From assembly GCA_025210295.1 (NCBI GenBank), contig JAOASC010000016.1:124001-188000 (forward strand): a DNA stretch of 64,000 bases, in the 5' to 3' direction. The notes beneath the pieces were generated by a model, which searched no databases, was not told the DNA's origin, and saw only the letters and a list, made by a program, of their open reading frames with translations. A program made the position numbers and the translations under genes. Positions 1 through 64,000 of this stretch are shown piece by piece (the stretch's first letter is position 1; each line of letters opens with the position of its first letter). The DNA comes from Flavobacteriales bacterium. Lineage in GTDB: Bacteria; Bacteroidota; Bacteroidia; Flavobacteriales_D; Parvicellaceae.

Positions 1-1087
1 ATGGCACAGAGATAAATGTTGATAATGCTCCGACAATTGTAGAACCTACTCCTGCAATATGACCTAAAGGCTCCATTGCTAATGAGTTTAAGTTACCAAA
101 TAAGATTCCCATGTGAAAAAGTGTCAACACAAAAAAGCTTAACAATGTCCAAAGTTCGGGGACTCCACTTGCCCAAAAAACCACTCCATAATAGGTGATT
201 GACAACAGCAAGATCATTGAAGAAGCAAACCGTACCATCTTACGCATTCCATGTCTTTTGACCAATACTTGACCGTTTAGAAAAGAACCTATTCCTACAG
301 CAAATGCCAATAATGCGAAAATAACAGCGTATAACTCCCCCATTTTATACGTTTCCTGAAACAATTGTTGAGAAGAATTTAAATACGCCAAAAACATTCC
401 CGACATACAACCAGCAGCTAATGTATAACCTACAGCTACTCGATTATTAAACACCTCTTTAGCAGCCAATACTACTCTATTCAATGAAAAAGCATGTGCA
501 TGTTCTTTTTTTAACGTTTCTGGCATTCTAACAGCAAACCATATCAAAAGAATAAGGGCATAGACAATAAACGATATAAAGATTGTTTTCCAAGTTGCAA
601 AATTTAAAACATATTGGCCTAATGCTGGAGCTAAAATGGGCACAATAATAAAAATAGCCATCACTACTGACATTATTCTAGCCATGTCTTCTCCTAGATA
701 CCTATCCCTTACTAACGCTACACTTATGATTCGTGGACCTGCTAAACCAAAGCCTTGAATAAACCTACCTAACAACATATAAAACAACGTGTTAGAAAAC
801 AAAGACATCATACATCCTATCAAGAAAAAGGCAAATCCAATATAGATAGAAAACTTCCTTCCGTAACTATCTGACATTGGTCCATACACCAATTGTCCGA
901 AAGCAATTCCTAAAAACAAAAATGAAATAATTAATTGATTATCATTGCTATTGACGACGCCTAATTCCGCTCCTATTTTAGGTAAAGCAGGTAACATCAT
1001 ATCGATGGCAAGAGCAACTAAAGCCATCATTAAAGCTACGATTACAATAAACTCTTTCTGGCCTGGAAACGGGTTATTTTTTATCAT
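1..1087 (-). CDS. Bcr/CflA-type MFS drug-resistance transporter, 3' end cut by window edge
   Basis: This frame runs open from an ATG at 1087 to the window edge, so the C-terminus is missing. The roughly 360 residues seen are strongly hydrophobic, with about 11 membrane-spanning stretches. The start reads MIKNNPFPGQKEF, then a first helix with the acidic AIDMMLPALP segment typical of Bcr/CflA transporters. The loop between helices 2 and 3 reads YGPMSDSYGRK, the MFS motif A in its D-S-x-G-R form, and GRFIQGFGLAG follows in helix 4. The family exports drugs such as bicyclomycin or chloramphenicol with proton antiport. Substrate cannot be told from sequence. A TATCTTTG -7 box lies just upstream at 1111-1118, so the gene has its own promoter. 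Confidence 0.88.
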   Translation of the reverse strand, partial: MIKNNPFPGQKEFIVIVALMMALVALAIDMMLPALPKIGAELGVVNSNDNQLIISFLFLGIAFGQLVYGPMSDSYGRKFSIYIGFAFFLIGCMMSLFSNTLFYMLLGRFIQGFGLAGPRIISVALVRDRYLGEDMARIMSVVMAIFIIVPILAPALGQYVLNFATWKTIFISFIVYALILLIWFAVRMPETLKKEHAHAFSLNRVVLAAKEVFNNRVAVGYTLAAGCMSGMFLAYLNSSQQLFQETYKMGELYAVIFALLAFAVGIGSFLNGQVLVKRHGMRKMVRFASSMILLLSITYYGVVFWASGVPELWTLLSFFVLTLFHMGILFGNLNSLAMEPLGHIAGVGSTIVGALSTFISVP

Positions 1088-1110
1088 TAGGGTGTTCAAT
1101 TAAGAACTGG

Positions 1111-1118
1111 CAAAGATA
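1111..1118 (-). promoter_or_regulatory. -7 promoter box for the MFS gene
   Basis: Read on the minus strand this is TATCTTTG, an exact match to the Bacteroidota -7 consensus TANNTTTG, 23 bases before the ATG at 1087. No clear -33 TTTG is seen at the expected spacing. Confidence 0.5.
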
Positions 1119-1150
1119 CTCTAAAATAAGATGCTAAGGTGTTTTTAAAA

Positions 1151-1190
1151 CTAAAAATCCCCTTGTATAATTATACAAGGGGATTTTTAG
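1151..1190 (-). terminator. Perfect 40-base palindrome, probable terminator
   Basis: Two 20-base arms are exact reverse complements with no spacer, centred on TATAATTATA, with a CCCC/GGGG block and A/T-rich outer ends. As RNA it makes a strong hairpin ending in a U-rich run in either direction. It lies downstream of the small minus-strand gene at 1215-1406 and before the promoter of the MFS gene, so it most likely ends transcription of the small gene. Confidence 0.8.
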
Positions 1191-1214
1191 TTAACATTAA
1201 AGCCGATATAATAA

Positions 1215-1406
1215 TCAATTAGCTATTAATTCAAAGCTTAAGTTTTTCACAGTAGAAGAGTTTTTCACTTCCAACGATTTAGAGAAATTAAGTAAAGTGT
1301 TCAGCGTACTTTTTTTAGCATGCTTTACTTCTTGAATATTTTCAATAAAATCTTGTGTTAATTCGGTTAATAATGTTGGTGTTTTAAAAGTAATTGTTTT
1401 TTTCAT
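1215..1406 (-). CDS. Small hypothetical protein, 63 aa
   Basis: I do not recognise this protein. The first ATG is at 1406 (MKKTITFKTP); a TTG two codons upstream is less likely. It is rich in Thr, Ser, Asn and Lys, has no signal peptide, membrane segment or cysteine, and no obvious repeats. A perfect palindromic terminator follows 25 bases after the stop, and another terminator lies upstream at 1483-1512, so the gene is a single unit framed by terminators, which supports it being real. The Ser/Thr-rich body resembles a small precursor peptide in composition only: there is no Cys for a lanthipeptide and no modification enzyme nearby. Confidence 0.5.
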   Translation of the reverse strand: MKKTITFKTPTLLTELTQDFIENIQEVKHAKKSTLNTLLNFSKSLEVKNSSTVKNLSFELIAN

Positions 1407-1482
1407 AGGCAATTTTAAAGCTATTTATTCCAAGAACTATAGAAAACCTTTTTTATTGTTTAATCCTTAAATAAAAAACAAA

Positions 1483-1512
1483 AAAGCAGGGATTGGCTCG
1501 CATCCCTGCTTT
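1483..1512 (-). terminator. Rho-independent terminator of the lipoprotein gene at 1540-2229
   Basis: Ten-base perfect arms (AAAGCAGGGA at 1483-1492 and its complement at 1503-1512) around a 10-base loop. On the minus strand the stem is followed by a T-rich run. It lies 28 bases after the stop codon. Confidence 0.85.
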
Positions 1513-1539
1513 CAAAAATATGCTTTATAGGCATTGTTC

Positions 1540-2229
1540 TTATTTTTGAACTAATGTTAAGCTTTCTGTTAATTTGTAAGCTCTATCAATGACCGCTCCA
1601 TTATCTCCAATATCAGATGATTTTCTTTCAGACTCTAACAACAACTCCAACTCTTTAGATTTTGACGCTACGACTTTATAAATACTCACATAGTCATGAT
1701 CTGAATATGTTATAGATTTAGAAGAACTTGAACTTGTTGAAGTTCCATTTTCAATAACTGTATTGGTTCCTTTAAAATTCATAGCTGTAGTATAAAAAAC
1801 GAGCAATTCATTTTTCTTAAAATCATCTGTTTTATTTTTACCTAAGAAAGCCCATTTTCCCAAGATTTCATTTTTAGCAACATCAACATAAACGACTCCT
1901 CCATCAGCATTCCTAGTCCAAGTCATTTCATTATTAATACTGAACGTACCATCTTTATTAATGGTATAATCGTAGCACTTTACAGACACTGTCTTATCGA
2001 TAGTAATAGAAGTATCTCCAATGGTACTAATGTCAGTACTAGAACCCGAATTTCCATCAATTGATAATCTTCCTTTATTTAAACCTCCAGGACCTTCATC
2101 TATATATTCTGAAGACATTTTTGAAACGGTCCATTCATTCGCTATTTTTCTTTTAGAAGTTTTTTTACATGACACCACTCCACTAATAACCAAAATTACA
2201 ATCATCCCTATGGTAAATCCTTTTTTCAT
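1540..2229 (-). CDS. Lipoprotein, paralogue of the next gene upstream
   Basis: The ATG at 2229 (MKKGFTIGMIVI) gives 229 residues; the in-frame TTG at 2247 is less likely. A hydrophobic signal is followed by SGVVSC-KK, a lipobox, so the mature protein should be lipid-anchored and exported. Mature sequence begins KKTSKRKIANEWTVSKM and shares with its neighbour the blocks ANEWTVS(K/E)M, MTWTR or IAWTR, GKWAFLGKNK or GTWSFLSKNK, and DDFKKNE or GDFKKNE, ending TESLTLVQK or TQSMTLVQK. The layout of short beta-rich blocks with a W-x-F/L turn resembles lipocalin-like Bacteroidota lipoproteins, but that is a loose inference. Function unknown. It sits 113 bases after its paralogue with a terminator between them, so the copies can be expressed apart. 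Confidence 0.85.
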   Translation of the reverse strand: MKKGFTIGMIVILVISGVVSCKKTSKRKIANEWTVSKMSSEYIDEGPGGLNKGRLSIDGNSGSSTDISTIGDTSITIDKTVSVKCYDYTINKDGTFSINNEMTWTRNADGGVVYVDVAKNEILGKWAFLGKNKTDDFKKNELLVFYTTAMNFKGTNTVIENGTSTSSSSSKSITYSDHDYVSIYKVVASKSKELELLLESERKSSDIGDNGAVIDRAYKLTESLTLVQK

Positions 2230-2290
2230 TTTTTTATCATTCTTCAAAAAAGTTAATCTTCAACTAGCTGTTGCTTAATAGCAGGTAAAA

Positions 2291-2322
2291 AAAAGAGTGT
2301 ATGTGGTCACATACACTCTTTT
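2291..2322 (-). terminator. Terminator between the two paralogous lipoprotein genes
   Basis: Fifteen-base perfect arms (2291-2305 and 2308-2322) with a 2-base centre, ending in A/T-rich runs on both sides. It follows the stop of the gene at 2343-3029 by 20 bases. Confidence 0.85.
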
Positions 2323-2342
2323 AGTAAATATAATGTTTATAT

Positions 2343-3029
2343 TTATTTTTGAACTAAAGTCATTGATTGAGTTCCTACTTCAGTATCAGTAGAAGTAACC
2401 CCACCTGATGTGTTTGTATAAGAATTATTAATATCAGCTTTTAACTTTAATTCTTTACCTTTAGATTCAACAACAACAAAAACCATTGTGTTTTCTCCTT
2501 CAGCGTATGTATCATCGTCAGAAGACTCTGAATTAGTAGTTGCTCCTGCGATTGTAGTACTTACTTTTTCAGAAGTTTTTTCAGATAAAGTATTAAAGAT
2601 TACTCTTTCATTTTTCTTGAAGTCTCCTGATTTGTTTTTACTTAAGAAAGACCAAGTTCCAGAAGTTTTTGTTTCTGTAGATGTAACAGTTTGTCCACCT
2701 GTAAACGCTCTTGTCCAAGCAATATTACTTACACTTGACCATGATCCATCTTTTTCAATTGTATAAGTTAATTCCGTTACAGCAGCTGATTGTTCACTTT
2801 TAGTAGATGTTCCACTAACAGTATACGTATTTTCCATTGTACCTGTTGTACCAGAAATTGACATTGTAGTAACTGTTTTGTCTCCATCAGAATCAGTACT
2901 TGTAGATTCCATGTTCATTTCAGAAACTGTCCACTCATTTGCCATTTTTCCTTTTGAAGTTTTTGCACATGATGAAACTCCACCAGCTAATAAAGCTGCA
3001 CTAAATCCTAAGATAAATAATCTTTTCAT
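2343..3029 (-). CDS. Lipoprotein, paralogue of the gene at 1540-2229
   Basis: A 228-residue protein with the signal MKRLFILGFSAALLAGG and lipobox GVSSC-AK, so a probable outer-membrane or periplasmic lipoprotein. The mature part is very rich in Thr and Ser (many TST, TTT and SGT runs) and matches its neighbour in several blocks: ANEWTVSEM, WTRAFTGG, GTWSFLSKNK, DFKKNERVIF and the C-terminal TLVQK. The middle is longer in Ser/Thr and lower in complexity than its paralogue, suggesting divergence after a tandem duplication. No enzyme motif is visible and I do not know its role. It has its own promoter at 3121-3149 and a terminator directly behind it. Confidence 0.87.
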   Translation of the reverse strand: MKRLFILGFSAALLAGGVSSCAKTSKGKMANEWTVSEMNMESTSTDSDGDKTVTTMSISGTTGTMENTYTVSGTSTKSEQSAAVTELTYTIEKDGSWSSVSNIAWTRAFTGGQTVTSTETKTSGTWSFLSKNKSGDFKKNERVIFNTLSEKTSEKVSTTIAGATTNSESSDDDTYAEGENTMVFVVVESKGKELKLKADINNSYTNTSGGVTSTDTEVGTQSMTLVQK

Positions 3030-3120
3030 TTTTTTTATTTATTATTTGTTATTAATTGCCTCTCTTTTAACAATTTTTATGCCAAAAAACATTAAATGCT
3101 TTTAGACTAAAAATCAGGGG

Positions 3121-3149
3121 CAAATGTATTCATTTTTATGAATTAACAA
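3121..3149 (-). promoter_or_regulatory. Promoter of the lipoprotein gene at 2343-3029
   Basis: On the minus strand, TTG at 3149-3147 and TACATTTG at 3128-3121 are separated by 18 bases, matching the Bacteroidota primary-sigma promoter (-33 TTTG, -7 TANNTTTG). The transcript would have a leader of about 85 bases. Confidence 0.65.
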
Positions 3150-3202
3150 CAAGCAAAAACGAAAAAATATAATATTATAAAGTAAAAATATTAGCTTTTA
3201 TC

Positions 3203-5224
3203 TTATTCTTCTATCTTTAACTTTAATTTATCAGTTAAAACAATATACTGTAAATCCTCTGATTTCCCTATACGATATCGATTTCTAGACTTCTTGTCTT
3301 GAATTAAACTTTCCATATCTCTACTAGAAAGTTGTATATTTTTAAACTGAAAAGGCATGGTAAATTTACAGCCATTTTTCCAATCACTACATCCCCAGGC
3401 TGTCTTTCCTCTTAACATGTGCCCTTTATTACATTTAGGACAAATTGTTGGCATTTTCTCAATGGGTTGATGTTTTACTTCGTGCACCAATAAGTTCACC
3501 ATTTCAAATAGCTCCTGCTTAAAATCATCTACTTTATAAGCTCCTTTTTCTATTTCTCTCAATTTCCGCTCCCATTGTCCTGTTAACTCAGCCGACTTTA
3601 ACAATTCATTATTAATTAAAGAAATTAGATGAACACCTGTTTGTGTTGCTACAATCCTTTTCTTTTCTTTTTTGATGTAGTTTCTTCGTAAGATGGTTTC
3701 GATGATATTTGCCCTTGTTGATGGTCTACCAATACCATTCTCTTTCATTAAATCTCTTAATTCATCATCGTCAACTTGTTTACCAGCTGTCTCCATTGCC
3801 CTCAACAGTGTAGCCTCTGTATAATATGCTGGTGGGCGCGTATCTTTTTCTTGTAATTGAGGTTTATGAGGTCCACGTTCTCCCTGTTCGAAAGTAGGCA
3901 TTAGTTGCTCCTTTTTATCTTCATCTACAGCTTTAGAATCATCTTCAAAAACAATTCTCCAACCTTTATCTAAAATCTGCCTACCAGTTGCCTTGAAATC
4001 AAGTTCTTGCACCTTTCCTAATACAGTAGTATTACTGACGATACAATCTGGATAGAAGACGGCAATAAATCTACGTGTAATCATATCGTAGATCTTCTGT
4101 TCTTGTGGCGTGATCCCAGAAGGTGTTACCCCTGTAGGTATGATAGCGTGGTGATCCGTAACCTTTTTATTATCAAATACTTTTTTTGATTTTCTAATTT
4201 TCTTTCCTTTTAAGGCTTCTGTAAATCGGCTATAATGTGTTAGCTGATTTAATATACCAGGTATTTTAGGATAGATATCATCGGGTAAGTACGTTGTATC
4301 CACCCTTGGATAGGTTACTAATTTTTTTTCGTATAAATTCTGTATTGTATTTAACGTTTGTTCTGCTGACAATCCGATTTTTTTATTCGCTTCTACTTGT
4401 AATGAGGTCAAATCAAAAAGACGTGGAGGAAGTTCTTTTCCTTCTTTTTGCGTATAGCTTACAATTTCAAATTCTTCTTCCTGAATTGCCTTAATGAACT
4501 CCTCTCCTTTTTCAAGTGTCTTTATTTTACCTTTTGTACTTGAAAAAAGTACTCCTCTGTACTCTGTTTTGAGTTCCCAATATTTAGTTGACACAAAGTT
4601 TTCTATTTCTAATTGTCTTTTGACAATCATAGCTAAAGTTGGAGTTTGAACTCTACCTATAGAAAGTACCTGTCCTTTTTTAGCAAAACGCAATGTAAAT
4701 AAACGGGTAGCATTCATCCCTAATAGCCAATCTCCTATGGCTCTAGCAGATCCTGCTGCATATAAATTATTGTATTTCTCTCCAGGTTCAAGGTTTTCAA
4801 AACCTTCCTTAATCGCTTCTTCAGTTAGCGATGAAATCCAAAGTCTTTTTAAGGGTTTTTGCGATTGACTCTTGGTCAATACCCATCTTTGAATCAATTC
4901 TCCCTCTTGTCCAGCATCGCCACAATTAATTACCTCTTCGCATCTTTCTACTAAGTTTTTAATGGTATTGAATTGTTTTTGAATTCCACTATCATCTTTC
5001 ACCTTTATGGAAAACTTAGCTGGAATCATTGGAAGTGTTTTTAAATCCCAATATTTCCACTTTTCAGTATACTCATGCGGTTCATTAAGTTCACAAAGGT
5101 GCCCAAATGTCCAGCTGACTAAATAGCCATTCCCCTCATAATAACCATCCATACGACTTTTAGCCCCAATAACTTGAGCTATATCTTTGGCTACACTCGG
5201 TTTCTCTGCTATACAAAGTTTCAT
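3203..5224 (-). CDS. topB: DNA topoisomerase III (type IA)
   Basis: A 673-residue type IA topoisomerase that cuts one DNA strand through a 5'-phosphotyrosine and passes the other strand, decatenating replication intermediates. The TOPRIM domain starts with CIAEKPSVA and has its acidic motif as CGDAGQEGEL (about residues 101-110), with Gln where many homologues have Arg. GRVQTPTLA is near residue 191 and the active-site tyrosine is Y305 in LVTYPRVD. A C-terminal zinc-ribbon-like segment (CPKC then GC and GC) lies near residue 600. Full length for TopB. It precedes the pyrophosphohydrolase-type genes on the same strand but is itself the last gene of that run. No transfer genes are nearby, so this is probably a chromosomal copy. 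Confidence 0.95.
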   Translation of the reverse strand: MKLCIAEKPSVAKDIAQVIGAKSRMDGYYEGNGYLVSWTFGHLCELNEPHEYTEKWKYWDLKTLPMIPAKFSIKVKDDSGIQKQFNTIKNLVERCEEVINCGDAGQEGELIQRWVLTKSQSQKPLKRLWISSLTEEAIKEGFENLEPGEKYNNLYAAGSARAIGDWLLGMNATRLFTLRFAKKGQVLSIGRVQTPTLAMIVKRQLEIENFVSTKYWELKTEYRGVLFSSTKGKIKTLEKGEEFIKAIQEEEFEIVSYTQKEGKELPPRLFDLTSLQVEANKKIGLSAEQTLNTIQNLYEKKLVTYPRVDTTYLPDDIYPKIPGILNQLTHYSRFTEALKGKKIRKSKKVFDNKKVTDHHAIIPTGVTPSGITPQEQKIYDMITRRFIAVFYPDCIVSNTTVLGKVQELDFKATGRQILDKGWRIVFEDDSKAVDEDKKEQLMPTFEQGERGPHKPQLQEKDTRPPAYYTEATLLRAMETAGKQVDDDELRDLMKENGIGRPSTRANIIETILRRNYIKKEKKRIVATQTGVHLISLINNELLKSAELTGQWERKLREIEKGAYKVDDFKQELFEMVNLLVHEVKHQPIEKMPTICPKCNKGHMLRGKTAWGCSDWKNGCKFTMPFQFKNIQLSSRDMESLIQDKKSRNRYRIGKSEDLQYIVLTDKLKLKIEE

Positions 5225-5281
5225 GAACTAAACTGAATTTAAGGTTTATTTTTTTTAGGACAATTAGACTACTCGTTTTCT

Positions 5282-5683
5282 TTATTTTTGAAGTATTGCT
5301 TCAATGTTAGGTTTAAAATATTGATCTGATTTCATGACTTTTCCATCTTCTCTGTAAATTGGATTTCCATTTTTATCCAATTTACTCATGTTACTCTTTT
5401 GAATTTCGGTAAAAACTTCTTCAATTTTATATTGTAATCCATGTTTCAACAAGGTTCCACATAAAATATATAACATATCACCACATGCATCAGCAATTTC
5501 AGTTAAGTCTCCATTCTTAGCTGCATCTAAATACTCATCATTTTCTTCCTGCATCAGTTTATGACGTAAAACGTAATCACTTTCTTTAATTTCAGCTATA
5601 GGTTCTTCTTCATTCCCTATTTTAAATGCTTCATGAAAACCTTTAACAGCATTGATACAATCTTGTAATAATAATTTTTCCAT
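5282..5683 (-). CDS. MazG-like / all-alpha nucleoside triphosphate pyrophosphohydrolase family protein
   Basis: A 133-residue helical protein. The pair of acidic motifs expected for this fold is present: EENDEYLDA (about residues 46-54) and EIADACGDMLYIL (about 61-73), the E-x-x-E...E-x-x-D pattern that binds magnesium. The family hydrolyses NTPs or dNTPs to monophosphates and PPi, as house-cleaning or nucleotide-pool enzymes. The C-terminal NMSKLDKNGNPIYREDGK segment is shared with the phosphoribosyl-ATP pyrophosphohydrolase-like branch. It sits 57 bases upstream of topB, on the same strand, and near a DUF1599 gene of related fold at 6052-6594. The exact substrate cannot be read from sequence. 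Confidence 0.85.
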   Translation of the reverse strand: MEKLLLQDCINAVKGFHEAFKIGNEEEPIAEIKESDYVLRHKLMQEENDEYLDAAKNGDLTEIADACGDMLYILCGTLLKHGLQYKIEEVFTEIQKSNMSKLDKNGNPIYREDGKVMKSDQYFKPNIEAILQK

Positions 5684-5717
5684 TTTCTTTATTTTGAATT
5701 TTAAGGTATCTTGTTAA

Positions 5718-6047
5718 CTACAATTCTAAATTTTCATCTAATAATTCCGAGATTTCTCCTGAATGAACTGACTCAGACCATTTCTTTTCTAAAAAGCGAT
5801 GTAACAGCCACAACAAAAGAGCCCCAAAAGGAATTGAGAGTAAGTTTACGACCAAATCTGGTATTCCAAAAAACACATCACCATTAGACAGTGTCGAAAT
5901 CAACAACATGATAACTCCAAAAATAAATGTCCCTAAATAATAAGTCACTACACCTAAAATTGCATATCCCCATTTATTTTTATCATATTTATCAGCGAGT
6001 TTATACAAGAGGTTTCCTGCATAAAAAATAATGAGTAATCCTATCAT
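5718..6047 (-). CDS. Small membrane protein
   Basis: A 109-residue protein with three hydrophobic stretches: residues 1-12 (MIGLLIIFYAGN), about 27-53 (two turns of WGYAILGVVTYYLG and FGVIMLLIS), and about 68-85 (VVNLLSIPFGALLLWLL). The tail is charged and soluble. I do not recognise a family; the general look is of small uncharacterised Bacteroidota inner-membrane proteins. It lies four bases after the DUF1599 gene and 34 bases before the pyrophosphohydrolase gene, so it is probably co-transcribed. Confidence 0.65.
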   Translation of the reverse strand: MIGLLIIFYAGNLLYKLADKYDKNKWGYAILGVVTYYLGTFIFGVIMLLISTLSNGDVFFGIPDLVVNLLSIPFGALLLWLLHRFLEKKWSESVHSGEISELLDENLEL

Positions 6048-6051
6048 TTTC

Positions 6052-6594
6052 TTATTTTTCTTCTTCCATTAAAATAAGTGCAAACAAAGCATAGTTAATC
6101 ATATCATAATAATTGGCGTCAATCCCTTCTGAGACTAATGTTTGGCCTTTATTATCTTCTATTTGCTTTGTTCTTAATATCTTCATCAAGATTAAATCAG
6201 TAAGTGAAGGTATTCTCATATCTCTCCATGCTTCACCATAATCATGATTTTTCGCGATCATTAAGTCTCTTACATTCTTGGCGTATTGTTGATACAACTC
6301 AATCGTTTGATCTGCTGGCAATTCTAATGCTGCTGTGTCTTCAATTTCTAATTGAATTAACGCCATGATGCAATAGTTAACAATACCAATAAATTCAGGT
6401 TCAATCCCCTCATCTACTTTTGTCTCACCAGTTTCCTGAATGGTTCTAATTCGATTGGCTTTGATAAAAATTTGATCTGTTAAAGATGCCGGTCTTAGTA
6501 TTCTCCAAGCAGTTCCATAATCAATGGTCTTTTTTTTAAATAACTCTTTACACTTCTCAAATTGCTTATCGTACTGATTTAAAGTTTGTTCCAT
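6052..6594 (-). CDS. DUF1599 domain protein (two tandem MazG-like repeats)
   Basis: The ATG at 6594 (MEQTLNQYDKQ) gives 180 residues; an upstream TTG at 6606 would overlap the previous gene and is less likely. It consists of two repeats of the same unit: TIDYGTAWRILRPASLTDQI near residue 26 and NHDYGEAWRDMRIPSLTDLI near residue 116, each followed by R-I/T-x-x-I-x-x, then EGI and a NY-hydrophobic helix. This is the DUF1599 pattern, a family linked by fold to nucleotide pyrophosphohydrolases. Activity is unproven. It starts one base after the stop of the M16 peptidase gene. Confidence 0.85.
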   Translation of the reverse strand: MEQTLNQYDKQFEKCKELFKKKTIDYGTAWRILRPASLTDQIFIKANRIRTIQETGETKVDEGIEPEFIGIVNYCIMALIQLEIEDTAALELPADQTIELYQQYAKNVRDLMIAKNHDYGEAWRDMRIPSLTDLILMKILRTKQIEDNKGQTLVSEGIDANYYDMINYALFALILMEEEK

Positions 6595-6595
6595 A

Positions 6596-9490
6596 TTATT
6601 CGACAAAAATATCTGTTGTTTTTAGCTCTATAATTTCCCCAAAATTAGCTAATTCTTTAAAATTAATCCTTTTTTTATCCCCAACAATTGAAATGTTTAT
6701 TGGTTTTCCTTTTATATAGGTCTCATAAAAAGCAATCATTTCTTCAAAAGTTAATTGACGAATTTTATTTCTAAAAATATAATTAGGATCTTGAGTATAT
6801 CCTTGTTCTTTCCATCGTTCAATTTGATTACTTATATTCCTAAAACCTGGTCTTGAAGCCATGCTACTTTGAATGATTCCACTTTTAATCGTTTCTATTC
6901 GTTCTGACTTAAGGGGCAATTCGTTAATTAATCCCATATAAACGTTTAAGGCTTCTATTGTTTTATCAGATTGACAGCCAACAACCCCATGAAACTCTTC
7001 GTTATTCCCAAAAATTCCATTTCGACATCCTCCACTTACTCTGTATGCTAAAGCTCTTCTCTCTCTTAACTCCTGAAAAACCAATGACCCCATTCCTTTT
7101 CCAAAATATTCATTAAAAGCATAAAGTTTATAGTGCTCTTCCAAAGGTACATCCCCCATATCTACGGTAAAATATATAAGTGATTGAGCGGTATATTTAT
7201 TCGGTAAAAAATAAACCTTATTTTGTTTGATCGGTCTTATTTTCCTCTTTACATAACCATCGTCATTTGGTTTTAATTCTATGTCTTTTGTTCCTATGCC
7301 ATTCTTTTCCAGGCTTGCTCTCACATTTTTATCATTACCAATATAATTGATGGTTAATTTTCTTGATTGAACCTCTGAAAAAAGCTCGACATAAGCTGGT
7401 GCTTTTATTTTTTTGATTTCGTGATGGGTTAACTGTTTTAGAAAAACAGAATTAGAATCATAGACAGCATACTCCTGAAGTGCCATTAAAATATCTTTAG
7501 GGGTTGCTTTTTTTAATTTTAAATCAGATTTTTTTTCTTCCCTAATTGTTTTTAATACACTTTCATTGGTTTCAATATCATTAAGGAAGGTATTGACTAA
7601 CTTTAATGTTTGTGCTAAATAAGACTCCTCTCCTTTTACATTGAAATAAAAGAACCGTTCATCTGACCAAAAAGTATAATCTGAATTAAGGTATTGAAAC
7701 GCTTTTTTTAATTCATTAACTGCTTGTTTATTCGTTCCCACTCTATTAAGATAGCTAGTCAATAATTCAACTTTAGCATTGGAATAATTCCCTATATCCC
7801 ATTTAAAGGTTATTTCAAAAAGGTTATTTCTAGGATTTTTTGTGGTGATTAAACGTGTTCCATCTGTTAAAACCTGCTCTTCTACAGCTGAAGCAAAGTC
7901 AATGTAATTAAATGTTGTTTTCTGAGGTTTTTTCTTTTGAATCACTGTATAAAAATCAGATGATTCTGTTTTTAATTTAGGTATAGCTTTAAATGGTGGC
8001 TTCATTAATTTTTCAACATTATTTTTACCTTTATTTGAATACAAAGCGAAATAATTTTCTCCAAAAATTTTATTTGCATATTCAATAATATCTTTTTTAG
8101 TAATGTGTGCTAACTCTTTATTGTAATTGATCACTTGTTCCCAATTAAAACCTTGAGTAAAATAGTCTCCTAACAAACTTCCTATTTCTTCATTATCCTC
8201 TGTGTAATAATCTCTTTCTTTTCTAATATTCCTTTTTAAAACTTCTAACGATTCTTCAGAAAAATCGCCTTGTTTCAGTTTTTTCAACTCCGCCTCAACT
8301 AAATCATCCACTTGGGAAAATGATTGTCCAATTAATTTAGGTGATGCATCAATTCCAATAATACCAAAATCTTCCAAGAAATAGGTATAAGCTTCCCCAT
8401 ACATTATTTTATCATTCAGGTACAATTGATCAATAAATCCTGTATTATTTTGATTAGACAATAACCCTACCATTAACTCGGCTTTAGGTTCATTCACATC
8501 TTTAATTCCAACTGTTCTATAACCATACATTATTTCTTTATAAGGAGTAATGCTTATTTTTTTTTCTACTTTCCCATTCAGAGGGTTGAGCTGATGTTTT
8601 TTTGTAGGAATCATTGATGAATGAGGTAATCTTAACAACTTTTTTTCAATCATTGGTAAAACGGTTTCGGCATCAAAATCCCCTACCAAAACCAAGGCCA
8701 TATTATTGGCTTTGTAATAGGTATAAAAGTAATCGTACATTGCCGATAGTGATGGCTTTTTTAAATGTTCTGTTCTTCCTAAAATTTTCTCTGCATAAGA
8801 ACTTCCATCAAAAATTCCTTTAAAAAATTCTTCGAACAACCTAGAATAAGGGTCAGCAGCATACATATTACTTTCTTCATAAACGGCTTCCAGTTCTAAT
8901 TGAAACAACCTAAATACTGGTTTTTCCATACGATGAACTGATATTTCCAACCATCTTTCTAATTGATTTTTTGGAAAAGTCCCAAAGTAAGAGGTATGAT
9001 CAATTCCGGTCATTGCATTTACATCAACTGCACCTATTTCTGCCATTATCTTATCGTATTCATTGGGTATAGCATAGGCATTGGCCAACTCTGACTGCTC
9101 AGTAATTTTTTGATGAAGTTCTTTAATTTTAGCAGGGTCAGTTTCTTTTTTTAGTACATCATAAAGTGTTGTTATACTGTCTAAATGTACTTTTTCTCTT
9201 TTGTAATCTGTTGTCCCCATTTCTTGAGTTCCCTTGAACAACATGTGTTCGAGATAATGAGCCATTCCTGTATTATCTTGTGGATCATCCTTACTCCCTA
9301 CATTTACTACAATACTTCCATAAATTTCGGGTTTATCGTGATTCTCAACTAACAGTACGCGCATTCCATTAGACAACACAGTTTCTTTTAGCCCTATTGG
9401 GTCGTTTTTATAATCTTTCAATATAGTTTGCCCATAACTGTTAAAAACTATACTTACAAAAACAATAACACTTATCACTTTCATTCTCAT
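6596..9490 (-). CDS. M16 (insulinase/pitrilysin) family zinc metallopeptidase
   Basis: A 964-residue secreted peptidase. The ATG at 9490 (or 9484) is preferred because MRMKVISVIVFVSIVFNSYGQ forms a clean signal peptide; a TTG at 9517 would overlap folP. The N-terminal half carries the inverted zinc motif HYLEHMLFKGT (H-x-x-E-H) with the distal glutamate near the conserved E-x-N-M segment (YEESNMYAADPY). The second half (from about residue 530) repeats the fold without a zinc motif, as usual for the two-chain M16 proteins. Such enzymes degrade peptides in the periplasm. It heads the DUF1599-membrane-pyrophosphohydrolase-topB run on the minus strand and is divergent from folP with almost no space between. 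Confidence 0.93.
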   Translation of the reverse strand: MRMKVISVIVFVSIVFNSYGQTILKDYKNDPIGLKETVLSNGMRVLLVENHDKPEIYGSIVVNVGSKDDPQDNTGMAHYLEHMLFKGTQEMGTTDYKREKVHLDSITTLYDVLKKETDPAKIKELHQKITEQSELANAYAIPNEYDKIMAEIGAVDVNAMTGIDHTSYFGTFPKNQLERWLEISVHRMEKPVFRLFQLELEAVYEESNMYAADPYSRLFEEFFKGIFDGSSYAEKILGRTEHLKKPSLSAMYDYFYTYYKANNMALVLVGDFDAETVLPMIEKKLLRLPHSSMIPTKKHQLNPLNGKVEKKISITPYKEIMYGYRTVGIKDVNEPKAELMVGLLSNQNNTGFIDQLYLNDKIMYGEAYTYFLEDFGIIGIDASPKLIGQSFSQVDDLVEAELKKLKQGDFSEESLEVLKRNIRKERDYYTEDNEEIGSLLGDYFTQGFNWEQVINYNKELAHITKKDIIEYANKIFGENYFALYSNKGKNNVEKLMKPPFKAIPKLKTESSDFYTVIQKKKPQKTTFNYIDFASAVEEQVLTDGTRLITTKNPRNNLFEITFKWDIGNYSNAKVELLTSYLNRVGTNKQAVNELKKAFQYLNSDYTFWSDERFFYFNVKGEESYLAQTLKLVNTFLNDIETNESVLKTIREEKKSDLKLKKATPKDILMALQEYAVYDSNSVFLKQLTHHEIKKIKAPAYVELFSEVQSRKLTINYIGNDKNVRASLEKNGIGTKDIELKPNDDGYVKRKIRPIKQNKVYFLPNKYTAQSLIYFTVDMGDVPLEEHYKLYAFNEYFGKGMGSLVFQELRERRALAYRVSGGCRNGIFGNNEEFHGVVGCQSDKTIEALNVYMGLINELPLKSERIETIKSGIIQSSMASRPGFRNISNQIERWKEQGYTQDPNYIFRNKIRQLTFEEMIAFYETYIKGKPINISIVGDKKRINFKELANFGEIIELKTTDIFVE

Positions 9491-9498
9491 AAAAACTT

Positions 9499-9506
9499 TA
9501 ATTTTG
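9499..9506 (+). promoter_or_regulatory. Possible -7 box inside the 5' end of folP
   Basis: TAATTTTG matches TANNTTTG exactly and overlaps the TTG at 9504 that is the longest possible folP start. If it is the promoter, transcription begins near 9511-9513 and the working start codon must be further in. No clear -33 partner is seen. Confidence 0.35.
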
Positions 9507-10385
9507 TTGAACACCAAAAAAACTGAGCATTTGATTGATCATATTTTTCAACGTAAAACTACAATTAATTGTAGAGGTAAGCTAATAGACTTATCAACAC
9601 CAAAAGTAATGGGGGTTATTAATATAACGCCTGACTCTTTTTATGATGGTGGCCAAACCAACACTATTGAAAAAGCTGTTGCTCAAGCTGAAAAACACCT
9701 CAGTGAGGGAGCAACTTTTTTAGATATTGGCGGGTATTCTTCTCGCCCTGATGCTCCACACATTTCTGAAGAAGAAGAACTAAATCGAGTACTTCCAGTT
9801 ATTCGAGAAATCTCAACAAGTTTTCCTGATAGTATTCTTTCCGTGGACACTTTCAGAAGTCGAATCGCTGAAAAAGCGGTTGAACAAGGAGCAGCAATCA
9901 TTAATGATATTTCTGCTGGAGACATAGACCCTGAGATGTTAGCTGTAATTGCAGCTTTACAAGTACCTTATATTGCTATGCACATGAAAGGTACTCCACA
10001 AACAATGCAGAATAACCCTAACTATGGTAATGTTATTGAAGAAATAATCTATTATTTTTCAAAAAAAATTGATGATATCAATTGTAAAGGAATCAATGAT
10101 GTTATCCTTGATGTAGGCTTTGGTTTTGGGAAATCTATTGAAGACAATTATCAATTATTGAATCAACTTTCAGCTTTTAAACTATTTAAGATTCCAATAT
10201 TAACGGGAGTATCAAGAAAATCAATGTTGTATAAGCCTTTAGAAATTACTCCTGAAAAAGCTCTAAATGCCACAAGTATAGCACATACTATAGCATTACA
10301 AAAAGGAAGTAATATTTTAAGGGTACACGATGTTAAAGCAGCTATTGAGTGCATAAGAATCGTAGAATTAGCTACATTTTCTTAG
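9504..10385 (+). CDS. folP: Dihydropteroate synthase
   Basis: Joins 6-hydroxymethyl-dihydropterin pyrophosphate to p-aminobenzoate in folate synthesis; the target family of sulfonamides. The TIM-barrel motifs appear in order: VMGVINITPDSFYDGG, FLDIGGYSSRPDA (usually G-x-S-T-R-P), ILSVDTFRS, AAIINDISAG, YIAMHMKGTPQTMQ, ILDVGFGFGKS and ILTGVSRKSML. Length is 293 residues from the TTG at 9504. No ATG exists before the essential VMGVINITP, so the start must be non-ATG: TTG at 9504 or, if the -7 box at 9499-9506 is used, TTG at 9531. Divergent from the M16 gene with about 13 bases between starts. Confidence 0.95.
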   Translation: MLNTKKTEHLIDHIFQRKTTINCRGKLIDLSTPKVMGVINITPDSFYDGGQTNTIEKAVAQAEKHLSEGATFLDIGGYSSRPDAPHISEEEELNRVLPVIREISTSFPDSILSVDTFRSRIAEKAVEQGAAIINDISAGDIDPEMLAVIAALQVPYIAMHMKGTPQTMQNNPNYGNVIEEIIYYFSKKIDDINCKGINDVILDVGFGFGKSIEDNYQLLNQLSAFKLFKIPILTGVSRKSMLYKPLEITPEKALNATSIAHTIALQKGSNILRVHDVKAAIECIRIVELATFS

Positions 10386-10447
10386 TTTTTTAGAAGAACA
10401 AGAATCAGGTTTTTATTCTATTTTAGCTAAAAACACACCTGTACAAC

Positions 10448-10813
10448 ATGACTACTCCAAGAAAATGTTTGGTATGCGATGCCCCAATCCGTGGTAGAAT
10501 TGACAAAAAATTTTGCAATGATACTTGTAGAAATACCTACAATAATAACAATAAACGCCAAAAAGAATTTTTTGAAAGAAAAGTAAACGCTATTCTCCGT
10601 AAGAACAAACGTATTTTAGCGCAACTCACTCCTAAAGAAAAATCAAAAACCACCAAAGAGGAATTACTCTTTAATGGTTTCAATTTTTACTATTTTACCA
10701 ATATCTATAAAACCAAACAAGGGAAAACCTATTATTTTGTTTATGATTATGGTTACCTTGAGTTGGAAAACGAGGATTTTGCTCTCGTTAGAAAAAAAGA
10801 ATATGTAAAATGA
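10448..10813 (+). CDS. Hypothetical protein with N-terminal zinc-ribbon motif
   Basis: A 121-residue basic protein. The N-terminus carries CLVCDAPIRGRIDKKFCNDTC, a C-x2-C...C-x3-C pattern that should bind one zinc ion, similar to the short treble-clef or ribbon found in small Bacteroidota proteins. A Lys-rich helical stretch follows (RQKEFFERKVNAILRKNKRIL), then a beta-rich C-terminal part with many aromatic residues (FNFYYFTNIYKTKQGKTYYF). A nucleic-acid role would fit the charge but is only a guess. It lies 62 bases after folP on the same strand and converges on miaE with five bases between stop codons. Confidence 0.75.
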   Translation: MTTPRKCLVCDAPIRGRIDKKFCNDTCRNTYNNNNKRQKEFFERKVNAILRKNKRILAQLTPKEKSKTTKEELLFNGFNFYYFTNIYKTKQGKTYYFVYDYGYLELENEDFALVRKKEYVK

Positions 10814-10818
10814 CAGCT

Positions 10819-11397
10819 TTAATGTATTGCAGGTCTCCAAGGAAGATTAGCAGTAACTTCTCCCTCAATTATTAATAATTCTTCTAACCTTTTTTCTATT
10901 TCTTCTTCAGAGAAGTAATGAGTAGCCATTTTCAAAAATAGATCAACATGCGCCTTTTCTTGTTTATAAAGATTAGTGTAAAATTTCTTTATATCTTCTT
11001 CTTCTGCTGCTTCTCCTACTAATTTAAAACGCTCTACCCCTCTCATTTCTGCAATAGAAGCTATAATCAAACGATCTAAAAAACGGCCATCCCTTGAAGT
11101 TCTTACATGCGGTAAAATTCCTTTCAAATAAGTATCCTGATTAAACTTACCATTTAAAGTTAGCCCTCTTTTTTGCATCAATTCATAAACTTGTTTGAAA
11201 TGTAACAATTCTTCAATTGCTGTTTGCGTTAACTCCCCTATGATTTTACTTCTGTCTGGATATTTAGCAACAATAGACATACACATTGTCGATACTTTTC
11301 GTTCTGCATCTGCATGGTCTTGTAAAAATTCGTCTAAGTTCTCTAATACCTGATTGGCCCATTCTTTAGGCGTATCATATTTTAATTTAATTTCCAT
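10819..11397 (-). CDS. miaE: tRNA-(ms2io6A37) hydroxylase
   Basis: A 192-residue ferritin-like di-iron hydroxylase acting on the isopentenyl side chain of modified A37 in tRNAs that read U-starting codons. The di-iron ligand motifs are visible: HADAERK near residue 30, EELLHFKQVYELM (E-x-x-H) near residue 68, SIAEMRGVERF near 120 and QEKAHVDLFL (E-x-x-H) near 152. Length fits the family. It is the distal gene of a four-gene run with DUF1697, smpB and DUF5522, all on the minus strand with gaps of 2-11 bases, so translation and tRNA maintenance genes are grouped together. Confidence 0.93.
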   Translation of the reverse strand: MEIKLKYDTPKEWANQVLENLDEFLQDHADAERKVSTMCMSIVAKYPDRSKIIGELTQTAIEELLHFKQVYELMQKRGLTLNGKFNQDTYLKGILPHVRTSRDGRFLDRLIIASIAEMRGVERFKLVGEAAEEEDIKKFYTNLYKQEKAHVDLFLKMATHYFSEEEIEKRLEELLIIEGEVTANLPWRPAIH

Positions 11398-11401
11398 TTC
11401 C

Positions 11402-11917
11402 TTAAAGTTCTACTAATTTATTTACTGTTTTCCAATTTCTTGTTGTTGCCGTAACTCCCAATTTTTTCTCAAAGAAATTATTTGATAATTTTGATTGGTG
11501 ATATTTATCGACACATTTTAAATATACAGCATACGGCGTTATTTTAAACGCTTCTGGTAGATAGTCATTGACTGGTATGCTGTCGATATTTTCTTTAGCC
11601 GGGGGTTCTTTTAAAAATGTAATGTGAATGTTTTCACTTTCATCATAAGGCATTTTATCAATTATTTCTTGAATTTGATTTTGTTCTAAAACAACTACTG
11701 GTACTTCAAAGCCAAAATTAAGCTTGATCAAATTTTCAATTTTAGTTACCGATTGTGAGCTATTTTCACTTGAATCAAAGCCAATATTTCCACTTTGGAT
11801 ATAAGTTTTCACATTAATGAACCCCTCTTTTTCTAGGAGTGAACTTAGGTCTTTCATTAATATTTTTCTTTTTCCGCCAACATTTATACCTCTGAGTATA
11901 GCTACCAATCGTTTCAT
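11402..11917 (-). CDS. DUF1697 domain protein
   Basis: A 171-residue soluble protein with the DUF1697 opening: LVAILRGINVGGKRKI, then MKDLSSLLEKEGF and TYIQSGNIGFDS, and a C-terminal KKLGVTATTRNWKTVNKL segment. These are the best conserved blocks of this family, which has a duplicated alpha/beta fold and no proven biochemical function. Starts at the ATG at 11917; two bases separate it from the smpB stop and four from the miaE start, so it is co-transcribed with both. Confidence 0.93.
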   Translation of the reverse strand: MKRLVAILRGINVGGKRKILMKDLSSLLEKEGFINVKTYIQSGNIGFDSSENSSQSVTKIENLIKLNFGFEVPVVVLEQNQIQEIIDKMPYDESENIHITFLKEPPAKENIDSIPVNDYLPEAFKITPYAVYLKCVDKYHQSKLSNNFFEKKLGVTATTRNWKTVNKLVEL

Positions 11918-11919
11918 TT

Positions 11920-12369
11920 TTAGAAGTTTTTTAATTTTCTAGCCATATCTCTTTTATCATCACGTTCTTTAATTGAATTTCTTTTATCATGCAATTTCTT
12001 CCCTTCTGCCAAAGCGATATTCAATTTTGCTCTACCATTATCGTCAATAAAAAGCAAAGTTGAAACTAAAGCAAAACCTTTAACTTTAAGTTTACGCTCT
12101 ATTTTATTAATTTCTGTTCGATTCAATAATAATTTTCGATCTCGTCTTGGTTGATGATTTACAAAACCGCCATTGGAGTACTCTTCAATATACATATTAC
12201 GGACAAAAATTTCTCCTTTTTCTAAAACGCAGTATGACTCTGCTATACTTGCTTTACCTAATCTTATTGACTTTATTTCTGTCCCTACTAACTGAATACC
12301 AGCAGTATAAGCATCAATAAAATGATACTCAAATTTTGCTTTCTTATTTTTAATTTTAATTGTACTCAT
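11920..12369 (-). CDS. smpB: SsrA-binding protein SmpB
   Basis: The 149-residue partner of tmRNA in trans-translation, which frees ribosomes stalled on broken mRNAs. Conserved blocks are KIKNKKAKFEYHF at the start, AGIQLVGTEIKSIRLGKAS, EIFVRNMYIEEY, RDRKLLLNRTEI and the basic tail KLHDKRNSIKERDDKRDMAR that reads like mRNA on the empty decoding channel. Full length for the family. No ssrA gene is visible next to it in this window, so tmRNA is encoded elsewhere. Confidence 0.96.
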   Translation of the reverse strand: MSTIKIKNKKAKFEYHFIDAYTAGIQLVGTEIKSIRLGKASIAESYCVLEKGEIFVRNMYIEEYSNGGFVNHQPRRDRKLLLNRTEINKIERKLKVKGFALVSTLLFIDDNGRAKLNIALAEGKKLHDKRNSIKERDDKRDMARKLKNF

Positions 12370-12380
12370 GTATATGCCTT

Positions 12381-12566
12381 CTATTTTTTAAAAGTATCTG
12401 TCTTTGTATCATAGCCATAAGGACAATGTTTACAACCACTTTTACAACAATATCCTCTTTTTAAATGATAGGCTTCTGTAAAAACGATATAACCTTCTGG
12501 AGATAAATAATATTCATCTGGATTTAACTTTGATTTTTTAGAAAATCCACTCATGTCGTCTGCCAT
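12381..12566 (-). CDS. DUF5522 small cysteine-rich protein
   Basis: A 61-residue protein with a central EYYLSPEGYIVFTEAYHLKRG block and a CCKSGCKHCPYGY cysteine cluster. This is the DUF5522 pattern that is common in Bacteroidota and may bind a metal or an iron-sulfur cluster, though that is not shown. It begins the run that continues into smpB, with 11 bases between them. Confidence 0.88.
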   Translation of the reverse strand: MADDMSGFSKKSKLNPDEYYLSPEGYIVFTEAYHLKRGYCCKSGCKHCPYGYDTKTDTFKK

Positions 12567-12627
12567 ACAACAAAGATAGTTATTATTGATAAAGCGTGAA
12601 ATTATTTATAATGAGTTAATACCAACA

Positions 12628-12660
12628 AAAAAGCCGTTACTTTAACAGTAACGGCTTTTT
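12628..12660 (-). terminator. Rho-independent terminator of rpsA
   Basis: Thirteen-base perfect arms (12628-12640 and 12648-12660) with a 7-base loop, GC-rich core GCCGTTAC and A/T ends giving a U-tract on the minus strand. It lies 20 bases after the rpsA stop. Confidence 0.92.
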
Positions 12661-12679
12661 ATATCGGTTGTAGGAATTC

Positions 12680-14449
12680 TTATTTTCCTTCCATTTTAGC
12701 TTTTAACTCAGCTAATGCATCGATATCTCCTAATGTAGATTTCTCAGCAGCAGCGTTGTTTGAAGAAACTGCTTTTCTATCAGCTTTTCTTTTAGACTCT
12801 TCAACTTCTCCCCACATTAAAGCATGAGAAACTAAGATTTTCTTGTTTTCTTTGTTGAATTCAATCACTTTGAATGAAGCTTTTTCATCAACACCTAAAC
12901 TAGAACCATCTTCTTTTTTCATGTGTTTAACTGGACAGAATCCTTCGATTCCGTATGGTAAAGAAACGATACCAGCTTTATCTTTTAATTTGATTACTGT
13001 TCCTTCATGAACTGAATCTAAAGTAAAGATAGTTTCGTAAGTATCCCATGGATTTTCTTGTAATTGTTTATGTCCTAAGCTTAATCGTCTGTTTTCTAAA
13101 TCTAATTCTAAAACAGTTACATCTAACTCTTGACCTACAGAACAGAAATCTGATGGGTGCTTAATTTTCTTTTCCCAAGATAAATCAGAAATGTGAATTA
13201 ATCCATCAATACCTTCTTCTAACTCAACAAATACACCGAAGTTAGTAAAGTTTTTAACTACAGCTTTGTGTTGTGAAGCAACTGGGTATTTGTCTTGGAT
13301 ACCTGCCCAAGGATCTGGCATTAATTGCTTCATTCCTAAAGACATTTTACGCTCTTCTCTATCTAAAGTTAATACTTGAGTTTCAACCTCGTCACCAACT
13401 TTTAAGAAATCGTTAGCAGTTCTTAAGTGTTGACTCCAGCTCATCTCAGAAACGTGAACTAAACCTTCAACACCTGGAGCTACTTCAATAAACGCACCGT
13501 AATCAGTTAAAACAACTACTTTACCTTTAATTGTATCTCCAACTTTTAAGTTTTCATCTAATGCATCCCATGGGTGAGCGCTTAATTGTTTCAATCCTAA
13601 AGCAATACGTTTCTTGTTATCATCAAAATCAAGAATTACTACTTGAATCTTTTGATCTAATTCAACGATTTCTTCTGGATGGTTAACACGTCCCCAAGAA
13701 AGATCAGTAATGTGAATTAATCCATCAACTCCACCAAGGTCAACGAATACACCGTAAGAAGTAATGTTCTTAACAGTTCCTTCGATAACTTGTCCTTGCT
13801 CAAGTCCTTTCATGATTAATTTCTTCTGCTCTTCTAATTCAGCTTCGATTAATGCTTTATGAGAAACAACTACGTTTTTAAACTCGTTGTTAATCTTAAC
13901 CACTTTGAACTCCATGTTTTTACCAACGTATTGATCGTAATCTCTAATTGGTTTAACATCGATTTGTGAACCTGGTAAGAAAGCCTCAATTCCAAATACG
14001 TCAGCGATTAAACCACCTTTAGTTCTACACTTAACATATCCAGTAATGATTTCTCCTGTTTCTAACACTTCATTAACTCTAGTCCAAGCAGTTTGAACTC
14101 TAGCAGTTTTGTGAGAAACAACTAATTGACCTGTTTTATCTTCCATCGTTTCGATGTAAACTTCTACAGAGTCACCAACTTTTAAATCTGGGTTGTAACG
14201 GAATTCGTTTCTAGAAACGATACCTTCACTTTTGTACCCAATGTTAACAACAACTTCTCTATCAGTAATTTCAATTACAGATCCATTGATAACTTGTTTC
14301 TCTTCGATTTGAGTTAACGTTGCATCATACTTCTTACTTAACTCTGAACGTTCTTCAGCAGAATAAATTTCTGAGTTTTCGTAAGCACTCCAATCAAAGT
14401 TTTCTAAAGTTACAGCTTCTGTTGCTGTTGTGTTTTTTTCTTCAGCCAT
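12680..14449 (-). CDS. rpsA: 30S ribosomal protein S1
   Basis: A 589-residue protein with six S1 RNA-binding repeats. The clearest are repeats 3 to 5, each with a G-x-F-V/I-x-L/V ... GL(I/V)H(I/V)(T/S)(D/E)(L/M)SW signature (residues about 220-290, 305-375 and 390-460); repeats 1, 2 and 6 are more divergent, as usual. S1 holds mRNA on the 30S subunit. In Bacteroidota, where Shine-Dalgarno sites are rare, it is thought to matter for start-site choice. The C-terminal tail is acidic and Ala/Lys-rich. It is a single-gene unit with its own promoter (14545-14552) and terminator. Confidence 0.96.
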   Translation of the reverse strand: MAEEKNTTATEAVTLENFDWSAYENSEIYSAEERSELSKKYDATLTQIEEKQVINGSVIEITDREVVVNIGYKSEGIVSRNEFRYNPDLKVGDSVEVYIETMEDKTGQLVVSHKTARVQTAWTRVNEVLETGEIITGYVKCRTKGGLIADVFGIEAFLPGSQIDVKPIRDYDQYVGKNMEFKVVKINNEFKNVVVSHKALIEAELEEQKKLIMKGLEQGQVIEGTVKNITSYGVFVDLGGVDGLIHITDLSWGRVNHPEEIVELDQKIQVVILDFDDNKKRIALGLKQLSAHPWDALDENLKVGDTIKGKVVVLTDYGAFIEVAPGVEGLVHVSEMSWSQHLRTANDFLKVGDEVETQVLTLDREERKMSLGMKQLMPDPWAGIQDKYPVASQHKAVVKNFTNFGVFVELEEGIDGLIHISDLSWEKKIKHPSDFCSVGQELDVTVLELDLENRRLSLGHKQLQENPWDTYETIFTLDSVHEGTVIKLKDKAGIVSLPYGIEGFCPVKHMKKEDGSSLGVDEKASFKVIEFNKENKKILVSHALMWGEVEESKRKADRKAVSSNNAAAEKSTLGDIDALAELKAKMEGK

Positions 14450-14552
14450 TTGGCATTAAAAATTTGTATCCCAAATCCGGTAATTTGAGAGGTTTTTAAC
14501 ATGATTAATTATTGTACCGGCAATAATTTTAACTTTCAAGGTTGCAAAGGTA
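14450..14552 (-). promoter_or_regulatory. rpsA promoter and leader
   Basis: On the minus strand TACCTTTG (14552-14545) is an exact -7 box. The leader of about 90 bases contains an inverted pair, CCGGTA at 14477-14482 and TACCGG at 14515-14520, which could close a stem over a 32-base loop. Genes for S1 are autoregulated through their leader in some bacteria; whether this stem does so here is an inference. Confidence 0.55.
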
Positions 14553-14670
14553 GGGATTTTATTTTGTAAATACTAATTGTTAAATTTATTATGTTTTTTC
14601 ACTTAAATCAGCAAAAATTACTAAATGCATCTTTGATGATTTATTGAATTTTAAATAAAAATTCAATACT

Positions 14671-15171
14671 CTATTCATTTCCTTTGAAGAGAGATTCAAA
14701 ATTCTTGAATGTCGAATTAATATTACTACTATTGATATTACTATTGTGATATAATATTGTAGAGTACATTGTAGTATAAGCTGTATTAAAAACAAGATCT
14801 ATTTTTACTATATCTGACTTATATAAACTACTATTGTACCATCGATTAAATATTGAATGCCTTTTTTCTTGTTTTCCATCAGCGTTTGAACATACATATA
14901 ACAATACATTTTCTCTATTTTTGAAAAAATCATTTATTATTTCACTTATTGTTCTAGAAACTCTTGAGTCTAACGGAACTGATTTGTTACTTTTTGAATT
15001 TGTATTCTCAATTGAAATTTGATAAACATCTTTAAACCAATCCTCTTGAAGACCAATTAATTCAAAGTGCATATCAGTATAAAAAGCTATACTATAATCA
15101 ATATTATTTACTGTTTCGAACCGATATACACTTTTTTCTTCATCAAATCTATACTTGTAGGGGCTTGGCAA
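14671..15171 (-). CDS. DUF6169 family protein
   Basis: A 166-residue soluble protein whose opening SPYKYRFDEEKSVYRFET, IDYSIAFYTD, SRVSRTISEIINDFF, VLLYVCSNADGKQEKRHSIF and NRWYNSS match my memory of the DUF6169 family of Bacteroidota. Function is unknown. There is no ATG: the frame opens after a TAA with a single codon and then TTG at 15171, which must be the start unless synthesis begins much further in. That TTG lies inside the overlapping 51-codon ORF at 15149-15304, so translation is probably coupled. The C-terminal 20 residues are Asn/Ser-rich. The pair is isolated between rpsA and DUF2461 in very AT-rich DNA. Confidence 0.75.
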   Translation of the reverse strand: MPSPYKYRFDEEKSVYRFETVNNIDYSIAFYTDMHFELIGLQEDWFKDVYQISIENTNSKSNKSVPLDSRVSRTISEIINDFFKNRENVLLYVCSNADGKQEKRHSIFNRWYNSSLYKSDIVKIDLVFNTAYTTMYSTILYHNSNINSSNINSTFKNFESLFKGNE

Positions 15172-15304
15172 GTTTTATTTTTTTTTCTCTGATTGTTTTT
15201 AAATCTATTTCATCCTTTAGATATGAACTCACAATTTGCTTATTAGAATGCATCCTCTCTAATAATTTAATTAATGAATCTTTATTTACTTTTTTCTTTT
15301 TCAT
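15149..15304 (-). CDS. Small basic protein, 51 aa, overlapping the DUF6169 gene
   Basis: Opens with ATG at 15304: MKKKKVNKDSLIKLLER, then a SNKQIVSSYLKDEIDLKTI segment and ends KIKLAKPLQV. It overlaps the DUF6169 gene by 23 bases in another frame. No signal or membrane segment; predicted helical and basic. An exact TATATTTG -7 box lies at 15326-15319, just upstream, giving a very short leader. The layout, a small protein of about 50 residues overlapping a 166-residue partner, is the kind seen in toxin-antitoxin modules, but no domain supports that. The ORF could also serve only to couple translation of the downstream TTG start. Confidence 0.6.
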   Translation of the reverse strand: MKKKKVNKDSLIKLLERMHSNKQIVSSYLKDEIDLKTIREKKIKLAKPLQV

Positions 15305-15318
15305 AGGATAATATATAT

Positions 15319-15326
15319 CAAATATA
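15319..15326 (-). promoter_or_regulatory. -7 box for the 51-aa ORF / DUF6169 pair
   Basis: TATATTTG on the minus strand matches TANNTTTG and lies 15 bases before the ATG at 15304. No -33 partner is evident. The rest of the spacer up to 15525 is very AT-rich with no other feature seen. Confidence 0.4.
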
Positions 15327-15525
15327 GGATATTTATTTTATAGCATCTCCATACATTTACGTCATGTATAAAAAAAAGTTATATAAAAAAACTGTATCCT
15401 AATCTGATTTATTTTTGCCTGAATAATTTCAACAACGTTAATCTTAAATAAGTGAGTAAATCAAAAATTAATTTATTTCATAAAAACACCTAAAAATCAA
15501 ATGACATATTAAACCGCATTCATAT

Positions 15526-16191
15526 CTACCCTAAAACCTTTCCAAAAAAATCTGTTACTGGTTTAGCTTTTAAATAATAATCCATAATAATATCAGGAAG
15601 ATTTTCATCTAAAACAGTTTCTGGTGGTAATTCAGCAAAATAGTACCAATTTTTATTGAACACTAACTCTTGATTTTCTGCAGCTACTTTTAACTCTTTA
15701 GGTAAGCGTTTAGCTTTTTGCCCTTGAATTTCCCCATAAGTTTCTTTAAAATCTTTGGCTTGAATTAGTTGTTCAAAGTTTTTTAAATCGTTTACAATTG
15801 CCGTTCTAACCGCAGCTACTTGTGGGGTACTCAATTGATAAACACCTCCATAAACTCGAACATATTCTGGCGTAAATTCAAAATATAAGCCTGGTGTTGT
15901 TTTATCCTTTTTTCCATTGGGTGAAATAATTGCCGAACGGTTTATTTTATATGGGGATTTATCTTTAGAGAAACGAATGTCTCTATTAATTCTAAATATG
16001 GCATCTTTAGGTTGTATTGCTATACTTTGATCGATTTCGTTCATTCTAGAGATCATTTCCTGAACAAATAACTTAAAAGGATCTTTGATTGTAGTCTCAT
16101 ACCTTTTACGATTTTCATCAAACCAATCTTTATGATTATTGGATGCTAGCTCTTTAAAAAACTCAATAAAATCGGGAGTAAACCAGGCCAT
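15526..16191 (-). CDS. DUF2461 domain protein
   Basis: A 221-residue soluble protein with the DUF2461 blocks FTPDFIEFFKELASNNHKDWF, ENRKRYE, FRINRDIRFSKDKSPYK (the most conserved stretch), GLYFEFTPEYVRVYGGVY and ELKVAAENQELVFNKNW. The family is widespread and its function unknown. Four bases separate it from the upstream 95-codon ORF, suggesting co-transcription. Confidence 0.92.
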   Translation of the reverse strand: MAWFTPDFIEFFKELASNNHKDWFDENRKRYETTIKDPFKLFVQEMISRMNEIDQSIAIQPKDAIFRINRDIRFSKDKSPYKINRSAIISPNGKKDKTTPGLYFEFTPEYVRVYGGVYQLSTPQVAAVRTAIVNDLKNFEQLIQAKDFKETYGEIQGQKAKRLPKELKVAAENQELVFNKNWYYFAELPPETVLDENLPDIIMDYYLKAKPVTDFFGKVLG

Positions 16192-16195
16192 ATTT

Positions 16196-16483
16196 TTAAT
16201 TGTTTTCTTGTAAATCTACAATGTTAAACTCTACATTTGCTTCTACCATTTCTTGTTGTAATCCTTTTGGAAACTCTTCCTTTAACATTCTCACAACTTC
16301 TTCACAAACAGCTTGTTCTACTTTCTTTTTCTTTTTGACTTTAGAAAGCATCACATCTGCAATTAAACCTACCAATTCTCCTTTATGTGCTTTAACCACC
16401 TCCTCGGGATTGGTAACATCTATATCTATTGTAATTCGCATCATATTAAATACCAATTTGTTTTGCAATAATACTGTTTTCAT
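16196..16483 (-). CDS. Hypothetical protein, up to 95 aa
   Basis: I do not recognise this family. Three in-frame ATGs exist (16483, 16444, 16441); the reading MRITIDIDVTNPEEV from 16441 looks like a natural beta-strand start and would give 81 residues, so the longer start is uncertain. The middle is Lys-rich (SKVKKKKKVEQ) and helical, and the C-terminus is acidic. No signal peptide or metal motif. It precedes the DUF2461 gene by four bases and follows the atpC terminator. Confidence 0.6.
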   Translation of the reverse strand: MKTVLLQNKLVFNMMRITIDIDVTNPEEVVKAHKGELVGLIADVMLSKVKKKKKVEQAVCEEVVRMLKEEFPKGLQQEMVEANVEFNIVDLQENN

Positions 16484-16551
16484 CTAAAAATCCGTGCTTT
16501 AAAACGTTTAGAGTTATTAACGAAAAGGAAAAACAATTGTATTTTAAACAA

Positions 16552-16585
16552 AAAAAGTCCCGTTACAACTGCAACGGGACTTTTT
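16552..16585 (-). terminator. Rho-independent terminator of atpD-atpC
   Basis: Thirteen-base perfect arms (16552-16564 and 16573-16585) around an 8-base loop, with core GTCCCGTT and A/T ends. It lies 23 bases after the atpC stop. Confidence 0.92.
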
Positions 16586-16607
16586 ATCTAATTCAAATAA
16601 TGAAGTT

Positions 16608-16841
16608 TTATTCAGCTAAAACAATCACATTATTATTTAATACTTCTACTACTCCACCTTTGACATCAAAAGTTTCTTCACCTTTTGCAGTAGTAATAAC
16701 GACACTACCTTTTTGCAAAGTTGTAATAAAAGGAGCGTGATCATTTAATATACCAATTAAACCTGTAGTTCCTGGAACGATGATACTATCAGCAGCTCCT
16801 TTAAACAAGTTTTCATCTGGTGTTATTATTTCAACATTCAT
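16608..16841 (-). CDS. atpC: ATP synthase F1 epsilon subunit, short form
   Basis: A 77-residue protein containing only the N-terminal beta-sandwich of epsilon: VEIITPDENLFKGAADSIIVPG, GLIGILNDHAPFI, and GGVVEVLNNNVIVLAE. It stops where other bacteria continue with two C-terminal helices that can insert into the F1 core and block ATP hydrolysis. The short form is known in Bacteroidota, so this is family behaviour and not a truncation. It lies 17 bases after atpD in a two-gene unit separate from the rest of the ATP synthase genes. Confidence 0.93.
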   Translation of the reverse strand: MNVEIITPDENLFKGAADSIIVPGTTGLIGILNDHAPFITTLQKGSVVITTAKGEETFDVKGGVVEVLNNNVIVLAE

Positions 16842-16858
16842 TTTAATTCGCTTTTAAA

Positions 16859-18367
<1,509 letters not shown>

Positions 18368-18406
18368 TTAATTATTTTTTAATAGCTATTGTTATAAAAT
18401 TTTGTG

Positions 18407-18414
18407 CAAAAGTA
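18407..18414 (-). promoter_or_regulatory. -7 promoter box of atpD
   Basis: TACTTTTG followed by CAC on the minus strand, an exact TANNTTTG match. A good -33 TTTG is not present at the expected place. Confidence 0.6.
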
Positions 18415-18596
18415 ACACATTTTATTAGTTCTGCACATTTTAATCTGACTATTTCTATTTATTTATAAACTTTCTATCGTTAATTTGTTTAAAACCTCCT
18501 CCTTGTTTACCTTCTATTTATAGGTTAACAGATCAGTTAATCTTGATTAAGAAATCTTTAATTTTTGACGAGATTTGCAACTTCTTAAAAAAAAAG

Positions 18597-18626
18597 TTGT
18601 TTTTTTCTGTAAAAAAATTACTTTTG
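18597..18626 (+). promoter_or_regulatory. Promoter of the DUF2795 gene
   Basis: TTG at 18597-18599 and TACTTTTG at 18619-18626 with a 19-base spacer. This is a near-ideal Bacteroidota promoter, about 57 bases before the ATG. Confidence 0.75.
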
Positions 18627-18683
18627 CGCTTTGTAAACGTACAAACAAATAACAAAAGTATTACAACATAAAAACAACTTATT

Positions 18684-18905
18684 ATGTATTGGACATTAGA
18701 ATTAGCATCTTATTTAGAAGATGCACCTTGGCCAGCAGTTAAAGAAGAATTAATTGACTACGCGATGAGAACTGGAGCTCCTTTGGAAGTTGTAGAGAAC
18801 CTTTCTGCGCTGGAAGACGAGGGAGAAACTTATGAGACTATCGAAGATATTTGGCCTGATTATCCAACTAAAGATGATTTTTTCTTTAATGAGGATGAGT
18901 ATTAA
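18684..18905 (+). CDS. DUF2795 domain protein
   Basis: A 73-residue acidic protein beginning MYWTLELASYLEDAPWPA, then DYAMRTGAPLEVVENL and a strongly acidic tail (EDIWPDYPTKDDFFFNEDEY). This compact sequence is among the most conserved small proteins of Bacteroidota and is annotated DUF2795. Function is unknown; the very high conservation and strong promoter suggest abundant expression. Single-gene unit with its own terminator. Confidence 0.93.
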   Translation: MYWTLELASYLEDAPWPAVKEELIDYAMRTGAPLEVVENLSALEDEGETYETIEDIWPDYPTKDDFFFNEDEY

Positions 18906-18920
18906 TTCAACAAAAAACTA

Positions 18921-18949
18921 AAAAAGCAGTGGTTAAATCACTGCTTTTT
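18921..18949 (+). terminator. Terminator after DUF2795 (possibly bidirectional)
   Basis: Eleven-base perfect arms (18921-18931 and 18939-18949) with a 7-base loop, followed by a T run. It lies between convergent genes and is flanked by A on one side and T on the other, so it may serve both. Confidence 0.9.
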
Positions 18950-18957
18950 TTTTGCTT

Positions 18958-19410
18958 TTAATTGGAATACATCATTAGGAAAACCTTATCCTCTTCTATA
19001 ATAAAATTCCCATGCAGTAGAGCTCCTTTAGTAAACACGCTACTTGTGTAATTCGTACAAACTTGATGATGAGTAAGTTCTTGATGCTTTAACCATTTAA
19101 AATCAACCGAGCAATCTGTACTACTTCCTCCATCATTCGCAACTGCTGTCTTCAATTTTTCAATTGTTTCTTTCTCAAAATATAAAACAGCTTCTAATTG
19201 ATAATCTGTTGGTCCAGGAATACTCGAATTTTCTATTCCTAACGGATAATACACCCATTGGGCACTAACAGGTTTATACTTTTCTAAATTGATTATTTTA
19301 GACAAAGTATCCAAATCATTACTTATACTTGGTACTTTCTGTTGTTTATTACTAGAATCGCAACTAAATAAAAAAAATAAAGAAAGAATTGCTATCAACC
19401 TAAAAATCAT
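18958..19410 (-). CDS. Hypothetical lipoprotein
   Basis: A 150-residue protein with signal MIFRLIAILSLFFLF and lipobox LFSC-DS. The body is soluble with two cysteines in the DCSVDF and HQVCTNY segments that might pair. No known domain recognised. The start ATG overlaps the stop of the upstream 62-codon gene by four bases, so the two are translationally linked. Confidence 0.75.
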   Translation of the reverse strand: MIFRLIAILSLFFLFSCDSSNKQQKVPSISNDLDTLSKIINLEKYKPVSAQWVYYPLGIENSSIPGPTDYQLEAVLYFEKETIEKLKTAVANDGGSSTDCSVDFKWLKHQELTHHQVCTNYTSSVFTKGALLHGNFIIEEDKVFLMMYSN

Positions 19411-19595
19411 CTCAACTTATTTTTTAACTGCTTAACCCTAATTAAAGCATTTTTCTTTGAGGTATATGTTTCTTTTTGAATCAGGTTCCAAGCCTTATCT
19501 TGTTGTTGAAGTTGCTTTAACAGCGTCTTCAAATCATCTGTAAAGCCAACTTTGGTCTTTCTAGTTTTCTTATTTGCGACTACATAGACTACCAT
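19407..19595 (-). CDS. Degenerate GIY-YIG-like small protein
   Basis: A 62-residue protein. The order VYVVA, KVGFTDDLKTLLKQL, then SKKNALIRVKQLKNKL follows the GIY-YIG fold (normally a tyrosine strand, YIG-x-T-x-D-L-x-x-R-L, and a C-terminal helix ending R-E/V-K-Q-x-K). Here YIG is replaced by KVG and the catalytic Arg position reads Leu (LKTLLKQL), so nuclease activity is unlikely. This is a fold assignment by pattern alone. Its last four bases are the start of the lipoprotein gene. Confidence 0.6.
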   Translation of the reverse strand: MVVYVVANKKTRKTKVGFTDDLKTLLKQLQQQDKAWNLIQKETYTSKKNALIRVKQLKNKLR

Positions 19596-19604
19596 CTATT
19601 ACAA

Positions 19605-20564
19605 CTAAAGTATAGCATTAATAATTTTCTCAATGGTATATCCCTCTGCTTCAGCCATATAATTACGCACCAAACGGTGTCTTAAAATTGGAATTGCCAC
19701 AGCTTTAACATCTTCAATATCAGGAGAATATTTTCCGTTAATTGCAGCATGACATTTAGCAGCTAGAATCAAATTTTGTGATGCTCTAGGTCCTGCTCCC
19801 CATGATACAAATTTTTTAATCACTTCTGGTGAAGTAGAATCAGTTGCCCGTGTTTTAACGCTTAATTTCACAGCGTATTCCAACACATTTTGTGGTACTG
19901 GAATTCTACGAATAAGATCTTGAAAATAAATAATTTCTTCAGCATTTAATATAGATGTTAACGCAACTTTTTTATTAGATGTGGTAGCATCAACAATGGC
20001 TAATTCTTCTTCATAACTTGGATAGTCTACCCAAACATTAAACATAAAACGGTCTAATTGCGCCTCTGGTAAAGGATAAGTTCCCTCCTGCTCTATTGGG
20101 TTTTGAGTTGCCAACACAAAAAACGGTTTGGATAACTCAAATTTTTGTCCAGCTGTAGTAACAGACTTTTCCTGCATAGCCTCTAATAAGGCAGCTTGAG
20201 TTTTTGGAGGTGTTCTATTAATTTCATCAGCTAAGATAATATTTGCAAATAACGGTCCTTTGATAAACTTAAATTGTTTGGTCTCATCTAAAATTTCAGA
20301 ACCAATAATATCTGATGGCATTAGATCTGGCGTGAATTGAATTCTATTGAAATCAAGTCCTAAAACATCAGCAATAGTATTCACCAACAACGTTTTAGCT
20401 AATCCTGGTACACCTACTAATAGGCAGTGTCCCTTACTAAAAATAGAGATTAAAACTTGTTTAATCACCTCTTCTTGCCCAACTATTACTTTACCTATTT
20501 CAGTGTTTAGCTCTTTGTATTTAGCTACAAAAGCATCTAACCCTTCTACGTCTGATTTATACAT
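19605..20564 (-). CDS. MoxR family AAA+ ATPase
   Basis: A 319-residue AAA+ protein. Walker A is GVPGLAKT (residues 51-58), Walker B is [16 protein letters not shown], sensor 1 is VLATQNP, and the conserved [16 protein letters not shown] and [16 protein letters not shown] segments follow. MoxR proteins act as chaperones that load metals or mature complexes, usually beside DUF58 and von Willebrand A genes. Those partners are absent here: downstream is a degenerate GIY-YIG protein and lipoprotein, upstream an envelope protein. The partner is therefore unclear. Confidence 0.92.
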
Positions 20565-20588
20565 ATTTGTTCTTAATTCTTTTATTTG

Positions 20589-21302
20589 TTAATGCTCTTT
20601 TGAAGCTGCGATATCATCTTTATTAGGTAGGAATGTATAAAAGCCAAATCCAATTGAAAAATATTGGGACGTATCGCCTCCAGTACCAGCTGCAAAACCT
20701 GGCAACTTGGCTACTCCTAAATTTTTCTCTGAAAAACCAGCTGTCATGTAATTATAGTTTACCGTCAAACCGATTGATAACAAATCACTTTGAGTTTGTA
20801 AATACACTCCAACTTTAGGTTCAAAATTGACCCCAGTTGTTTTGTAAGTATACCCTACACCATTATATTCACTCGTGGTGTTAAAATTATTATACCCTAC
20901 TTTAACTTCAGCTTCAATGAATAATTGGCGATTTTGCTGAAATACTCTACTTACACTTACAAATGGATTAATGATTTTATGTGAGCCATTTACTTTATCT
21001 GACGGAAAAGAATTTACATCAATGTCCCAAAAACCATATTTCATTCCTGCTCCAAAAGCAAAATCATTTAACAAACGATAATTATAGGAAAAATCAAGAT
21101 CAATCATACCATCTAAAATGCCTCTAAACATTTTATCTCCAGTAGGAGTTGGCAACTTAAAATCTGCTTTAATAACGGAATGATGTGCGCTTTTTCCTCC
21201 ATGTGTTTTTTTCTTCTTCTTAGAACCAGATGTGTATTGCCCATAAACAACTGGACCTACCAAAAAAGTAAGTATAAAAAAAGTAAGTGTTTTAAATTTC
21301 AT
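20589..21302 (-). CDS. Probable outer-membrane beta-barrel protein
   Basis: A 237-residue exported protein: signal MKFKTLTFFILTFLVGPVVYGQ, a Lys/His-rich linker (SKKKKKTHGG), then alternating hydrophobic/polar strands ending in aromatics, as in small outer-membrane barrels (IDLDFSYNYRLL, FAFGAGMKYGFWD, IGLTVNYNY, FSIGFGFYTF). The family is not identified. It lies 24 bases upstream of the MoxR start and five bases after the next gene, so it is in the same run. Confidence 0.75.
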   Translation of the reverse strand: MKFKTLTFFILTFLVGPVVYGQYTSGSKKKKKTHGGKSAHHSVIKADFKLPTPTGDKMFRGILDGMIDLDFSYNYRLLNDFAFGAGMKYGFWDIDVNSFPSDKVNGSHKIINPFVSVSRVFQQNRQLFIEAEVKVGYNNFNTTSEYNGVGYTYKTTGVNFEPKVGVYLQTQSDLLSIGLTVNYNYMTAGFSEKNLGVAKLPGFAAGTGGDTSQYFSIGFGFYTFLPNKDDIAASKEH

Positions 21303-21306
21303 GGGG

Positions 21307-21726
21307 CTAATTTACAATAAAAAACTTTTTAGTAAGCTTTTGATAAGGAGTAATTAATTGATAAAAATATTCTCCATTTGCAATTGTATTCGTATTAAAG
21401 TATACTGGATGAATTCCTTCTTGAAAAGTCTCCTCTTTTAACACGGTAACAATTTGATCATTTTTATCGATAATCTGTAATAAAATTTTAGTTTCTTCTT
21501 TTAACTCAAATCCTAGTTGTATATCTCCTTTTGCATAAGGACTTTTTAAATCGTAAAGCACTGCATAATTGACTGTCGTTTTACGAATTTTACCTAATCC
21601 AATATAGGTTACAAATTTTCGATAAGCTATGAATAATAGATATGCAGAAACCATTATTGACAAAGCCATAAGTATATCTGCCACAACATGACCAATTGGT
21701 CCACTCCTCCATAACTCTTTAAACAT
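21307..21726 (-). CDS. Membrane-anchored protein with C-terminal beta-sandwich
   Basis: A 139-residue protein with one or two N-terminal hydrophobic helices (VVADILMALSIMVSAYLLFIAY), a short basic loop, then a soluble part. The soluble part ends with GEYFYQLITPYQKLTKKFFIVN, which resembles the last strands of T9SS or FlgD-type immunoglobulin-like domains (G-x-Y-x-x-x-L...K-K-x-x-V). Here it is fused to a membrane anchor, so it is not a secretion signal in the usual sense. Function unknown. Confidence 0.65.
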   Translation of the reverse strand: MFKELWRSGPIGHVVADILMALSIMVSAYLLFIAYRKFVTYIGLGKIRKTTVNYAVLYDLKSPYAKGDIQLGFELKEETKILLQIIDKNDQIVTVLKEETFQEGIHPVYFNTNTIANGEYFYQLITPYQKLTKKFFIVN

Positions 21727-21732
21727 AGTTTT

Positions 21733-22320
21733 CTATTTATTTGATTTTAATGTTCTCTCTAAATCTTTTTTAAAATTTGGCAACAAATGTAAATCTTTTT
21801 TTAATAGTGCTTCTTGATCCAATTGATTTAATTCTGAGATAATAACCCCTGTGTTTACAGCATCTGTCATTTTAACTGTAATCGATGTTAAAGGTGTAAC
21901 TATCCAACGAGCAGCAATAGGTAAAATTGTTTTTTGACGCTCTAGCTCTAGTTGCGCAATTTCATTTAGTTTTTCTGCAATTTCTTTGGCTTTAAATGCC
22001 TGACTTAATTCTAATTGTAATGTAGTATATCGCGTTTCAAAAGTTCGATATAATTGGAGCAAAGCTTCGCTGGTTAGTTGCGCTTCATTGAGGGGTTCAA
22101 AAGTAAAAGTTGAATTTTCAATTTCTTTTGGGTGCTCCCCTAATAAAATACATTCAGCTTCATACCATAGCGCTACTTTCTCCGCTCTTTTGGCATAGAT
22201 TTTAGGAATAACAATCCTTTGAAAAAGTTCTTTTTTTAATTCAAACAATTTTAACGCTAAGACTTCTTGCCAATTGTCTTCCTCTGCTTCCAGATATAAT
22301 AAAGCCTCACTCTTGTTCAT
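21733..22320 (-). CDS. Hypothetical helical protein
   Basis: A 195-residue soluble, Glu/Leu-rich protein, mostly helical. No family recognised. The centre (FKAKEIAEKLNEIAQLELERQ) has coiled-coil heptad character. It starts two bases after the stop of the acyl-CoA reductase gene, and a gap of six bases leads to the next gene, so all are probably in one transcript. Confidence 0.7.
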   Translation of the reverse strand: MNKSEALLYLEAEEDNWQEVLALKLFELKKELFQRIVIPKIYAKRAEKVALWYEAECILLGEHPKEIENSTFTFEPLNEAQLTSEALLQLYRTFETRYTTLQLELSQAFKAKEIAEKLNEIAQLELERQKTILPIAARWIVTPLTSITVKMTDAVNTGVIISELNQLDQEALLKKDLHLLPNFKKDLERTLKSNK

Positions 22321-22322
22321 TT

Positions 22323-23369
22323 TTACAATTGAGTTAAGAAATCAATGACATCTATATTATCAGCATAATCCCACAATTGTGGTGTTTGAGCTTTTCCAAA
22401 AGGAATATTATTTTGGCCAACAACGCATTGAATTTCAGATTTATTTTCGGTTAAAAATTTCTGAACTTCTTCAATTTTTTCGTATTCCTCATAAAAAAGC
22501 ATCCCAATAGGAGAATGTAAACTTGAATCTTCTTTCATTAATAAAAATCCATTTTCGACCATGTCATGCTGTTCCATCAAATAAACCGCTTTATGATAAT
22601 CATAATTATTTGCATATTTATTATTTTCTGAAACATAGTCATGTTTGAAAAATGCTCCAAATATTGCATCTAAATCATACCCTTTTGGAACATACAACTT
22701 GGTTACATTTCTGCATCCAAGTCCATAGTATAAAAACACATCATCTGCCAAACTCGACAACTCTTCTTTGGTCTCTTCTCCAGTTAATACAGCTACTGAA
22801 GTTCTATTCTTACGAATAATGTTGGGATACTTCCCAAAATATGTATCGAAATACCTTGCTGTATTGTTACTTCCAGTTGCTATTACAGCATCAAAACCTT
22901 CTAGTTTAAACGGAATAAATTCAATGGACTTTTCCACATTAATATCAAAGAAATTCAACACTTTAACTACAGCAGGAATTAACACATTATCATCAGATGA
23001 CAATTTAGCCTTAACCTTTCCTCCAAGAAGATATACACACAACAAATCGTGAAACCCAACCATTGGAATATTTCCAGCCATAATAATCGCGACTGTTTTA
23101 TCAAGGTCTTTAGTTATTGTATATTTAGAAACCCATAATTCAAGATTTTCTTTTGTTAACGCCTTTCCCCAAGACTCAAAAGCAAATAACACTTCTTTTT
23201 CAGTAAACCATCCATTGTGGTGTTTAACCGTTTTTGTTTTTTCTACTAAATTATGGTATTCCTCTTCAGTAATTCCAAGTTCAAAATCTGTCCAAGTTTC
23301 TTGATTACCAACAGCTGAAAGTACCTTTCCTAATTGTACTAAACTATTAATTCTTTGAGACCAACTCAT
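22323..23369 (-). CDS. LuxC-like acyl-CoA reductase
   Basis: A 348-residue protein from the ATG at 23369 (MSWSQRINSLVQLGK); a TTG at 23405 is less likely. It matches the Bacteroidota acyl-CoA reductase family related to LuxC: WGKALTKENLELWVSKY, TVAIIMAGNIPMVGFHD, AKLSSDDNVLIP and YYGLGCRNVTKLYVP, in which C219 is the likely catalytic cysteine that carries the acyl thioester. The family reduces acyl-CoA to aldehyde with NADPH. Unlike many relatives it does not adjoin a ferredoxin or serC gene here. Confidence 0.9.
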   Translation of the reverse strand: MSWSQRINSLVQLGKVLSAVGNQETWTDFELGITEEEYHNLVEKTKTVKHHNGWFTEKEVLFAFESWGKALTKENLELWVSKYTITKDLDKTVAIIMAGNIPMVGFHDLLCVYLLGGKVKAKLSSDDNVLIPAVVKVLNFFDINVEKSIEFIPFKLEGFDAVIATGSNNTARYFDTYFGKYPNIIRKNRTSVAVLTGEETKEELSSLADDVFLYYGLGCRNVTKLYVPKGYDLDAIFGAFFKHDYVSENNKYANNYDYHKAVYLMEQHDMVENGFLLMKEDSSLHSPIGMLFYEEYEKIEEVQKFLTENKSEIQCVVGQNNIPFGKAQTPQLWDYADNIDVIDFLTQL

Positions 23370-23439
23370 TTTTTTATTTCTGTTCTTATTAGTTTCAGCT
23401 AGCAAAGATACAAATTAACATGATTGTATCAGCAGTATT

Positions 23440-24702
23440 TTAAACATCAAACTCATCGTCTGGATCAGGCAACTCCAAAGCTTTTACAGATTGAATAGCA
23501 TTTCCTGCAATACCTTTAATTGAATTATACATAAAATTGGTATTTAACACCACTTTTTCAATTTGTTTTTCTCTTCTTTTCCAATGTCCTTGCATTGAAC
23601 GTTTCTCTTTTTCAAGGTCTGCTTTCATTTGCGAAAAACCTTCTACAATGGCTTCAATTTGCAATCTAAATTCATTCCCTGTTAAAAAGTCGTATAACAT
23701 TGACATCTTATCTCCTTTATTTTCTTGAGTAGATACTGCCATTGACAGTTGAACAATTGACTCTCTCAACACTGCACAAAGCCCTTTAAACTCTTCGTAA
23801 GAACAGATCCAAATTCCGTCTTTCATCCCAAAACGAGGCATATCACTTGGCATTGTATTCGTTACCAAAACACCAATATTTGCTCCTTTATCTCTAATGT
23901 CATTTTTAAACTTTTCAATCCATGTTGGTTGAAAATCTTTTGTCCTTTTACTTTCGTAATAGATTGAACCACAGTTTTGTCGTGAACGTGTATTAACGAT
24001 TTGCAAACAATCCCCTCCTCTAGCACCTTTCTTTACTTCAGTAATTGAATCTAAAGGAAAATTGGTTGCTAAGAATTCCTCAATTGCTAACTCTTGAACT
24101 TCTCCCTGCATTTGCATTGAACCTTGTTCTTGCTTACGCTTCATTTCTTCTGTTAGCTTCTTTTGGTCTTCTAACTGTTTTTGAAGCTCTTTATATTTGA
24201 GTTCATTTTTTTCAGCTTCTAATTTTCGAATTTTTTCTTTTTCAAGGAGTAAAGTTTCATTGAGCTTTTTTTGAGCTTCAGCTTCAGCTGCTTCTTTTAA
24301 CTCAGATTTTTCTCTTTTTAATTTTTCAATTTCAGCTTTTGTCCGATTCAATTCTTTAATCTGCTCCGACTTATCATTCAACTCCTTTTGTAAAGCTTTA
24401 AATTGTTCAGAATTTTCTTCAGAAAGCTTCGCTTTTAATTTATCTTCAATTGCTTTACGGTCCTCTTTCAACTGTTTCTCTAGACGCTCTCTAAAAAGTT
24501 CATTTTCCTTTTTCTTTTGAGATTCAAATTTTTCTCGTTCTTTTTCAAGTTTTTCTTGACTGCTTTCAAACTTCTTTTTTTCATCCGCCAACTGTGCGTG
24601 ATATTTCTGTTTAATTTCTTCTTCTAATTGATGTGCTAGAATATCTTGAACATCTATTGCTGTTCTACAGTTTGGGCAATTGATTTGATTTTGATTACTC
24701 AT
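23440..24702 (-). CDS. DUF2130 domain protein with coiled coil
   Basis: A 420-residue protein. An N-terminal CPNCRTAID element (one C-x2-C pair) begins the chain, then a long charged Glu/Lys coiled coil (about residues 30-200), then the conserved DUF2130 region: EVQELAIEEFLATNFP, KGARGGDCLQIV, IYYESKRTKDFQPTWIEKFK, GVLVTNTMPSDMPRFG. The E-x-K (YESKRTK) centre resembles nuclease-like folds of the PD-(D/E)xK group, but no activity has been shown that I know of. Confidence 0.9.
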   Translation of the reverse strand: MSNQNQINCPNCRTAIDVQDILAHQLEEEIKQKYHAQLADEKKKFESSQEKLEKEREKFESQKKKENELFRERLEKQLKEDRKAIEDKLKAKLSEENSEQFKALQKELNDKSEQIKELNRTKAEIEKLKREKSELKEAAEAEAQKKLNETLLLEKEKIRKLEAEKNELKYKELQKQLEDQKKLTEEMKRKQEQGSMQMQGEVQELAIEEFLATNFPLDSITEVKKGARGGDCLQIVNTRSRQNCGSIYYESKRTKDFQPTWIEKFKNDIRDKGANIGVLVTNTMPSDMPRFGMKDGIWICSYEEFKGLCAVLRESIVQLSMAVSTQENKGDKMSMLYDFLTGNEFRLQIEAIVEGFSQMKADLEKEKRSMQGHWKRREKQIEKVVLNTNFMYNSIKGIAGNAIQSVKALELPDPDDEFDV

Positions 24703-24735
24703 TTATATTTTTGGTCAATGTTTAAGCGATAGGAA

Positions 24736-26067
24736 TTAAATCCTAATTCCAAAGATACAAATATCATCCACCTGTTCCAAGTCCCCTTTCCAATTGACGA
24801 TATATTCATGTAAAATTCTTTTTTGTTCTTTCATCGACTTATTTTGAATAGCTAACAAAATATTTTGAAAAGGTTTAGTTTTCAACTTTTTTCTTCTTTC
24901 TCCTCCAAATTGATCTATATATCCATCAGAGAACAGATAAATCGTATCTCCCTCCTCAAGGTTTATCAAATGTGTGGTAAATAATTTTTGTCTAGTAAAA
25001 GCTCCAATAGGCTGTTTATCTGGCTTATACTCTATTATCGCACCATTTCTCACTAACCATAGTGGTCGATAAGCACCTGCATATTCTAAAATATTTCCTT
25101 TTAAAGAGCATAGTGCGATATCCATTCCATCCCTTACACTTTGTTCATTGTGCTCAAATTTTTGAGTTACAAACTCTCTTGTTTTATCTAAAATTTCACC
25201 TGGTTTAATTAAGCCATATTCTTTTACCGAACGATTTAGTCCATAATTACAAACAACAGAAACCATTGCCGCAGAAACTCCATGTCCTGTACAATCAGCT
25301 ACAGCAAACAAAGTTCTGTCCCATTGCTTTTCTATCCAATAAAAATCACCTGCTACAATATCTTTGGGTTTATAATAGACAAAAGCATCTTTAAAATGGC
25401 TTTCTACCTCTTCTTTTTCTGGTAAAATGGCTTTTTGAATTTTCTTAGCGTAAGTGATATTATCTACAATTTCTTTATTTCTTTTTTGGAGTACATTTCT
25501 TTGTGCATTCATTCTAGCAATAAAACCATTGAGGTGGTTTACAAAAAAAGCTAGAATCAAAAAGAATCCAATGATCATGGTAATTAGGAGTGCTACATTA
25601 TTTAAAATATAATTTGCATTTCCAGTAATCGAAAAGATCAATAATGAGACTAATAATACCACTAATTGAATAAAAGCATTTTTTAAGTTAACAATAAAAC
25701 CTGTTAGGATAATAAAGAAGATTAAAAAAGTGATATTTCTTAATAAAAGTTTTTCAAAAATTAAATCATGATGCACTGAGTTTAAAGATAAAAACTGCCC
25801 AATAATGATATTGGCTACCATTGTCCAAGTGAGGTACAAAAAAATCTTTTTACAACTTTCTCCACTTCTAAAAAAACTATACACTAAAATCCCCAACAAC
25901 AAAACTATCCCTACATAGAAATTCGTTTTTAACGACAATGTTAACTGAGCATAATTCGTTAATAGATTAATGACTAATCCCACCATAGAAAAAGCCAGCG
26001 TAATGAAAAAAATCACCTGCTTTCCTTTCTGATAAGTGTAATTATTTTTAACTCTACTCCTAAACAT
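24736..26067 (-). CDS. Membrane SpoIIE/PP2C-type serine phosphatase
   Basis: A 443-residue protein. Residues 1-190 hold about six membrane helices; a short coiled coil (RNVLQKRNKEIVDNITYAKKIQKAILP) follows; the phosphatase domain runs from about 220 to the end. Its metal-binding motifs are visible: AGDFYWIE, FAVADCTGHGVSAAMVSVV, VRDGMDIALC, LYLFSDGYIDQFGG and QVDDICIFGI. Such proteins reverse kinase action in partner-switching pathways, but no anti-sigma gene lies nearby, so its signal and target are unknown. In Bacteroidota many such proteins have similar coupling coils. Confidence 0.92.
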   Translation of the reverse strand: MFRSRVKNNYTYQKGKQVIFFITLAFSMVGLVINLLTNYAQLTLSLKTNFYVGIVLLLGILVYSFFRSGESCKKIFLYLTWTMVANIIIGQFLSLNSVHHDLIFEKLLLRNITFLIFFIILTGFIVNLKNAFIQLVVLLVSLLIFSITGNANYILNNVALLITMIIGFFLILAFFVNHLNGFIARMNAQRNVLQKRNKEIVDNITYAKKIQKAILPEKEEVESHFKDAFVYYKPKDIVAGDFYWIEKQWDRTLFAVADCTGHGVSAAMVSVVCNYGLNRSVKEYGLIKPGEILDKTREFVTQKFEHNEQSVRDGMDIALCSLKGNILEYAGAYRPLWLVRNGAIIEYKPDKQPIGAFTRQKLFTTHLINLEEGDTIYLFSDGYIDQFGGERRKKLKTKPFQNILLAIQNKSMKEQKRILHEYIVNWKGDLEQVDDICIFGIRI

Positions 26068-26175
26068 AGTGTTTAAGGTAGCGATTCCTAATAATAAAAA
26101 CCGACTTTTAAACGTCTTTCAATACAAAATCAGTAATAAAACAAGCTAACAATCCGCTTAAAAACGGACTAAGAA

Positions 26176-27633
26176 CTATAAATCTAACTCTTCATTATAC
26201 ATATCATCCAATTCACTGTCGTCAACTACATGAAGCTCATTCTCTGTTGAAGCAACTACAGTTGCTACAGTGGCATCGCCTGTAACATTTACCACAGTCC
26301 TCATCATATCTAGTAAACGATCGATTGGAATAATAAAGGCTACCCAAGCAGGATTTAAGCCTACTGAACCTAAAACAATCATTAACATTACTAAGCCAGC
26401 ACTTGGTACAGCAGCAGAACCAATTGACGCCAATGTAGCTGTTAATACAATTGTCATTTGCTGACCAAACGATAAATCAATTAAATGAATTTGTGCTAAG
26501 AATATTGCTGCTACAGCTTGATACAAACTAGTTCCATCCATATTTACGGTTGCTCCTATTGGCAAAACAAAACTTGTGACTTCTTTTGACACTCCTACTC
26601 TATCTCTAACACACTCAATAGTAACGGGAAGTGTTGCTGCACTTGAACTTGTAGAAAAAGCTAAAAACTGGGCCGGGCTTATTCTTTTAAAGAAGCTTCC
26701 ATAAGTTATTTTTTTACGCACTACTAATTTCAACACAAAAGGATAAACCACAAAAATCATCAATGCTAAACCTAGAGCTACTACCAAACTATAAACTCCC
26801 AATGTTGCAAAAAGTTCGAATAATTTAGAGGGATCATCCTTTGCTAATTCTGAAAACTTTCCAGCTAATAATGCAAAGACAAAGAATGGGGCCGCTTTCA
26901 TAATGACATCAACCATCATTAAAAACACATCATTTAACCCTCCTATAACTGCATTAACAGGTTTTGCCGATTCAGCAGGAATTAGTAATAATGAAACACC
27001 AAAGAACACACCAAAAAAGATAACTTGAAGCATTAATTTGTTATTCGTTAATGACACAAAAATATTTGAAGGAACAATGTCTACTAAAGCCTGTAGTGGT
27101 CCAGATTTTTTAGTTTTACTCACTTCAGCTGCTTTCTTTTGCATGCTTGCATCATTAGAGAATGCTTCACTTTTTTCTTTATAAGATGCTTTAGCTTCTG
27201 CTATGTATTGGCTGTACTGGCTATCAGACAAGTAGTTTTTTCCATCCTTAATCTCAGTATTCGTTTCTGCACACCATAACTCATACTCTATTCTATTCTT
27301 TATCAGCTGCTCATCTTCTAAATAAGCTCCTGGTTTTAATATATTAACAAGCCCTAAACCTAAACTTACCGCAAATAGAGTGGTTACTAAATAAATCCCC
27401 AATGTTTTGATACCTGTTTTACCCAGCTTTGTAATATCTTGTAGGTCGGCAACTCCTTTGATTATTGAAAACAACACCAATGGAACGGCAATCATTTTTA
27501 ACAAGTTTATAAATATGGTTCCAAAAGGAGCTATCCAATCTAAGGTAAATTGAGACCAGCCTAAATAGCTTGATCCAAAAGCCCATAAAATCCCTAAAAC
27601 TAACCCAATTATAATTTTCCAATGTATTGCCAT
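26176..27633 (-). CDS. Dicarboxylate/amino acid:cation symporter (DAACS, SDF family)
   Basis: A 485-residue inner-membrane transporter for aspartate, glutamate or C4-dicarboxylates with Na+ or H+. Signature segments are TSSSAATLPVTIECV (first re-entrant hairpin), GATVNMDGTSLYQ, and TATLASIGSAAVPSAG (second hairpin), and the conserved DRLLDMMRTVVNVTGD. A hydrophilic insertion lies at about residues 102-185, between the third and fourth helices, containing acidic and Lys-rich stretches; this is longer than in most bacterial members. C-terminus ends acidic. Single gene in spacers with no clear hairpins. Confidence 0.94.
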   Translation of the reverse strand: MAIHWKIIIGLVLGILWAFGSSYLGWSQFTLDWIAPFGTIFINLLKMIAVPLVLFSIIKGVADLQDITKLGKTGIKTLGIYLVTTLFAVSLGLGLVNILKPGAYLEDEQLIKNRIEYELWCAETNTEIKDGKNYLSDSQYSQYIAEAKASYKEKSEAFSNDASMQKKAAEVSKTKKSGPLQALVDIVPSNIFVSLTNNKLMLQVIFFGVFFGVSLLLIPAESAKPVNAVIGGLNDVFLMMVDVIMKAAPFFVFALLAGKFSELAKDDPSKLFELFATLGVYSLVVALGLALMIFVVYPFVLKLVVRKKITYGSFFKRISPAQFLAFSTSSSAATLPVTIECVRDRVGVSKEVTSFVLPIGATVNMDGTSLYQAVAAIFLAQIHLIDLSFGQQMTIVLTATLASIGSAAVPSAGLVMLMIVLGSVGLNPAWVAFIIPIDRLLDMMRTVVNVTGDATVATVVASTENELHVVDDSELDDMYNEELDL

Positions 27634-27713
27634 GCTCTTCTCTATCTTTTATCTGTCGAAACTTCGGATTGCAATATTAACTACAAAAGCGGTAAATGAC
27701 AAATAGAATTCAA

Positions 27714-29030
27714 TTATGGTAAAATTTGAATTGCGATCCAATCAAAACTAGAACGCACCACTCCACTACTTGAGTTTGGAGACACCCAACATTGTGTTTG
27801 AAAGACTAAATTTGATGTTTTGGTAAATCCACAAAAACTGGCATCCATAGTATTTCCATCTACAGAGTTAGCATTATAATTACGTTGAGAAACGATAATA
27901 TGTGGAGCAGGACCTGAAGCCACAAAACCATAAGTTGAGAGGTCTATTGTAGCTCCGTTATTCGAAGCATTTGGTCCGGTTACATTTTGGCCAGATGCGA
28001 TTAGCACTTTAGCGTTAACTATAGTTCCTACATTAACATTTCCTCCTCCATTTGAAAGTGAAAGCACCCCATTTGATTCGGTTAACGATTGAATTTCGTT
28101 GGTTGGATCACTATCTGCATCATTTACATTATCTGTTAATGTCACTGAATTCCCATTGCTAATGGATAAAGTATTTCCTGTTAAACTTAAAGTCTGAGCA
28201 TCTGTATTATCCAAATACCCTGATAAATCTACTGTTGTATTATCATTGGTTAAGGATAGCGTATTTCCTGTCAATGTTAAATCTTGTATTTCGTTATTGG
28301 GATCACTATCTGCATCGTTTACATTATCTGTTAATGTCACAGAATTTCCATTACTAATGGATAAGGTGTTTCCTGTTAACGATAAATGTTGAATTTCATT
28401 GGTTGGGTCAGCATCATTATCTGATAAGCTACTTAGGTCAACAAAAACACCTCCTCCGTTTTCATAAATTGTTAATACTGTTCCTGTTAAAGTAACACTA
28501 TCAATATCAGTATCAATTGAATCTCTTAAATCGGAAATAAAAGTTGAATTATAAAGCAAAGTATCTGCCGCGTGATACATGATTGAAACAATACTATCTG
28601 TAAAATCAGAATTGATAAACAACGTATCAGCATTAGCCACTACATAGCTGTATGCACTATCAATAATATACGATAAGTCTACGCTTGCAGCATTACCATC
28701 CTCAATATAAGTGGTCAAGTTGGTTCCTACTAAAGTAAGGCTATCAATATTTTGATCATCGTTGCTAATGCCTCCTCCTGAAGTTAATAAAGCAATAAAA
28801 TCAGTCGTATTAGCATATTTTACAACACCAGTTGTAGGATTAATCATTAAGATTGACGTATCACCTATGTTATAAGTATTTAACCCTTCTATTTTTAAAG
28901 GGTTAGCTCCTATATTGACTGGTTTGATGTGTAGCGTATTGGTTGGGTTAGTTGTTCCAACCCCCACATTTTGGCTAAATAAATTTGAAATTATAAAAAT
29001 GAACCCCAATAAAATTCCTGCTCTTTTCAT
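27714..29030 (-). CDS. Exported repeat protein with GVGTTNPTNTLHIK head
   Basis: The ATG at 29030 (MKRAGILLGFIFIISNLFSQ) gives a clean signal peptide and 438 residues; an ATG at 29051 is possible. After cleavage comes NVGVGTTNPTNTLHI, a head found in many Bacteroidota surface proteins related to phage-tail-fibre-like repeats. The middle has beta-rich repeats around SLTGNTLSISNGNSV, and the C-terminal domain is soluble with two cysteines. No T9SS sorting domain is seen. Function unknown; adhesion or surface display is plausible. A 195-base DNA repeat lies inside (28108-28380). Confidence 0.8.
   Translation of the reverse strand: MKRAGILLGFIFIISNLFSQNVGVGTTNPTNTLHIKPVNIGANPLKIEGLNTYNIGDTSILMINPTTGVVKYANTTDFIALLTSGGGISNDDQNIDSLTLVGTNLTTYIEDGNAASVDLSYIIDSAYSYVVANADTLFINSDFTDSIVSIMYHAADTLLYNSTFISDLRDSIDTDIDSVTLTGTVLTIYENGGGVFVDLSSLSDNDADPTNEIQHLSLTGNTLSISNGNSVTLTDNVNDADSDPNNEIQDLTLTGNTLSLTNDNTTVDLSGYLDNTDAQTLSLTGNTLSISNGNSVTLTDNVNDADSDPTNEIQSLTESNGVLSLSNGGGNVNVGTIVNAKVLIASGQNVTGPNASNNGATIDLSTYGFVASGPAPHIIVSQRNYNANSVDGNTMDASFCGFTKTSNLVFQTQCWVSPNSSSGVVRSSFDWIAIQILP
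28108..28380 (-). repeat. 195-base-period repeat inside the exported repeat protein gene
   Basis: The stretch from 28108 recurs at 28303 with few mismatches over about 75 bases (encoding the LTGNTLSISNGNSVTLTDNV-like block). The period is 195 bases, or 65 codons, so the repeat is in frame. Confidence 0.75.
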
Positions 29031-29115
29031 AGACACACAATAGTTTTGCATAAAAATAATCTATTTTTTTGTTCCTAGTATAAATTGTGGAGATTCTATG
29101 TTGAAAAATAATACT

Positions 29116-29913
29116 TTAAGGACAAATCAAACTAAAACTTGTATTTCCATCAATTAAAGTTAAATTATAAGTAGCCCACACGACATTATCCACCTCAATA
29201 CAAGATAATCCTGGATTGTTTCTGCTATCGAAATAATTTATATTAGCTGTCCCATTTGATAGTTTTAATTCACTTAAATTGCTTCCGCTACAATCTAAAT
29301 AACTCAAAACATTTGTTGTCGATAAATCAATTGTAGTCAACTGTGTATTATTGCACTTTAAATCAGATAGCTCTATTAAACTAGAAATATTTAATGTGGT
29401 TAAAGGATTATTGAAACAAAAAAGAGTGTATAAACTTGGTGTTGTACTTAAATTAAGCGAAGAAATATTATTATCTGAGCAGTATAAGCTTTTTAAATTG
29501 ATACAGGAGGAGAGGTTTAAGTTAACTAAATTATTGTTATTACACTGTAAATGGTTAAGTCCTATCAATGCAGAAATATCCAGAGTGTTCAAGTTATTCC
29601 GATTACAATATAAACTTTGAAGTGCTAGATTATTTGATAAATCGATTGAAGTTAAGTTATTTCTAGAACAATTCAACAGCCTTAAATTGATAAAGTATTC
29701 TATTCCACTTAAATCTGAAATCCCTTTATTACAAACATTAATTCCTCCCGAGAAAGCTTGAGCTTCCAAAAGTTGAATCTCATTATCATTATTGGTATTA
29801 ATCGCTGGATTATTGACTAAATAGGCTTTAAATACAACATCAGGAATAATGATATTTTGCCCTAGACAAATTACAGGACTACATAAGATTAACAAATACC
29901 ACCAATTTTTCAC
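29116..29913 (-). CDS. Exported leucine-rich-repeat protein
   Basis: A 265-residue protein with GTG start at 29913. The signal MKNWWYLLILCSPVICLGQ is followed by an IIIPDVVFKAYLVNN head, then about seven leucine-rich repeats of the internalin-like kind with period about 21 (L-x-x-L-x-C/Y-x-x-N-x-L-x-x-L-x-L/I), residues about 55-235. This head plus LRR layout is common in flavobacterial secreted proteins. A T9SS C-terminal domain is missing; the chain ends in a short cysteine-bearing tail. It follows the DUF2279 gene by ten bases. Confidence 0.85.
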   Translation of the reverse strand: MKNWWYLLILCSPVICLGQNIIIPDVVFKAYLVNNPAINTNNDNEIQLLEAQAFSGGINVCNKGISDLSGIEYFINLRLLNCSRNNLTSIDLSNNLALQSLYCNRNNLNTLDISALIGLNHLQCNNNNLVNLNLSSCINLKSLYCSDNNISSLNLSTTPSLYTLFCFNNPLTTLNISSLIELSDLKCNNTQLTTIDLSTTNVLSYLDCSGSNLSELKLSNGTANINYFDSRNNPGLSCIEVDNVVWATYNLTLIDGNTSFSLICP

Positions 29914-29923
29914 CTAATAAATC

Positions 29924-30838
29924 TTAAAAATACAACAGATGAAAATTAACACCTTTTTGAGAAAATTCCAAAGTAGGTAGCGGAACTTTTAAAAGACCAA
30001 AAGAAGATTGAATAACTTTTAGCCATTTTTGTTTGGTTTTTATTTTAGTTAAATCAACATCTAAACTTAAATAATACTGTCTATATCTTTGAAAATCATT
30101 GCTTATTTCTATTCCATTATAATCAACCAATACACCTTCCATTCCTGAAATCATTTCTTCACCTCCTATTCCTACAGCTAAGTTTAACCATTTGGGAAAT
30201 TTGGAAGTTTTGGGTAAAAAAGAGCCAATATTACCACTCAACCATATTGTTTGTCCATTATAATCTTTCAACAATCGCTCTGAAAAAGAACTCCCTAATA
30301 AATTAGGTCGATATTTTGCATATTCGGTTAAATGAGCTGATATTTTTAATCGAAAACGCTGTTCTTGCCAACCTAAGTCTTGACCAATCACTAAAGCTGC
30401 ACCTATGGTATTCGCTAAAACATCAGAGTAAGAAAATCCCCACTGGGCAGATTTCCCATCTAAAAATTCTACTCCAGTTAGGTAAACCAATCCTAAACTA
30501 CCGCCTAATAGTGATCGTTTGGCTCCTTTTACCCCACTCCATTTCATAAGTTCTATACCAGACAGTCCCATATAGTAAGCTGTAGTAGCATGTCCAAACT
30601 TATCCAGTTGCAACCACTCCTGACTATCATCAAAAGCATGTAGTTTAGCTTGTGGATATTGCTTATACCAGACCTCATTTAATAACGCTATAGACCCTAT
30701 TGCAGCTACAGACTCAGTAATCAAAACACTTCTATATCTTTTTACATTTAGTGTATCTGAATTTAGAAAAAAGTCCGTTTTCTGTCCATAAACCACACCG
30801 GAGTACAAAGCAACAATTATGATAACTAGTATTCGCAT
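29924..30838 (-). CDS. DUF2279 protein (YfiM-like)
   Basis: A 304-residue protein from the ATG at 30838 (MRILVIIIVALYSGVVYGQ, a clean signal peptide); an upstream TTG is less likely. The core matches DUF2279: WLQLDKFGHATTAYYMG, GSLGLVYLTGVEFLDGKSAQWGFSYSDVLANTIGAA, with DKFGH and D-x-x-AN as the best conserved points. The C-terminal half holds beta strands typical of an outer-membrane-associated barrel. Probably an outer-membrane or periplasmic protein; function unknown. Confidence 0.88.
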   Translation of the reverse strand: MRILVIIIVALYSGVVYGQKTDFFLNSDTLNVKRYRSVLITESVAAIGSIALLNEVWYKQYPQAKLHAFDDSQEWLQLDKFGHATTAYYMGLSGIELMKWSGVKGAKRSLLGGSLGLVYLTGVEFLDGKSAQWGFSYSDVLANTIGAALVIGQDLGWQEQRFRLKISAHLTEYAKYRPNLLGSSFSERLLKDYNGQTIWLSGNIGSFLPKTSKFPKWLNLAVGIGGEEMISGMEGVLVDYNGIEISNDFQRYRQYYLSLDVDLTKIKTKQKWLKVIQSSFGLLKVPLPTLEFSQKGVNFHLLYF

Positions 30839-30961
30839 TGTAACAAATTTAAACAACTTCAATTTACCTCCCTATAAATTGATCAAGTTATATAAAAAAA
30901 ATAAAACTTTATCTTTTACATTTTTCAAACAAAAGTCATAAACGATTAACAAGTTAATCCG

Positions 30962-30969
30962 TATTTTTG
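30962..30969 (+). promoter_or_regulatory. -7 box of the HD hydrolase gene
   Basis: TATTTTTG followed by CGG matches TANNTTTG and lies 66 bases before the ATG. No -33 element is clear. Confidence 0.4.
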
Positions 30970-31035
30970 CGGAAGTTTGTATATTGAAAAACTTAGTTTG
31001 AGTAATCTATTTGATACTCAACTTAAAAGCGTAAA

Positions 31036-31632
31036 ATGGACTTAACAAAAGCAAGAGACTATATCACTAATCGTTTAGTAAATGAGCTTTCTGATGACTT
31101 ATTCTATCATGGTGCGCATCATACTTTTGCAGTTGTAAAAGCGGCAGGACAGTTAGCTTATAACGAGGGGATTTCAAAAAGAGAATACAACCTTTTATTA
31201 ACAGCTGCCTATTACCATGATAGTGGTTTTTTATTTCAATATAAAAGTAATGAGCCTTTTGCTGCTCAATTGGCAATTGAAACACTTCCTAATTTTGGAT
31301 ATTCAACCAAAGATATAGAGGCCGTTAACCGAATTATTCTTGCCACACAGTCACACATTATGCCCAATTCTTTATTAGAAGAAATAATGTGCGATGCAGA
31401 TCATGACTATATCGGTACGGAAGACTACCATAAAATAGCACAAACTTTAAGAGATGAATTAGCCACTACAGGTGTTGTATACCAAGACATCGAATGGTTA
31501 GAAGTCCAACATACCTATTTAACGACTAAACATCAGTACTTTACTCAAACTGCTAAGAAAAATAGAGTTCCTCAGAAAGAACAAATTATTAAAGAACTCT
31601 TAAATAAAATTCAACAAGAAAAAGCCATTTAA
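31036..31632 (+). CDS. HD-domain phosphohydrolase
   Basis: A 198-residue soluble protein with the HD metal site: HHTFAVVKAA (first His), AAYYHDSGFLF (His-Asp pair) and CDADHDYIG (distal Asp). Family members cleave phosphomonoesters or phosphodiesters of nucleotides. A possible -7 box (TATTTTTG) is at 30962-30969. It converges on aroC with six bases between the stop codons. The substrate cannot be told. Confidence 0.9.
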   Translation: MDLTKARDYITNRLVNELSDDLFYHGAHHTFAVVKAAGQLAYNEGISKREYNLLLTAAYYHDSGFLFQYKSNEPFAAQLAIETLPNFGYSTKDIEAVNRIILATQSHIMPNSLLEEIMCDADHDYIGTEDYHKIAQTLRDELATTGVVYQDIEWLEVQHTYLTTKHQYFTQTAKKNRVPQKEQIIKELLNKIQQEKAI

Positions 31633-31638
31633 GCCTCT

Positions 31639-32718
31639 TTAAATTTTTGCTGCTTTATTTCTTAAATAAAAATCAAGTAAGACCATTGCAGTCATGGCTT
31701 CAACAATCACAACTGCCCTAGGCACTACACAGGGATCGTGACGACCTTTTCCTTCTAATTGAACCGTTTCTCTATTTAAATTAATGGATGCTTGTTTCTG
31801 CATAATGGTTGCGACGGGTTTAAACGCGACATTAAACTCAATATTTTCACCATTTGAAATTCCACCTTGAACACCTCCTGAATGATTGGTCAACGTTTTC
31901 ACTTGCTCATTGTTAACCACAAACACATCATTATGTTCAGAGCCTCTAAAAGTAGTTCCACTAAAACCAGAACCAATTTCAAAACCTTTTACTGCATTAA
32001 TACTTAACATTCCTTTTGCTAGATCAGCTTCTAATCGATCAAAAACAGGTTCACCTATACCTACGGGCATATTTTGCACAATACAACTCACAATTCCCCC
32101 TGTAGTATCTCCCTCTTTTCTAACTTGTTCTATATGAGCTATCATTTGGTTAGCAACCTCTTCATTAGGACAACGTACTATATTAGTTTCAACTTTTCCT
32201 AAATCAATGCTGTCTTTATTCTTATCTAAGCTAATGGTTCCCACAGCTTTAGTATAGGCTGTAATTACGATACCTTTCTGAATGAGGACTTGTTTTGCAA
32301 TTGCTCCAGCGACTACCCTACTAGCTGTTTCTCTAGCACTTGCGCGTCCACCTCCTCGATAATCTCTTATCCCATATTTTTCTTGGTAAGTATAATCAGC
32401 ATGAGAAGGGCGAAACTTATCCTTAAGGTGCGTATAATCCTTACTTTTTTGATTGGTATTTCGAATAAAGAAACCGATTGGAGTCCCTGTTGTTTTCCCC
32501 TCAAATATTCCTGATAGAAATTCAACTTCATCCTTTTCTTTACGTTGCGTCGTAATCTTGCTTTGACCGGGTTTTCTTCTATTAAGCTCTTGTTGAATAA
32601 AATCAAAATTTATAATTATTCCAGCTGGGCATCCATCTATAACTCCTCCGATTCCAGCTCCATGAGATTCACCAAAACTTGTCAGTTTAAATATTTTTCC
32701 AAAAGAATTCCCAGCCAT
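31639..32718 (-). CDS. aroC: Chorismate synthase
   Basis: The final shikimate-pathway enzyme, turning EPSP into chorismate with reduced FMN. The ATG at 32718 ([20 protein letters not shown]) is the family's normal start; nine upstream codons in frame are not needed. Signature segments are [31 protein letters not shown]-like start of the binding loop ([14 protein letters not shown]), [29 protein letters not shown] and the C-terminal [11 protein letters not shown]. Full length at 359 residues. Confidence 0.97.
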
Positions 32719-32809
32719 TATAAACGATTCATTAATTTTCGTCAACTAAATTAAGCATAACTATCTATATTCGCTTTTATAATAGGAGAAAAAGTTTTAT
32801 TTTACGTGT

Positions 32810-35077
32810 ATGGAAACTCACCAAAAAATATCGAACAGTCCTTCTCTTAGAGAACAGATATGGTATTTTTTTCCATTACAACTACTTCTTTTGCACCTTA
32901 AGCGCAATCAAGTTGTCCTCCTTTTTTGGGCTATTTTGTTTTTATACATTACCCAAGCAATTGGTCTAAAATATGGTATTCCTTTTTTATTTTTAACTCC
33001 CGAATATTTTGATTCAATTGATTTTTTATCCTACTTTATCTTAGGGGTTGCTACTGGTGGTTTTATTATGGCCTTTAATATTTACAGCTACATCATGTTT
33101 GCTTCTGAATTTCCATTTTTAGCGACATTCTCAAGGCCTTTTATAAAATTTTGCTACAACAATTTCATTATTCCATTATTATATGTTTTGCTGTATTGTT
33201 GGTTTTCTTATTCTTTTCAAATTAATGAAGAATTAATCAGTTCAAAAGACGCATTAATGAATCTTTTGGGGTTAAATACAGGCATTTTGTTTTTCATCGT
33301 TTTTTCTTCGATTTACTTTATTCGTTTTAACAAAAATATTTATCATTTTAGTGGAAAAGATGAAGCCTATTATCAAAGTCAATTTCAAGAAATTGTAAAA
33401 GAGGCTACTTTTCATAAAAAAACAAAATGGTATTACCGCCTAAGCCAAAAGAGAAAAGTTAAAATTGTCACTTATATCAATAATTTTAAAGAGATCAAAT
33501 TGGCTAGAAACATTGAGCACTATGATAAAAAGCTTTTAAAACGTGTTTTTGCTCAAAATCATATTAATGCCTCCATTTATGAATTAATGCTTTTTATCAC
33601 TTTTTTAGTACTTGGATTTTTTAGAGATAATCCTTTATTTAACATTCCTGCTGGGGCAAGTATTTTTATTTTTTTCACCTTAGCACTTTTACTGTATTCA
33701 GCTTTATACTCTTGGTTTAAAGGTTGGACTTTATCCCTTTTCATAGTGCTGCTTTTATGCTTTAACTCACTAACTGGGTCTGCCGACTCTTTCTTCTTTA
33801 AAAGTTATGCACATGGAATCGATTATTCGGTTCAACCTCAGTATACTAACGAACACCTAAAAGCCATTGCAACCAATTCTAATCAAATACAAAAGGATAG
33901 TTTAAATACCATACAAATCTTGGAAAACTGGCAAAAAAACGCATCAAACATAACGGGTAAAAAGCCTAAACTTGTTGTCCTTAATATAAGTGGAGGTGGA
34001 CTGCGTTCTGCTTTATGGAGTTTTCACGCCACCAGTTACCTCGATAGTATTTGCAAGCATCAATTATTACCTCAAACAGAACTGATAACAGGAGCTTCTG
34101 GAGGAATGATTGGAATTTCATATTTAAGAGCATTATACCATCAAAAACAAAGCGATACTACCATTCATTTAACCGCTCAAAAATACAAGCATCAAATTGC
34201 CAAAGATTTATTAAATCCCTTGCTGTTTGGTATCGCCACAACTGACTTTATTTTTAGGTTTCAACAGACAAAATTTGGCGATTATTCTTATTCTAAAGAT
34301 CGAGGTTACTCTTTTGAACATAAAATTCAAGAAAACTTTGATAATACATTCAAAAACAAAACATTAGGAGACTATCTCATCCCAGAAATGAATGGGGAAA
34401 TACCGTTAGTTTTTTTAACCCCCACTATTGCTAATGATGGGCGTAGGCTTTTAATCTCTCCTCACTCCCATTCCTACCTAGCAACGGATACTGCAACATT
34501 CAATAACATTGATTATCAACAATTATTTAAAACCAATAAACCTAACCAGCTTAAATACCTTTCTGCTCTAAGAATGAGTGCAAATTTCCCTTATGTCTTA
34601 CCAATGGTTTCTTTACCTAGTAGTCCTAATTTAGAAATTGTAGACGCTGGAATAAAAGACAACTATGGCGTACAGACTAGTACAGAATTTTTAGAAACAT
34701 TTGAAAACTGGATCACTCAAAATACTAGTGGTGTCATTTTTATTGAGATTAGAGATACTCCTAAACTTAAACCAATTAAATCGGCTCATAATTATAATAG
34801 TTTATTGCAAAGGTTAACGCTGCCAGTAGGTAACATTGTAAAGAATGTCTTAAGAATTCAAGATTACAACAATGCACAGTTAATACAGAAGTTGGAACAA
34901 AAGTATACAGCTCCTCTCCATTGTTTTACATTATTTATGAACCAAAATGAGAAACAAAATATTTCGATGAGTTGGCATTTAACACAATTAGATTGTGAAA
35001 ATATTTATGGTTCAATAGAAAGTAATCATAATCAAAAAACAATAACAGCGATCAAAAAATTAATTTTGAATAATTAA
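32810..35077 (+). CDS. Membrane-anchored patatin-like phospholipase
   Basis: A 755-residue protein. Residues 1-325 hold about seven membrane segments in two groups (35-175, then 256-325) separated by a charged cytoplasmic stretch. The patatin domain follows: oxyanion loop SGGGLRS (394-400), nucleophile G-A-S430-G-G, and catalytic aspartate D612 in VDAGIKDNYG. The dyad is complete, so lipase or acyl hydrolase activity is likely. Membrane fusion to a patatin is not usual in the textbook family. The next gene begins 14 bases after the stop with its own -7 box. Confidence 0.9.
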   Translation: METHQKISNSPSLREQIWYFFPLQLLLLHLKRNQVVLLFWAILFLYITQAIGLKYGIPFLFLTPEYFDSIDFLSYFILGVATGGFIMAFNIYSYIMFASEFPFLATFSRPFIKFCYNNFIIPLLYVLLYCWFSYSFQINEELISSKDALMNLLGLNTGILFFIVFSSIYFIRFNKNIYHFSGKDEAYYQSQFQEIVKEATFHKKTKWYYRLSQKRKVKIVTYINNFKEIKLARNIEHYDKKLLKRVFAQNHINASIYELMLFITFLVLGFFRDNPLFNIPAGASIFIFFTLALLLYSALYSWFKGWTLSLFIVLLLCFNSLTGSADSFFFKSYAHGIDYSVQPQYTNEHLKAIATNSNQIQKDSLNTIQILENWQKNASNITGKKPKLVVLNISGGGLRSALWSFHATSYLDSICKHQLLPQTELITGASGGMIGISYLRALYHQKQSDTTIHLTAQKYKHQIAKDLLNPLLFGIATTDFIFRFQQTKFGDYSYSKDRGYSFEHKIQENFDNTFKNKTLGDYLIPEMNGEIPLVFLTPTIANDGRRLLISPHSHSYLATDTATFNNIDYQQLFKTNKPNQLKYLSALRMSANFPYVLPMVSLPSSPNLEIVDAGIKDNYGVQTSTEFLETFENWITQNTSGVIFIEIRDTPKLKPIKSAHNYNSLLQRLTLPVGNIVKNVLRIQDYNNAQLIQKLEQKYTAPLHCFTLFMNQNEKQNISMSWHLTQLDCENIYGSIESNHNQKTITAIKKLILNN

Positions 35078-35078
35078 T

Positions 35079-35086
35079 TATCTTTG
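35079..35086 (+). promoter_or_regulatory. -7 box directly before the next gene
   Basis: TATCTTTG, exact TANNTTTG, right after the stop codon of the patatin gene and only five bases before the ATG at 35092. If used, the transcript would start at or next to the ATG. Confidence 0.45.
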
Positions 35087-35091
35087 GCGAC

Positions 35092-36669
35092 ATGTCATTT
35101 CAAATCAAAATCAAAGAAGCTTGGCCTTTCTTTATTGGAGTAATTGTAGTACTCTTTTTTCAGTTCTCTGTTACTGGAGTTAACTTAAAATACTTTCCAG
35201 GCGATTTAGGAGATGCCAGGTTCAACACCTACTTATTAGAACATGCTCATCAATACTTTACTGGAGAAATTGACGATTTTTGGAACGCCCCTTTTATGTA
35301 CCCTGAAAAAGAAGTTATTTCCTACTCCGATAACCTATTAGGTAGTGCACCTTTCTACTCTATATTTAGAAGTATTGGAATTGATAGAGAGACTGCTTTT
35401 CAATGCTGGTTTATCTTAATGGGATTATTAAACTTTGGTTTTTGTTATCTTTTTCTAAAGGCTGTATTTAAAAATAAGTACACTGCAGTTGTTGGAGCTT
35501 TAATCTTTTCAATTTCAATTGCTTTACATTCTCAATTAACACATGCTCAAGTATTTCCTAGATTCCCTATTCCTATAGCTTTTTGGTTATGTTTTCAATT
35601 TTATAAAACATTTAATCCTATTTATTTTTTAGGAATTTTAATGACGGTAGTGTATCAATTTTATTGTGGGATTTATTTAGGGTTTTTATTAGTCATACCT
35701 GTAACTCTTGTTCTTTTAGGAATTCTTATCAGTAAATATGAGTTGTTGTTTCAAAATATTAAGCGTTTGACATGGTTAGCAAAAATGTTGATTTCACCGA
35801 TAATAAGTGTATTAGCTATACTCCCATTAATGCTTCCTTATTTAAGAAGGTCAGCCTTATTAAATGAAGAAAAAACATACGATGCTATTGTTGCTAGTTT
35901 ACCAACTATTCGCTCCTATTTTTATGTTCACAATAATGGGAACTCACTTTGGAGTTTTCTTTCCAAAACAGGAGAAGATTATCCAGCGTTTTACGATCAT
36001 CAAATATTTGTAGGAGGAATTGGGATGCTTTGTATGCTTCTGTTCTTTGGCTCTCTAATTTTTATTGTTTTAAAAAGAAAATCAAATCAAGCTTTTTATC
36101 TAATAATTGGATTTTCTGCACTACTATCTTTTGCTTTATTTACTAGGTATCAAGGTTTTTCACTTTATGAATATGTTTTCAAAATACCTGGATTTGAAGC
36201 TTTACGTTCATTAACTCGAATCATCAATATTTTTCTAATCTTTTTTGCTTTTGCTACCGCATTTGTAAGCAACTATTTCTTTTCTAAATCAACTCAAACA
36301 GCTCCAATTATTTTTACTGTTTTAGTTCTTATAATTGGAATAGATAACTATACTAAAGAAGCTAGCATTTACCGATCTGAAAAAGCTGTTGCTGTTAAAA
36401 GAGTTGACGATTTAGTTGATAAAATGAGTCATATTCCACCGCAAACAGTTGTAAGCTATGAACCTTTACAACAAGAAGATGCTGCTATATTTTATCAATT
36501 AGATGCAATGCTTGCAAGTCAACAACTCCATTTGAAATCATTAAATGGTTATAGCGCTACATCTCCTGTTGGTTTCGACAGTTATTGGAGAAACATTGAT
36601 AGTACTGCCAGAAATATATGGTTAACTACTAAAAAATTTAATCAAGACTCGTTAATTATTATACATTGA
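35092..36669 (+). CDS. Polytopic membrane protein, GT-C glycosyltransferase-like
   Basis: A 525-residue protein with about eleven membrane helices. The first loop, after helix 1, is acidic with GDLGDARFNTYLLEHAHQYF, resembling the acidic motif of GT-C type transferases that use lipid-linked sugars, but the match is weak. A long soluble C-terminal tail (about 420-525) follows the last helix. I do not recognise the family firmly. It follows the patatin gene by 14 bases. Start is ATG. Confidence 0.7.
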   Translation: MSFQIKIKEAWPFFIGVIVVLFFQFSVTGVNLKYFPGDLGDARFNTYLLEHAHQYFTGEIDDFWNAPFMYPEKEVISYSDNLLGSAPFYSIFRSIGIDRETAFQCWFILMGLLNFGFCYLFLKAVFKNKYTAVVGALIFSISIALHSQLTHAQVFPRFPIPIAFWLCFQFYKTFNPIYFLGILMTVVYQFYCGIYLGFLLVIPVTLVLLGILISKYELLFQNIKRLTWLAKMLISPIISVLAILPLMLPYLRRSALLNEEKTYDAIVASLPTIRSYFYVHNNGNSLWSFLSKTGEDYPAFYDHQIFVGGIGMLCMLLFFGSLIFIVLKRKSNQAFYLIIGFSALLSFALFTRYQGFSLYEYVFKIPGFEALRSLTRIINIFLIFFAFATAFVSNYFFSKSTQTAPIIFTVLVLIIGIDNYTKEASIYRSEKAVAVKRVDDLVDKMSHIPPQTVVSYEPLQQEDAAIFYQLDAMLASQQLHLKSLNGYSATSPVGFDSYWRNIDSTARNIWLTTKKFNQDSLIIIH

Positions 36670-36680
36670 TATAACTTCCA

Positions 36681-37148
36681 TTAACAAGTTTCAGACACCT
36701 CTTTTTTGCTTAATATCCCCATTAATTTAAATAAAGTTTTTTGAAAAGCTAAGACTTCTGACTGCTCAATCGATTCATCTACAAACGAATTCAAAATACG
36801 CTCTGGTATAGTTCTCGCTTTTTCTTTTAATTCCTCTCCTATTTTTGTCAACTCAATAATTACAGTTCGTTCATCTTTTTTAGAACGCTTACGAATTATA
36901 ATTTCTTTTTTCTCGAGTCGCTTCAGTAAAGGTGTCAATGTATTAGACTCCAATAACAATTTTTCTCCAATTTGTTTTACCGTTTGTTCTTCGTATTGCC
37001 AAAGCACTAATAGAACTAAATATTGAGGATATGTGATTGCTAACTCATTCAGGTAAGGTGCATACAGTTTTGTTGTTAATCTAGAAGCTGCATATAAAGG
37101 AAAGCACAATTGATTTTCTAAATAAAGATTTGAAAATTGAGCGTCCAT
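36681..37148 (-). CDS. MarR-family regulator, OhrR-like
   Basis: A 155-residue winged-helix regulator. The N-terminal NQLCFPLYAASRLTTKLY matches the OhrR reactive-cysteine segment, with C15 at the peroxide-sensing place. The winged-helix core reads QIGEKLLLESNTLTPLLKRLEKKEIIIRKRSKKDERTVIIELT. OhrR proteins repress peroxide-defence genes until organic hydroperoxide oxidises this cysteine. It overlaps the glutathione peroxidase gene by one base (TAATG), so the two are co-transcribed, and it likely senses lipid or organic peroxides. Confidence 0.9.
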   Translation of the reverse strand: MDAQFSNLYLENQLCFPLYAASRLTTKLYAPYLNELAITYPQYLVLLVLWQYEEQTVKQIGEKLLLESNTLTPLLKRLEKKEIIIRKRSKKDERTVIIELTKIGEELKEKARTIPERILNSFVDESIEQSEVLAFQKTLFKLMGILSKKEVSETC

Positions 37149-37621
37149 TACAATATACTTTTTATTAATTCCTCCATTGCATCTGGCTTAGTAATTGGAG
37201 CAAATCGTTTAACAGGCTTACCATTTTTATCAATTACAAACTTTGTAAAGTTCCATTTGATTTTACTTCCTAATAACCCTCCTAATTTTGACTTTAAGTA
37301 TTTAAAAATAGGATGCGTATTCTCTCCATTAACTTCAATCTTTTCAAACATTGGAAAACTCACACCATAATTAATTTGACAAAACTCTTCTATTTCATCA
37401 GAATTTCCAGCTTCTTGGTTTCCAAATTGATTGCACGGAAAGCCTAATATTACTAATCCTTGATCTTTGTAAGTTTGATATAATTTTTCTAATCCTTCAT
37501 ACTGTGGTGTTAACCCACATTTACTTGCTGTGTTAACAACTACTATTGTTTTCCCCTTATATTCATCCATTGAAATAACTCCACCATTCAATTTCTTTGC
37601 TTCTAATTTATAAAATTCCAT
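37148..37621 (-). CDS. Glutathione peroxidase family (thiol peroxidase)
   Basis: A 157-residue peroxidase with the active Cys35 in [15 protein letters not shown] (Cys, not Sec), [17 protein letters not shown], and [13 protein letters not shown] with the conserved Trp and Asn. These reduce peroxides, often through thioredoxin in bacteria. The start is the ATG at 37621; a TAAATTTG -7 box sits at 37670-37663. The pair with an OhrR-like regulator is consistent with regulation by organic peroxide. Confidence 0.94.
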
Positions 37622-37662
37622 ATTTTTTATTTTAATCTTGTTCGTTTTAATCGCTCACGATA

Positions 37663-37670
37663 CAAATTTA
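37663..37670 (-). promoter_or_regulatory. -7 box of the peroxidase-OhrR unit
   Basis: TAAATTTG on the minus strand, exact TANNTTTG, 41 bases before the ATG. The remaining intergenic DNA to 37822 shows nothing I can name. Confidence 0.45.
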
Positions 37671-37822
37671 AAAAAAATAAAAACGAATATTGATGAAATA
37701 ATGTTAAAATAACAAAACAAGACTTAAAATAGGAAAACTTTAGTCAGTTGTTAAAAACTACTTCAAACAGATACTTCTTATATGACTAACTTACGCCCAC
37801 AATTATAAAAACGTCTAAAAAC

Positions 37823-38914
37823 ATGAAGAAAATCGTACTTATTTTACTCGGTACTGCTTTGACTTTTAGCTTTTATTCACAAGAGGGATTAACGCAAGAG
37901 GAGCAAGATTTATTAAACAAGGTGAATGCCGAAAATGCAGCTACTGCAGCTACAGCTGAAGCACAGGAAGCATACAATATGGGGATTACTCAATTTGGAA
38001 GTAAAGACTATAAAAAAGCTATCGCTTCATTCAACAAAGCCATTCAAGGAGATCCAAAATTTGAAGCTGCTTATTACAACAAAGGGGTTGCACAAATTCA
38101 ATCAAAACAATACACAGGAGCCATTAGTACATTTACCAAGTTAATTGGAATCAATGAAGAAAATGCAAAGGCTTATGCACAGCGTGGCTTGGCGCATCAA
38201 AAAAATAACGAATTAAAAAAGGCGGTAACAGATTATCAACAAGCTACTTTTTTTGATCCAAAAGACGAAAAGAACTTTTACAACGCAGGTGGGGCTTTAT
38301 TCATGTTAGGAGATTATGACAAAGCGATAAAAATGTTTACCAAAGCTACAGAACTAAAAAGTGATTTTGCAGCAGCTTATAATGACAGAGGTAGTTGCTA
38401 CAGAATGAAAAAAGATTTTCAAAAAGCTTTAGCAGATTATCAAAAAGCTGGAAAGTATGGAGCTAAACATGCTTTTATCTTTAACAATATTGGTACTGTA
38501 AAAAAACAATTAAAAGATTATCAAGGAGCCAAAGATGCTTATAGTAAAGCAATTTCATTAGACCCTAAATTCTATTTAGCTTATAATAACCGTGGAGCTA
38601 TGAATATGGAACAAGGAAAAGCTAATGAAGCATTAATAGACTTTAATAAAGCTATTCAAATCAATAAAAATTATGCTCCAGCTTATAATAACAGAGGAAT
38701 TATAATGCATAAAAAAGAAAAATATAAAGATGCTATTGCAGACTTTACAAAGGCTATTTCAATTGATAAAAACTACGCTGATGCTTATGCTAACAGAGGA
38801 GTATCAAAAGAAATGAATAGAGATATGGAAGGTGCTTGCCAAGATTGGAGCAAAGCCAATGAATTAGGTTCTGAAAAAGGAACAACTTATCATTCAGGAA
38901 ACTGCTCATTCTAA
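37823..38914 (+). CDS. Exported tetratricopeptide-repeat protein
   Basis: A 363-residue protein with signal MKKIVLILLGTALTFSFYSQ, then a helical region and about eight TPR units of 34 residues, each with the A-Y-x-N-x-G/R-x-x...DY/A-x-A-I/L-x-D/A-F/Y-x-K-A-I/L pattern, residues about 50-345. Scaffold for protein-protein contact. The next gene starts 31 bases after, also TPR-bearing and of the PorE/OmpA type, so the two are likely in one unit. Confidence 0.92.
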   Translation: MKKIVLILLGTALTFSFYSQEGLTQEEQDLLNKVNAENAATAATAEAQEAYNMGITQFGSKDYKKAIASFNKAIQGDPKFEAAYYNKGVAQIQSKQYTGAISTFTKLIGINEENAKAYAQRGLAHQKNNELKKAVTDYQQATFFDPKDEKNFYNAGGALFMLGDYDKAIKMFTKATELKSDFAAAYNDRGSCYRMKKDFQKALADYQKAGKYGAKHAFIFNNIGTVKKQLKDYQGAKDAYSKAISLDPKFYLAYNNRGAMNMEQGKANEALIDFNKAIQINKNYAPAYNNRGIIMHKKEKYKDAIADFTKAISIDKNYADAYANRGVSKEMNRDMEGACQDWSKANELGSEKGTTYHSGNCSF

Positions 38915-38945
38915 ATTATTCAATCACTAATCTAAAAAAGAAATT

Positions 38946-41030
38946 ATGAAATCAATATATACAATTTGCCTATCCTCTACTCTATTATTTGGTTCATTAG
39001 CTTATGGTCAAGATGTTCCATTTAAAGCAGGGAATTTTAAAGATAAAAAAGACGAATTTAAGACTGCCTTAGCTCATTTTGAAAAAGGTCAAGAATTAAT
39101 TGAGCAAGGAAATGAAATCATTTACGCTGTTCAAAATCCAGGGAATACATTTAAGTCAGCGATCATTGAATTGAAGAAAGCGCATAAATTTAACCCAAAA
39201 AGTGCTGAAGTAAACTTTATGTTAGGGAATGCTTATTTATACACCAACGAAAAGTACAAAGCATTAGGTTATTTAGAAAAAGCAATCAAATTAAATCCTG
39301 AAGTTGATGATTTTAGTGACTTTTATTTAGGAATGGCCTATCAATTAGATTTAGATTTTTCTAAAGCCTTAAAACACTATACAAAATTCGAATCCAACTC
39401 GAAATCCAAACAAATTGAGTCATTAGGAAGAATGCTCTCAAAACGTAAAAAAGAATGTAAATACGGAAAAGAATTAACTGCTAAACCTGTTAGAGCTTGG
39501 ATTGACAACGTAAAAAGTGTCAACTCTAAAAACGATGAGTACAGTCCATGTATTTCTACTGATGGAGCTACAATTGTATTTACCTCTAATCGTGACAATG
39601 GACATCAAGCCAATGAAGTTGGAGAATATGACGGAGACATTTATGTTACTGAAATGAATGACAAAGGGAAATGGTCGGCTCCAAAAAGCATTGGTTCTCC
39701 TTTAAATACGGAAAAAGATGAGACGGCAACCATGCTTTCATACAATGGTACAAAAATGCTTGTTTACAAAAAAGAAGGAGACAATTATGATGTTTATGAA
39801 AGTAAATTAAAAGGAGCTAATTGGGGTACTCCAAAGGCCTTACATAGAAGTTTAAATACCAGCGCTGACCAAACTTATGCTAGTTATAACTATAATGATC
39901 GTAAAGTCGTTTTTGTTTCAAGTAAAAAAATAGGAAGTTCAAGTAAAGGAACAGATATTTTCACTTGTGGAAGAATGAATGGTCGTAGAGATGAATTTGG
40001 ATCTGCTGTTACAATTGGTTCAACAATAAACACAAAGTTTAACGAAGGGTCTGTTTATATGCATCCTGATGGAGAAACGATGTATTTCAGTAGTGAAGGT
40101 CATAACTCTATGGGAGGTATGGATATCTTTGTTTCGTATAAAAAACAAGGAGCTTGGACAGCACCTGTTAATTTAGGATATCCAATCAACACTCCTTATG
40201 ATGACTATTTCTATGCTTCTACTGCAAGTGGTAAATATGCCTATATTGCCTCTAACAGAGAAGGAGGAAAAGGTGGTTTAGACATCTATAAAATAACCTA
40301 TTGGGGAGAGCCTAAAGAGCAGGCTTTAACTACTGAGGATTATTTACTAGCCAGTGCTGCACAACCAATTAAAAATGTACAAATTGAAAACAAAGTAAAA
40401 GTTAATAAGAAGTCATTAACAGTATTTAAAGGAAAAACAATTGATGCTATTAGTGGTAAAGCTGTTGAAGCGAAAATTACCATTACAGATAACTCAACAG
40501 GTAGTAAAATAGAATCGTTGATGACCAACAGTGCTACTGGTAAATTCTTATTGTCGTTGACTTCTGGTAAAAACTACGGAATTACAGTTGAAGCTGACGG
40601 GTACTTATTCCACAGTGAAAACTTTGACATCAAAAATGGAGGAGCTTTTAATATGGTGAATAAAGTTGTAGAGTTAAAAAACATCAAAAAAGGAAGCACT
40701 ATTGCTTTGCGTAATATCTTTTTCGACTCTGGTAAATCAACTTTACGATCGGAGTCTAATGGAGAGCTAGATCGTTTAGTAAAACTCTTAAAAGAAGTCG
40801 GTTCTTTAAAAATTGAAATTTCAGGACATACTGATAATGTAGGTAGTGAAAGTTTAAATAGCAAGCTTTCTCAAGATAGAGCTCAAGCTGTTGTCGACTA
40901 TTTAGCAGGAAAAGGAATTGCTAAAACACGATTAGTAGCCAAAGGTTATGGTTCTACTAAGCCAATAGCTTCTAACAACAGTTCTTCTGGAAGACAACAA
41001 AATAGGCGAACTGAGTTTAAGATTTTGTAA
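38946..41030 (+). CDS. TPR-PD40-OmpA protein with PorE-like architecture
   Basis: A 694-residue envelope protein. Order: signal MKSIYTICLSSTLLFGSLAYGQ, TPR-like helices (about 35-165), a PD40/WD40-like beta-propeller (about 195-450) with repeats such as DGDIYVTEM, DGETMYFSSEG and GGMDIFVSY, a carboxypeptidase-regulatory-like beta domain (about 490-570), and an OmpA peptidoglycan-binding domain (about 585-694: FFDSGKSTL, ISGHTDNVGS, SQDRAQAVVDYL, RRTEFKIL). This order is that of PorE in T9SS, but the signal lacks a lipobox, and Bacteroidota have several paralogues, so the role is uncertain. Confidence 0.92.
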   Translation: MKSIYTICLSSTLLFGSLAYGQDVPFKAGNFKDKKDEFKTALAHFEKGQELIEQGNEIIYAVQNPGNTFKSAIIELKKAHKFNPKSAEVNFMLGNAYLYTNEKYKALGYLEKAIKLNPEVDDFSDFYLGMAYQLDLDFSKALKHYTKFESNSKSKQIESLGRMLSKRKKECKYGKELTAKPVRAWIDNVKSVNSKNDEYSPCISTDGATIVFTSNRDNGHQANEVGEYDGDIYVTEMNDKGKWSAPKSIGSPLNTEKDETATMLSYNGTKMLVYKKEGDNYDVYESKLKGANWGTPKALHRSLNTSADQTYASYNYNDRKVVFVSSKKIGSSSKGTDIFTCGRMNGRRDEFGSAVTIGSTINTKFNEGSVYMHPDGETMYFSSEGHNSMGGMDIFVSYKKQGAWTAPVNLGYPINTPYDDYFYASTASGKYAYIASNREGGKGGLDIYKITYWGEPKEQALTTEDYLLASAAQPIKNVQIENKVKVNKKSLTVFKGKTIDAISGKAVEAKITITDNSTGSKIESLMTNSATGKFLLSLTSGKNYGITVEADGYLFHSENFDIKNGGAFNMVNKVVELKNIKKGSTIALRNIFFDSGKSTLRSESNGELDRLVKLLKEVGSLKIEISGHTDNVGSESLNSKLSQDRAQAVVDYLAGKGIAKTRLVAKGYGSTKPIASNNSSSGRQQNRRTEFKIL

Positions 41031-41072
41031 GGAACTCAATCAAAACCTCTTAATCTCCTTTCATCAAGGGAG

Positions 41073-41110
41073 AAAAAGCATCTATCTTATTTAAAGGTAG
41101 GTGCTTTTTT
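41073..41110 (+). terminator. Terminator of the TPR/OmpA unit
   Basis: AAAAAGCATCTATC pairs with GGTAGGTGCTTTTT (with G-U wobbles) around a short loop and ends in a T run, about 43 bases after the stop. Confidence 0.8.
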
Positions 41111-41234
41111 ATTAAGTAGTACTATAGTACAAGTTGTAATATGAAAGCTATTTTTTGATATATTTAAGTATTCATCCTGTTTTTGCTAACCCCAATTTCT
41201 ATCTAAAAAAATAGATTTGTTTACCTATCCCGTC

Positions 41235-42158
41235 ATGTCAATTGTACAACAATTTCCTTTTACCCTCATTTTAAAATCCAGTAGTTTGTTTCTATTACTC
41301 TGCTTATTTAATTATACAGCATTAGCTCAACGTCCTTTTCAACTCTATGAAAGTACATGGGAACATGATCCAATGGGAGCATTAATTAATAGTTTTAACA
41401 TTAACTTGACTCAAAATGACAATGAGTTTTCATTTGATACTCAAATTTTATTAGACTCTGTCGATGCTAATACAGCCACCAATATTATTGCCCTAGACCA
41501 AACATGTATGGAATATTCAAGTTACCCTCATTATTATTTTTCTTATTCCTTAGACACAGTCTGTTCAACTGGTGTTGAATGGAGTCAAATAGAGATTAGT
41601 GACTGTAATAATGAAGTTTGTAAACTATATTCAAACGTTGAACTCCCTTTTCAAGGTCAGGTCATCAATTATGGATTTCCCGAGTATCGATGTAATAGAA
41701 ATAGCTTTTCACTTACTTTTCAAAACCTCAATACTTCAACCCCCGGTTTTTTGGAACTCATTTTAAGAATTGGGACCGTTAACTCACCAAATGGAAGTCC
41801 TAATTTTGATCATCAATATTATTCTGAGTTTCCCATATTGGTTTCAATCAATGGAGGTAGTTGTTCAAACGAGCAATATAGCGCATTAAGGGACCCTCAA
41901 TCCAGTTTTGGAAAGGAATTCGAGATTTATTACCCCGAAAATAGTAACGATATCGAAATTAAGATTAACCAAAATATCGTTTTAAGTCATCTCAAATTTG
42001 ATTTGATAACTGTTACAGGTCAAACGATACGTTCAATTGACATCCATGATTATCGTACTACGATTTCTCGATTAAATCTTACTACAGGAATTTATTTTCT
42101 TGTTATGACTGATTTAAATAACGGGCATAAAACATCAAAAAGAATTTTTATTCAATAA
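41235..42158 (+). CDS. Exported T9SS-type cargo protein
   Basis: A 307-residue protein from the ATG at 41235; a TTG six codons upstream is less likely. Signal region is LILKSSSLFLLLCLFNYTALAQ. The last 70 residues (from about 240) are a T9SS type A C-terminal domain: LSHLKFDLITVTGQTIRSI, then LTTGIYFLVMTD and the last strand SKRIFIQ. It lacks the usual N-P-x-x-x turn at the domain start. The middle has five or six cysteines and no known domain. The C-terminal domain directs export across the outer membrane. Confidence 0.85.
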   Translation: MSIVQQFPFTLILKSSSLFLLLCLFNYTALAQRPFQLYESTWEHDPMGALINSFNINLTQNDNEFSFDTQILLDSVDANTATNIIALDQTCMEYSSYPHYYFSYSLDTVCSTGVEWSQIEISDCNNEVCKLYSNVELPFQGQVINYGFPEYRCNRNSFSLTFQNLNTSTPGFLELILRIGTVNSPNGSPNFDHQYYSEFPILVSINGGSCSNEQYSALRDPQSSFGKEFEIYYPENSNDIEIKINQNIVLSHLKFDLITVTGQTIRSIDIHDYRTTISRLNLTTGIYFLVMTDLNNGHKTSKRIFIQ

Positions 42159-42227
42159 CTTTTATAGAACGTTTTTTTATGTTTTAATATGTATAGAAAA
42201 TTGAAAAATCTTATCATAGCAAAGAGC

Positions 42228-42298
42228 TTATGTAAAGAAAACTGGATTTTCTTTACATAATAGATTACCTTTGTAAAGAAAATTGGATTTTCTTTACA
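42228..42298 (+). repeat. Two palindromes, 41 bases apart, at the Fic promoter
   Basis: Palindrome 1 has perfect 14-base arms (42228-42241 and 42247-42260) around CTGGA. Palindrome 2 has 11-base arms (42272-42282 and 42288-42298) around TTGGA. The core TGTAAAGAAAA...TTTTCTTTACA is the same, and the two centres are 41 bases apart (about four helical turns). A -7 box lies between them, with palindrome 2 covering the expected start of transcription and lying next to the ATG. This looks like a paired operator. Confidence 0.85.
42266..42273 (+). promoter_or_regulatory. -7 box of the fic gene between two palindromes
   Basis: TACCTTTG, exact TANNTTTG, 27 bases before the ATG. The -33 position falls in the first palindrome. 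The match to TTTG there is poor, as in a promoter needing or blocked by a regulator. Confidence 0.65.
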
Positions 42299-42300
42299 TA

Positions 42301-43377
42301 ATGAATTCTTTTGAACTCAAAATATTACCAATAACTGAAGATATAGAATCTAGAAAGGTTTTAAAAAGATTAGCGAATGCTCATAGAGCCTTGGCAGAAC
42401 TTAAAGGAATAGCCTCAAGCATACCTAATAAAAACATTTTAATAAACACACTCGTACTAAAAGAAGCAAAAAATAGCTCTGAAATTGAGAACATCATTAC
42501 CACACATGATGATTTATATAAAACTGAACTAAATTTAGAAAGTACAAAGTCATTAGATGCTAAAGAAGTGCAAAGTTATATCGGTGCTCTGAAAAAAGGA
42601 TATCGTTTAATCTCAAGTAAAGGAATTTTGACCAACAATGATATTATACAAATTCAGTCTGAATTAGAAAAAAATAATGCTGGCTTTAGAAAAGTACCAG
42701 GCACTGAACTAAAAAACACTATAACAGGAGAAACAGTCTATACACCTCCTCAAGATTATAATAGCATAAAAAAATTAATGGTTAACCTCGAAGCTTTTAT
42801 CAATGATGATTCTCTTTCTGATTTTGATCCAATTGTAAAAATGGCTATCATTCATTATCAATTTGAAAGTATCCACCCTTTTTATGACGGAAATGGTAGA
42901 ACTGGAAGGATTATCAATGTTTTATATCTTGTGATGAAAGGCTTATTGGAATTACCTATTTTATATATGAGTCAATATATTATTAAAAATAAAAATATGT
43001 ATTACCAATTATTACAGGAAGTTAGAACCACTAGTAATTGGGAAAACTGGTTATTGTACATCATAAATGCAATTGAAAATACTGCTTTGCAAACAATAAA
43101 TTTAATTAAAGCTATTAAAGATTTAATGTTAGAATACAAGCATTTAATTCGAGCTAACTATAAATTTTATAGTCAAGATCTATTGAATAATTTATTTCAG
43201 CATCCCTATACAAAAATTGAATTTATTGAAAGAGATTTAAAAGTATCTAGAGTAACAGCTGCAAACTACTTAAATCGTCTTGCTAATGATGGGATTTTAA
43301 TTAAACAAAAACTTGGAACTGGTAATTATTATATCAATCATAAGCTTTTTCATATTTTAACGAAAAATAATCATTAA
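42301..43377 (+). CDS. Fic-domain AMP-transferase with C-terminal winged helix
   Basis: A 358-residue protein from the ATG at 42301. An N-terminal Fic_N-type helical domain (about 1-90) contains S59-S-E-I-E63-N64, matching the inhibitory [S/T]xxxE[G/N] motif of class II Fic proteins. The Fic motif is HPFYDGNGRTGR (H192). The C-terminus (about 295-345) has a winged-helix: FIERDLKVSRVTAANYLNRL with DNA-recognition look. It should transfer AMP to a hydroxyl side chain and be held off by its own inhibitory helix. The two palindromes just upstream suggest that its winged helix regulates its own gene. No separate antitoxin gene is seen. Confidence 0.93.
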   Translation: MNSFELKILPITEDIESRKVLKRLANAHRALAELKGIASSIPNKNILINTLVLKEAKNSSEIENIITTHDDLYKTELNLESTKSLDAKEVQSYIGALKKGYRLISSKGILTNNDIIQIQSELEKNNAGFRKVPGTELKNTITGETVYTPPQDYNSIKKLMVNLEAFINDDSLSDFDPIVKMAIIHYQFESIHPFYDGNGRTGRIINVLYLVMKGLLELPILYMSQYIIKNKNMYYQLLQEVRTTSNWENWLLYIINAIENTALQTINLIKAIKDLMLEYKHLIRANYKFYSQDLLNNLFQHPYTKIEFIERDLKVSRVTAANYLNRLANDGILIKQKLGTGNYYINHKLFHILTKNNH

Positions 43378-43417
43378 CTAGCTAAAATAAAACATAGAAT
43401 TTTAATTAATAGAATCA

Positions 43418-43723
43418 ATGCAACCGAGTAACCATAAATTATTAAAAGAACTTCAATGGATAGCACTTTCTTTTGGTATAACACTTATTCCTATTCTATT
43501 CTTATGGATTATATATGGTTCTTCTATTGAAATAAACAATCACGATACCTTTTTTGTAATACCATTATTCGAATTATTTCTAGCAATATTTTTTATTCTT
43601 TCAATCATAATTAACATTGTAAGAATATTCAAAATGAAGCTCTCCTCTATTCCGTTTTTGATTACGCTTAGTCTTCAATTAGTTTTTGCTATTGGGATTA
43701 TTATGTTAGCTATTAATCAATAA
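43418..43723 (+). CDS. Small membrane protein
   Basis: A 101-residue protein with three hydrophobic helices (about 12-34, 45-70 and 77-98). No family recognised. A short loop between the first two (SSIEINNHDTFFVIPLFE) carries an NHDTFFVI segment that recurs in small bacterial membrane proteins of unknown role. Forty bases after the fic stop and 17 bases before lpxK. Confidence 0.65.
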   Translation: MQPSNHKLLKELQWIALSFGITLIPILFLWIIYGSSIEINNHDTFFVIPLFELFLAIFFILSIIINIVRIFKMKLSSIPFLITLSLQLVFAIGIIMLAINQ

Positions 43724-43740
43724 AACACTACTTTTACGGT

Positions 43741-44796
43741 ATGAATCAATGGAGAAAAATACTGCTCTACCCTTTTGGAGCGCTTTACCATGCTATTACA
43801 GCTGGCAGAAATTTTCTTTATGATACACAAATAAAAAAATCGACTAAATTCGATCTTCCGATTATTTGTATTGGAAATATAGCGGTTGGAGGGACAGGTA
43901 AAACTCCATTGACAGAATACATCATTCGTCTACTACAAAAAGATTATCAAGTTGCTACGTTGAGCCGTGGCTATGGACGAACAACCAAAATTTACACAGA
44001 AGCAACAATTGAGAGTAGTTCAAATGAAGTTGGGGATGAGCCAGCTCAATACAAACGTAAGTTCCCTAATATTCCTGTAGTAGTAGAAAACAAAAGAGTA
44101 GCTGGTGTTCAACAATTAATGGTTAACCACCCACAAACAGAAGTAGTTTTATTGGATGACGCCTTTCAGCACCGCGCTATTGAAGCTGGGTTTAATATTG
44201 TAGTAACTGATTACAACAATCCACTTGCTTCCGATTATTTGCTACCAGCTGGAAACTTACGAGAAAGTAAAACAGGAATAAAACGAGCTGATGCCATCAT
44301 TGTTTCCAAATGCCCTGCCAATCTATCTGATACAGCGCAACAACAAATAAAAAAACGTTTACGATTTCACGCTCCTCAAAATATTTACTTTACGACCATT
44401 CAATATGGTAAAACCTATCATGTTTTTGATGGAACTCCCCTCCCATTTTCACCTAAAGAATCTACCGTTTTACTCGTTACTGGAATTGGCAAACCTAAAC
44501 CATTACAAGACTATGTTAAAGCACAATTTAGAGCAGTAAAAGTATTAAGCTATGGAGATCACCATGAGTTTAGTTCTGAAGATATTGACACTATACTTAC
44601 ACAGTTTAATAAAATAGCTGCCCCAAATAAACTAATTTTAACCACAGAGAAAGACGCTTCTAGACTCTTAAAAATCAAAAGATTAAAAACATTGCCCCTA
44701 TTTTGTATTGAAATTGAAGTTGATTTTCTAAATAAAAAGGATAAATTTAACGCACAAATTGAAGAATATGTTAGAACAAATAAAGCAAACCGCTGA
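43741..44796 (+). CDS. lpxK: Tetraacyldisaccharide 4'-kinase (lipid A)
   Basis: A 351-residue enzyme that phosphorylates lipid A disaccharide at the 4' position. The N-terminus is a membrane-associated helix (ILLYPFGALYHAITAGRNFLYD). Walker A is GNIAVGGTGKTPLTEY; other conserved stretches are LSRGYGR, VGDEPAQYKRKFPNIPVVV, VVLLDDAFQHR and LPAGNLRESKTGIKRAD. Its stop overlaps the start of the purine nucleoside phosphorylase gene by 29 bases. Confidence 0.95.
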   Translation: MNQWRKILLYPFGALYHAITAGRNFLYDTQIKKSTKFDLPIICIGNIAVGGTGKTPLTEYIIRLLQKDYQVATLSRGYGRTTKIYTEATIESSSNEVGDEPAQYKRKFPNIPVVVENKRVAGVQQLMVNHPQTEVVLLDDAFQHRAIEAGFNIVVTDYNNPLASDYLLPAGNLRESKTGIKRADAIIVSKCPANLSDTAQQQIKKRLRFHAPQNIYFTTIQYGKTYHVFDGTPLPFSPKESTVLLVTGIGKPKPLQDYVKAQFRAVKVLSYGDHHEFSSEDIDTILTQFNKIAAPNKLILTTEKDASRLLKIKRLKTLPLFCIEIEVDFLNKKDKFNAQIEEYVRTNKANR

Positions 44797-45580
44797 GTTT
44801 TTAAAAGAAAAAACTCAATTTTCTCCGTCTGTCGGAATTATACTTGGAACTGGTCTTGGAGGCTTAGTTAACGAAATTGAAATCGAACACGCTATCCCTT
44901 ATGAAGAAATTCCAAATTTTCCTGTTTCTACAGTTGAAGGACACTCAGGAAAATTAATTTTTGGACAATTAGGAGGAAAAAATGTAGTTGCTTTACAAGG
45001 ACGTTTCCACTTTTACGAAGGTTATACCATGAATGAGGTGGTTTTCCCTGTTCGTGTGATGAAGTTTTTGGGAATTGAATCATTATTTGTAAGTAATGCC
45101 AGTGGAGGTGTTAACCCAGACTTTGAAGTTGGTGACATTATGATTATAGACGATCATATCAACCTATTCCCTACAAATCCATTAATTGGAAAAAATTACG
45201 AAGAACTAGGCCCACGTTTTCCTGATATGAGTGAGCCTTACGATCATAAAATGATTGAATTAGCAGAAAAAATTGCTGCTGACCATGATATTTATTTAGT
45301 AAAAGGCGCTTACGCCGGTTTAACAGGACCAACTTTAGAAACGCCTGCTGAATACAAATATGTAAGAGCAATTGGTGCCGATACTGTAGGAATGAGTACT
45401 GTTCCAGAAGTTATTGCTGCCCGTCACATGGGAATCCCTTGTTTTGGATTTTCAATTATCACTGATTTAGGTGTACCTGGTAAGATTATCGAAATGACAC
45501 ACGAAATTGTTCAAGGAGTTGCTGCTAAAGCTGAACCAAAGATGACACTAATTATTAAAGAACTCTTACAGAAAATATAA
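44768..45580 (+). CDS. punA: Purine-nucleoside phosphorylase
   Basis: A 270-residue enzyme from the ATG at 44768 (MLEQIKQTAEFLKEK); an upstream TTG is not needed. It splits purine nucleosides with phosphate into base and ribose 1-phosphate. Trimeric-PNP motifs: SVGIILGTGLGGLV (phosphate loop), VEGHSGKLIFG, LQGRFHFYEGY, SNASGGVN, and VGMSTVPEVIAARH with the base-binding segment. Gene overlap with lpxK means joint translation. A terminator follows. Confidence 0.94.
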   Translation: MLEQIKQTAEFLKEKTQFSPSVGIILGTGLGGLVNEIEIEHAIPYEEIPNFPVSTVEGHSGKLIFGQLGGKNVVALQGRFHFYEGYTMNEVVFPVRVMKFLGIESLFVSNASGGVNPDFEVGDIMIIDDHINLFPTNPLIGKNYEELGPRFPDMSEPYDHKMIELAEKIAADHDIYLVKGAYAGLTGPTLETPAEYKYVRAIGADTVGMSTVPEVIAARHMGIPCFGFSIITDLGVPGKIIEMTHEIVQGVAAKAEPKMTLIIKELLQKI

Positions 45581-45601
45581 GTTCAATTATCTTGATTTAT
45601 T

Positions 45602-45632
45602 AAAAGGATTAGCATTATTTGTTAATCCTTTT
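45602..45632 (+). terminator. Terminator of lpxK-punA
   Basis: AAAAGGATTA pairs with TAATCCTTTT around an 11-base loop, followed by a T run, 21 bases after the stop. Confidence 0.85.
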
Positions 45633-45647
45633 TTTGTTAAAAATAGC

Positions 45648-45675
45648 TTGTTAGTTTATAAAAAACTTAATTTTG
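45648..45675 (+). promoter_or_regulatory. Promoter of the PKD T9SS cargo gene
   Basis: TTG at 45648-45650 and TAATTTTG at 45668-45675 with 17 bases between, 18 bases before the ATG. Confidence 0.65.
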
Positions 45676-45692
45676 ACGAAAATAAATAAGTT

Positions 45693-47519
45693 ATGATTAA
45701 AAATACTACTCTTATTCTTGGTGGGTTATTGACTGTTTTAACAAGCTTTGGCCAAACTTGGATGACTGTCTCTTCTGGACTGAATGATGTTGGAAGAGTT
45801 TTGTTTAACGATACCACTAATAACCGTTTAATTATTGGTGGAGATTTTAATGCTTCAGGAGGAAATCTTACGCCTTTTATTGCTACTTGGGACGGAAATT
45901 CTTACGGAACCATTGGTGGTGGGTTTAACGCACCTGTAAAAGCTATCGCAATGTATAATGGGGAATTATATGTTGGTGGTGATTTTACCATGGCTGGAAA
46001 CGCAAACATTGCTTATTTAGCAAAATGGCAAGGAAGCTCTTGGGTGGCTGTAGACACAGCTGTTAATGGAAGTGTAGACTTTTTAAAAGAACACCAAGGT
46101 AAACTATACATTAGTGGAGTTTTTGATAAAGTAGATACTGTACAGGCAGCAACTGTAATCTTTAACGGAACTAATTTTTCTACATTTTCTGGAACAACTA
46201 ATTTTGAGAATAACTTAAGAAACTATCGTCTAAGAGATGTTGAACCGTTTAATTTTAAAACTTACTTTGCCTTTGAAACAGTTGGCTTAGTTGAGCATAA
46301 TGGTTTTTCATACTTAGATGTAACAACCAACCAAAGTTCAATAGTTGATTATGTCAACCTTATTGACATCTATGCTTTAGAAGCCTGGGATAATAAACTA
46401 TACTATGCCGGAAAACATCATAATGGAGAATCTTCGGCCTATAACTTAGGTTATTTTGATGCTACTAATTCTAGGTATGCTTCTGCACAATCTTGTGGAG
46501 GATTTGGTTATGGAATGGAGGGCTATCCCCAATCTTTTATCAATGATATCATTGGAGATCCTAACTATCTTTATGCTGGAGGAAACTTTTACGAAGCTGG
46601 ATGTCCTACCCCAAGTAAAGACAATATTTTTAAATTTCAAGAAGATATTTCTGTTACACATTCCAATCACTTAACTAACATGGGTACAGGAACTAACGGC
46701 GACGTACTTGATCTAGAACTTTACAACAATGAACTCTATATTGTGGGAGACTTTACACAAGCAGGAAGTACCAATTCTAACTTTATTTCAAGATGGGCTG
46801 TTCCTCCTCCAGTTGCCAATTTTAATACTTCAAGTGCTACTACAATTTGTGAGGGAGAAAGTGTTAATTTTACAGATCAGTCTTCGAGTTCAGCAACCAC
46901 TTTTTCATGGAATTTTGTAGGAGGTACCCCTTCTACATCAACAACGCAAAACCCTACAATCGTATACAATACTTCTGGGTCTTATGACGTTTCTTTAACT
47001 GCTGCGCATAGTACAGGATCAGATCAAGTTACACAAAGTAATTATATTACTGTCAACCCTAATCCTACTACACCAACCATTTCTTATCTTTCTGGAAATT
47101 TAACTTCTAATGCCTCTGGAATGAGTAATTATCAATGGTATCGAGATGGACAGACTATTGCTGGAGCAGGTTCACCAAATTATCAAGCAGCCGAAAATGG
47201 AACCTACACACTAGAAGTAACCAATTCTTATGGATGTAAAGCTATTTCCAATGGAATCACAGTAATGGATACCAAAATTGACGAAAATAGGAATAATGCT
47301 CTTGTTACTGTATTCCCCAACCCTACTTATAACAACGTTAATATAACGGTTAACACACATGAAAATTACACGATTCAACTATACAATATTTCGAATCAGT
47401 TAATTTACAGTGAACAAAATGCTACTCAAATTGATTTATCTAAAATGAAAACTGGGGTTTACACCTTAGTTGTTAAAACAACAAAAGGAATTACCACTCA
47501 AAAAATTGTGAAAATTTAA
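45693..47519 (+). CDS. T9SS-secreted protein with PKD domain
   Basis: A 608-residue secreted protein. Signal MIKNTTLILGGLLTVLTSFGQ, then a repeated beta-propeller-like region (about 25-370) of DF(N/T)xAG and LYVGGDFT-type segments; a PKD domain (about 375-455: CEGESVNFTDQSS, FSWNFVGG, SGSYDVSL); an Ig-like segment (about 457-530); and a T9SS type A domain (about 535-608: FPNPTYNNVNI, LYNISNQLIYS, GVYTLVVKT). The FPNP start and KIVKI end are typical. Probably an adhesin or surface-attached sensor; no enzyme motif is seen. Confidence 0.93.
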   Translation: MIKNTTLILGGLLTVLTSFGQTWMTVSSGLNDVGRVLFNDTTNNRLIIGGDFNASGGNLTPFIATWDGNSYGTIGGGFNAPVKAIAMYNGELYVGGDFTMAGNANIAYLAKWQGSSWVAVDTAVNGSVDFLKEHQGKLYISGVFDKVDTVQAATVIFNGTNFSTFSGTTNFENNLRNYRLRDVEPFNFKTYFAFETVGLVEHNGFSYLDVTTNQSSIVDYVNLIDIYALEAWDNKLYYAGKHHNGESSAYNLGYFDATNSRYASAQSCGGFGYGMEGYPQSFINDIIGDPNYLYAGGNFYEAGCPTPSKDNIFKFQEDISVTHSNHLTNMGTGTNGDVLDLELYNNELYIVGDFTQAGSTNSNFISRWAVPPPVANFNTSSATTICEGESVNFTDQSSSSATTFSWNFVGGTPSTSTTQNPTIVYNTSGSYDVSLTAAHSTGSDQVTQSNYITVNPNPTTPTISYLSGNLTSNASGMSNYQWYRDGQTIAGAGSPNYQAAENGTYTLEVTNSYGCKAISNGITVMDTKIDENRNNALVTVFPNPTYNNVNITVNTHENYTIQLYNISNQLIYSEQNATQIDLSKMKTGVYTLVVKTTKGITTQKIVKI

Positions 47520-47539
47520 TTTAAAATTAAAAAAATGCA

Positions 47540-47547
47540 TAATTTTG
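47540..47547 (+). promoter_or_regulatory. -7 box of the lipoprotein gene at 47574
   Basis: TAATTTTG followed by GCGCG matches TANNTTTG, 26 bases before the ATG. Confidence 0.55.
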
Positions 47548-47573
47548 GCGCGTAAATTGTATAGAAGAAAAAC

Positions 47574-48119
47574 ATGAATAAATTTAAATCACTTTTCGTA
47601 ATTATTACATTGGCTTTAGTTACATTCTCATGTGCTAAAAAAATTCCTTATTCCAAAGAAATTGAAAACAAATATGGAATCACGGAGAAAAACCTTGGGC
47701 AATTACAATTCTATTTAGTTAATGACATCATTTTAGTTTCTGATGAAAGTTCTAACAACAACAGTACAGACTTGGATGAAGATGGGCATATTATTGTTAA
47801 AGAAGAACTGAACACAGATCGTATTCTAATCAAAAGTGGGACACGCGGTATTTTTGAAAAGAAAATGGATGGAAATAAAATTAGCATTAGCTTTGAAGCA
47901 GGAGATGGAAGACATCTAACTTTTGGAGCTTCAACTGTTAGAGGACGTTATATTATCCAAGCTTCTGAATGGAAACCAGATGGTTCAGGAATTGTTGAGT
48001 ACGCTAATCGTAAATATAAATTATCAAGAACTAGTTCAGGAGCTTACATTACTGTTAAGCTTAAAAAGACCAAGCAACTGAATAATAGCAGTAGAATTGC
48101 AAAAGGACGTAAAGTTTAA
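47574..48119 (+). CDS. Hypothetical lipoprotein
   Basis: A 181-residue protein with signal MNKFKSLFVIITLALVT and lipobox TFSC-AK. The body has strands with KKIPYSKEIENKYGIT and LGQLQFYLVNDIIL at the N-terminus, which I recall from small Bacteroidota lipoproteins but cannot name, and a basic C-terminal tail ending RIAKGRKV. No domain assigned. It stands alone with its own -7 box and terminator. Confidence 0.8.
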   Translation: MNKFKSLFVIITLALVTFSCAKKIPYSKEIENKYGITEKNLGQLQFYLVNDIILVSDESSNNNSTDLDEDGHIIVKEELNTDRILIKSGTRGIFEKKMDGNKISISFEAGDGRHLTFGASTVRGRYIIQASEWKPDGSGIVEYANRKYKLSRTSSGAYITVKLKKTKQLNNSSRIAKGRKV

Positions 48120-48146
48120 GTTCTATTATATAGTACAAGAATTTGA

Positions 48147-48177
48147 AAAAGGTATTGGTTTTGAATCAATACCTTTT
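48147..48177 (+). terminator. Terminator of the lipoprotein gene at 47574
   Basis: Eleven-base perfect arms (AAAAGGTATTG at 48147-48157 and its complement at 48167-48177) around a 9-base loop, followed by a T-rich run. Confidence 0.85.
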
Positions 48178-48206
48178 CTTATTTTTACACTAATATTTTT
48201 TAAATC

Positions 48207-49490
48207 ATGGAAGAATCAATTATTAAGCAAGAAGATAGAGCGCATGTATGGCATCCGTTTGATCAAATGAAAAATGCCAATATTTTACCTATAGTACGAG
48301 GAGAAGGTACTTATGTTTATGATGAACATGGGAAAAAATATATCGATGGTTTTTCTAGTTGGTGGGTCAACACTCATGGACACTGCAACCCTCACATTAC
48401 CAATGAAATTAGTAAACAGGTTCAATTGCTAGAACATGTGGCTTTTGGTGGTTTTACGCATCCACAAGCGGTACGTTTAGCCAAACGACTTTCTGAAATT
48501 ACTCCTCCAGCTATTCAAAAATTCTTTTTTTCTGACAACGGCTCTACTGCCAATGAAGTTGCGTTAAAAATGGCAATCCAATATTGGTATAACAAAGGGG
48601 AGCAACGAAATAAAGTCATTGCTTTAAAAGGTGATTATCATGGCGATACCTTTGGGAGTATGAGTGCAACCAATATTGACAACATGAACACCCCTTTCGA
48701 ACCATTATTATTTGAGAGTATCTTTATTGATCCTCCCCAAAAAGAAACGATTGCTACTACCCTTTCTACGTTAGAATCACATCTTAAAACGGGAGAAGTC
48801 GCTTGTTTTATTTACGAACCATTGGTACAAGGAGCTAGCGGAATGTTGATGCATGATGCCAAAAGTTTATCTCAACTTTTAGCCCTATGTAAGCAATATA
48901 ATGTGCTTACAATAGCTGATGAAGTTTTTACTGGTTTTGGTCGGACAGGAAAACTCTTCGCTTCTAATCACTTGGAAGAGCAGCCTGACATTATGTGCTT
49001 ATCAAAAGGGCTTACAGGTGGTTTTTTAGCCTTGGGAATAACTGCCGTTACTGACGCTGTATACAATGCCTTTTATTCTGATGATAAAGGCAAAACTTTT
49101 TTACATGGTCATTCTTACACAGGAAACCCAATAGCTTGTGCTGCGGCTAATGGAGCTTTAGACTTATTTGAAGAACAACATACTTGGGATAATGTTGAAC
49201 GTATTGCGATACTACAACAAGAGTTAACCCATAAACTCAATCAACACCCACTCATTAACGAAGCACGGTGCCTGGGAACTATAGCCGCTGTAGAATTAAA
49301 AACGTCTGAAGCAACTTCTTATTTTAATACTAAAGGAAAGGATGCTTACCAATACTTTCTTACTAAGGGAATTTTATTGCGTCCATTAGGAAATGTAATC
49401 GTTATTGTTCCGCCTTATTGTATTTCAACGGATGATTTACACTATATTTATACTACAATTGAAGCGTATTTAAACCTCGAAAAAGCATGA
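48207..49490 (+). CDS. bioA: Adenosylmethionine-8-amino-7-oxononanoate aminotransferase
   Basis: The biotin-pathway enzyme that makes 7,8-diaminopelargonic acid using S-adenosylmethionine as amino donor. A 427-residue class III PLP enzyme: HVWHPFDQM, DGFSSWWVNTHGHC, FFSDNGSTANEVALKMA, GDYHGDTFGSMSA, ADEVFTGFGRTGKLFA and LSKGLTGGFLALG with the PLP lysine. Trp-rich SSWW is diagnostic of BioA. The stop overlaps the start of the transporter gene (ATGA). No other biotin gene is in the window. Confidence 0.96.
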   Translation: MEESIIKQEDRAHVWHPFDQMKNANILPIVRGEGTYVYDEHGKKYIDGFSSWWVNTHGHCNPHITNEISKQVQLLEHVAFGGFTHPQAVRLAKRLSEITPPAIQKFFFSDNGSTANEVALKMAIQYWYNKGEQRNKVIALKGDYHGDTFGSMSATNIDNMNTPFEPLLFESIFIDPPQKETIATTLSTLESHLKTGEVACFIYEPLVQGASGMLMHDAKSLSQLLALCKQYNVLTIADEVFTGFGRTGKLFASNHLEEQPDIMCLSKGLTGGFLALGITAVTDAVYNAFYSDDKGKTFLHGHSYTGNPIACAAANGALDLFEEQHTWDNVERIAILQQELTHKLNQHPLINEARCLGTIAAVELKTSEATSYFNTKGKDAYQYFLTKGILLRPLGNVIVIVPPYCISTDDLHYIYTTIEAYLNLEKA

Positions 49491-50533
49491 AAGTCATCAA
49501 GTTAGCAAGTTTATTCTTGATTATTGGAGCCATCATTACTCTTTTAATCATCACCAAGGATATTTTAATTCCACTAATACTTGCTGTAATTATTTGGTTT
49601 ATTGTCAAAGAGATTCGTAATTTCTTTGATAAAGTCCATTGGATTAAACGCTATATCCCACGCTGGATAAAAACAAGTTTAGCTTCTATTCTAGTCTTTG
49701 GGGTAATTAGTTTTTCTATTTCTATACTTGCGAGTAATATCAATGAATTAAAAAACTCTATCCCTATTTATGAAAATAATGTTGAACACGTTGCTCAACT
49801 CATCAACACTACATTTTCGATTGATATTGAAGATCTATTTGCTGATTTTTTTGTGGATTTCGACTTTAGTGAAATTATTAAAGATATTGTCAATTCAATC
49901 AGTACAGCCTTTGGAACTGTTTTTATGATATTAATTTACGTCCTCTTTATCTTTATGGAAGAATCGGCCTCTAGTAATAAACTGAAGTACATCTACTCTA
50001 CTCCAGAATCGTATGAAGAGGCAAAAGCATTATTAACAGATATAGACCATTCTATTAGTAGTTATATCACCCTAAAAACTTTGGTCAGCTTAATTACCGG
50101 TACATTAAGTTATTTTGTTTTATTGATCATAGGTATAGATGTTCCTTTATTCTGGGCGTTTTTAATCTTTTTATTAAATTTTATCCCAACTATTGGTTCT
50201 TTAATTGCTACGCTATTTCCCACTGTAATCGCACTCTTACAATTTGGAGAATTTACTCCTTCGCTTTTAATTTTAACTTTGGTCGGTGCCATTCAAGTTG
50301 TTGTTGGTAATATATTAGAACCTAAAATTGTTGGAAATTCCCTCAATGTAAGTTCGCTAGTTGTGATTCTCTCCTTAACAATCTGGGGAAATATTTGGGG
50401 AGTTTTTGGAATGGTTATCAGTGTTCCAATTACCGTAATTCTAATTATCATCTTATCCCGATTTGAGAGCACTAAAAATATCGCTATCTTACTCTCGGAA
50501 AAAGGAAAAATAAACGAACTTGTTAAACCCTAA
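49487..50533 (+). CDS. AI-2E family membrane protein
   Basis: A 348-residue protein with about eight membrane helices: two pairs at the N-terminus (LASLFLIIGAIITLL, ILIPLILAVIIWFI, SILVFGVISFSISIL), a soluble stretch, and a C-terminal bundle (LITGTLSYFVLLI, FLLNFIPTIGSLIATLFP with the conserved P-x-x-G-x-x). The family name comes from a proposed AI-2 exporter; the actual substrate is often unknown. Starts inside the bioA stop codon. Confidence 0.9.
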   Translation: MKVIKLASLFLIIGAIITLLIITKDILIPLILAVIIWFIVKEIRNFFDKVHWIKRYIPRWIKTSLASILVFGVISFSISILASNINELKNSIPIYENNVEHVAQLINTTFSIDIEDLFADFFVDFDFSEIIKDIVNSISTAFGTVFMILIYVLFIFMEESASSNKLKYIYSTPESYEEAKALLTDIDHSISSYITLKTLVSLITGTLSYFVLLIIGIDVPLFWAFLIFLLNFIPTIGSLIATLFPTVIALLQFGEFTPSLLILTLVGAIQVVVGNILEPKIVGNSLNVSSLVVILSLTIWGNIWGVFGMVISVPITVILIIILSRFESTKNIAILLSEKGKINELVKP

Positions 50534-50551
50534 TCAATAATACATACCAAC

Positions 50552-51196
50552 ATGGCACATTCAACAGACTTACTGGACAACAGTTTAGAAGAAACAAACA
50601 TCAACGAATTTAACTACCCAATTTCTTTTGAGTTTAAAATTGGAACGATTTCCAATGATTTTACTGTAAAGGATGCCAACGGGACTACCTTAGCTTATGT
50701 ACGTCAAAAGATGTTTAAGTTTAAAGATGCCATTCAAGTTTTTACTAACGAACAGAAAACAAAAGTTGCTTATACCATTAATGCTGATCGAATTATTGAT
50801 TTTAATGCTTGTTACAGCTTTAAAAACGAACATGAGGAAGAACTAGGAAAAGTTGGAAGAAAAGGGATGAAATCTTTATGGAAAGCTAGTTACGATGTAT
50901 TTACGCACGCCAATGATAAAGAATTTCAAATTAAAGAGGAAAACCCTTGGGCAAAAGTCTTTGATTCATTACTTGGTGAAGTTCCAGTAATCAGTATGTT
51001 TACTGGGTATTTATTCAACCCTAAATATATCGTTGAAACCAATGAGGGAAAACCTGCTGTACGCTTAACAAAAGAGCCTTCTTTTTGGGGTAGAAAATTT
51101 AAACTCGAAAAGTTGGGAGATATCAGTAATGAAGAAAGCGAGCGTATTATCCTTTCATTAATGATGATGTCATTGTTAGAACGAAGAAGAGGGTAA
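50552..51196 (+). CDS. LURP-one/scramblase-like protein
   Basis: A 214-residue protein that resembles the tubby-like C-terminal fold (LURP-one-related, phospholipid scramblase group): beta strands FEFKIGTISNDFTVKDANG, LAYVRQKMFKFKDAIQVF, KVAYTINADRIIDFNACYSF and a final helix (SERIILSLMMMSLLERRR). The assignment is a fold-level inference. It lies 18 bases after the transporter stop, and one base separates its stop from the DUF1801 start. Confidence 0.75.
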   Translation: MAHSTDLLDNSLEETNINEFNYPISFEFKIGTISNDFTVKDANGTTLAYVRQKMFKFKDAIQVFTNEQKTKVAYTINADRIIDFNACYSFKNEHEEELGKVGRKGMKSLWKASYDVFTHANDKEFQIKEENPWAKVFDSLLGEVPVISMFTGYLFNPKYIVETNEGKPAVRLTKEPSFWGRKFKLEKLGDISNEESERIILSLMMMSLLERRRG

Positions 51197-51197
51197 T

Positions 51198-51614
51198 ATG
51201 GCGGGATTAGTGACCAAAGAGACCAACAAAAGTGTTACTGACTTTATTGAAAGTATAGCCAACAAATCAAAACAAGAAGACAGCAAGACCTTGCTACAAT
51301 TGATTGAAAAAACAACAGGATACCCTCCTAAAATATGGGGAGATAACTTCATTATTGGTTTTGGAAAGTATACATACACTCGAAAAAATGGAAAGGAAGA
51401 GTTTGAATGGTTTAATGTAGGTTTTGCCCCAAGAAAAACTAAAATAACCGTGTATTTAACCATGGACATCAGCCAAGAAACGGAACTCCTCTCCCAATTA
51501 GGAAAATGTAAATGGGGAAAAGGATGTTTGTATATCAATAAGCTGGCTGATGTTGATCTTGCTATTTTAGAACAATTGATAAAAAAAAGTAAAGCTGCTC
51601 AATGGCACACTTAA
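51198..51614 (+). CDS. DUF1801 domain protein
   Basis: A 138-residue protein of the YdhG-like DUF1801 fold: DFIESIANKSKQEDSKTLL, TTGYPPKIWGDNFIIGFGKYTY, EFEWFNVGFAPRKTKITVYL and KCKWGKGCLYINKL. The family is widespread, often small and isolated, and its function unknown. It sits directly in the run with the scramblase-like gene. Confidence 0.9.
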   Translation: MAGLVTKETNKSVTDFIESIANKSKQEDSKTLLQLIEKTTGYPPKIWGDNFIIGFGKYTYTRKNGKEEFEWFNVGFAPRKTKITVYLTMDISQETELLSQLGKCKWGKGCLYINKLADVDLAILEQLIKKSKAAQWHT

Positions 51615-51630
51615 TTATTAATGGCCTACC

Positions 51631-54189
51631 ATGAAAAATACTATTTTCAACTTTAATGCTCCTCCAAATTTTGAACCTACTGTTGATACTTCTATAAAAA
51701 TTCGTTTGACTAACCATAGTGAACAGTTTGATCACCAACCTCCATTTATAGATATTTCGCTCAACAAAATTGAACACATCAAAACACAGAAAGGGGCTAA
51801 TTTTCTTGAACAATACATTACATGGACTGAAGGGTTTCAGACACAGGTTATTTCAAGTCGAATCATCGAATTTGATGCTTATAAAACCTACATTGTAGAA
51901 ACTCATACCAATGCTTTTTTCCAAGACAACCACTTTAAAATTAACTATTTTAATGCGTGCTTAATTTTAGATGAGACGTGGTGTTTAGAATTTCAATTTG
52001 TATACGAAACCAAAAACACAGCAAAGTATCAAGCGATATGCGAAGCCACTTTTCAATCTCTTACCGTTATGGGAGATGCCTCCGTGTGGTCAAGTTCTTT
52101 CGAACAAGCTGTACTCGAAACACAGCAAAGTTATGAAACAGCGTTTTCTCAACAAGAAGAGAAACAACCACTAGACATCCCTTCTTTCCAAATCCCTAAA
52201 GATGGAAAAGAGTTTATTCAAATCGATGAATTTGAGTTTACTTTTATTGAAGAAAGCTGTTATTGGCACACGGTTGACTTTAGTCATAAATTATACATTC
52301 AAATTAAAGCAAAAGCAATTGACATTGAAGCAGCTAAAGCTTGTGAATTGTTAGAGTATGGTTATGAACTTGAAGATGGAGAAATTCAACTTTCATTTGA
52401 TTCTAATAAAATCTTTCAGCATGGTATTCCTACTGGTGAATTTACCTTTGAAGATGGAAAATCGGGTGCACCACATTATCTTCATTTTCGCAATAAGGGT
52501 ATTGGTTATGATTTTTACGGAACAACCACATTACAAAATGGTTGGTTAGGCATCAATGGCCTTTTTAAGAAATCATATCAAGATGAACCCACTTTTAAAA
52601 TTAAATGCTATATACAACTAGATCCGAGTAAAATTAATTGGATTAGCTATCAATTCACTTTGAAAGAAGCCCTTCAAGCTGCTCCTGACCAGGTTGAATA
52701 CTTATGGATAAACAATTGGACTAAAGCTTCTTTTCCTAAGGAGATTCTTCTATTTAAAAATTTGAAAAAATTAACGATTCATTCTCCATCCAACCACGCT
52801 AAAGAAACCGTTGAAGCGTTAACTGAAATTGATGATGCTATTGGTAACTTATCACAACTAACCGAATTACATATTAGCAATACTTCTATTCAGCACCTTC
52901 CTGAATCAATAGGAAAGTTAAAACTACTTGAGCGAATACACATTTCTAACAATCAAATCACTACCCTACCTAAAAGTATAGTCACACTTCCTAACTTAAA
53001 GTATTTATGGGCTAGTCGTAATCAAATTCAAACGGTTCCAGAAAAGATTGAACTAGCTCAAATCATCAACATTGATTTATCAAACAATCAACTTAAAACC
53101 TTACCTGAAAGTTTGGCTACTCAACCTTTATTAAAAACCATCAACATTGACAACAACCCATTAACCAACTTACCAGATACTTACAATAATATTGAACTCG
53201 AACTGAACATTGATGCTAAACGTAGGTTACTCAATTATGACTACCTAGGTGCCGATAGGAAAGGAACTGTTTCCTGGGAAAACACTTCGTTTTTAGCTCA
53301 GCATGACACTCAATTATCCCATCAGTTTAAACAAGCTATTCAGGGTACAGTACTAGAAAAACATCAAAAAGCACTTGAGCTATTGGCATTAAAAGCGGTT
53401 TGTATTAACACTACTGAAGCTGACAATTATTCACAAATTGGAAACACTCGATTTGGTGGTTTGCCTGATTTACCGCTTGGAGAAAATTATCCATCATGGC
53501 ATTATCAATACGATGAAGAAACTACTGATTATCACTTAATCTTTATTGGACAACTCAATTGTGAAGAGTTAGCTCCTTATCAAGACTACCTCCCAAGAAC
53601 AGGCATGCTCTACTTCTACTTACAAGATGAAGAAAGCTTTAACTGCAAGGTTATTTATCATCCTAAACATGAACTCCAATCGGCACTGAATTTAAAAGAA
53701 CAGGAACTTACTTTTTATGACAGTATTGAACCATACCATCCCTTTAGGGTAAAACTCTCTTCTTTTGTTGCGCTCCCCTCTTTTTACTCCGATGAATATT
53801 GGTACCAATTTGTAAATGCACCAGAACTTAACAACTTAGAAGATTATAATCATGAAGATCATAAAGCCTTTACAGAGGAAGTAAGAACACAACTTGCAAA
53901 AGCATTAGGTAAAACTGGAGTATACAGAGCATGGAACAACTGTTATTATCAAGATGAACATCACAGTATCAATGACTATGTCTTTACCCAACATGAATCC
54001 CCTCAGGAACAAGCAGCATTAAAACACAAAGGAAATCCTGAAGATTGGGTGCTTTTATTAAAAGTATGCTCAGACAACAATACTGGTTTTTGCTTTTGGG
54101 ATGCTGGCGAACTTTTTTTCGTTATCCATAAAAGTGATTTAGCAAAAATGGACTTTAGCAATGTATATGCTTGTATTGAAAGCAGTTGA
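51631..54189 (+). CDS. Three-part LRR-YwqG (DUF1963) fusion protein
   Basis: An 852-residue soluble protein with no signal peptide. Residues about 1-155 form an alpha/beta part resembling the DcrB/DUF1795-like fold (weak); 195-330 is a beta-rich part; about 355-525 is a leucine-rich-repeat block of the L-x-x-LP-x-x-I-x-x-L kind (LTELHISNTSIQHLPESIG, LKYLWASRNQIQTVP); and about 560-850 is a YwqG/DUF1963 domain (GGLPDLPLGENYPSW, LIFIGQLNCEELAPY, GMLYFYLQDEE, and CFWDAGELFFVIHKSDLAK). YwqG and DUF1795 domains both occur near polymorphic toxin systems, but no toxin or secretion gene lies here. Function unknown. Confidence 0.8.
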   Translation: MKNTIFNFNAPPNFEPTVDTSIKIRLTNHSEQFDHQPPFIDISLNKIEHIKTQKGANFLEQYITWTEGFQTQVISSRIIEFDAYKTYIVETHTNAFFQDNHFKINYFNACLILDETWCLEFQFVYETKNTAKYQAICEATFQSLTVMGDASVWSSSFEQAVLETQQSYETAFSQQEEKQPLDIPSFQIPKDGKEFIQIDEFEFTFIEESCYWHTVDFSHKLYIQIKAKAIDIEAAKACELLEYGYELEDGEIQLSFDSNKIFQHGIPTGEFTFEDGKSGAPHYLHFRNKGIGYDFYGTTTLQNGWLGINGLFKKSYQDEPTFKIKCYIQLDPSKINWISYQFTLKEALQAAPDQVEYLWINNWTKASFPKEILLFKNLKKLTIHSPSNHAKETVEALTEIDDAIGNLSQLTELHISNTSIQHLPESIGKLKLLERIHISNNQITTLPKSIVTLPNLKYLWASRNQIQTVPEKIELAQIINIDLSNNQLKTLPESLATQPLLKTINIDNNPLTNLPDTYNNIELELNIDAKRRLLNYDYLGADRKGTVSWENTSFLAQHDTQLSHQFKQAIQGTVLEKHQKALELLALKAVCINTTEADNYSQIGNTRFGGLPDLPLGENYPSWHYQYDEETTDYHLIFIGQLNCEELAPYQDYLPRTGMLYFYLQDEESFNCKVIYHPKHELQSALNLKEQELTFYDSIEPYHPFRVKLSSFVALPSFYSDEYWYQFVNAPELNNLEDYNHEDHKAFTEEVRTQLAKALGKTGVYRAWNNCYYQDEHHSINDYVFTQHESPQEQAALKHKGNPEDWVLLLKVCSDNNTGFCFWDAGELFFVIHKSDLAKMDFSNVYACIESS

Positions 54190-54197
54190 AAATAGCT

Positions 54198-54812
54198 TCA
54201 ATTCTGATGTAATGTTATTAAACGATAACTAAATGGCGTCCATAAACTTGCTTTAACATTGGCTTGCTTTAGGATACTATTCACCCATGAATTACAAGTA
54301 AAAAAACAAGAATAACTTCCTTTAGCTTGGTAAAAAAAATCCGAACTCCCATATCCTTGAATTGGTTTTAGATTACTGGGATTGAAGTAATTTAGTATAT
54401 TTCTTTTTATACTTATTAATTGCTCTTCTGTAATTTGAATTTCTGTCCAATTATTTTGAATTTCATGGTATTTTGTAACATGTAACAGTGTTGGACTCTC
54501 AAGAAACAAAGCGTTAAAAGCTGTTTTGATTTTTAGATTACTAAAAGATGGCGTGTTTAAATAAAAGTCTTTATCCCCCCATCCTATTGCTAGATAGTTA
54601 CAATCGAGGTTAAGAAAATCAAATTCATTATTGGATAAAATCAAGTCTAAATGCACCCCGTTTGTTTTAATGTAAATACTGTTGTCCCTTTTATTTTCAG
54701 AATCAAGGTTTTTTGTATTTACAGTAATGTGTGTAAATAACAATGCAACAACTAAATAGACTACTGGACTTAAAGCGACAGCAAACACTATCCTTTTGAA
54801 TAACTTTTTCAT
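54198..54812 (-). CDS. TIGR02117/DUF2459 family protein
   Basis: A 204-residue protein with an N-terminal membrane anchor (RIVFAVALSPVVYLVVALLF), then IYIKTNGVHLDLIL, YLAIGWGDKDFYLNTP, and TCNSWVNSILKQANVKASLWTPF. These match the TIGR02117 (DUF2459) family, sometimes found by urease genes; there are none here. The conserved H, and the C-N-x-W segment, look like a transglutaminase- or NlpC-like catalytic pair, but that is an inference. It converges on the LRR-YwqG gene with eight bases between stops. Confidence 0.88.
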   Translation of the reverse strand: MKKLFKRIVFAVALSPVVYLVVALLFTHITVNTKNLDSENKRDNSIYIKTNGVHLDLILSNNEFDFLNLDCNYLAIGWGDKDFYLNTPSFSNLKIKTAFNALFLESPTLLHVTKYHEIQNNWTEIQITEEQLISIKRNILNYFNPSNLKPIQGYGSSDFFYQAKGSYSCFFTCNSWVNSILKQANVKASLWTPFSYRLITLHQN

Positions 54813-54842
54813 ACCAATTCTTATTTAAGTAAATTCAAGACA

Positions 54843-54876
54843 ACGCTCTTCATTTTAATTATCAAATGAAGAGCGT
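54843..54876 (-). terminator. Hairpin after the DUF4349 gene
   Basis: Thirteen-base perfect arms (54843-54855 and 54864-54876) around an 8-base loop, core ACGCTCTTC. Only a weak T run follows, so termination is likely but less certain. Confidence 0.6.
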
Positions 54877-54884
54877 ATGTATAT

Positions 54885-55868
54885 TTATGCTTTGCCTTTT
54901 CTTCTTTTATAAACTACCCAAGCAACAACTAGTGCGAGTATAACAAACCAAACATTTGCCAACTGTACAATTATAAATAATAAACCATTAAACCCATTCA
55001 CTAAACTTTCCCAGAGTTGTGTAAAAAAAGAGGGCTCAAAATCCTTTATATTCAATTCATTTTCTACTAATTCTTTATCTAAAGAGGCTTCTTGATAAAA
55101 TGTTAACTGCACAGTACTGTATTCAACTTCAAAATCTAATTCCATATTTCTAATTAGAGCTGCATCTTTTTGACGTTGTTTTTGCAACATCCTATCGTGC
55201 GCATCTACAACTTTATTCATTTTATCCTTCTGATTTTTTATTGCCTTTGATAATTTTTCATGATATTCGGTCAAACGTTGCTGCTCTAAGTTATTTTTTA
55301 ATTCTCTTAGGCTAATTTCATTAGCTGTAACAATTCGTTCATCTAGAAACTTAACTTTTGGAGCGATCACCTTTAACAATGAATCCAGTTGAGTATTAGG
55401 AATTCTAATCGTCATATCATTGTTTACTCGATACCTAGTAATACGTAAAGAAGAATCTTTACTTACAGCAATTTTCTTAACACTCTCAATGTCACTATAC
55501 AACTTTGTATTGGTTACTATTCCACCTAGATTCACTACCGCATGTTCGAGGTAATGTGTCGTATTTCTTACTTTACATGTTTTAAATCTAATTTGTGCTT
55601 TTCTAATAAAACGTAAGTTGCCATCATTTTCTATACTTGCCGCTAATGAACGAACTCCATCTTGATGGTTCTCGGCAAATATTTCCTGTTCGGCTGCTTG
55701 ACTATTCCCCATAGCAGCATCATCCATTTTCGCTATTTCTTCATAAACAGCCTCTTCCATTTCTGCTTGTGGGGCATACGACTTTGCTTCATATTGATCA
55801 TATTGACTTCCGCATGAAGTAAATCCTAAAATGATAAAAAGTCCGATTGTTTGAATTGTTGTCTTCAT
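54885..55868 (-). CDS. DUF4349 lipoprotein
   Basis: A 327-residue protein from the ATG at 55868 (MKTTIQTIGLFIILGFTSC-GS, a lipobox); the longer TTG-type start is not needed. The mature part begins with an acidic Ala-rich stretch (KSYAPQAEMEEAVYEE), then DUF4349: LRFIRKAQIRFKTCKVRNT, GGIVTNTKLYSD, RIPNTQLDSLLKVI, a long charged coiled coil (about 190-240) and a C-terminal membrane helix (about 300-320) with a basic end. DUF4349 proteins are of unknown function. It has its own upstream promoter-like region and may be regulated apart from the tolC gene before it. Confidence 0.9.
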   Translation of the reverse strand: MKTTIQTIGLFIILGFTSCGSQYDQYEAKSYAPQAEMEEAVYEEIAKMDDAAMGNSQAAEQEIFAENHQDGVRSLAASIENDGNLRFIRKAQIRFKTCKVRNTTHYLEHAVVNLGGIVTNTKLYSDIESVKKIAVSKDSSLRITRYRVNNDMTIRIPNTQLDSLLKVIAPKVKFLDERIVTANEISLRELKNNLEQQRLTEYHEKLSKAIKNQKDKMNKVVDAHDRMLQKQRQKDAALIRNMELDFEVEYSTVQLTFYQEASLDKELVENELNIKDFEPSFFTQLWESLVNGFNGLLFIIVQLANVWFVILALVVAWVVYKRRKGKA

Positions 55869-55895
55869 AATTTTGTGTGTTTTTTGATTACACTC

Positions 55896-55964
55896 CAAAA
55901 CTAAGTACACAACAACGTCAATTCTTGTAAATCACTAGTAAACAGTACTGTAAATCATTTTACA
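55896..55964 (-). promoter_or_regulatory. Promoter and repeat cluster upstream of DUF4349
   Basis: TAGTTTTG on the minus strand (55903-55896) is an exact -7 box, 28 bases before the ATG. Further upstream, TGTAAATCA occurs at 55926-55934 and 55949-55957 (23 bases apart); the second copy is part of the palindrome TGTAAA-TCAT-TTTACA (55949-55964). They lie where an operator or activator site would be. Confidence 0.5.
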
Positions 55965-55998
55965 ATCTATTTACAAAAGAAAATTATACCGAAAAGGA

Positions 55999-57357
55999 TT
56001 ATAATTTCACCAATTGATACTTCAATTCAGCTTGAGCTAACCAATTTCTAAATTGAACATCTATTAACTTAATTTGAGACTCAATATAATTTTGTTCTCG
56101 AACATTAACCATAAACAAAGATGATTCTCCAATATTAAAAAGTGTTTGTTCAGCTTCAAATATTTGTAAATACATCTCGGTAGATTTTTCTTGAATAAGC
56201 ATTTGATCTTTTGATGATGTTAATTGATTATAAGCAGCTTCCATCTTGTATCGAATCATCGCTTGTTTATTTAAAAGCCCCATTCTTTTTTGCTCTAATT
56301 TGATTCCTGAAAGTTTAGCCGAAGCACGTTCTTTTCGAGTAAAAATTGGGTAGCTTACTTTTGCTCCCCAGTTATAATCCTCAACATTATAGGAAGTATT
56401 TGCTGAAAGCGAGTTATACTTTAACTGGACAGTTGGTTTGAGATATTCTTTCTTTAGCTGTAAATCAATTTTACTAATTTCAACATCATTTTCATACATT
56501 AACACTTCTGGATGTGTTTGAGATAATGTTACAAAATTTAAAGTATCATTCTCTCCTACCTCCATATCCAAGAAAGGTTCTATTGTTGATGCAAGTTCTA
56601 AAGGAACATACCCGTCTTGCCATAAAAAAGTATTGACCCACATTCTCTTATTCTTTTCTGCAACGCTAGCTTGCTCCTGTTTTAAGCTACGATCTTGTAA
56701 TTGGATAGATACCTTAAGTGTATCTAATGCAGGTTTTTCTCCTCTTATAACACTCAATTGAATCGCATTTAATCGCTCTTCAGCATTTGCAACTGCTTGA
56801 CTATAAACTTGAAGCTTTCGATATGCTTTTTGCCATTCAAAATAAGCTTGTGAAGCATCAAAAACTAATTGATTTTGGATAACCTGCTGTTCTAACAAGG
56901 TTGAGTTTTGAATGATTTTAGCTTGTTTTAAATCAGCTCTTCGTTTATCAATAAACAATCCTTTTCCTAAATTAACTGTCACACCTGCATTCCACAGCCC
57001 CTCAGAAGGTGTATAAGATTCTGGGTTTAATAGATAGCCATCGTTTTCATTATAGCCTCCATGGAGACTTACACCAAACCAGGTTGGAATGACTAATCCT
57101 CCATTGATATAGCTATAATACTGCTTTTCTTCAAAATACTTTTGAGAGATATCCCCTTTTAATTTAGGATCAAAACCACCTCTAGCTTTCTTTAACTCTA
57201 ATGCTCCCTTTTCTCCTTCCAATTGAGCAGTATAAACCAAAGGATGATGTTTTTTTACAACAGCAATATAATCTGTATAACTAAAAGTTACAGCAGTATC
57301 CTGTCCGAATAAAGACAAGCCCCCCAATAAAAATATAACGAACAAATAGTTTCTCAT
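55999..57357 (-). CDS. TolC-family outer-membrane channel
   Basis: A 452-residue protein with signal MRNYLFVIFLLGGLSLFGQ and the TolC/OEP helical-barrel pattern: two long coiled-coil repeats and WNAGVTVNLGKGLFI, WGAKVSYPIFTRKERASAKLSG. The final helix (FNIGESSLFMVNVREQNYIESQIKLID) has the family G-x-x-S-x-x-x-V pattern. It should form a channel in the outer membrane with the adaptor encoded just upstream, two bases away. Confidence 0.93.
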   Translation of the reverse strand: MRNYLFVIFLLGGLSLFGQDTAVTFSYTDYIAVVKKHHPLVYTAQLEGEKGALELKKARGGFDPKLKGDISQKYFEEKQYYSYINGGLVIPTWFGVSLHGGYNENDGYLLNPESYTPSEGLWNAGVTVNLGKGLFIDKRRADLKQAKIIQNSTLLEQQVIQNQLVFDASQAYFEWQKAYRKLQVYSQAVANAEERLNAIQLSVIRGEKPALDTLKVSIQLQDRSLKQEQASVAEKNKRMWVNTFLWQDGYVPLELASTIEPFLDMEVGENDTLNFVTLSQTHPEVLMYENDVEISKIDLQLKKEYLKPTVQLKYNSLSANTSYNVEDYNWGAKVSYPIFTRKERASAKLSGIKLEQKRMGLLNKQAMIRYKMEAAYNQLTSSKDQMLIQEKSTEMYLQIFEAEQTLFNIGESSLFMVNVREQNYIESQIKLIDVQFRNWLAQAELKYQLVKL

Positions 57358-57359
57358 TC

Positions 57360-58715
57360 TTACTTCTTTTTAAGGTTTTTTGCTTCTTCTTCTTTTACCT
57401 CATAATATTCAGGAGGGAAACCGTTAATGTTTCGCCATAACTCATACCAAACTGGAACATCTTTTAACAACATTAAATTGGTTGCCCCAGAACCAAACCT
57501 CAAGTCATCAGGCCAGCAGTGATCTGTAGAATCTTCCCTAACTAAAACTCTATACTTACCATTGGCACTTATAAATTGGTCAATTGCATATATTTTCCCT
57601 TGGAATGTACCATAACTTGCACTTGGCCATCCAGAAAAGACGATAGCTGGCCAACCATCAAACTGAATATTCACGTGTTCTCCTTTTTTAATTAAAGGAA
57701 GATCAATAGGTTTTACGTATAACTCAACTGCTAAATCATAATGCTTTGGCATCAATGTTAGAATTTGTTGCCCCTCTTTAATCACTTCTCCTATTCCACT
57801 GATAAAAGTTTTGGTGATATAACCATCTTGTGGTGCGGTAATAAAATACAATCCGTTTCTAAACTGATAGTTACTGTATTGATTCTTTAGTTTATTGATA
57901 TTGGTTTCCGTATCTAGTTTTCGAGAAACTGTACTAAATCGTTCTGATTCAATTTTATTATAGTCTGATTGAAACTTTACTTCAATATTTGACAACTCTA
58001 CTTTTAAATTTAATACTTCATTTTGGCTGTTCAGGTATTTATTTTTAGCTGCTAATTCATACGATTTAGTCTCCTGTTTCTTTACCCTCCTTTTTTCTAA
58101 GTCGATTTTTGATTTTAAACCTATTGCATATAAACTATCAGCTCTATCATACTGTGCACTAGCAGTAGTATAATTTAACTTCGCCGACTCAAAATTAATG
58201 CTGTCATTTTGTACTTTCAAAATAGCTTGTCCTAACTTGTTTTTAGCCTGAGTTAGTTTAAGGTTCATCTGCTTTTGAAGCAAGTCTAATTGATTGGTTT
58301 GAATAGCTATTTTATCTCCATACGCTTTTACAGACTCTTCTTTTAACTCAATTTGATTTTTAGTTCGCTGTAGCAATTCATCATCAAAATAAGCATCTTT
58401 AATTTCCGATATTTTTAAGATAGTATCTCCTTTATTCACATAATCCCCCTCTTTAACATACCAGTTATCTATTCGACCTCCTATTATCGAATTTAGGCTT
58501 TGTGGACGTTGGTCAGGTTTCAACGTTGTGATATATCCTTCTGAACGAACATTTTGTGTCCACGGTAAAAATAAAACGACAAAACTTATCACTGTAAATC
58601 CAATAATTATTTTTCGTAACACTCTACTCGAATGCTTTTTTTCGACCTCACTTAATGTTCTATAAGCTTTGGGTAAAATATATTTTGAAACACTATTTTC
58701 TGAAATGTTTAACAT
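57360..58715 (-). CDS. HlyD-family membrane-fusion protein
   Basis: A 451-residue inner-membrane-anchored adaptor. One N-terminal helix (KIIIGFTVISFVVLFLPW), then lipoyl-like half motif GGRIDNWYVKEGDYVNKGDTILKI, a long coiled hairpin (about 115-285), the matching lipoyl half (FITAPQDGYITKTFISGIGEVIKEGQQILT) and a beta-barrel. It links the ABC subunit to TolC. It lies two bases after the ABC gene stop and two bases before the TolC start, so all three are translated from one mRNA. Confidence 0.94.
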   Translation of the reverse strand: MLNISENSVSKYILPKAYRTLSEVEKKHSSRVLRKIIIGFTVISFVVLFLPWTQNVRSEGYITTLKPDQRPQSLNSIIGGRIDNWYVKEGDYVNKGDTILKISEIKDAYFDDELLQRTKNQIELKEESVKAYGDKIAIQTNQLDLLQKQMNLKLTQAKNKLGQAILKVQNDSINFESAKLNYTTASAQYDRADSLYAIGLKSKIDLEKRRVKKQETKSYELAAKNKYLNSQNEVLNLKVELSNIEVKFQSDYNKIESERFSTVSRKLDTETNINKLKNQYSNYQFRNGLYFITAPQDGYITKTFISGIGEVIKEGQQILTLMPKHYDLAVELYVKPIDLPLIKKGEHVNIQFDGWPAIVFSGWPSASYGTFQGKIYAIDQFISANGKYRVLVREDSTDHCWPDDLRFGSGATNLMLLKDVPVWYELWRNINGFPPEYYEVKEEEAKNLKKK

Positions 58716-58717
58716 AA

Positions 58718-60385
58718 TTAAACGATTTTACGTAATGATTGATTTTCAACTAAAACTACCTGATTCACTTTGTCTCTCAAATAGCCATCTCTTGAAGCAA
58801 TAACCAGCGTCCAAGGATTAGACTTATCTGTAAGGAACTCCATTATTTGCTTACGTTCCTCTCCTACTAATGAAGAGAAAACATCTTTAACCAATAATAA
58901 CTTAGGTTTATCTGCTATACTTCTTGCTAAAATTAACTTGTCGACAATACCTTTTGAGAATTGTTTTCCTTGAGGGAAAATCTTAGTGTCATATCCTTTA
59001 TCTAAAGATTTAATGAATGAACTCAAGCCTAACTTTTCGATTGCCCATTGAACATTTTCAAAAGTAGCACTAGGCCTACCCATCGTAATGTTTTCTAAAA
59101 GAGTCCCCTCAAACAACAACTCATCCATTAGACAATCTCCTATAACAGACCTTAAATATTGTGGATTATAGTTAGAAATTGGTAAATTATTGATAACAAC
59201 AGTTCCTTTTTTTACTTTATAAAGTCCAGCTAGCAAATACAATAAAGTCGTTTTACCTGAATCACTGCTTCCAACTATTAACACACTTTCACTAGAATCA
59301 ATTTCAAGGTTAACATTGGAGAAGATATTGTTTTCTTGACCAGGATATCCAAAATCAACATTTTTAAACTCTAATGACAAACCTTTATCTAGATTACAGG
59401 TTTCGATTTCTATTCCTTCACAACGCTCTATTTCAAGATCAGATACCTGCCCTACTTTTTCTAATGCAGTGAGTACGTCATAAATTGTCTCTAAACTTAA
59501 AATTAATTTTTCTACAGCTCCTAATACTAAAAGAATAATAATTTCAGCAGCGACGAATTGTCCTAAGTTCATTTGTTGCTCCATCACCAAAATACTTCCT
59601 ACCACTAATAATCCTGACGTCACCAAAACCTTGAAGACTACCATCAAGATGTATTGGTATTTTAAAATGGTAAAGTGGTTTTCTCTTGCTTCGATGTACT
59701 CTCCAACATATTTGTCGGTTCTTAACATTGGAAGTTCCGTATTACCAGCTAATTTAAAACTGATACTTGTTCTGGCCAATTCCTCTAACCAATGTGCAAT
59801 ATTGTATTTATGTTTCGATTCTTCCAAACTTGTATCCAATCCTCTTTTAGACGTTACCTTAAAAATTGAGTACACTAAAACAATTAAAATCAAGCTAAAA
59901 ACAATAAAAAATGGATGATAAAGAGATAACAGTAGCAATCCAAATAAAGTTTGTACTGACGCTGTTGAAAAATCAATCAATACCTTAGACAATCCCTTTT
60001 GTACTGAAACTACATCAAAGAAACGGTTCATTAATTCTGGAGCATATTGTTTAAATAAAGCTTCCAATTTAATTTTGGGAATTCGAAAAGCAAATTCAAA
60101 TGCTGCTCTTGTAAATATTTTCTGTTGTAAATATTCTGATATTCTAAGTTGTTGGATTTGTAGGATACCTGATATGACTACTCCCAAGATCACTAATGTA
60201 ACCAATACAATCCAAGATGTACTCATTTTTCCTCCTTGTATCAAGTTGATGATCGATTGGATACCTATTGGCAATGATAAATTGACAAGTCCCAAAAAGA
60301 ATGCATAGATATATACATTTCTAATTTCTACCTTATCGGGTTTAATCAATAACCAAAAACGGTTTACTGGACTTAATTGACTCAT
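58718..60385 (-). CDS. ABC transporter, membrane domain fused to a degenerate nucleotide-binding domain
   Basis: A 555-residue protein, six-helix membrane domain (about 20-300) plus nucleotide-binding domain (about 335-555), without peptidase domain. Walker A is intact (G372-S-S-D-S-G-K378-T-T). Other motifs are altered: Q-loop Gln reads M420 (GDCLMDE), signature LSGGQ reads FSKGI (476-480), Walker B Asp and catalytic Glu read K500-D501 (LLLVKDVFSSL), D-loop Asp reads V507, and the switch His reads S531. A normal homodimer cannot hydrolyse ATP in the usual way. It pairs with HlyD and TolC in a type I secretion-like operon and follows TetR by four bases. Confidence 0.92.
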   Translation of the reverse strand: MSQLSPVNRFWLLIKPDKVEIRNVYIYAFFLGLVNLSLPIGIQSIINLIQGGKMSTSWIVLVTLVILGVVISGILQIQQLRISEYLQQKIFTRAAFEFAFRIPKIKLEALFKQYAPELMNRFFDVVSVQKGLSKVLIDFSTASVQTLFGLLLLSLYHPFFIVFSLILIVLVYSIFKVTSKRGLDTSLEESKHKYNIAHWLEELARTSISFKLAGNTELPMLRTDKYVGEYIEARENHFTILKYQYILMVVFKVLVTSGLLVVGSILVMEQQMNLGQFVAAEIIILLVLGAVEKLILSLETIYDVLTALEKVGQVSDLEIERCEGIEIETCNLDKGLSLEFKNVDFGYPGQENNIFSNVNLEIDSSESVLIVGSSDSGKTTLLYLLAGLYKVKKGTVVINNLPISNYNPQYLRSVIGDCLMDELLFEGTLLENITMGRPSATFENVQWAIEKLGLSSFIKSLDKGYDTKIFPQGKQFSKGIVDKLILARSIADKPKLLLVKDVFSSLVGEERKQIMEFLTDKSNPWTLVIASRDGYLRDKVNQVVLVENQSLRKIV

Positions 60386-60389
60386 GTTA

Positions 60390-61064
60390 TTATTTCGTAA
60401 TTTCTTTAATGACTAATTCTTTATAAAATGTTGTTACTGCATCTTCACCTTCAACTACATCTGTTAAACGTGGTAAATGTTCTGCAAAGAAGCGTTGATG
60501 ATGCGCTCCTTCTATTACTGTTGACACCAACATATGGGGGTATTTAAACGCTGAGTTGATTTCTAAAATAATTGATGAAACTCTAGCTACAACGTCTTTA
60601 TATTTTAAAAAATATCCCAATTCATTATCCTTATCTACCGCCTTATTTAAGTATGCTTTTGAGGACTCGCTAATTACAATTCTATTTAATAAAACTTCAT
60701 TGATTTGCGAAAATGTAGAATCCTCTTTAATCTCTTCTGTTAACACATTAATTGCTCTCTCCAGACGTTGAATTGGGCAATCAACATTAGTTAATCTTAG
60801 CAGCAAACGATATTCTTGCCATCCCCAATACCAGTGCACTAAATAGATCAACACATGATGTTTACTCTCAAAATACCGATAAATTGATGCTTCTGTTGAA
60901 GTAATGTGCTTTGCTAACTTTTTAAAGGTGAATTCCTCAAAGCCAAGCTGTTCAATTAATTCAATACTCCCTCCAATAATCTTTTTTCCTAATGTGGAAG
61001 AATTAGGATTTTTGAGGTACACATTCTCATTGACGTTAATACTTAAATTAGAAAGCCGATCCAT
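60390..61064 (-). CDS. TetR/AcrR-family regulator of the ABC-HlyD-TolC operon
   Basis: A 224-residue regulator from the ATG at 61064 (MDRLSNLSINVNENV); an upstream TTG-type start is not needed. The N-terminal helix-turn-helix is GFEEFTFKKLAKHITSTEASIYRYFESKHHVL. The ligand domain is larger than average, with helix pairs and an EGAHHQRFF histidine cluster in the C-terminal half. First gene of the operon; it should repress its own promoter, whose spacer holds a palindrome. Confidence 0.9.
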   Translation of the reverse strand: MDRLSNLSINVNENVYLKNPNSSTLGKKIIGGSIELIEQLGFEEFTFKKLAKHITSTEASIYRYFESKHHVLIYLVHWYWGWQEYRLLLRLTNVDCPIQRLERAINVLTEEIKEDSTFSQINEVLLNRIVISESSKAYLNKAVDKDNELGYFLKYKDVVARVSSIILEINSAFKYPHMLVSTVIEGAHHQRFFAEHLPRLTDVVEGEDAVTTFYKELVIKEITK

Positions 61065-61082
61065 TGTTAATAATTTTGGACG

Positions 61083-61113
61083 CAAAAATAATAGTATTAC
61101 TATCATAAACAAA
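61083..61113 (-). promoter_or_regulatory. Promoter and operator of tetR-ABC operon
   Basis: On the minus strand, -33 TTTG (61113-61110) and -7 TATTTTTG (61090-61083) are separated by 19 bases. The palindrome ATAGTA-T-TACTAT (61091-61103) lies inside the spacer. A direct repeat, CTATCATAAA, occurs at 61100-61109 and 61130-61139. The site fits an autorepressed TetR promoter. Confidence 0.75.
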
Positions 61114-61215
61114 AGTAAAGCCTACTTATCTATCATAAATCTTGTTAAAAAATAAGCACATAGATAGAAAAACTTAAAAAAAACCAACAACAACTCATCA
61201 ATAAACAAATAATTC

Positions 61216-61223
61216 TATCTTTG
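61216..61223 (+). promoter_or_regulatory. -7 box directly before the next gene
   Basis: TATCTTTG, exact TANNTTTG, five bases before the GTG at 61229. If used, the mRNA starts at or very near the start codon. No -33 TTTG is clear. Confidence 0.5.
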
Positions 61224-61228
61224 ATTGA

Positions 61229-62179
61229 GTGAAGGCTAGCGAACGACAGTTATTTGATCAACTACTTGAAAGGGTGGCTCGAAAACTTAGGGAAAATCAT
61301 CCTGAGGTAAGTCTTCCTATTCAAGAATGGAAAGGGGAAGAAATTGCTCTATTTCGTGAAGACCTACAACAAAAAGTATTAGGTTCTATTAGTGAAAAGT
61401 GGTTTTATACACACATAAAAAAACAACAAGATAAACTTCCGAGGGTAGATACATTAAATCTTTTTGCTAACTATATTGATGAAGAGAGTTGGAAAGCTTT
61501 TTCATACAAATATACGACAAATGAAACCTCCGAAATTAAAGCTACAACAAAAATACCTCCCGTACCTATAACTCCTGAGCCACCTAAGAAAAGCCTCTAT
61601 AAAAAATATTTAGTTTTTGGTCTGAGTACTCTAGCAGTACTATTTATGATTATAAATTGGCTTCCTACAACCCCTACTCACTATCGTTTTTGTTTTATTG
61701 ATCAAAATACACATTTGCCAGTTGTTGATTCTTTCTTAGCAGTAAAAGTCATTAAAACTGATGAATCTCCTGTTTTTAAACCATTGTTAACCAATTGCTT
61801 TGAGGGAACTGGTCAAGAGGTTGAATTTGTAATTAAAGGTCGTTTTTATCGACCACTTCACATCAAAAGAACAATAACCAAAGAAAGTTATGAAGAAACC
61901 ATTTTTATAGAACCTGATGACTATACAATGATGTTACACCTGTTTGCTAACTCTAAAGTTAAAGACTGGAAAAAGAGGCGTCAACAACTTTCAGAAATGA
62001 TGTCGGAAGAATTAAAAGCTTATGAGATTAGTGAAGATGGTTTTACCATTGCGATTTTAAGTAAGAAAGAGTTTATCAACAAACTCACTTTACCTACAAG
62101 AGGCTTACAGAGAACGGAAATCATCAATACCATTTATGATGGGGAGAAAATTTCAACCATTAAATTCCTTGAAAGATGA
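61229..62179 (+). CDS. Single-pass membrane protein
   Basis: A 316-residue protein with GTG start (KASERQLFDQLLERVARKL). A cytoplasmic helical domain (about 1-95) with NLFANYIDEESWKAFSYKY, a Pro-rich linker, one membrane helix (YLVFGLSTLAVLFMIINWL, about 127-147) and a periplasmic domain. The N-terminal part looks like a small helical interaction domain seen in Bacteroidota signalling proteins, but I cannot name it. It overlaps the following lipoprotein gene by four bases (ATGA), so the two likely act together at the inner face of the envelope. Confidence 0.8.
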   Translation: MKASERQLFDQLLERVARKLRENHPEVSLPIQEWKGEEIALFREDLQQKVLGSISEKWFYTHIKKQQDKLPRVDTLNLFANYIDEESWKAFSYKYTTNETSEIKATTKIPPVPITPEPPKKSLYKKYLVFGLSTLAVLFMIINWLPTTPTHYRFCFIDQNTHLPVVDSFLAVKVIKTDESPVFKPLLTNCFEGTGQEVEFVIKGRFYRPLHIKRTITKESYEETIFIEPDDYTMMLHLFANSKVKDWKKRRQQLSEMMSEELKAYEISEDGFTIAILSKKEFINKLTLPTRGLQRTEIINTIYDGEKISTIKFLER

Positions 62180-62724
62180 AAAGCTTAATGAACACATATC
62201 AAGTTTTAGCTCTAGGAATATTCATTTTACTTTCTAGTTGTTCCGCTCAGCACGACGAAAGTAAAGCCTATGCTCCGTCTCTAGAGTTTGAAGAAGCGAC
62301 TGCTATGGAAGAAGCCAAAAACGATGATGTTATGCAAAAAGAGCTGACTTCCAATGCAACTTCCTTTACTCCTAAAAAATGGAGAAAAAAAGCCCAACAA
62401 CAACTTGAAACTTTGGAAGATCTAATTAAAATAAGCCAAGACCATACATTGGAAAAAGAGTTTAAGACAGCTATTGAGGAAGAACTACAGAACCTCTACT
62501 CTTCTCTTGATTCTAATGACTATTTTAAAGCGCCAATGCAACTAAAATTCAAACACTTTAGCGTTTCGGATAGCAGTAATAATGATACCATCAGAATTGA
62601 CTTTAAAAACAAAAAGGATAACTTAAGCGCTTTCTTTTTAGTCAACAGAACTGAAAAGCAATTTGGAAACTCTTCTGAGTTAGTTGAAGAAATTGAACTT
62701 ATAACGATCAAAACTACTCCTTGA
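62176..62724 (+). CDS. Hypothetical lipoprotein sharing head with DUF4349 protein
   Basis: A 182-residue protein with signal MKSLMNTYQVLALGIFILL and lipobox LSSC-SA. The mature head AYAPSLEFEEATAMEE resembles the head of the DUF4349 lipoprotein (SYAPQAEMEEAVYEE). The centre (PKKWRKKAQQQLETLEDLI) is basic and helical. The rest has no known domain. It is translationally coupled to the membrane protein before it. Confidence 0.8.
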   Translation: MKSLMNTYQVLALGIFILLSSCSAQHDESKAYAPSLEFEEATAMEEAKNDDVMQKELTSNATSFTPKKWRKKAQQQLETLEDLIKISQDHTLEKEFKTAIEEELQNLYSSLDSNDYFKAPMQLKFKHFSVSDSSNNDTIRIDFKNKKDNLSAFFLVNRTEKQFGNSSELVEEIELITIKTTP

Positions 62725-62749
62725 TAAAGTATACAACTCCTGTAAAACT

Positions 62750-63430
62750 TTAGTTCAACTTATAATAGACTCCAATTAAGAGCCATAAATTTTGATTTTT
62801 TGATACTTCTGTTAAATTTGAGAGTCGATAATCTATCCCCAACTCTAATTTAAGCTGATCGGAGACTACATAACCATAATTTGGTGAACATCGATACTCA
62901 GCTGAAAACTCTCCATTAACCAATATATTTAACAACTCGTTATTTAGCTTTATATAAGCCTCTTTACGATCTAATACAGCTCCATTTAATGGAATCTGCA
63001 TTCCCAAACGGTAACGTAAACGATGGACTATTGCATCCCCAGAAGTTTGATCTAGCCTTAAACGATGTGAAAACTTAAATTGATTGTAGGTATTAAAAAA
63101 GACCAACTGCTCTATTGTCCTTACTGCCCATTTTCCATCTCTAAAACGTACTAGACTACCTACTGAAAGTTTAGAAGCAACTCCTATTTTATGAGCATAA
63201 AGTAAACTACAATCAGAAAGGATGTACCGATACTTCAATTCCTGATCTACAGAACTCAACATTCCAAAACGTTGTTGTGTTGCAAAATTTAAACTATTTC
63301 TTCCCTTTAATTTGTATGTCAAGTTAACTGAGGGTAAATTACCATACGCCCAATTCCCTTGCGCTAAGACTTGAGCGCACATCAAATAATTGGCCATTAA
63401 AAGGAGTACTATTTTCAATCTAATATTCAA
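62750..63430 (-). CDS. DUF2490 outer-membrane protein
   Basis: A 226-residue protein. The signal peptide (IRLKIVLLLMANYLMCAQVLAQ) needs the TTG at 63430 as start; the internal ATG would cut it to MANYLMC. The body is a series of beta strands, with DUF2490 traits (NLTYKLKGRNSLNFATQQRFG, FSHRLRLDQTSG, RLRYRLGMQIPL, LLIGVYYKLN), probably a barrel in the outer membrane. It overlaps the preceding gene by 11 bases. Confidence 0.85.
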   Translation of the reverse strand: MNIRLKIVLLLMANYLMCAQVLAQGNWAYGNLPSVNLTYKLKGRNSLNFATQQRFGMLSSVDQELKYRYILSDCSLLYAHKIGVASKLSVGSLVRFRDGKWAVRTIEQLVFFNTYNQFKFSHRLRLDQTSGDAIVHRLRYRLGMQIPLNGAVLDRKEAYIKLNNELLNILVNGEFSAEYRCSPNYGYVVSDQLKLELGIDYRLSNLTEVSKNQNLWLLIGVYYKLN

Positions 63431-63986
63431 GGTGCTCTGTTGAGTTTAATACAATTTTATTCCTACTGATTAACTTCCCTTTTACATCAAAAAAACATTC
63501 ATAAAGTGCCCCTCCATCAGAAGAAAACCCTTTTATAATCAATTCATATCCCGACACATAACCTAACTCTCTTAAACTATCTATTGAATACAGATACTTA
63601 ACATCCCCCTTTAATTGCTCTTGTATTTTCTGAATTCTAAAGCGTTTGTAGTTATCAGAAAGTGTTACATTTATTTGCTTTAAAATTGATGCCGGGAGCT
63701 CTGCTTTATTGACTAGGACTTCAATATCTTCTAATTGACCTAAGGTGTCAAATTCTACACTGTACTTTTTTTTATCAATTTTAAATTTGGCTTCAATTGA
63801 AATCCCTTGAAAACTTTCTTCTTTATACCATTTCAACTGTTTTATTTCTAAATCAACATCAATAAAATCTAGTGCGCGTTTAGGTACTTCTCTAGATTTC
63901 AATCGATATTCTCTTTCATACTTTACTTGACCAAAAGCCAAATTTAAAGCAAACATAAAACTTAAGAATATACTAATACGCTTCAT
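63420..63986 (-). CDS. Hypothetical exported protein
   Basis: A 188-residue protein with signal MKRISIFLSFMFALNLAFGQ. The mature part has two similar halves, each with a strand and amphipathic helix (LKWYKEESFQGISIEAKF, then YLYSIDSLRELGYVSGYEL), a pattern like PepSY-type or beta-lactamase-inhibitor-like domains, but I cannot assign one. It precedes the DUF2490 gene with overlapping ends, so the two are co-transcribed. Confidence 0.75.
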   Translation of the reverse strand: MKRISIFLSFMFALNLAFGQVKYEREYRLKSREVPKRALDFIDVDLEIKQLKWYKEESFQGISIEAKFKIDKKKYSVEFDTLGQLEDIEVLVNKAELPASILKQINVTLSDNYKRFRIQKIQEQLKGDVKYLYSIDSLRELGYVSGYELIIKGFSSDGGALYECFFDVKGKLISRNKIVLNSTEHLEY

Positions 63987-64000
63987 TACTAAGTAATTTC

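Follow-up and report, generated by a model that had tools for sequence, protein, structure and literature searches.

ATP hydrolysis is the defining property of ABC exporters. In the ABC dimer, each ATP site is composed of the Walker A, Walker B and His residues of one nucleotide-binding domain (NBD) together with the signature of the other. Where one subunit of a known heterodimer has a degraded signature, that of its partner is intact. The binding of ATP without hydrolysis at one of the sites is an established idea (PMC7756269). LmrA and MsbA truncated of their NBDs have been found to carry out proton-coupled transport in vitro; LmrA requires residue E314 of TM6 for this, and its current is started by the binding of ATP and not by its hydrolysis (PMC2704374, PMC4979069, PMC6155054). 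In the haemolysin type I secretion system, three HlyB dimers are reported to be associated with six HlyD, a 6:6 ratio (PMC11026475).

The window analysed here, that is, the whole stretch of 64,000 nucleotides of a Flavobacteriales bacterium, carries on its minus strand (as do all features described below) a tight operon of four genes in the order TetR-ABC-HlyD-TolC. Its first gene encodes a TetR-type regulator (60390..61112; Pfam TetR_N), the start codon of which may lie further in. This is followed by the gene for an ABC exporter-like protein of 555 amino acids with a degenerate NBD (58718..60385), a HlyD-type periplasmic adaptor of 451 amino acids (57360..58715; Pfam HlyD_3) and a TolC-type outer membrane factor of 452 amino acids (55999..57357; Pfam OEP), the latter two being full-length, as the initial annotation had described them. 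Genes for a DUF4349 protein (54885-55910) and a DUF2459 protein (54198-54812) occur on the same strand 3' of the operon, neither of which is often found beside related operons. In a survey of family neighbourhoods, HlyD was found immediately 3' of the ABC gene at all 74 of 74 loci, TolC followed HlyD at 69 of the 69 loci having enough sequence, and TetR was immediately 5' of the ABC gene at 54 of 71 such loci. Among ORFs of at least 90 amino acids within about 8 kb, no recurrent cargo gene (RTX protein or double-Gly peptide) was found, the recurring neighbours being TetR, HlyD and TolC.

The ABC gene is an intact ORF whose product was matched by both Pfam ABC_membrane and ABC_tran. An AlphaFold2 model (pLDDT 86.6) gave a complete type I exporter half with a transmembrane domain (TMD) of six long helices, assigned by DSSP to residues 6-315 (59441..60370), and an NBD at residues 336-553 (58727..59380; Pfam ABC_tran 356-499). 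The best structural matches of this model were PCAT1, MsbA, TM287/288, TmrAB and HlyB (Foldseek and VIA-align; TM-score about 0.85, VIA Z 27-29), so that Pfam, the model and both structural comparisons point to the six-helix membrane domain plus NBD of the ABC exporter fold. With the curated NCBIfam models (HlyB, PrtD, LssB, NHLM) the protein scored far under every cut-off, the best score being 175.8 against 853.3 bits. Judged on its fold and operon partners, including the adjoining HlyD and TolC genes expected of type I secretion, the window protein groups with the type I secretion class of ABC exporters.

The ATPase motifs were examined by alignment to canonical exporters from the same genomes as the family members. 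The Walker A motif GSSDSGKTT (residues 372-380; 59246..59272) is intact, with G372, G377 and K378 all present. The remaining motifs are altered, with M420 in place of the Q-loop Gln (59126..59128), FSKGI at the position of the LSGGQ signature (residues 476-480; 58946..58960), K500 and D501 for the Walker B Asp and catalytic Glu (58883..58888), V507 for the D-loop Asp (58865..58867) and R532 for the switch His (58790..58792). The alignment thus bore out the normal Walker A and the first five changes reported in the initial annotation. The sixth, loss of the switch His, also held, but S531 had been named as its replacement, which is a shift of one register; S531 aligns to the residue before the His, a position that is A or S in canonical exporters and S in deep relatives reading 'SHD'. 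On rechecking frame and register, a single intact frame of 555 amino acids was found in which the motifs stay abnormal and only the position of the His is shifted. The other full-length exporters inspected in the genome of the window are canonical. Judged on the catalytic features that define an ABC ATPase, the protein does not qualify as one.

This pattern is common to all ten of ten orthologues of the window's own family (50-76% identity), and it had been suspected that related flavobacterial operons would share it. They do, and the pattern reaches through the class Bacteroidia and beyond. Homologues were aligned and scored for the motifs, and among 170 full-length Bacteroidia members the Walker A Lys is present in 162, the Q-loop Gln in 6, an LSGGQ-type signature in none, the Walker B Asp in 13, the catalytic Glu in 12, the D-loop Asp in 66 and the switch His in 1. 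In 134/170, Walker A is intact and the five further motifs tested are all lost. Tyr or Phe occupies the A-loop position in 130/170, and the commonest pair at positions 500-501 is 'ED' (68/170), with the replacement pairs at Walker B varying among subclades (KD, ED, EN, DD). The canonical exporters of the same genomes have every motif in 21/21, apart from the catalytic Glu, found in 17/21 and replaced by Asp in the other four. Loss of every hydrolysis motif is therefore coherent across the family. The possibility of a catalytically weak family, raised in the initial annotation, understates the extent to which hydrolysis motifs have been lost. The unusual ATP-binding switch proposed alongside it is compatible with the full-length members, in which Walker A and the A-loop aromatic are conserved and the hydrolysis motifs are not.

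Of the 399 genomes that represent the order, 189 contain an orthologue at E<1e-45, usually as a single copy. At a looser threshold, which also catches some canonical exporters, there were matches in 186/346 genomes of the class and 95/345 genomes of the phylum sample. In a deep clade belonging to other classes of the phylum (L237-L243, L247), Walker A and the Asp-Glu of Walker B are retained and the His mostly so, with the Q-loop Gln already gone and the standard signature mostly gone. At the other end, five proteins (L018, L207, L209, L219, L245) have lost Walker A as well while keeping an NBD-sized domain.

A number of other features were observed among the members. Ten proteins of about 690-830 amino acids (L233, L234, L235, L236, L246, L237, L240, L241, L243 and L247) have an N-terminal extension before the membrane domain, which could be a C39-like domain; no Pfam family matched the extension of L233 and L237 (proteins of 730-770 amino acids). 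Genome G412 has two copies of the operon (L233, L234), with ABC proteins of about 730 amino acids and both NBDs degenerate. At L203 (G081 C237:683-2207) and L217 (G198 C204:2465-4083) the membrane domain and degenerate NBD occur in two successive ORFs, which could reflect a natural split, a frameshift or an assembly error. Putative family members also occur on plasmid or large-replicon records (NZ_CP081938.1, NZ_CP081930.1, NZ_CP081932.1 and NZ_CP072187.1 of Riemerella anatipestifer, NZ_AP025306.1 and two Persicobacter records) and, where annotated, carry the name 'ABC transporter ATP-binding protein'. One protein from a record labelled as Saccharospirillaceae (Pseudomonadota; L064, CATLPG010000040.1) nests among Flavobacteriales proteins, which is likely a metagenome binning error.

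Some relatives have no NBD at all. Nine genomes, including one that consists of a single contig of 7.0 Mb, have a TMD-only orthologue of 332-339 amino acids, in each case with an intact HlyD gene directly next and then TolC where the locus extends far enough. Of these proteins, the three tested with Pfam matched ABC_membrane and not ABC_tran. In a further 8 of 295 class genomes, the TMD is fused to HlyD in one frame of 744-781 amino acids with no NBD. The model of one such fusion is topologically consistent, with six TM helices and a gap of 26 residues followed by the HlyD TM helix, hairpin and barrels, the adaptor half having EmrA as its best match. The transmembrane domain is conserved across all grades of the family. 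Partial matches at contig ends or in split ORFs (G608, G198, G081, G236 and others) were excluded from this set; an assembly break as the cause of the missing NBD was ruled out, as the frame is complete and HlyD follows in all nine TMD-only and all eight fused cases. The nine TMD-only genomes and two fusion genomes were also searched for a detached NBD, with that of the sister protein L236 as query. This gave no close relative, the strongest matches sitting in ordinary full-length exporters at about 21-31% identity. On these searches, the NBD was deleted in these lineages and not moved elsewhere.

Phylogenetic analysis was conducted using quick trees with SH-aLRT support, for which the deep clade was taken as outgroup, an assumption made as the canonical exporters are too divergent (branches of about 10). 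The TMD-only proteins form one clade adjoining L236, which has a degenerate NBD (SH-aLRT 98-99), and the fusion proteins form a separate clade adjoining L207/L209, where Walker A is lost (SH-aLRT 85-93). A single clade for both NBD-less groups was rejected on TMD plus HlyD (p-AU 5e-7), whereas the TMD sequences alone did not reject a single loss (p 0.128). On the trees with TMD plus HlyD, the NBD was lost altogether twice, independently, with the rest of the operon kept. The retention of naturally NBD-less relatives with their HlyD and TolC suggests that the membrane domain is sufficient without an NBD.

The two domains also differ in their conservation. Among 133 degenerate members the mean pairwise identity is 62% for the TMD and 39% for the NBD, with the TMD higher in all 8778 of 8778 pairs. 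In canonical exporters this is reversed (TMD 33%, NBD 52%), the TMD being higher in 8% of 114 pairs. Nonetheless, the dN/dS of the degenerate NBD is 0.02-0.09 (pairs with dS below 1), and it is therefore not drifting freely or simply decaying; G372, G377 and K378 rank among its ten most conserved positions. The second intracellular loop (ICL2; residues 196-226; 59708..59800) is predicted from the conservation comparison to be the NBD-docking element, a role that the known exporter fold would also assign to it. Its match to consensus is 0.82 in proteins with an NBD, 0.33 in TMD-only proteins and 0.10 in fused proteins, a loss exceeding that of other parts of the membrane domain. Given the purifying selection, the conservation of Walker A and the A-loop, and the keeping of ICL2 only where there is an NBD, the surviving NBD is probably docked and useful. 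In its simplest role, it is probably a non-hydrolysing element which at most binds ATP, comparable to the 'permanent glue' role proposed for degenerate sites (PMC7756269).

Two other explanations of the altered motifs bear on these data. That all motifs are changed simultaneously might be expected of a pseudogene, an assembly error or a misread frame. The chance of this is practically negligible, with an intact ORF in about 170 full-length relatives, a conserved operon and dN/dS far below 1, and a pseudogene or frameshift was ruled out on these grounds. It could also be proposed that the NBD hydrolyses ATP via a rearranged site, with a Glu-Asp order at Walker B and Lys/Arg in the signature; the prevalence of the 'ED' pair, the conserved Walker A and A-loop aromatics and the purifying selection on the NBD would be consistent with this. 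However, the accessory catalytic residues are all gone, the replacements differ from one subclade to another, the NBD has been deleted twice and Walker A has been lost several times, making such a site very improbable.

The initial annotation also proposed a subunit working with a second ATPase. Canonical exporters, which could be the hydrolysing partner encoded elsewhere, are present in the same genomes, and heterodimeric exporters with one degenerate site are common (PMC7756269). This reading is disfavoured, and we regard it as improbable. No co-encoded partner NBD subunit recurs in the operons of the family. As each site combines the Walker A/B/His and the signature of opposite NBDs, and as this one subunit lacks its signature, Walker B and His together, a mixed dimer would be left without a complete site whatever the partner. 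In the NBD-less relatives, moreover, no close relative of the domain was found and the ICL2 docking loop is gone; in two lineages the domain has been deleted without relocation.

The candidate residue for an alternative energy source is E281 in TM6 (59543..59545). It is Glu in 165/165 sampled members of every grade, the TMD-only and fused proteins included, and in 178/178 of a larger full-length set. Canonical exporters have Ile or Gln at this position, and in the ComA alignment Asn is found opposite it. E281 lies about eight residues into TM6 and has the most hydrophobic setting among the conserved charges (hydropathy 2.4); the other invariant charged residues of the membrane domain are K130, K193 and K310. 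By analogy with LmrA and MsbA, the family may be ion-coupled through E281. The presence of this Glu even in the deep clade with its retained Walker B speaks against such coupling, and the role of the residue could instead be in substrate binding or structural.

It is also conceivable that the membrane domain acts as an anchor, gate or assembly platform for the HlyD-TolC conduit, with substrates entering from the periplasm or moving down their own gradient. The 1:1 fusion of membrane domain and HlyD is in keeping with this, agreeing with the 6:6 HlyB:HlyD ratio of the haemolysin system (PMC11026475), as are the dispensability of the NBD in two lineages and the absence of a linked cargo gene among those searched for. 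Against this, a mean TMD identity of 62% and the invariant E281, K130, K193 and K310 exceed the needs of a passive anchor, and the predicted structure retains the full six-helix exporter fold. A platform role is a credible possibility, though an unlikely one.

The reading that we favour, with a probability of roughly 55%, is that the operon encodes a tripartite exporter independent of ATP hydrolysis, in which the NBD is at most ATP-binding and ion coupling via E281 is preferred. The working part would be the inner-membrane ABC-type membrane domain together with the HlyD adaptor and TolC channel. The NBD of the window protein would be a module that does not hydrolyse ATP but probably binds it, and that remains docked onto the membrane domain. 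With ATP hydrolysis presumably absent, the membrane domain would transport or gate with power from elsewhere, most likely an ion gradient through E281, and the binding of ATP, where retained, would set or gate its conformation. For such ATP-independent export, the LmrA/MsbA precedent should be read with caution, as an analogy drawn from engineered truncations. More tentatively, and at somewhat less than even odds, the family may represent a natural, phylum-wide lineage of ABC exporters that switched from ATP-driven to ATP-independent (ion-coupled) export, through decay of the motifs, with the ATP-binding shell serving temporarily as a lid or switch before at least two deletions of the NBD, in one of which the membrane domain was welded to HlyD.

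No published description of this degenerate-NBD family was found in the open-access literature, a scope that leaves out most subscription journals and all bioRxiv preprints. What appears to be new, from the genomic comparison, is the later complete loss of the ATPase domain, twice. The ion-coupled working of ABC membrane domains has so far rested on engineered LmrA and MsbA truncations, and evolution appears to have run the NBD-removal experiment twice, in many living species. Within the same operon there is a graded series, from an ATPase still partly intact, via a domain that presumably binds ATP but is catalytically dead, to the lack of any ATPase. This natural series allows the question of ion coupling to be addressed directly with natural proteins. 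In addition, many Bacteroidota genes annotated as 'ABC transporter ATP-binding protein' are probably not ATPases.

Compared with known systems, the family resembles HlyB, PCAT1, ComA and PrtD in fold (Foldseek E 3e-27 to PCAT1, TM-score about 0.85; VIA Z 29 to HlyB), in sequence, where the TMD is weakly similar to ComA and to a structure of the HlyB subfamily, and in having the HlyD and TolC operon partners of type I secretion and peptidase-containing exporters. It differs from them in the loss of the hydrolysis motifs, its low NCBIfam scores, the failure to find a linked cargo gene and the lack of an NBD in some members. Altered catalytic motifs are shared with TM287/288, TmrAB, BmrCD, TAP and ABCC proteins, but these keep one complete site per dimer, whereas in a dimer of the family protein both would be incomplete, and the operon has no partner. 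A membrane domain without an NBD is shared with LmrA-MD and MsbA-MD, and E314 in TM6 of LmrA is, like E281, acidic, a residue comparable in kind. However, those are laboratory truncations of ATP-driven pumps, whereas the NBD losses of the family are natural, fixed and repeated. Finally, EmrAB-TolC is likewise built on a HlyD-type adaptor and TolC and is driven by protons, without ATP; its inner-membrane part is an MFS protein, whereas that of the family is an ABC membrane domain.
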